Positions 1 through 28,811 of a stretch of 28,811 nt of DNA are shown piece by piece. Below the pieces are notes generated by a model. That model was not told the DNA's origin, did no database searches, and worked only from the letters and a program-made list of their open reading frames with translations. A program made the position numbers and the translations under genes. Origin of the DNA: Paraglomus occultum (taxonomy: Eukaryota; Glomeromycota; Glomeromycetes; Paraglomerales; Paraglomeraceae); NCBI GenBank assembly GCA_910592205.1, contig CAJVPJ010000321.1:1-28811 (forward strand). The letters run 5' to 3'. The number at the start of each line of letters is the position of its first letter. Position 1 is the first letter of the stretch.

Positions 1-75
1 AATTGGGTCTGGCAATTTTGGTTCGTTATATCCAGGGTTCGGTATAAATAGGTTCGGTATAAACAGTGTCAACTG
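1..75. mobile_element. Right end of a pogo/mariner-type MITE, cut by the window start
   Basis: The first 75 bases carry GGTTCGGTATAAA twice in tandem (from about 37 and 51) and end with AACTG followed by TA. This layout, with short GGTTC-type direct repeats running into a CAGT...ACTG end next to a TA dinucleotide, resembles the right end of the complete element at 6203-6397. The left end is outside the window, so the terminal inverted repeat cannot be verified. This is inference from layout only. Confidence 0.35.
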
Positions 76-77
76 TA

Positions 78-1091
78 TTAGTATGTCAAGATCGCAAAAT
101 AACGTTTGATTTGCGCTATCCAAAATTTGGCCGAGTCTGAGCAAAGATTAGATAGTTATGATAATAAGTAAGATTAGCAGCAGCTTTGGTAAAAGGCTCT
201 ATAACTAAATTCTTTTCTAACTTTTTAGCTCTTAGTTATAATAAGAATTATATTATAGGACATACAAAAGTAGTAGCTTTAGGCAAAGACTCTGGAATTA
301 AGTCATTTGATAAAATAATAGCATGTTTAAACCGGATACACTAATACTAATACTAATAAATGACTCTGCCAACATTTTTAAAAAATAAAATTTAGCATTA
401 AATATTATAAACCATAAGTAAATACAATAATGGGTAGATCTAAAAATATAAATAAAGCAAGCTCAGGGAATCTGTCTCATGAAAATGCTTAACGTATAAC
501 GGTAATATTAATGGAATTTGGGCCATTCAAATGAATAAAATGACCACAATAAGTAAAAATACTCCGTTGTTTAATGGTACCGCGGATTAAATGTTATGCT
601 TCATGAGCCTCTAAACAGCTAATAAATTAAAGTCAAAAGTCGAATACCCTTTGTTCTACAAATTTTTGAAACACCTTTTCTCTCAATCTCAATCAAAAGC
701 ACCTTTACAATATTTACCCTAATACTAATGTTAATATTGACGGTTTATATTTCTTATGTCAATGTGCTCAGCCACCATTCACGTAATAGATGACGATGAT
801 ACGCGAGATTTACTCCCAAATTCTTTAAGGTGTCCTTTCATAAGAAAAAGATCCAAAAGTTACTGGCTATACATCATTTTAAACCTTATTGATTACCGAC
901 TCATGTTTAGAAAGTAGATAAATTTCTTACACGTTCATCGTCATTTTATTATACGTAAATTCTATTGAATTCAATTTCTATAGTAGAAGGTTGGGCGTTA
1001 TAAATCTAAAAACTTGTATAATTTATGAAACCACTCTCTAGCAAAGGCGCATTTAATGTCCACTATTGATGCCGAATTTTTATGTGATTTT
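78..1091. other. Gene-free AT-rich spacer
   Basis: I see no supportable gene. All frames are closed by frequent TAA and TAG codons. The stretch is AT-rich with a few short duplications, such as ACTAATACTAATACTAATAA near 341-360. It lies directly 3' of the RPA190-like exons and may contain their downstream region. Confidence 0.5.
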
Positions 1092-1900
1092 TTATGATAA
1101 GGTTTGCATAACATTAAAACATCCAGTTCCATTTTCCGTCACTTTGCCCACTACTAGTCTAGCAGAGGGTGTCCGTAAAGGTCACGATATCCATGAATAA
1201 CAGCTTGGGTCAAGAAGTAACATGTTCTCTCGAAACTCATTTGCAGCAATGGTGAAGTGTTGGATTCCATTCCAGTACGACTATGGGAATTGAAGCCGCC
1301 TTCGTGAGTCTTTGTAAAGAAGATTGTACTAGGGAGTCAGTTTTCAAGTAAATCAAAATAAACCGAAATTTTTAGAAAAACCACTACCATATAGTCAGCT
1401 ACCAAAGTCAAATGGCGTGCATCGACGGCTATACCATACATTTGAAATACACTAGATATTTCTTTTATGATAACAGCTCTTGCAGCTTCAACGCCATAAA
1501 ATCTCAAAACTGCTGCGATATCATTCGTATAAATGTTGTTTATTTCGACAATTGACTTTTCATCTCGCACTATACCAGGTATATTAACACCATCCGTTAT
1601 AAAGTATTCCTATATGCCGGTGATCAAACGGAAATTAGATCATTCAAATGATGCTAAAAAACAGAAGAAACAAAAGAAATAATCTTACGCCATCCGTCAT
1701 TTTCTGTGCTGGATAGCACTTGCTAATTCCGGGAACCTCACGAAGCACGACACCCCGACACACTTTCTCGACAACTTCAAGCATCAATATCTTTGCTGTA
1801 CCACTTGGAATCTGTAAAAGCATATTTCGTAAAAACTTTGAATATATAATTCCCAGTAATGAGTCAACTTAATTTTTTTCGTTACCTGGACGGCGTGTCA
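1092..1900 (-). pseudogene. RNA polymerase I largest subunit (RPA190/POLR1A), C-terminal fragment, damaged
   Basis: RPA190 is the catalytic largest subunit of nucleolar RNA polymerase I. Four minus-strand exons can be joined in phase: 1900-1886, 1811-1689, 1609-1388 and 1309-1092. The introns are 1885-1812, 1688-1610 and 1387-1310 (74-79 bp), with GT..AG ends. The exons encode the family's closing block: KILMLEVVEKVC, VVLREVPGISKCY, ITDGVNIPG, NIYTNDIAAVLRFYGVEAAR, AVDARHLTLVADYM, TPSARLVVGKV and a final TAA at 1094-1092. Only about the last 190 of the usual roughly 1,650 residues are present, because an intact plus-strand gene begins at 3462. Two lesions are visible: an in-frame TGA at 1900-1898 where the family tends to have Trp, and the loss of one base (net) near 1168-1195, just before the TPSARLVVGKV block. 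I therefore call it a 5'-truncated copy. A sequencing indel could explain the frameshift but not the truncation. Confidence 0.8.
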
Positions 1901-2269
1901 CAAGCTGAGTTTCGTATCTTCTGAATTAATTAACGTCGTTTTTGTACTTACGCGTCGGAGTGAGTATAATCTAGCAAACTCATTCACAAGTGTTGGTGTA
2001 CGTGTTTCATTACGTCCAAGACATGGCATCATTATCATCACCTCAACACCATTACGTTTGCAAATAGCGTAATAGACTTTGTCCATTGGACTTGACTTTA
2101 TGTCGATAATTTGCCAGCAAGGAATCCATTCAAGTCTGTGTTCGTTATCATATATACTTTCTAAAGAGGCTTGAACCAAGCTGTTGATTGCTAGATTATG
2201 TGTACCCTTGACCCCAGGAATTAACGACATGGTTTGAATAAAATTTTCCAGTGAGAGGAGCATATTCAA
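1898..2269 (-). CDS. Unrecognised ORF in frame with the RPA190 fragment
   Basis: This is a 123-codon open frame starting at ATG 2269-2267. It contains segments such as EWIPCWQIIDIKSSPMDKVY and GVEVMIMMPCLGRNE, which look like a soluble alpha/beta protein, but I do not recognise the family. It ends at the TGA (1900-1898) that sits in the same frame as the first recognisable RPA190 exon, so it is either the upstream part of that exon or a foreign sequence fused to it. A consensus donor GTAAGT lies inside it near 1950, so its last residues may be intronic. It does not resemble the RPA190 region expected here. Coding status is uncertain. Confidence 0.35.
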   Translation of the reverse strand: MNMLLSLENFIQTMSLIPGVKGTHNLAINSLVQASLESIYDNEHRLEWIPCWQIIDIKSSPMDKVYYAICKRNGVEVMIMMPCLGRNETRTPTLVNEFARLYSLRRVSTKTTLINSEDTKLSL

Positions 2270-3461
2270 TCAATTTATTTGTTACATTGTACATTGCAAT
2301 CAGTTGTTAAATATTGCTATAAAAGTTTATTTATTCGACAGTTGTATGCACGCGCAATACAGTCACTCTTAAACTTGCTCAACTTCTTAGCTGCTAGCTT
2401 TGTGAATTAACGGGACGGCATCTAATTTTCTTTTGTGATATTCGTGATTAAACAGTTGAATTTCTCAAGTTCATACACTGCGTTACTCCAATCATGTATT
2501 ATATTGCGTAGACATAACAGACGAGTATGTGTAGTTTAACGAATATTTGTCGTCATGTTAACGATTATATATGGGTAATTGAAAAAGAAAATATTTAGCG
2601 ATAGATAGGACAAACGAAAAGAAGAATACACTTGATCAAGAGTCTGTAAAATTGTGTGTTCAATCTAAGCAGGAAGTCATCAATTATCTTACGCATTACA
2701 ATTAAAAATCGGATTGTAAGCCATTCTCCTATTTTCGTCATTGAACACCAAAGTATCCAAGTTGACAATAAAACAACTAAATGCCTATCAATCTGTGGCT
2801 TAGCGCATAATTATGCTTTTTTCGTTATATGAGTTTATTGACAAACTGATAGTTCATTTCAATCACTGCCCGTATTTGTACGATCATAAGTTCTTGACAG
2901 AACAGAAATAACAAATAACAGCATTCTTGTGTTTCGCACAATTTACGTTCCAATATTTAATACTCATGTTGATCCCGAAATTGTTGACACGTCAGTTCAT
3001 CATTTATGACGAAACTTGCTTCCTAACTTACAATTATATATGCAGAAACGATATCCACACTCATGATTGTTATAAATGCCCGCGTTAAAATCTCTGCGCC
3101 TTTTTTGCAATGTTGGCACGTAAACATTACATTTTTCTGTTTCAGTACGATTTGCGGGTCGAATACGTTCTCAAAATTTGGCTCGCCGACAAAGCCGTCG
3201 TATAATTAATAGAGCTATGGTGTGCGTTGAGAGACTGTAAGAATAAGAGAAACAGAGTAGAAGTTAATTCCAAAGTCGTTGGATGGTTATTAGCCAATGG
3301 GAATAAAGATATCCTTCCGCATGCAAGATTGTTGTGCAATGACGTCAGATGGCGTGACCATATTGCTGTACTTTGATTTACAAGCGCAGCGCGTGTCGCG
3401 TTAGTCTTTAATTCCTACACTAAAGTTCCTCGCTCGCAATATACTCACAATTTCAGCAAAT
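2270..3461. promoter_or_regulatory. Spacer, including the presumed promoter of the Sel1 gene
   Basis: There is no convincing gene. A 65-codon minus-strand frame at 3142-3339 has no recognisable features and I do not call it. The last 120 bases before the ATG at 3462 are less AT-rich and contain GACGTCA (a CRE/ATF-like site) near 3341 and a GCGCAGCGCG tract near 3384. This is compatible with a fungal promoter, but no site is proven. Confidence 0.3.
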
Positions 3462-4850
3462 ATGCCTTTTTCCATCTTAAACGATCTCTTTGGTTGGTTC
3501 TATAATAATGAACCTCAAATAGACGATAGACGGACGACAGCTGAAGCGCAATTTAGTCTCGGTTGCCTTTACTTAAACGGAATTGGAGTAGACAAGGACG
3601 TACAGAAAGCGGTTGAATGGTATCAAAGAGCAGCTAGACAAGGTCATGCTGATGCGCAAAACAATCTTGCCACGTTCTATGCAAATGGAATAGGAGTAGA
3701 GAAGGATGGGAAAAAAGCGGTTGAATGGTATCGACTAGCAGCTGAACAAGGCCACGTTCAGGCAAAGTATGGTCTTGGTCAGTGTTATAAAAGTGGAGTT
3801 GGAGTAGAGAAAGATGAGAAAAAAGCGGTTGAATGGTATCGACAAGCAGCTGAACAAGGGTTTGCAAAAGCACAAAATGATCTTGGTTTGTGCTATCAGT
3901 ATGGCATTGGAGTAGACAAGGACGCACGCAAGGCGGTTGAATGGTATCAAAAGGCAACTGAACAAGGTGATACTGATGCGCAATGTAATCTTGGTAAGTG
4001 TTATCAGGATGGAACTGGAATAGACAAAGATGAACGGAAGGCGTTTGAATTGTATCAACTATTAGCTAAACAAGGTGATGCTGCTGGGCAAAACAGCCTT
4101 GGTGTGTGTTATCAGAACGGAATTGGAATAGAAAAGGATGAGCGAAGGGCAATCGAATGGTATCGAAAAGCAGCTGAGAAAGGGTATGCTGGGCCACAGT
4201 TTAATCTCGGTTGTTGTTATCAGCATGGAACTGGAGTAGAAAAAGATGAGCAAAAGGCAGTTGAATGGTACCAAAAAGCTGCTGAACAAGGTTGTGCTAT
4301 AGCACAAAATAGTCTTGGTTACTGTTATGCCGATGGGATTGGAGTAAAAATGGATGCACAGAAGGCTGTTGAATGGTATGAAAAGGCAGCTAAACAAGGT
4401 TATATTGACTCACAACATAATCTTGGTAATTGTTATGACACTGGTACCGGAGTAGGACTAGATGAACAAAAGGCTGCTGAATGGTATCAAAAGGCTGCTG
4501 AACAAGGACATGCTAAAGCACAGCATAATCTTGGTTTCTGTTATCAGTTTGGAACTGGAGTAAAAGTGGATGGACGAAAGGCATTTGAATGGTATCAAAA
4601 GGCAGCTGAACAAGGACATGTTGATGCACAGTCCAATCTTGCTTGGTGTTATTTGAGTGGAACTGGTGTGGAAGAAAATAAACAAAAAGCAGTCGAATGG
4701 TATCAAAGAGCAGCTGAACAAGGTCTTACTAATGCACAGTTTAATCTGAGTCAGTGTTATAAGAATGGAGTTGGAGTAGAAAAGGATGAACAAAAGGCTG
4801 CTGAATGGTATCAAAGAGCAGTTGCACAAGGATTTGTATTGAGAGAGTAG
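3462..4850 (+). CDS. Sel1-like repeat protein, 12 tandem repeats
   Basis: An intronless 462-residue protein. After a 26-residue leader (MPFSILNDLFGWFY...) it consists of 12 uninterrupted 36-residue Sel1-like (SLR) units, residues 27-458, closed by VLRE. Each unit follows the pattern AQxNLGxCYxxGxGVxKDxxKAxEWYxKAAEQG, the two-helix TPR-related fold. SLR arrays are solenoid scaffolds for protein-protein contacts; in fungi and animals they appear in ER-associated degradation (Hrd3/Sel1L), chitin synthase activation (Skt5/Chs4) and kinase-linked signalling. No signal peptide, membrane segment or kinase domain is visible, so the protein is probably cytosolic. Large SLR families are typical of Glomeromycotina. 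The open frame has no disruptions and the repeats have diverged at the third codon position, so the gene looks functional. Its partner is unknown. Confidence 0.93.
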   Translation: MPFSILNDLFGWFYNNEPQIDDRRTTAEAQFSLGCLYLNGIGVDKDVQKAVEWYQRAARQGHADAQNNLATFYANGIGVEKDGKKAVEWYRLAAEQGHVQAKYGLGQCYKSGVGVEKDEKKAVEWYRQAAEQGFAKAQNDLGLCYQYGIGVDKDARKAVEWYQKATEQGDTDAQCNLGKCYQDGTGIDKDERKAFELYQLLAKQGDAAGQNSLGVCYQNGIGIEKDERRAIEWYRKAAEKGYAGPQFNLGCCYQHGTGVEKDEQKAVEWYQKAAEQGCAIAQNSLGYCYADGIGVKMDAQKAVEWYEKAAKQGYIDSQHNLGNCYDTGTGVGLDEQKAAEWYQKAAEQGHAKAQHNLGFCYQFGTGVKVDGRKAFEWYQKAAEQGHVDAQSNLAWCYLSGTGVEENKQKAVEWYQRAAEQGLTNAQFNLSQCYKNGVGVEKDEQKAAEWYQRAVAQGFVLRE

Positions 4851-5489
4851 ACAGATGTTATAGTTATTGAATTGAACAGAACAGCTTTATAATTGCATTT
4901 GCATTTGTTAATTAACAAGCTATATAAATCAAAATTATTGCAAATTTGCTCTAGTTTTTTTTTTTGCAGAAATTACATTTTTCTACAGGTTCAGTAGCAT
5001 TGTGCAGTAGTAGTAGGAGGCCTTCAGTCTTATGAATATCATAACTGTTTCTTTTATTATTATGTAAACTGGTCTCTATCTCAGATTTGACAGTGTGCTT
5101 TCTGTTGGGCCACATTTTTAAAATAAATAAATAGTAAATTTATCAAATATTGTCCAATATTTTTATTTTGTGCATGTTCATTCAAATATATCAATTTGTC
5201 TCTGGTGTGACTTTCCATATACTAATACAGTATATATATTTTCCATAATATTTCATGTTTCCCAATTTTTTGTTCTCACTTCCATTTTAGGCAGGAACAG
5301 AAAATGAAATAATTTCCCCTGTAACTAACTCTAGATGCATAGACAACTGCAGCAGACTACTAATCACATTCCAAGAGTGAAAGAAAATGACAACAAGCCT
5401 CTGCATATTTTTAATAAGTCATATCATATATTAATAACCAATTGCGATAATCTTCGTTTAACATTCATATTAATATAGATATCTCTGCA
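4851..5489. other. AT-rich intergenic spacer between convergent genes
   Basis: Non-coding. It separates the plus-strand Sel1 gene from the minus-strand small gene ending at 5490, so it should hold both 3' ends. An AATAAATAAATA tract near 5121-5133 could serve as a polyadenylation signal. I see nothing else. Confidence 0.5.
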
Positions 5490-5906
5490 CTATTCGACAA
5501 AAAATCTAGTGTCAACAAACTCTTGACACATACTACCCAAATTCCTTAATATTACATCTCTGCTATCTGTGTTTAATAAAAAACTCGAAACTCCTCTTCT
5601 ATCCTTGCGTTTGAAAATAAATTGTTTAGTTAACGCATCACTCCTGATGCATGCTCTCCATCGAGCAGGATTTCTGCTCACTGACAAAAGGCGCTTGCAT
5701 TTTGCGTTTCTAGATGTTTAGTATGAATAAAGAGTAAAGCTTAAAACTTTAGCAAGAGTAGATCTTGAAGATCCAAGTAGCTTTTTTGCACGTGTCCGCC
5801 ACTTTTCTTTTTCAGATCGCGGTAACGATTTGTCACGTGGTACTATTCGTTTCTGTTCCATGTGGCGATTTATATGATCATCTTGATATTGTTGTGGTAG
5901 TGACAT
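5490..5906 (-). CDS. Small two-exon gene, unknown function (about 120 residues)
   Basis: Exon 1 (5906-5748) starts at ATG and encodes a charged N-terminus (MSLPQQYQDDHINRH...) followed by SEKEKWRTRAKKLLGSSR. Exon 2 (5693-5490) encodes NPARWRACIRSDALTKQ, FKRKDRRGVSSFLL, DVILRNLG and CQEFVDTRFFVE, then TAG. A 54-bp intron, 5747-5694, joins them in phase. It has a weak donor (GTTTTA), a good branch-point-like TACTAAAC and an acceptor GCAAG. The other AG, a few bases upstream of this one, would break the frame. The product is basic and soluble, with no signal peptide. I do not recognise the family. The gene structure is inferred from phase and splice signals only; two adjacent unrelated ORFs remain possible. 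Confidence 0.5.
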
Positions 5907-6202
5907 TTTCGGGGGGGGGGAGATGACTCGGACAGTTCTTATTCTTAATAGTACTGGACGTGTAGGAATTATTGGTTCGTTCGCATACGTAAAACACTTG
6001 CAAATTTACCAAAGTCTTTTCAATCACATTGGCCTCTTCTGTTACTTGAACAGTTCTTTTATTGACTTCAAAAATATCGATTCTCAAAATATAACAGCAG
6101 ACTTTTTATGCACGCAGCAATTAACGCGACGCAGATCGTCATCTACACTTCACATCCATGGCCGTCAGCGTGATCGCGTATCCCTTTGAAATAATGCATA
6201 TA
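5907..6202. other. Spacer with a poly-G tract
   Basis: There is no supportable gene. It starts with a run of 10 G at about 5911-5920, immediately upstream of the small minus-strand gene. An 88-codon plus-strand frame here is low-complexity and lacks any domain. Confidence 0.4.
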
Positions 6203-6397
6203 CAGTCGCACCTCTATTTAAGAACCAAGTTGGGACCATAGTGATTTTTGAAAAAAATGTTCTTATGAAGAGGTGTTCTTTTATAAAGGTTTTTTTTTAT
6301 AAGTTTAATAATAATTGGGTCTTTGATGCAATGTTCTTGTGAAGAGGTTTTTATATGACGTTCTCTTATAGAGGGCTCTTTTATGGAGGTGCGACTG
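6203..6397. mobile_element. Complete TA-flanked MITE (Tc1/mariner-pogo type), 195 bp
   Basis: The ends are perfect 12-bp inverted repeats: CAGTCGCACCTC at 6203-6214 and GAGGTGCGACTG at 6386-6397. Similarity continues imperfectly to about 24 bp. Both ends abut TA (6201-6202 and 6398-6399), the target duplication made by Tc1/mariner/pogo transposases. Inside, GTTCTTRTGAAGAGGT occurs twice, near 6259 and 6333. There is no transposase ORF, so the element is non-autonomous. A 72-codon minus-strand frame inside it is not a gene. Confidence 0.85.
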
Positions 6398-6833
6398 TAT
6401 GAGTACCAATTCTTTACATCTATAAATTTCATCTGTTAGAATCTAGATTTTATTTAAACTCACCAAACAATTAGCCAAAAAAGGTCATTCCCGAACCAGA
6501 AGAGACGTTTAACATATGCATGCTTTTGCCAACGTTATGAAAGTCGAATTCCGTAAATCAGACTTTGTTCCCATTGTCATCTGTACCTCATTTTGCTTCC
6601 CTATTATAGGCACCATATTGTATCTTGTGTGGAATCGTCATACCCTAATCTTTTGGCTCGCGCGCTCTCTCGTCATATACGCGTCTTTTTCCAGCAAACG
6701 CGAAATCTCGTAGTGTAACTCTAGTCGTTCGCGGTAATTTGAAGTACATTTGATTAGGTATTGAATACGGTTGGACCAGATGGACTGAGGTACGTTCTGT
6801 TATATCCGCAGGATAATCGCATAGCAATACTAC
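6398..6833. other. Spacer, no gene called
   Basis: Short frames on both strands (65 and 60 codons) overlap each other and show no recognisable features. I see nothing further. Confidence 0.35.
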
Positions 6834-7330
6834 TCATGCCAGGTTGAAATCGAAGCGGTCGAGAGATGCAAAGAGTTTATCGTAATCAACGATATTAGCC
6901 GCTCGTTTAGAAGAGAAAATCAAAGTGTCACATCTTGGAATTGTCAATCGAGAAGATGTCTCATATCGATCGTCCGAACTTGAGTATGTTAAATCCATCA
7001 GTAACTTTTCGGCAGCGTGGTCAATAATTCCCGAAACATCTTTGCTAATGTTTAACAAGTCTGGTCTACTGATTATCCGTCTTCGTCAATATCATATCTT
7101 CTGAACTGATTGTACAATGTCACAAGTATAGTCGATAGCCGTTGTAACATAAGAGGATTGGTCATTCCAGTTATTTATGAAATTGTTGGGAAGAGTAGCT
7201 TGCAGGTGCCAATACATTCTAACATCGTATTTGTGACATAGTCAGCTTTTTCGTTGAAGGGCTTGCGAAACTCGTTAGTCTCGGGATCCCTTGAACACTT
7301 ACTGTCTTCAGTCTTTTTTCTAATTCCGTA
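6834..7330 (-). pseudogene. Frameshifted gene remnant of unknown family
   Basis: Several minus-strand frames follow one another and read like successive parts of one protein broken by indels: KCSRDPETNEFRKPFNEKAD (about 7306-7247), then in another frame KYDVRMYWHLQATLPNNF and QSSYVTTAIDYTCDIVQSVQ (about 7238-7100), then YDIDEDG, and finally LLNISKDVSGIIDHAAEKLL to FASLDRFDFNLA, ending at 6834. At least three frame changes or stops lie between the pieces. The amino-acid composition is protein-like, but I cannot name the family. I consider it a decayed gene. Some joins could instead be unrecognised introns. Confidence 0.4.
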
Positions 7331-7572
7331 TTTCTTCTAAGCACCAGGCTGTGGGACGAGCGTTTCAATTGTTAGGTTTGTTGATATAGGTTTGGAATCA
7401 CATGATAACTGCCATTATAAAATATTGTATTATAATAAAACTACTCTCTTGTTGCGGTTATGAGTCATTCATTCTAAGCAAAGATTGAAAATGATAATTG
7501 TGACGCGACAAATTGTGTTACCAGAGCTATATAAAATCATTGAACGCGGTTTCTTGCTCACTGATCTGAAGC
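7331..7572. promoter_or_regulatory. Presumed 5' region of the RAD51D-like gene
   Basis: This lies between the divergent pseudogene at 6834-7330 and the RAD51D-like start at 7573. A 62-codon plus-strand frame starting at 7485 overlaps exon 1 in another frame and is rejected. No specific promoter element is recognised. Confidence 0.3.
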
Positions 7573-9571
7573 ATGTTCACTACGCAGTATTACGGTTCAC
7601 ACTACGCAGACATTATACAAAAATTACTGACATTAGGAATAAAGACAGGTTCGTCAAGCGCGCTGCCAGCTAGTGTGTAGCAATTCGCAATTAGCAAAAC
7701 ACCTAATACTTTATTCTCTACAAATAGAGAGAGATCTTCTATTTGCCAAAGACGAATTCATACTCTCGAAAACCGACATTTCTCCCGAAGTGAGCATTTA
7801 CGTCTTCCTTTAGCAATATTGCCAAATATCCTGCTTAATGCTAAGCGACAAAGCTAGGACTATTACGAATTTAAACGAGAAGTAATTGCTACGTGTAAAG
7901 TACCTGTAAAGAGAGGATCAAGTCTTATAGAAGAGCATCAAAGGAGTTTAACGTCAACCGGATGTATAGGGTAATGATAGTTTGGTGAACCGAATTGGGC
8001 ATTTATAGACATGGATTAAAACATGAGTTTTGTTGGCCCTTAGACTTGATAATATTCTCGAGGGAGGTTTACCTATAGGCGAAATTACAGATATATCTGG
8101 TGCAGCCGGAACCGGAAAAACTCAGGTGTCTATGCAAATTTTGTTATAAAAACTGTTCCTTTTCTACCGTAACTAATTCTTGTATTCACGTTTTGTTTTT
8201 TTTAATTTCGCACAACTCAGTTAGCACACTTTATATCACTAGCAACAATAACATCTTCCTTTTTTTCCACTGCTGACCCACCTTTTTCCACCTCTTGTAC
8301 CTTAACGCCAACTCTTTCCAGCGTCATCTATATCGACACAACATCATCATTCCACCCAACGCGTATACGTGACCTATATCTTCACAGTGACAAGTTTGCC
8401 GATTTACGTGATATTGGCGTGGGCGTTGACGTTGTTCTATCGAGATTGAAGATTCATAGGTGTTTTGACGTGTATGATGTTTTGGAGACTGTTGAGAGCA
8501 TTAGGAAGGAGTTGGAATTGAGAATTGGTGATGAGAAGCAAATAGTGGAGGTGGATGATGGAACGGAAGATGGTGTAGAAGATGGAGTGGAAGATGAGAA
8601 ACAAGTGAAGAATGAGAAATTAGCATGCGGTCAGGAAGGATTGTGGGATGAGAGGGAAGAAGAAACGAATGTTTTGGCCAAAAATAGTAAAGGGAACGGA
8701 AAGGAACATGGCGAAACAAAATATTTTTACGGTCAGTTGAAATTAATAGTGATAGATTCTGTATCGGCTGTGTTGTCTGGATTACTCCAAACGTCGCATT
8801 CGCAAGGTAACGATAATATTGATTTAAAAAAAGTTGTATTTTGTATTTTAGTTGGGACCTGTCTCGGTTCTAGACTGAGACAACAGAGTTCTGATTAACG
8901 AAACGCTTGCGTTACACGCATGCTATATTAATAGTTTTATGTAATAGTAAAATCTCGCATTTTTCTGATATACAGGATATTCGCTAATGATGACTTTAGC
9001 ACAAATGCTTCAGCACATGGCAAGAATGTATAATATTCTGATATTGGTACGTTTTTATTTACCAATTGGGTTTCAACACCTCGATCCGCTCTTTTCGTTT
9101 GCTCATATCGATATTCCACATTTACATCGCAATCAAGACAGTGACATCTTGTGTATCCTCCCAGACTGTGAAGACGCTTTCCGCTTTTCCAGCCGTCGAC
9201 ACCAAACCAGCTCTCGGCACTACATGGACTCATCTTCCATCGCTGCAGCTGTACCTTTCTCGATGTGCTGACGAGGAGAGAGTATACACTAATAGAGATG
9301 GAGAAGGAATAACCGTTCAACCGAGGGTATGCGAAGTTTTGAGAGCGCGAACTGGCGTTATGGGACTATGGTGTTTAGTTTACATGGTGAGTAATAGGGG
9401 AAGTGAACGAGTAGGTTTTGTATATATAGCATCCCGGTTGATATTATTATTTTTGCTCAGGGTGGTAATGAAATATTCGCACCAGAATTCACCGAAGATG
9501 AAGACGACGAAGACAAAGATGAAGATGATTATAATGAACTAGAGGCGGAGAATTTGATATTTACGATGTAA
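7573..9571 (+). CDS. RAD51D: RAD51D-like RecA-family recombinase paralogue, 8 exons
   Basis: RAD51 paralogues help load RAD51 on single-stranded DNA in homologous recombination. The exons are 7573-7648, 7728-7789, 7858-7970, 8044-8125, 8221-8806, 8976-9046, 9165-9386 and 9461-9571. All seven introns are GT..AG, the phases close exactly, and the total is 440 residues ending in TAA. The N-terminal helix-hairpin region (IIQKLLTLGIKT) and the linker (LTSTGCIGLDNILEGG) match RAD51D. Walker A is GAAGTGKT (103-110) and Walker B is LIVIDSV (D290). KPALGTTWTHLPSLQLYL corresponds to the family's ALGxxW block. The usual length is about 330. The excess comes from a Ser/Thr-rich insert after Walker A, a strongly acidic insert (about 215-283) just before Walker B, and an acidic tail (TEDEDDEDKDEDDYNELE). 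XRCC2 or a DMC1 relative is less likely. The start is the first ATG after an in-frame TGA at 7567. Confidence 0.88.
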
Positions 9572-11760
9572 AGTTCATAGACAATAATATAATGCTTGAC
9601 GAACGGTTCACTGGTTAGATAATTATTGCACTTTTATCCTTTGATCAAAATGGTACGCGTTTTTCGTCCACAATTATCCACATCATCAACCGCTGTCTCG
9701 TCGTTTAATATTGAATGTTTGAAAGTATCCGTTTCAGGTTGTAGTTTTCGTTTACGGCTGTGTTAGCAGTTTAATTTTTCCTGATATGGTATGATATATT
9801 GGGAAGAACAGGACCAAGGTTATGCTCAATATATGTAGACGATACTCGTAGGACAGCAAATTGGCATCCATATGGATACTTGTAAATTTTTGCATATAGT
9901 AAATTTATCGGCATGTGCCGAGAATGTCTCATGTGTAAAAATTAAAATAACCGAGCTTAAATTAGACGATAAGTTTGCACCACTGAGAAATACGAGCGTA
10001 CTTGCATTTCTTTTCTTTTCTTTTCTTTTCTTTTCTTTTCTTTTTTCATTTTTGCGGACATGCCCGAGAGGAAATAACAAAAGTAAACTGATCTTGTGTG
10101 TAAGCATACTCTAATCATAATGACACGGCCAAAAATGTGAACAGTCAATATACTTGAGAAAAAGCCCTTTTCACATCAACGTAATTCACATGAACAAGAC
10201 AAATACACCTTGGCACAGGGTGTGTATACGGTTTCATGTTACTGTAGAAAAGAAATCGATTCGAAATTGTGTGCACATACTCCCATCTCGATATTTGGTA
10301 AAACGTTCTCATCGCCATCCAGCGAACTTTCTCCGAAATCTAACAAAGAATTTTGAAGCATGTTTGTTGTACAAAGCATGGCTCCGACTAGTTTTAAGCA
10401 ACCGAATTTTAACCCCGGTATACTATAAGGCAAAAAGCGGGGGTTTGCATAAATGTAAACAACAAGTTTAGGTTTTGGCAACAAGATAACAAGAACATAA
10501 AGAATTGAAAAGAAAAAGGCGAACAGTGCGGATGTAAAGAATTAATATCATATGGTAGATATATATAGATAGCAATAAGCGTTAGGAATCATATAAAAAT
10601 CTCGGGTGCGGTAAAATATATTGAGGGATGCGATATTCGGATAAAAGGGAAAAAAGGTTACGAATTTCCGCGAAATATTAATAAACACCCTTGAACATCG
10701 CCCACCGGTTTCCTTCAACTGAAAACTTAACACTTGCTACCTAGTAGCCTCTACAATTACTCACACCCAAACAACGGGGGTTGCTTACCACCTTGTCTCC
10801 ATCTCTAAAGAACTTGAAAAAAGCTTGTTGATGAATAACGAAACGGGGGGTAGAGCATGAAAAGAGAAGGACTGGCCGCCTTTGTATGATTCTAAACTGA
10901 ATCATAAAGGTGAACGACCGTGAAGAAGGAACGGGTAAAATGATATAAATATGTGAGCAGATGCGATGGAAAGAGTAGAGTAAGGGGCGAATTCATTTCG
11001 ACATTGGAGCTATATTTTTCGCAAGTCTTGAGAAAATCAACATTTTTTCTGCCGACCGGAAAAGCAAGTAACAAACGCCTTGTACCATTATAAGTTTTCC
11101 GATTGGGAAAAGCAAGTGGAGCATTTGATCCGGGGCTGTCGTGCTGCTGACATGTAATATATGACAAGATGTCCTTCCCTTGAGATGAAACAACAATTCT
11201 TGGCATATGGATTGTAAGGTTGTATCAATGGGCGATAAGTTGGTTATTGTTTATTACTTTGCATAATCCCTTTAGTGTTCTTAATGAATAGTGATAATTA
11301 ATTAATTGTTAGCCTAAATTCTCCCACACCCTCTTCTTCTCCAGCATTCTTCCCCGCCCCCCTTTCCTCCTTCACAATGTTTTCGGATTCAATGGAAATG
11401 CTGATACATTATTATTATTGATAAGTTTTGTGTGTATGTTTTGTGTTTGGTTTTGTTTTTTTTCTCACGTTTCACTTTTGAATCTAACCACGCGATGTCC
11501 TTGTTGGTTCGAAACCAACCACTTAAACAGTTTTCTTTAGGACGCCATATTTGGCGTACAACTCTTCAAGCGAATTAAAATTGCAAATGAGTGATGCAAA
11601 TTTGGTAGATAATGCAAATGTTTGTTAGTTGTACCAAATTATTCTATTACAAATACTGACATGAAATGATCTATGGATAGATAATAGACTCATTGTCATT
11701 ATTGACAGACAAGCGGCTTCGTTTGTCTCAAAGTTTGACAAATTTGTGATGTACAAGTAA
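9572..11760. other. Long gene-free spacer downstream of the RAD51D-like gene
   Basis: I find no gene. Frames of 60-105 codons occur on both strands but overlap each other, carry no domain and partly consist of simple repeat. The stretch contains a (TTTTC)n tract at 10008-10046 and a perfect hairpin TTGGTTCGAAACCAA near 11503. It may hold regulatory or untranslated sequence. Confidence 0.45.
10008..10046. repeat. (TTTTC)n microsatellite
   Basis: About seven to eight copies of the pentanucleotide TTTTC. It creates spurious Phe/Leu- or Lys/Glu-rich frames on both strands. Confidence 0.9.
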
Positions 11761-13236
11761 CGCACGTTATTAATATACGGGGAGGGATGACGATGAACGG
11801 ATGAACGGATGAACGATGAACAAAACCAGTCACCAGTGGCTCAGCTGACTCTATTTGCTATTCCGGCTCGACAAGGAAGAACGCATGATCATTTTCCTTT
11901 ATCATTTTCATGATCGGAAAGATCGGGTTACAATTAAACTGTGTTGTGTTATAAAAAGTCACCATGTCTTATTCTGTGCATAGGGGAGATGTCTTACAGC
12001 AGCAGTGTCACTGTAACTGAGATTAATATTAATAATATGTGTATGATGTACAGCAAAGAGAAGGGTAAGAATGGTTACTGTGTTACTTGAATATGCGCTC
12101 GTGGTTTTAATAGTTGAGTCCACGGTGCACTCATGGTGCGTTACGCTATAACTTAAACGCATAGTGTATTTACGGTGTGATAGCTGATTCGCTGGAATGA
12201 GACAAGGAAGTTTCGGAGATAAGGACATCAATTACAAAGAAAAAAAAAAGATATGATGGATGCAACCCAAGGATAATTAATTAATAATCGTAAAGGGAAC
12301 GATATATAATCGGAGATAGGGTTAATTTAAAAAGTGTAACGTAAACGGTCGTTGATTGTTCTCGAACTTGTGCAAAAAGTCTGGAACCTTTTCAAAAGCG
12401 TAGAGAATGTCGAGGGATGTAGAATGGGTTCATGGGGCGTAGAGTGGGGAAAATAGATTCTTTAGCTCTACATATAAATGGAAAACAGTGTTTATCATTA
12501 CTAGTTATAAATCAATATAAACAATTAGGGTAAATAAGTGATTATATACGTGTATGTTATATATGGTAGGTATATACAGTATACCGTATATGTATAAATT
12601 TATTATGTACAGTGTACCGTATATGTATAAATTTATTACATACAGTATACCATATACGCATTATGTCATACGCCCCCCATACCCACTGCACTGCAAAAAG
12701 TTGACGCATTCATCCATTGTTAATAGTTGTTGTCATGTACTGTGTATTATCACTACTATGTATGGCAAAGCTTTGTAGGATAATGATTTAAGATACTCCA
12801 TTCAATGTGACACATGATACAACATAAAATTTTGTAATATGCCCTAAACTGATAACAAGGATACTTCAACAACGACATCGTAAAGAAAGAGGACCAATAA
12901 AGCGCTCCTGAAACTGGAGTACAACTCGGCATGATTTTCTTTATATACGACTCTTCAGTACGACGAGTTTAACTCCACTTTTTTCAGTTAAGAAAGTGTG
13001 TAGACTGTGTTTTGAAAGCAAGAATTCCCCCTTTTCCCTTCCGCACCCCCCCTTTTTTTCACGGACATATAGTATATTAGAAAAAGCCCAAACGTAATCA
13101 ATCGTACATCATCTTTGCTCTGAGAGCAAGGGAAAAAGTGAAAAAGAAAGCTTGATTTATAGAAAAAGCCGAATATTATAGAAATCTCGACCCCCCAAAC
13201 ACAATCGCGCGTAGTAAAAAAAAATTTCACACACAA
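11761..13236. promoter_or_regulatory. Long upstream region of the HMG-box gene
   Basis: No coding sequence is supported. It includes a short GGATGAAC repeat (about 11790-11822), a 33-bp tandem repeat at 12575-12665 and poly-C/poly-T tracts near 13040-13060. A promoter for the gene at 13337 should lie here, but I cannot assign sites. Confidence 0.4.
12575..12665. repeat. 33-bp tandem repeat, about 2.8 copies
   Basis: The units start at 12575, 12608 and 12641. Each begins TACAGTRTACCRTATA, and the two complete copies continue GTATAAATTTATTA. They differ at only three or four positions. The AGTATACCGTATAT core is nearly palindromic, so each unit can form a small hairpin or bind a dimeric factor. 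Confidence 0.85.
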
Positions 13237-13336
13237 ATCAATATCAACATCAACATCAACATCAACAGCATCATCAACAGCATTTCATCAAAATCAAACA
13301 ACATCAACAAAATCAACAAACAACAACACTGTCAAA
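13237..13336 (+). promoter_or_regulatory. G-poor CAA/ATC-repeat leader of the HMG-box gene
   Basis: The 100 bases before the ATG are almost free of G and consist of ATCAAC, CAACAT and ACAACA repeats. The start context is GTCAAAATGA. Unstructured CAA-rich leaders are typical of efficiently scanned fungal 5' untranslated regions, and this one supports the start at 13337. Confidence 0.6.
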
Positions 13337-14770
13337 ATGACTGCATCAGTAGAAGATCAAAAAACCTTTTTCTCATCATCTCTACATTCTTCACCCACTA
13401 CATCACCCCGCTCATCATCCTCTCCCTCTCCATTACCTGCATTGTATCCCGTGCAAAAGACCGATGAACAGAAACTCCAACAAACTTCCTCCAAGCTACG
13501 CCAAATCGCGCCCGCTCCTCCATCACCCGTCAACGTCGGTGGACAATCAGACTATAGCGTATACCACATACCAAAAGGGTTCGAAGTCATTATAGTTCCC
13601 AAGACTGCTGGCACGCCTGACGGAAACAACAACTCTGTCGCTGCTCAATCCATCCCCAAGATTCCCATTTCTCCCGTCTATACAGCTTCTTCAACCGATT
13701 CTTCAGACCGCTCTTCCTCCCCTTCCACTCCCCCCTCCTCTACTTCTCCGTCCACCGCATCAAACATGCAAGCATCGTCCTGGAGAAAACGACAAAAGAC
13801 TGGTCACATTCCGCGTCCGAAAAACTGCTTTATGGCCTATCGCGAATCCATACAGCACAAGATTCTCAAAGAACGGCCCGGTCTAAACAACAAGATCGTC
13901 TCCATCATTGCCGCTCAACAATGGAACCGAGAATCCCCTGCCACAAAGAATCACTGGAGGGAGGTTGCAAGGCAGTTAAAGGAAGAACATCAGAAACTGT
14001 ATCCGAATTACAAATTCGCACCGAAAAAGAAGATTGGAAAGAACGGCGGGAAAGGTGTTGTCAAGGGAGCGATGGGGAAAAAGGCCACTGCAGGTTGTGA
14101 TAAAGAGAAGGCAAGACTGCAGCAACAGCAACAACAGCAGCAACAGCAGCAGCAACAGCAGCAGCAGCAAGGACAATACCAACAGATAACGTTACAATCG
14201 ACTCAATCGCAATCTTTCCCTCGAACCGTCTGGGGCCATTACCGCTCATCGTCTGTCGAATCATTTCACTCTTTTGTCAGCGACTCTTCCACGTTTGCAT
14301 CACCACCGACATCCTTTACATCACCACCATCGCCGACATCCTACTCATCACCCTCACCACACATGTCACTATCGTCATCATCGCCACTTCGCTACGAAGC
14401 ATACTCTGACGGTACGCATCCGATGCCATTCGAATTCCACCGCCTGTACACGCAGATAACGATGCCGTCATTGCAATTGAGCGAATTTCCATTCGAATCG
14501 AATGATCTAGTGACGCCCATCGATGTCGAATCGGTCGACGTTGGGGGTAACGATGGTAGCGGAGGGTGTGGTGGAAACGGAGCGTTTTTTGATAATTCTG
14601 CCGAGTATGGATACGACGATTTCATGACGGATGATGACGATAGCATGAGAGGATTTCATTATCTGGCCCAGGATGCGAACGGAGAGAGAATGGGTCAAGG
14701 GATTTTGGAGCAGCAGTGCAGGCAAGAGCGTATGTGTCAGCAGCAGCATGCGTTGGTTCCGTTCGAGTGA
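13337..14770 (+). CDS. MATA-type HMG-box transcription factor
   Basis: A 477-residue intronless protein. A Ser/Pro/Thr-rich N-terminus (1-150) is followed by a basic KRQK stretch and one HMG box at about 159-227. The box begins RPKNCFMAYRES and has the landmarks NNKIVSIIAAQQWN and HQKLYPNYKFAPKKK. The N..F..YR and YPNYK features are those of the sequence-specific MATA_HMG/SOX-type class, which bends DNA at AACAAT-like sites. A Lys-rich nuclear-localisation tail follows, then 17 consecutive Gln (262-278, mixed CAG/CAA), a Ser/Pro/His-rich region, and an acidic segment (DDFMTDDDDS) that could activate transcription. The gene is probably nuclear and regulatory. MATA_HMG genes are strongly expanded in Glomeromycotina, so a mating role cannot be assumed. 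It converges with the C2H2 gene at 18493-19581. Confidence 0.88.
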   Translation: MTASVEDQKTFFSSSLHSSPTTSPRSSSSPSPLPALYPVQKTDEQKLQQTSSKLRQIAPAPPSPVNVGGQSDYSVYHIPKGFEVIIVPKTAGTPDGNNNSVAAQSIPKIPISPVYTASSTDSSDRSSSPSTPPSSTSPSTASNMQASSWRKRQKTGHIPRPKNCFMAYRESIQHKILKERPGLNNKIVSIIAAQQWNRESPATKNHWREVARQLKEEHQKLYPNYKFAPKKKIGKNGGKGVVKGAMGKKATAGCDKEKARLQQQQQQQQQQQQQQQQQGQYQQITLQSTQSQSFPRTVWGHYRSSSVESFHSFVSDSSTFASPPTSFTSPPSPTSYSSPSPHMSLSSSSPLRYEAYSDGTHPMPFEFHRLYTQITMPSLQLSEFPFESNDLVTPIDVESVDVGGNDGSGGCGGNGAFFDNSAEYGYDDFMTDDDDSMRGFHYLAQDANGERMGQGILEQQCRQERMCQQQHALVPFE

Positions 14771-17700
14771 GGAATTCGGGACTACTGTTTTCCGTTTATT
14801 TTTGTCTTTTGCACGTTTTACATAATTCATCATTCACACTTTATCTTTTCATTTATTTATTTGCATTTATATACATATATACATATTATACATATCTACC
14901 ATTGTTTCTCATCCGAGTTCTTCATTTGCATTTTTTTTTCTCATCATGTTTATTATTTTGCATTTTTCTTTTTCTTTTCTTGCATTCTCCCCCCCCCCCC
15001 TCTTTGTAACCCATTCCTTTTTCATATAGATTATACATATATACACACACATTCACTTTCCGCATAGAGTTTCGGGTTACAATATTAAATACTATAGACA
15101 TGCGTATGTATACATACGCGATATATATACATTTGCATTGCATTCATATTCACTTGTAAGTAGCAAAATAGACTTTTCCTTTATTATTTACATACAACCA
15201 CCCCCCAAAAAAACCAAAAACATCACAATCACAAACACAAACACAAACACAACACAAAGACACACATACTCACCGATCGCATTCTTTTTACTACGCACTT
15301 TTTTATTCCAAAAACTTCATGACATTCATAATGGGAGGATTTTGGTGAATTTCACTAGTTTTTCGGTTTAATCTCTTTCGATTTGTTTTTTTTTTCCTTT
15401 GCTTTCATAATTTCTGTTCATTTTTCCAACTCGTTTCTTTTTCTCTCCTTTTTTGTGTTTTTCACCATTAACCCATTCATTGAATGATTGGCTAAGATTT
15501 TATATATTCGGCAATTTCAAAGTTTTAATTGACACTTTTTCTTTTGCACTAATATGATGAAATGAACACGTTATGGCTTTTTTCATATCCGAATTAAAAT
15601 ATACTATAATGACAATGTAAAAATTCACGTAACAAAAACTTGGCGTAATTTTTTTCTAAAGAAAAAAAATTGCGTTAAATAAAGGCATAATTCTTGATTC
15701 TTAATTTTAATCCAAGTCTTTTTAATTGTGGTTTTTCAAACTTGATGTTTGATGTATGTAATCAAACGTGTATCGATATTGTCTATTATTATGCATATGA
15801 CATGTTTGTCGAAGAGAAAAGAGTGCCCCCTCGGTTGATGGTTGATGGCCGTTTGTGATTGGCTCATGTGTCATAATGATTTGAAATCATCCCGCACTTG
15901 AGGTTTCTATATTTGGGTTATACGATTTTAGTTGTGTAAACAGAAATATGCATATAATTAATGAAAAAAGCCACAAGAGGAAAGGAAAAGATGGGTTTTG
16001 TTTTTGGTCTCACAGCCCCAAACATCATTCTACAATAGATGTCATTGTCTCGATGGTTTTCCCACGACTGCGACTGACAAATGAAACGGCATAATATAGT
16101 GATGTATGTATGTTATGTTATGTTATGTGTGTGTGTATGCTGTATATGTGTGTGTATATATGTATTTATTGGGTAGGCTGTTTGTAAGTCTAGGAGATAA
16201 AGACGATTCAACATGACGTTCTACTCGACATGATTGTTTTCATTGCTGCTTCTTGATACCTCAGATAACATGTTACAGTATACTGTATGAGGACATTATG
16301 TAATGTGTGTAACACTTTATATAGTAATGCGTATATCAGAAATAAGATTAATGAGATGGAACAACGGGGGGTGTGTTTAGTTTTATTTAGGGGTGATGTC
16401 AAAATTCATTTCATTCCCCCCCATAATATGTATACATATACATGTACATATATACATAGTTATTATTATTATTATTATTATCCGGTCAACATCCAATTAC
16501 AAAAACGCGCGCGTGTACAACGCGATGATTGTGTTATGTCAGCAAGCTTTTTTTTTTTCACGGTTTAAAAGAGGGGAGAGACATATTAATATGGGCGCTT
16601 GGGCTTTACTTATTTATCTATTTACTTTGTTTATTTTACAAGCATTGGCACCACGATGAAATTGACATCTGCGTCTGGAGATCTTCAATGCACAAAGAAA
16701 ACTAGTAATACATAGTAATAGTGATAGTAATAGGATAACACAACGACTAAATAGAAAGGTGACGATCAAAAGGGGGGAAAGAAAAGGGGGGAAATGGGGA
16801 AAATGGAAAGAAATAGGGAACGAGTATGTTGAATGTGTTGAATATAATGTGCATGCATGTATAATATAATAAATATGGTTAATCACATTATAAACTTCCG
16901 TATAACATGATCACATGTCTGTTATATCACACATATACTATCACTGTTATATATTATTACAGTATTCTCTTTCCCATCACCAATAATCCACCCATATACT
17001 CGCAGACAATCTATTGTATCCATTTACGTTGGAATATAAACCACCGACACTACTATCATTTTATTTTATTTGACAGGTCTGACATTATCTCGTGTGCGAT
17101 CCCTGATTGTCACGCGTGTTATTTCATTAAGTATGTACTGTATATTCTATATTAATATATACACTCATACTGTATATTCATTTCTGTATATATTCGCTCT
17201 TACACGTGAACGGTTTGACTGTAATTTCTTTGTGTAAACCTGAAACGCATATGGCAAATACACAAAATCAGACGATGTGATGACAATCCTTTCCCCCCTT
17301 GCTTTTGTGTCGCCCTGTTTTAAAAAAAAGGTCGGGAATATTTTGGTTTTTATTTAACGGCAATATAAATTGTTGAGAAGAAATATAAAAAAAAGTAAAA
17401 AGAAAAAATGTGAAGAATTGAAAAAAAAAAAAGGAAAAGAAAAAAAAACAACTTATTGTTAGATGGTGGATATTATCAGAAGATCTCTTATAGCGTTATC
17501 TCGAAATAGGTTTCATATTAAAGAGAACTTCAATCTTACAATTGTACAACCGCAAGTTGAGCTTTATAAATGATGAGGAAAGGATGGGGGTTTTTTTTCG
17601 GTTATTTGGTAGAAAAAAACACAGTTTACATAGAAAAGGTCATCGCGTTGAAAAAGACGAAATTTTAAGCCTTATAAGAAAACAAACGAAAATGATATGT

Positions 17701-18492
17701 TACGTAATATTGCGAAAATAAACTTAAAAAAAAAATTTAATAAAAACTATATACATTAAGGGAAAAGGGGGTACAAAAGACAAACTTGTCGACTTTTTTA
17801 GGTTAAATTGCGAATTTTTAAAAACGCGTTAATAAGCATTTGTTGGCAAAACGAAAATTATGTTATATAGAAGAAAAAGAACACAAATCAACTTGCATTT
17901 TTAGGATAGAGTGAAAATAAATCATATAAAGCGCTATTGTAAATTCTAATAACGTAATCTTACGCTAATTTCAAATATCGATATTTGCATTCAGCAAAGA
18001 ATGGTACGAATGAGATTTTCTATAAGAAGAGGATAATATATCTATAAAAAAACGTAACACTTTTCGAACGGGTATATAGAACAGGATCATGTTTCTTCTA
18101 TTTCTTTTTCCGGGAAAGAAAAAAAAAACGAGAAGAAAGTAATTGTGAATTGATTCTCTGTTAGGGAATAAGTAATCTTTTGGCCATATACTGTTTAGAG
18201 AAAATCATTGGGGTTCCAAAACCATCGACTTATCCTCCTCCAAAAACATACTAGAAGAAAAGAATTGAAAACGTGATAACCCACAGGAAAAAGGAAACAT
18301 TCTCCAACTCTACTCAATAAGTTTGTGTATCATCCGCCTTTGTTTTTTCGTCCAACAAATAGAAAAAACATCACTATAATCTTTCGAGAAAAACAAAGCA
18401 GACAAAAACAAACAATAGTTTCCTCCTCAAAAAAAAATATAAATATTCCAAAAAAAATAATAATTATTCCTCGCATAATTCTCCAATATTTT
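14771..18492. other. 3.7-kb gene-free region between two convergent transcription-factor genes
   Basis: It is dense in homopolymers and simple repeats: a poly-C run near 14990-15000, ATACATAT tracts, (TGTATG/TTATG)n at about 16100-16160, (TTA)n at 16457-16481, and many A and G runs between 16760 and 18130. Frames of up to about 100 codons are low-complexity and mutually overlapping. It should include both 3' untranslated regions. I see no gene. Confidence 0.5.
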
Positions 18493-19581
18493 TTAAAACC
18501 TCGTATTCGCTGGCCATGTAAACTGTCGTCCACTAGCGTTATGATTATTGTTGCTTACAGGATACGGCAAAGTCCGATCGGCACTAACGCTAAACATTAT
18601 TTCGCTCAATGTATGCGATGGTTTCTGAGGAATAATCGCGTCATATACACGTGAAACAACTGACGGTTGATAAGCTTCACGACATTCGATTGGTGCTGGT
18701 CTACTTGAAAATTGTGAATCCCGGTCGCGTGTGTTGTAGTGAGGGGCACAGCAAGGCGGAGACGAGGAACCATAAGAAGCGTTTCGGTAAAAACCGTTCG
18801 CGTCGCCGTTGTTTGACAAGACAAAGCCAGATGCCAGCAATTCTTCATCAACGCCCGACCCGTATCCTTCGGACGAACTGACGGAAAAGGCGGGACTTGG
18901 CGGAATGTTTTCTTGTGTCACTTTTCCGTAATTGTTGCTGTAGTTATGGCTGTAGCCGTAGTTGTTGTCACCGCTACGGCTGTAGTCGTCTCGGCCGTTT
19001 TTACTATTGTCATTGTTGTTTGCGTTCTTTTTCGACTTGCCGTTCCTGTGTACTTGTTCAATGTGTCTACTGAGATGCCCTAATCTGCAAAAGGTTCTGG
19101 TGCAGTGGGGACACTTGTGCCTCTTTGGTCCTGAACTACTTTGTATAGTTTGTTCCGTAAAAATGAATTCAAAGTCCGTATGACGGTTACTACCGTTATG
19201 AACAGCGTTCCGAATATACAGTGAAGTATGACGAAATGTTATTTGAGGCATTTTCCCACGAGACTTGTCCTTCTTCTTGAACGCGTGCGTGCGATTGTGA
19301 CGAGACAGCTCGTCGGACCTGCTGAATCTTTTTCCGCAGCCGCCGTGTTGACAAGCGTGAGGTTTTTCACCGGTATGTATTCGCGTGTGTCTGGTCAAAT
19401 GTTCGAGTCGAGCAAACCTGTATTCACAAACGACACATTGAAAAGGACGATCCGATTTGGACGAAGAGGTAGACGACGTTTTTGTACTTTGTGGCGACGA
19501 TTCGAATGGTGGAGGAGAAGAGGAATTGTCAAGAGGAGTCTGTGAATCGCTGTTGAGGAGAGTTTCGATTGGAACAGACAT
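18493..19581 (-). CDS. C2H2 zinc-finger transcription factor, MIG1/CreA-like
   Basis: A 362-residue protein. A Ser/Pro/Thr-rich N-terminus precedes a classic two-finger pair joined by the HTGEKPH linker. Finger 1 is C49-x2-C52-x12-H65-x3-H69 with helix RLEHLTR; finger 2 is C77-x4-C82-x12-H95-x3-H99 with helix RSDELSR. These two helices are the signature of the MIG1/CreA/EGR group, which binds GC-box sites such as SYGGGG. A third finger, C157-x2-C160-x12-H173-x4-H178 (RLGHLSR), follows a 57-residue spacer, which is unusual because MIG1 and CreA have two fingers. Basic KKKDK and KSKK patches could be nuclear signals. The rest is Asn/Ser/Tyr-rich and disordered, ending FTWPANTRF. No intron is needed; part of the spacer could be an unrecognised one. 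The expected role is nuclear control of carbon-source or developmental genes. Confidence 0.87.
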
Positions 19582-20249
19582 AATTGAGATGGAGAAAAAT
19601 TGAGAGAAAAAAAAAAAAAAAAAAAAGAATGAAAGTGGGTCAAAAAGAGAATCGACAAGAGTGGAATAAGTTAGGGATCAAGAAAGAAAATAGGCTTCTC
19701 TCTCGACGACAATGATATGTGGATAGAGGAGGGGGAAGAGGGATTTGGTTGGTTGTTGGAACAGGAGAGGGCTTGACAAGTTTGAAGGCAAAAAAATGTT
19801 CATTTTTAATAAATGTCAAATCTGCCGTGACATGCAGAGGGACGGGCTAGTGTTACCACGATTATTCACATGGTGCGCGAAAAGTTTTGACATTTTTGTA
19901 TAATATATTACGAGTAACAAGTGTGTTTACATCATCATTCTTGTGTAACAAACCGTAGTAGAATCAAAAAAGCAGAAAGTAAGGAAAAGGAGGACGAGGA
20001 AAGAGAAGAGGAAGCCGATAGTATTTGTTTTATTTATTTTTTAGCACTCGTTGAAATTAAAATCGCAGAGGGAAAAAAAAACTCGTACAGATCAGCAACG
20101 GTAACATGTGATATTTATTTATATCACGTATATAAAAATTATGCATCATGGTCATCTAAATACATTAAATGTTATCAAAGAAAGACAAAGAAAGGTGAAG
20201 AAAAAGATGATATCAACTCTATACATAAATACATACCATCCACCCATGT

Positions 20250-20346
20250 AATACATACACATACATACATACGTACATACGTACATACATACATACATAC
20301 ATACATACAGACATACAGACAGACATACAGACAGACAGACAGACCG
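20250..20346. repeat. Compound ACAT/ACGT/ACAG microsatellite
   Basis: Tetranucleotide repeats (ACATAC, ACGTACATAC, then ACAGACAGACAG) run continuously and account for the Cys/Val- and Thr/Tyr-rich frames on both strands. Confidence 0.9.
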
Positions 20347-20451
20347 ACCATACAATCCATACAATCATTACAACCGTATGCCATCCCATTTATTCATTTA
20401 TTCATTTCAAACCGTTTCAATCATTTAAACCGCAAACCGTTTTCCCCCCTC

Positions 20452-20488
20452 CCTATACTATACTATACTATACTATACTATATACTAT
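20452..20488. repeat. (CTATA)n microsatellite
   Basis: About seven copies of CTATA, followed by a short CT tract. Confidence 0.85.
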
Positions 20489-20789
20489 CTCTCTCTATAT
20501 ATTTTTGACTTGGCGCGGAAACTGAACAAAAGCAATGAGGCGATACTCCTATTATGGTTTATTTCATTGTGAAATCAATCCAATATAGTTAACAAGGCCC
20601 GTAGCTTTTTTTTTTTTTTTTCAAACGCTATATTTCAGTGTGCGATGTGTGACAGATACAATACATTAATATTATACATTCAGTTCAATTGATAACGTGC
20701 GAAAATAGTGGCTTGTAAAGTTTATGTTGTGCACAACCCACGGGTGAAGCTTACGAGAAAAAAACTCGAGCTTTTTGTTATCGGCGGTT

Positions 20790-20840
20790 CCGTACGTATG
20801 TACGTAATGTAAGTACGTAATGTAAGTACGTACACACACA
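20790..20840. repeat. Short GTACGTAATGTAA direct repeats
   Basis: Two adjacent copies of GTACGTAATGTAA are bracketed by palindromic GTACGTAC-type sequence and a short CA tract. No function is apparent. Confidence 0.6.
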
Positions 20841-23304
20841 ACGAACAGAAAATCAAAATGTCATTTGTCTATAAAGTAAACAAATCAAACATATTTATAC
20901 GTATAAAAGAAGTAGCAGAGCAAGTAACAAATACATAAATAACATAATGAACCAAGTAAAGCGGATAAACGCTTTTTGAAACCCACCGCATTCCGTTAGA
21001 GTATAATGTGCATATTTACGATTCTCAGCTGTCCATCTCGAGCAGTCTAGTTCCAACCGTTTGTTTCTCCTCCCACTTTATACTGGTCGGTCCAATCCTC
21101 GTCATGTTTTCAGCTTGCCCGAAACCGTAAAAATATCCCAACCTGCCCGCATCCCAACACCACCACCATATACTCTGACCTTGAACAAACCGTAACCAAA
21201 AAAAAATTTTTTCCTTGTGATTTGTTACACATACACAAGAATCTAAAATTTGACAGAATCCGTACTACCGTAACAGAGTATGATAATAATAGTATAATAA
21301 ACTAATAATAGTCATAATAAGAATTTGGTTATAACAAATTTGCAATCAGTAATGATTAAAAAAAAAAACAAAACCAAGGAGCGAGAACCCAACGCAATAT
21401 TAAAAATTTTCCTGACAAATGTCTGATATGATGTGACTGCTGTATGTGATGAGAAAATAAACGCCATGGCGTGTTATCTATGCTGGTCTTTTTGCCATAA
21501 ATGTACGCTGCAACTTCGGGTTGTATCATACAGCCAACATATCCCCTTGCATTATATTACATAATATAGCATTCAATCATATTATCGATTGGCCAGATTG
21601 CCGATAACGATTCGAGTATGACAGTGGTAATAATAATAATAACAACATATAACAATGTTTACCCAGCTGTCAAACTTCAAACCGAACCCTCTCTTCCACT
21701 CATACTCTTACCCCTCATCCTTGCCCCCCAACATTTAAGCAGGGTAAACGGTTATGGCGATGAAAATAACCGTAAATATGCCAAATATGCCTCAACCCCA
21801 TCAAAAAAATTTTCCCCCTTTTCACATTGTTATGCCATGTGGGCATATAACGAACAACAAAATTGGACTCTCTCGGACAAAAATAAACGTAAACGAAGAA
21901 AGACGCAAAAAAAAATATATTGGCAATTATGAAACAATGATTAACTAATGTTCAAAGTTTCCCTTAAGTTTTTTTTTCTGTCCTCCCTTCACGCTATTAT
22001 TGGGTTTTTTTTTTCTTTCTAGTACAAACTTCTTATCTTTCGCTATCCCCAAGACTCATAAATAGTATATCAATCATCCAAAGCAAACTAACTGCAATCG
22101 ATACTTATGCAGCTCCCATGTGAAAGGATTAGGTTACAAACAAACCTGGTTCTGCTGACCTATCAATGACGCATATAGGAATAATCGTGGCAGAGTGAGC
22201 GACTGATAAGCCTAATTGGGTAATTACATACATAAATATCACAAGACGACAAGGGAATTTGACAGATTGAATGAGGCTTTATTCGTCGGCTTGCATACAA
22301 AGAAACGAATAGAATTAAATAACATTGATGTAGCACAATATATTAGTTAATTCAATATGTCCATTCAATAAAGTAGGGTTGATATATTCGGGGTATATCA
22401 AAAAGCCCCTCATTTATCTTGACACCCCATACAACGTTTGTTCGCTTAAATTAGTTAACGTGGTTTTTTCGTCAAAGGAAATTGCGGGAAATTTACTCTT
22501 TATCTACGGTATGTAAATATAAATGATAAGCTTGTGCGGTGCGAAACACTTTACGCCCAATTGATCCACAGCCACATGGCGACAGAATGACCGTGTTTTT
22601 TTTCTCAACCAGAGAAAAATTAAAGTTTTAAAACCCGTCTTGGATATTTTGTAAACTAAAAAACTTTTGCGCAACCTGTCCCCGTTTTGTTGAATGAAAC
22701 ACTGTAAACATCTCGGTAATTCAGTCCCCAACGGATAAAAGATTTACACAACAATCCCATCTGCACGTCGCCATGCCAAGTACAACGGGTTTGCTATTTA
22801 CGTCGTCGTTATACCGGGATCGCACTTGCGCCGTCATTCATGTAATAGTCGGATCAACGCTTGCCCTCATTTGATCGGCTGTGACGAAATTATGCTTGTT
22901 ATCGCTGTCACAATTACGACAATGAATCGCGTTTTGCATCGTGAACGTTTAGAATCACACCCTGCATCCGTTTCAAAAAAAAAAAAAAGCCATTAAACTA
23001 TAATGATGCGTGCTTATGTAAGATTATGTTGTCGGTGTCAGCAACGAGTCGTGTGCGCGTGAGTTGCCTTTTCGAACTCTCGGTTTCTATCTTGGGAAAT
23101 ATTATAATAGTAAATAATGAACCATTCTCATCCACCCAAAAGTCCCGCACATCCCCCCTTTCCTCCCGCCGACTAAACCGCAATCTGACTGATTTGGCAG
23201 AGATTTTCAAGCAAGTGTAGTTTGCAAGAGTTGCAGCAGGCCCCCAAAGGCATCTTATTCTGCATCTTCATTTGATTTGTGATTGTGGATAATGCAGTAT
23301 TATA

Positions 23305-23472
23305 CAGGTGAAACCTGTTTAAAACCGGCGCTGATTAAACCTTTAACCGGCCGCCTCATGATTTCATTAATTAGAAACTTACTCTAGCTAAACAATTTTC
23401 TGAACCAGTCTTTGGCTAAACCGGTCAAGAACCAGAAAATCAGGTCACGCCGGTTTAAACGCATTTTACCAG
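23305..23472. mobile_element. Second TA-flanked MITE, 168 bp
   Basis: The left end CAGGTGAAACCTGTTTAAAA pairs imperfectly with the reverse complement of the right end, CTGGTAAAATGCGTTTAAAC; both then run into CCGGCG. TA lies immediately outside each end (23303-23304 and 23473-23474). The interior is rich in AACCGG motifs. The TA target site and the CAG/CTG ends again indicate a non-autonomous Tc1/mariner-pogo relative, of a different family from the one at 6203. Confidence 0.75.
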
Positions 23473-23474
23473 TA

Positions 23475-23730
23475 TAATAATAAATAAATCAGTTGAATAT
23501 ACGGTATATGATTATTAGAAAGAAAAACTTGTCTGTCACACTTTCCCTGACTCATATGGGGCAGACTGCAACAAAACCAGACAAAGTGAACATTCTATAA
23601 ATGAGGGACTGATTGTGATGTGACTGCAAAATTGATCAGGAAGACTGATGACGTTTTGCCTTGTTGATTTAATGCTCACTTTATCATACCAGAATGTGAT
23701 GAATATAAACCATAATAATAACAGGATTAA
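23475..23730. other. Spacer between the MITE and the code-4 segment
   Basis: AT-rich, with no gene seen on either strand under the standard code or code 4. Confidence 0.4.
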
Positions 23731-23762
23731 TATAGGGTTACCTCTATATATAAAATATTAAT

Positions 23763-23981
23763 ATGAAACTAATTTACATCAAATCCACTATGGAACCCAA
23801 AGGAACAAGGTGAAAAAATTGCTCCATATGTTTTGACACCAAAATTCTTGAGGAGTATCTAGATAAAGAAAAAATCACTTATGAAATTTACCAAGAAGAG
23901 CGAAAAATAATAAACCATAAACGAACATTAACCCCAATTTATGATGAACCAAGAAAAAAGCGAAAACTTGAAGAAACATAA
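23763..23981 (+). CDS. Small CxxC protein encoded in genetic code 4 (72 residues)
   Basis: Reading TGA (23811-23813) as Trp gives one open frame from ATG 23763 to TAA 23979-23981. The product starts MKLIYIKSTMEPKGTRW, then NCSICF with a CxxC pair (C20, C23), followed by a highly charged Lys/Glu-rich stretch and a basic end (PRKKRKLEET). A second in-frame ATG is at 23790. No family is recognised; CxxC plus a basic tail could bind metal or nucleic acid. It converges on the HAD-like gene with 20 bp between the stop codons. Under the standard code it stops after 16 codons. It is short and has only one TGA, so its coding status depends mainly on its neighbours. Confidence 0.45.
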
Positions 23982-24001
23982 GGAAAGTAAATAATTGATT
24001 G

Positions 24002-24966
24002 TTATTGTCTCTTCTTTTTTATCCTTTTTTGTAATACATAAAAAAGACCTAGACCACATAACACTAACACTGTAAGTCCAGATCACAGTAAAATAGACTT
24101 AGCATCAATTCATTTATTGTTGTTTGTCTTAGTTTTTTCTTTGTATCCCTCAGCTGCTTTAACAAAGTCTTCATCTTTGAGATCACTTACTTCTTGCTTA
24201 ACATGATAAATGCTAGAGACTTGGAGATCCCGAGTACACCTGTAGTCTGGCATAACATAACACATCTCCGGAAAGTTTCTTTAATTACACGAGGGTTATC
24301 ATCAATAAACATGTCAAAGTCAGTATATTCTTTTTCTTTTAACCATTGTCAGTGATAAGGTAGCACTACTCCTAATTCAGGATTGTAAGCACATTCTATC
24401 TGTTTCAGGTAAACATTTGGCAAATAATTTCAAGAGCGAGAGGCTTTGCTTATTTTATGTGGATTTCCTGTTGAAGGGTGCCTGCCTTTGCTAAAAGCTG
24501 TTAAAAGCATTATTTCTTTAATAAACCCTTCTTTATAGGCTAATAGTAATTCTTGTGCCAAACTTAATCAAGGCTTATCATCATAAGGATTTTCTGATTT
24601 ATCAAAAGAGAGATCTTGTTTTTCTCAGTATTTGAGTTTTTTGTAATTTTCTCAGTTTTCTATTTCTTTCTCATCAGCTTTGTCAACGTAAGAATAACAA
24701 CAAAGTTTCTCTTTATCTATATCTAGCCCCAAAGTATTATTAATATAGCCACCCGCTGCGTTTTTATAAACGATTGCCACGTTATTTCAAAACCTTTTAA
24801 AGTAGTCTTTAAAGGGCATTGATTTAGGAGAAGCAGCATAAAGTACTGCTAGTCTGCCTGGCTGTAAACATTCGTCTCAATCAGCAATTATTTTTAATAG
24901 ACGACCTTTTTCCTGAGATTTTTGTTTGATTAATTCATAAAGAGAGTCAATTTTATTTTGATTCAT
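24002..24966 (-). CDS. HAD-like protein with C-terminal membrane anchor, encoded in genetic code 4, one frameshift
   Basis: From ATG 24966 the frame runs about 321 codons to TAA 24004-24002 if TGA is Trp. The sequence shows nine such TGA codons, at residues 30, 60, 105, 114, 133, 179, 206, about 286 and about 295, against one TGG (208). Each sits in a protein-like context such as IIADWDECL, KRFWNN, ENWENY, KYWEKQ and RSWNYL. No in-frame TAA or TAG occurs. One base appears lost between 24270 and 24253; beyond it the frame resumes with MPDYRCTRDLQV. DWDEC (D29, D31) resembles HAD motif I, LLTAF motif II and FIDDNP (D222/D223) motif IV, suggesting a phosphatase-type fold. A hydrophobic helix (SGLTVLVLCGLGLFYVL) with a basic tail (QKRIKKRRQ) suggests a tail-anchored or sorted membrane protein. 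The HAD assignment is tentative; the code-4 reading is strong. Confidence 0.8.
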
Positions 24967-24992
24967 AAATTTATTTTAACATAATATTTTTT

Positions 24993-26760
24993 TTACTCAT
25001 CAACATAAACTGGCTTTGGACAAGTAATGTCTTTAAATTCATCTCTGACAAATGAACGAATATGATGATAAAAATATTCTTGTCTTTTATAATCCAAAGG
25101 AGGAGGGGTTAGTATAGTACTAGTACTAGGATGGAAAAAGATTTAATTTCTTTGGTAATTTCGGAAACACTTGTTTTTCTAGTTTTTAACAAATTGAATT
25201 TAGTAAAAGCACCATTAGCAACCAAGTGAGCTTTGACAATTCCAGGTTGAGTTGCTTCAAATAGAAAATGCTGGTATTTTTGCAGACCATTTAATTTCTT
25301 AAAGAAAATTCCCAACACAGAATTAAGATCTAAATATTGAAAGCCGTTGCCATTTTCATAACGCTGAGCTTTGTTTAATCCCGTTGTACTCGATTTTTTC
25401 ACAACTTCAACAATATCGTTCACACAATTTACCGTTCTTTTGCGATATAGTTTCTTAACCAATCCAAAACTACCATCACACTTGAATTTAGTATGTCCAG
25501 GTATCATGAAATTTAATTCAATACTTTCATAATAACCGCAAATTATCAAATACAGATAAAATCAAATAGTGGCATTATTTTTATTCTGTCCACCCGCGTT
25601 GTCACAAGTAATCTTTAAATGGGGTTCACCTTTATTCAATCTCTTAATGCCATCGAATACCAGGCTCAGCGTACCATTAGGACCTTTACCTATTATTTCG
25701 TCTTCATCGAGAACGTAATTAATTTGTTCGCGTACTGCTTCATCTTGAATACCACTTTACGCGGACTAAGATAATAAATCTTACTTGCCTGTTGATCGGA
25801 ATGGGGTACGTGAATGTTTTGTGCCCAATCGTAACTATAATGAGCAGTAGCGTCAATGCTACAATAATCAGCTTTACCTCCTGTTACGGCGTAATTATCA
25901 TCTACCAATTTTCTCTGTTGTTCTGCTAATTTCGTATTGTTGTTGTAATAATTTCTCTCTAATTTAGCCTTAACCAGACGCTCTTTAAATCTTTTTAGTA
26001 AATCTTTTGCTTCTTCTTCCTTACGAGCATTGTATTGTAAGCCGTTCAGAAAATGTTGGCACGTGTCACATAAATTCGTTCTTGGACTCATTATTTGAAT
26101 ATAAGGCGTTAATTGATGCCACAACTTGCGGAATGCGTCATATTTTAATAATTTCAATGTGCTATCGTTTTCAAGACCTGCAATAAAATCATGATAGACT
26201 GACTTGTAACTTGTTTCAGCTGGCAAAAGTGTAAGTGATTGAGTAATGCGATTGACATTTCTACCAGGACTTGGTAGTCCATAAATTTCAGCATAGTTTT
26301 CAAGAAAATTTTTAACGGCGGTAGCAATGGTTATATCAATGGTTATTTTGGTTTTTCATCGCGGCACTTTTTTTACATTACCATGAACGCGCGGTATTAT
26401 ACCATTCGTCGCTAGGTGATTTCTGATGTTTTCGAAGTGAGTGCGACCAATACCTAACATATTAAGATACGTTTTTTGACAAAGCGACGTATTGCGATCT
26501 CAGTAATAAAACGTTCGCTTATTAGTACGCGTTTTCTTTTTCAGACGTCGGCTGGCAGTTATTTCTCCACCATTCATCGCTTTCAGCTGGGCCATTACAA
26601 ATATATCTTGTTCAGATCCAGAAAGAGCTTGAAATGCCTCGCGTAATTTGGCAAATTCTTCTCTCGGAATCATTTTTGAACAACCACAATTGCAACCTAT
26701 CTCCAAGAAACGTATGGCTTTTTCGTATTCAATTGAACCATTATATTCATTATTTATCAT
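24993..26760 (-). CDS. DDE transposase-like protein (DUF7869 type) with TGA=Trp, two frameshifts
   Basis: The frame from ATG 26760 gives about 589 residues to TAA 24995-24993 after allowing three TGA as Trp (26502-26500, 26358-26356, 25564-25562) and restoring one lost base near 25745-25760 and one in a T run near 25133-25141. Two other Trp are TGG. An N-terminal Cys cluster (CNCGCSKM) is followed by LSGSEQDIFVMAQLKAM, HGNVKKVP, a CDTC motif, YCSIDATAHYSYDWAQ, GKGPNGTLSLVFDG, CDNAGGQNKNN and FMIPGHTKFKCDGSFGLVKK, and the C-terminal KRQEYFYHHIR...ICPKP-like end. I recognise this order as the RNase H-like DUF7869 family, which is linked to eukaryotic transposons. The third TGA falls where the family has a conserved Trp after GGQNKNN. 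A decayed fungal transposon with G-to-A changes is the alternative. Confidence 0.75.
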
Positions 26761-26830
26761 ATATGGATAGTCCTATATATAAATTTTATCATTTTGTTTT
26801 ACTATTACAATAAACTTATTTTCAGAAATT

Positions 26831-28445
26831 CTAAAGCACACAGTGGTGCACTGTAGTAACACCCTTTATTTTCTTTTGTCTTTCCATGTTACATTGCCTG
26901 GCATTTACTTTTTTGCTGACTCCACCTTCCCATACAAGTACAAGTGGCATCATCTGTTTCACCACCTCCTTTTTGTCACCTTCAGCACAAGACATTGGAT
27001 CAGTCCACGTTTTTGACAACTTCTGAAGTAGTTCTTTTTTTGAAAGTGAAGATCTTGATAATGTATGTTTGCTAGTACTAGTACTGTCAACATGGAGAAA
27101 TGGATATACATCCTCTGTGATGCCAAATAATCCCACAATCAGCTGATAATCTGCCCAGCTCTTTGCAGTTACAATGTCTTCATTTGTAAGAGCTTGTTCT
27201 AACTGAGCTTGACATTTGGATTTATTATTATTTGACTTGTCACCTTGAATTCCCTGTTCAACCCTCTTTAGATATAGATTCTTGATCTCACCTCTTTTAT
27301 ATATTATAGCCAAGACTGAAGTATAGCATGAGATATGGCAACTTTGGGTCATCATCCAACCCAGCAGCCTGTGGGGTAATTACAGTACTTGTGAACATTA
27401 TATTGGGATCACTAAAATTGTAGTTGTGGGTTTGGATAATAATGTATGTAAACTCGCCATTGGCAAGTATAACTGGAATCCCATGGTCTATCACACTCTG
27501 TCCACATTGGCATTGAATTGCTGCACCATGACAGAAAAAACAATGTAGTAGTAGGCTTTCCTTTGTTATCCCTCGTTCTATAGCAATGAAATGTGTGAAA
27601 AACACAAGGCCATCAAATAAAACCTGCAAGTTTTCAGGGCTGATCTGGCCTTTCAGACTGCTGAGGTCCACCATCAGTGCTGACAGATACTCCTTTACAG
27701 TCAAGGGACATGTGTACATAAAGTCCAGAGAGTCTGCTTGTTTTTGATGGATGGTGTGATCCCATGCCAATGTAAGCAAGATCCGAACAGTCAGCTCCCC
27801 TTTTGGACCAGGTTCCACTAACCCTTCTCGAATGAAGCTGATAAGTGGTTCAAGGTTTTCACTGAATTTGATCTTGGAGTGATTGAGAATTTGTGCTGCA
27901 GCCTCAGCAACAAGAGGCTCTGAGGAGTAGCCAACATACAGTCTTGTGATTTTGAGACACAGCAAGACAGACACCTAGCCAATTTGCAATCAAGTCACTT
28001 GCTAATTCTCCTTGCAGCTTGACAAGAAGACTCGCTCTTACACACCACAAGGCAATCATATTTTGATCAATGATTACCCTCCTTGGGTCCTGTTTGATGT
28101 CATCCATCCTCAAAATTAATTCCACCCATTAGTTTACATTTGGCACTCATTATGGCTCTCAACACAGCTGCTTTGGTGATTCAGTGTCCCCAAAATCATC
28201 CAGAGTGTGCCCCCAAAGAACACATCCTAATCCCTGCTGAAAGAACTCTCTCAAGAACTCATTCAGAGGAGTGCTCCAGCAATATACAGTAAGTAGTGAG
28301 CATGCATTAATACATGTTGCAAGAACATCCCACAGGTCAATGGTCCAATATTATCACAATGTCCTGACATTGACATGTGGCTTTTGCCCTTTAGTCCTGT
28401 TTCTTGTTGTTCTTTCATGGTACTTTCCACCTCTCCACTAATCAA
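26831..28445 (-). pseudogene. Crinkler/RHS-like gene remnant with a PD-(D/E)xK nuclease-fold motif
   Basis: Pieces in different minus-strand frames read in order: 28445-28263 (fragment), about 28262-28150 (STPLNEFLREFFQQGLGCVL), 28125-27904, 27974-27297 and 27355-26831. The central part has LTVRILLTLAWD, GLVFFTHF, CHGAAIQCQCGQSVIDHGIP and FTYIIIQTHNYN. I associate this series with the large fungal family of Crinkler/RHS-type proteins, whose C-terminal half has a restriction-endonuclease fold ending in a (Q/E)xK motif. Here the expected Lys of QTKN is His (QTHN), and at least three frame changes break the protein. It is a decayed copy and is richer in G+C than the code-4 segment next to it. 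The family name is given from memory of sequence patterns. Confidence 0.5.
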
Positions 28446-28535
28446 TGGTTAAATACATTGGGATTAGAGACTATATTAATATATGTACTGCACAGAGGTG
28501 TGGTTGATCACAATTCGTACTTCTACTCAATAATA
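28446..28535. other. Short spacer, no gene seen
   Basis: AT-rich sequence with no usable frame, between the Crinkler-like remnant and the repeat end. Confidence 0.4.
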
Positions 28536-28811
28536 AATACCGTAAACTCTCATGAATAAGAGCCCACCATGAATAAGAGCCCCCCTATATGAAAGTGGCG
28601 ATCATGTGATAAGATCTGTAATGGTTTGAAAACGGCTAACCCCCCTACCCCCCTCATCACCCACTTTATTATCAACCAATAACGCCATATATGATATATG
28701 CAGCTCGTGATTATGTAATAAAGGAAAATAACGTGGGCAACTGTTACGTGACGATGGGTGGCTTAAAAACAATGCAAAATGATCTACAACCAACCCATCC
28801 ATGAATAAGAG
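28536..28811. repeat. End of a dispersed repeat with CATGAATAAGAGCCC tandem motif
   Basis: TACCGTAAACTCTCATGAATAAGAGCCC starts near 28540. Its motif ATGAATAAGAGCCC is repeated at once (28552 and 28569), and CCATGAATAAGAG recurs at the very end of the window (28799-28811). Short direct repeats of this kind mark the edges of non-autonomous transposons. The other end is outside the window, so the class cannot be set. A 66-codon minus-strand frame here is not a gene. Confidence 0.55.

Follow-up and report, generated by a model that had tools for sequence, protein, structure and literature searches.

How does a gene come to lie in fungal DNA with TGA codons at positions where its protein calls for tryptophan, and in what kind of cell was it last translated? 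The question is raised by a stretch of 28,811 nucleotides from Paraglomus occultum (contig CAJVPJ010000321.1; the whole stretch is called the window here). On its minus strand the original prediction had placed a single code-4 protein of about 321 residues with nine TGA codons, and it had proposed either transfer from a Mollicutes-related endobacterium to the fungal host or the joining of a symbiont contig to fungal sequence.

Transfer from fungi to Mollicutes-related endobacteria is reported for kinases, LRR proteins and MGMT (PMC10507103); the kinds of partner are the same as here, but the direction is opposite, and the vehicle in the present case is a mobile element. A study of transfer into Rhizophagus (PMC5982333) states that, as of 2018, bacteria or plants had been reported as donors to arbuscular-mycorrhizal fungi in very few cases. 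Gene flow from a symbiont to the nucleus is usually inferred from single, old genes that are hard to date. The genetic code can serve as a label, that is, TGA at tryptophan sites shows, copy by copy, where an element last worked; because the code labels each copy, the origin, number and timing of transfers become testable by sequence alone. The hosts concerned are fungi that form partnerships with most land plants. Our literature search yielded no account of transposons written in a symbiont code within fungal nuclei and no paper that mentions DUF7869, the domain that characterizes the transposase described below.

The HAD-like gene and its transposon

Translated with code 4, the minus strand is open from 24966 to 24187 (259 residues); the predicted code-4 frame is therefore present, but not at the extent first proposed. 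The nine TGA codons are correct as a sum (seven and two) and do not belong to a single frame, since a small frameshift lies between them: in the alignment with the related copy on contig C199, the last two TGA codons sit in the other frame, so the count of nine spans the frameshift. The expectation that no other stop would interrupt the full stretch failed, with four stops crossed beyond the 259-residue frame. The predicted membrane anchor is found at the C-terminus, but the same alignment places it in a frame other than that of the main ORF (Table 1).

The HAD protein identifies three places in the assembly, that is, the window itself, C199 (47%) and contig C16 (31%), and five relatives among 198 candidates in the protein database. 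No relatives were found in collections of genome contigs and viral contigs, for which the patterns were possibly back-translated with the standard code, so that code-4 relatives could escape; four matches of the family to the PDB by sequence (E 0.01–0.2) were taken as chance. In a fold comparison made with the C199 copy, the protein is 12–14% identical to HAD-superfamily phosphatases (AphA class B acid phosphatase), from which it differs by having no Pfam match, a hydrophobic C-terminal tail and a variable core; its enzyme activity is putative.

The odd gene is a passenger in a decayed transposon copy, one of a family with a DUF7869, DDE-fold transposase. When the window is aligned with C199, the similarity runs from the end of the transposase gene through the HAD gene to a small convergent ORF (the MEPKNY ORF) and halts abruptly, at 23553 and 33873. 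A scan of contig DNA for the 35-bp core of this right end, with up to nine mismatches allowed, returned 19 rows with only 0–3 mismatches, which represent 17 distinct places. At the other end, the boundary motif that precedes the transposase ATG is clear in 15 of the 19 copies listed, partial in two and absent from two. The family thus has the defined, repeated ends of a DDE transposon (the right core and the left boundary); the two ends are unalike, and no target-site duplication was visible by eye in the terminal alignments. Based on the right-end stop and on the left boundary common to copies, the element in the window extends over about 3.2 kb (about 23557–26790); those on C174 and C1 measure about 4.0 kb and about 3.8 kb, the left border on C1 being less sure.

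A search of the assembly (32.3 Mb, 1408 contigs) with the transposase gave 131 matched stretches; the genome of P. occultum is described in PMC9453076 as 39.6 Mb in size and repeat-poor. In the fungal DNA that flanks the element, the HMG-box ORF matches, after the P. occultum protein, named proteins that are all from arbuscular-mycorrhizal fungi (down to P0153). Two rRNA primer patterns had no match, and rDNA seems to be missing from the contigs. The window is the one contig tied by a match to a named fungus; contigs C1, C125, C174, C458 and C199 were called fungal by eye, from their ORF pattern alone.

Table 1. Features of the window (positions in nucleotides from its first letter).
Feature	Position	Strand	Remarks
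Sel1-repeat gene, fungal flank	3462..4850	+	standard code; 13 TGG, 0 TGA
HMG-box gene, fungal flank	13337..14770	+	matches a Paraglomus occultum protein
Right-terminal module	23553..23800	.	at least 43 matches in the assembly
Right element terminus, 35-bp core	23557..23591	+	17 distinct places with 0–3 mismatches
MEPKNY ORF	23763..23981	+	internal deletion, one TGA; basic PRKKRK tail retained
HAD gene, C-terminal part with membrane anchor	24007..24250	-	different frame past a small frameshift; two more TGA; from alignment with the C199 copy
Putative HAD-fold cargo gene, main frame	24187..24966	-	259 residues under code 4; 7 TGA, 1 TGG
Transposase, C-terminal part with DUF7869 domain	25109..25756	-	other frame; TGA at Trp site 401
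DUF7869 transposase, N-terminal and central part	25693..26760	-	two in-frame TGA, at Trp sites 87 and 135
Left element terminus	26761..26793	-	copies agree over about 30 bp upstream of the transposase ATG and differ beyond
Two overlapping standard-code ORFs past the left terminus	26831..27974	-	26831–27355 and 27297–27974; outside the element

A larger element of 8 kb with long terminal inverted repeats (500-bp inverted ends) was considered for C458 and C174, where the small ORF occurs in two copies that flank a transposase. It was dropped because smaller elements and solo right ends agree better with the boundary that copies have in common, about 30 bp upstream of the ATG.

The motif ATATAGGATTACC (zero or one mismatch) occurs at window position 23730, at L061:692 and at L061:4708, preceding transposase and small ORF alike; it is a candidate promoter, binding site or element border. 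A kinase-like ORF with eight TGG and one TGA immediately precedes the left end of the transposase copies on C125 (L017:1-1245) and C1306 (L019), and its DNA is 77% identical between the two contigs; the ORF may be carried along by the element or indicate a common insertion site.

Evolution of the transposase where TGA is tryptophan

The DUF7869 domain of the window transposase scores 60.1 bits in Pfam, and that of the C1 copy 62.8 bits (cut-off, 26). Foldseek alone gave no match to the transposase at E 0.001 or better; when its candidates were re-examined with VIA-align, a DDE fold was found, that is, an RNase H-like catalytic core with acidic residues. Two PDB matches by sequence (E about 0.2, ribosomal protein) were taken as chance. 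The collections of genome contigs and viral contigs contained no transposase relatives, again with patterns that were possibly standard-code and that code-4 relatives could escape. On C1 a single code-4 frame, 615 codons between stops, holds the gene, with four TGA and one TGG.

We compared 27 copies of the transposase (20 and six loci from two assembly searches, plus L061; two of the copies are on one contig). These are better preserved than average because they were chosen as high-scoring matches; weaker matches contain many TAA and TAG codons. At five tryptophan sites the copies have 70 TGA, 41 TGG, two TAG and one ACA; the remaining 12,092 codons include 44 stops (20 TAA, 15 TGA and nine TAG). 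Site 87 is TGA in all 22 of 22 copies, sites 135, 214 and 310 alternate between TGA and TGG among copies, and no copy has more than five TGA. On a copy tree that was built without the five sites, at least 18 switches between TGA and TGG are needed, versus two TAG. The median pairwise dN/dS under code 4 is 0.14 (299 pairs, L025 excluded), and the values in the shifted frames are 1.32 and 1.45 (300 pairs each). The dS to the nearest neighbor is 0.31–0.94 for 26 of the 27 copies and 2.07 for L025.

The tryptophan-site counts and the dN/dS of 0.14 lead us to conclude that the transposon family evolved where TGA encodes tryptophan; with TGA at tryptophan sites in synonymous exchange, its code is that of table 4 (the Mycoplasma/Spiroplasma code). 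The proposal of code 4 for the window gene is upheld by the same counts, by the switches on the tree and by dN/dS. Together, dN/dS and the nearest-neighbor dS further indicate that most of the divergence between copies arose under selection on the protein with TGA read as tryptophan; such selection is not expected in a nucleus where TGA means stop.

We give practically no credence to random decay of a standard-code gene or to read-through of TGA by the fungus. Some copies are clearly degraded, but decay by G-to-A change predicts about as many TAG as TGA at tryptophan codons, and the observed ratio of two to 70 bears out the original argument against it; decay would also be expected to leave stops elsewhere, where the copies show the 44 counted above. 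Read-through of up to five TGA per copy is an unlikely basis for selection, and the flanking Sel1-repeat gene, with TGG only, speaks against both processes.

Cargo genes and a code-4 contig in the assembly

The cargo located between the transposase and the right end varies from element to element: the window and C199 carry a HAD gene; C1, C458 and C117 carry coiled-coil and zinc-ribbon-like/coiled-coil genes; and C174 carries a membrane protein and a cysteine-rich protein. Further genes of other kinds also occur as cargo; all these descriptions were made by eye. Five TGA-rich cargo genes contain 28 TGA and three TGG, and their codon usage is at a distance of 0.52 from that of C16 versus 1.06 from that of five fungal-type ORFs; the corresponding distances for the transposase are 0.63 and 0.89. 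Four genes stand outside this codon count, that is, both cargo genes of C458 and the coiled-coil genes of C1 and C125. These are less clear: on C458, the coiled-coil gene has two TGA and one TGG and the zinc gene one TGA and three TGG; the coiled-coil genes of C1 and C125 have two TGA each, with two TGG and none, respectively.

On C16 the HAD gene has relatives at 28–32% identity and the zinc/coiled-coil gene at 35–54%. The small ORF is also represented there, at 59% identity to the C199 copy and at up to 76% to others; for the remaining cargo tested, C16 showed no relatives at the cut-offs used. The contig is 79 kb in length with a GC content of 0.32. Its ORFs of at least 100 codons occupy 84% of the length under code 4 and 50% under the standard code, and they include 317 TGA and 103 TGG; ARAGORN identifies a tRNA with anticodon TCA (labelled SeC) together with tRNA-Trp(CCA). 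We take this combination of code and tRNAs to be the Mollicutes pattern. The right-end core is absent from C16 (best, 14 mismatches of 35), and the likely symbiont contigs C1324, C877 and C1244 do not appear among the best transposase candidates listed.

C16 (L004-L011) is a long stretch of code-4 endobacterial genome within the fungal assembly; by eye, it encodes gyrase-, AIG1-GTPase- and LRR-like proteins. C1324 looks to be a further contig of this kind. A short stretch at G000:C27:18478-18771 has 55% identity to the gyrase-like protein of C16, with one TGA and two TAA, and is perhaps an old symbiont-derived pseudogene.

The window and C199 elements were also compared part by part. The end of the transposase, the small ORF with its spacer and the noncoding right end are all 90–91% identical; in the HAD gene, the first 35 codons are 88% identical, the C-terminal part 89% and the core 49%. 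The low-identity core (window 24330–24861 versus C199), set between flanks of 88–91%, has the form of a swapped cassette; as judged from the alignment, the difference can be explained by recombination exchange between related genes and hardly by steady divergence in place.

Relatives in other fungi and in Candidatus Moeniiplasma

A protein search with the C1 transposase identified Ambispora leptoticha, Geosiphon pyriformis, Diversispora eburnea and Gigaspora rosea among the best 120 of 522 matches, and one Geosiphon family protein is annotated on a contig of 1.19 Mb. Among the 52 tryptophan sites that fall within the span of 12 family gene models annotated in such fungi, 31 are gapped, 20 are Trp and one is Arg, with 23% gaps over all positions; site 310 is missing from all 12. 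As a control, eight standard-code relatives from Rhizophagus and Gigaspora have gaps at two of 40 such sites, with 9% gaps over all positions, and all eight have Trp at site 310. The gapped sites are probably places where gene finders stepped over TGA stops, the presence of TGA in those fungi being deduced from protein models; if so, fungal gene models in the databases probably contain false introns that skip TGA codons. The Geosiphon model P0022 stops right before site 401, and P0022 and P0016 are 92–93% identical, gaps excluded, to the P. occultum copy L017. In another Geosiphon model, P0042, the transposase continues into a HAD-like stretch (by eye), so the pairing of transposase and HAD gene seems to be present in Geosiphon.

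False introns or early ends at TGA-coded tryptophan sites are suspected in P0015, P0016, P0021, P0022, P0023 and P0042. At sites 87, 135 and 401 the eight standard-code relatives mostly have residues other than Trp, among them Phe, Tyr and Asn, two gapped cells excepted; these tryptophan codons may therefore have arisen as TGA inside the symbiont-code family.

The annotations in other fungi bear on the concern that symbiont and fungal reads were joined in a chimeric assembly or that the assembly is contaminated. A symbiont-type contig is indeed present in this assembly, and symbiont contigs with GC of 29–33% occur in public fungal assemblies, those of Paraglomeraceae included (PMC11423566). 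However, the same ends recur on many contigs and the family is annotated in other fungi, once on the long Geosiphon contig, and we consider a chimera very improbable. The one-off contig join that had been offered as an alternative to transfer is replaced by a repeated element with defined ends, with family members annotated in Geosiphon, Ambispora, Diversispora and Gigaspora. Contamination is, then, not always the cause of symbiont-code ORFs in fungal assemblies.

A tree built from 43 chosen rows, for which the program warns of long branches, places a Moeniiplasma protein (P0059) together with two metagenome proteins as sister to the TGA family (99/97), with the standard-code Rhizophagus and Gigaspora proteins outside. 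P0059, a DUF7869 protein of Candidatus Moeniiplasma glomeromycotorum, has 52% identity to the family but only 329 residues; it is the only named symbiont relative listed, and no close copy of the element was found within a symbiont. The standard-code DUF7869 (PF25273) proteins of Rhizophagus and Gigaspora have the same domain, with homology over most of their length and 36–40% identity; however, they stand apart in the tree and retain tryptophan at site 310, whereas the TGA family uses TGA as tryptophan and carries symbiont-like cargo. Among the matches listed are also three DUF7869 proteins of about 35% identity that are labelled Desulfobacterales, Nitrososphaeraceae and Planctomycetota (P0043, P0054 and P0056); they may be either real prokaryotic copies or contamination.

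Code 4 is not exclusive to Mollicutes, and the home in which TGA was tryptophan could in principle have been the fungal mitochondrion or another symbiont; we regard this as improbable, since two cargo genes and the small element gene have relatives on the code-4 bacterial contig C16, and the named sister transposase is from Moeniiplasma. The same two observations point to a Mollicute home and support the Mollicute-type endobacterium of the original prediction.

Probable transfer to fungal nuclei

We consider it likely that Mollicute endobacteria are the code-4 home and that transposition repeatedly brought elements with symbiont cargo into fungal nuclei; the home in a Moeniiplasma-type symbiont, the repetition of the transfer and the route of DNA or protein to the nucleus are what we infer from the comparisons above. 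A DDE transposon, the other relatives of which in these fungi use the standard code, would have settled in code-4 endobacteria. In that code-4 cell, most likely of the Ca. Moeniiplasma lineage, selection would have kept the transposase and the small accessory gene, and symbiont genes would have gathered as cargo between the transposase and the right end. The DDE transposase of the element would then have inserted copies with their cargo, many times, into the nuclear DNA of P. occultum and of other arbuscular-mycorrhizal fungi. That insertion was by the element's own transposase is suggested by the defined ends; the nuclear copies would decay because transposase and cargo are not fully translatable there. 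These observations suggest that mobile elements carry symbiont genes into host chromosomes. From the original interpretation, symbiont-to-host transfer is retained together with code 4 and the Mollicute-type endobacterium, the moved unit being a transposon and not a single gene.

Alternatively, a few code-4 elements may have entered the fungus and later spread within the nucleus with transposase supplied in trans by the symbiont or by a standard-code relative. This is possible but doubtful. The very high copy number and the solo right ends are consistent with it, and the identity of about 90% between the window and C199 elements outside the HAD core fits nuclear duplication too; unselected nuclear copies would, however, diverge, yet the dN/dS is 0.14 and the nearest-neighbor dS is mostly 0.3–0.9. 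These two measures are the reason for preferring repeated transfer. Copies that are nearly identical may have been merged in the assembly, however, so that the absence of close copy pairs is weak evidence.

An element-borne suppressor tRNA that would enable the nucleus to read TGA was considered and rejected, as ARAGORN found none on seven element loci (L060, L061, L025, L062, L016, L002 and L017).

The small accessory ORF

A run of four basic residues is present near the end of the small ORF in 12 of 14 distinct complete copies (PRKKRK in eight). The C16 homologue is without such a run; as background, one of 61 C16 ORFs of at least 150 residues has one within its last 40 residues. We take the basic tail to resemble a classical nuclear-import signal, a putative role. 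The dN/dS of the small ORF is 0.12 (67 pairs, 13 copies), and 10 of the 13 copies have no tryptophan codon; because tryptophan codons are mostly lacking, the ORF is readable under both codes, and on its codon content it could be the only gene of the element that the host nucleus is able to express.

A more specific proposal, which we put forward tentatively and think rather unlikely, is that a transposase made in the symbiont and the basic-tailed accessory protein would together form a conduit, with the element transposing directly to the nucleus, repeatedly and in several mycorrhizal lineages. If this were true, the variable cargo cores in near-identical frames would be a symbiont repertoire in the course of delivery. 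The small ORF also has a weak match to Viral_Rep, below the cut-off.
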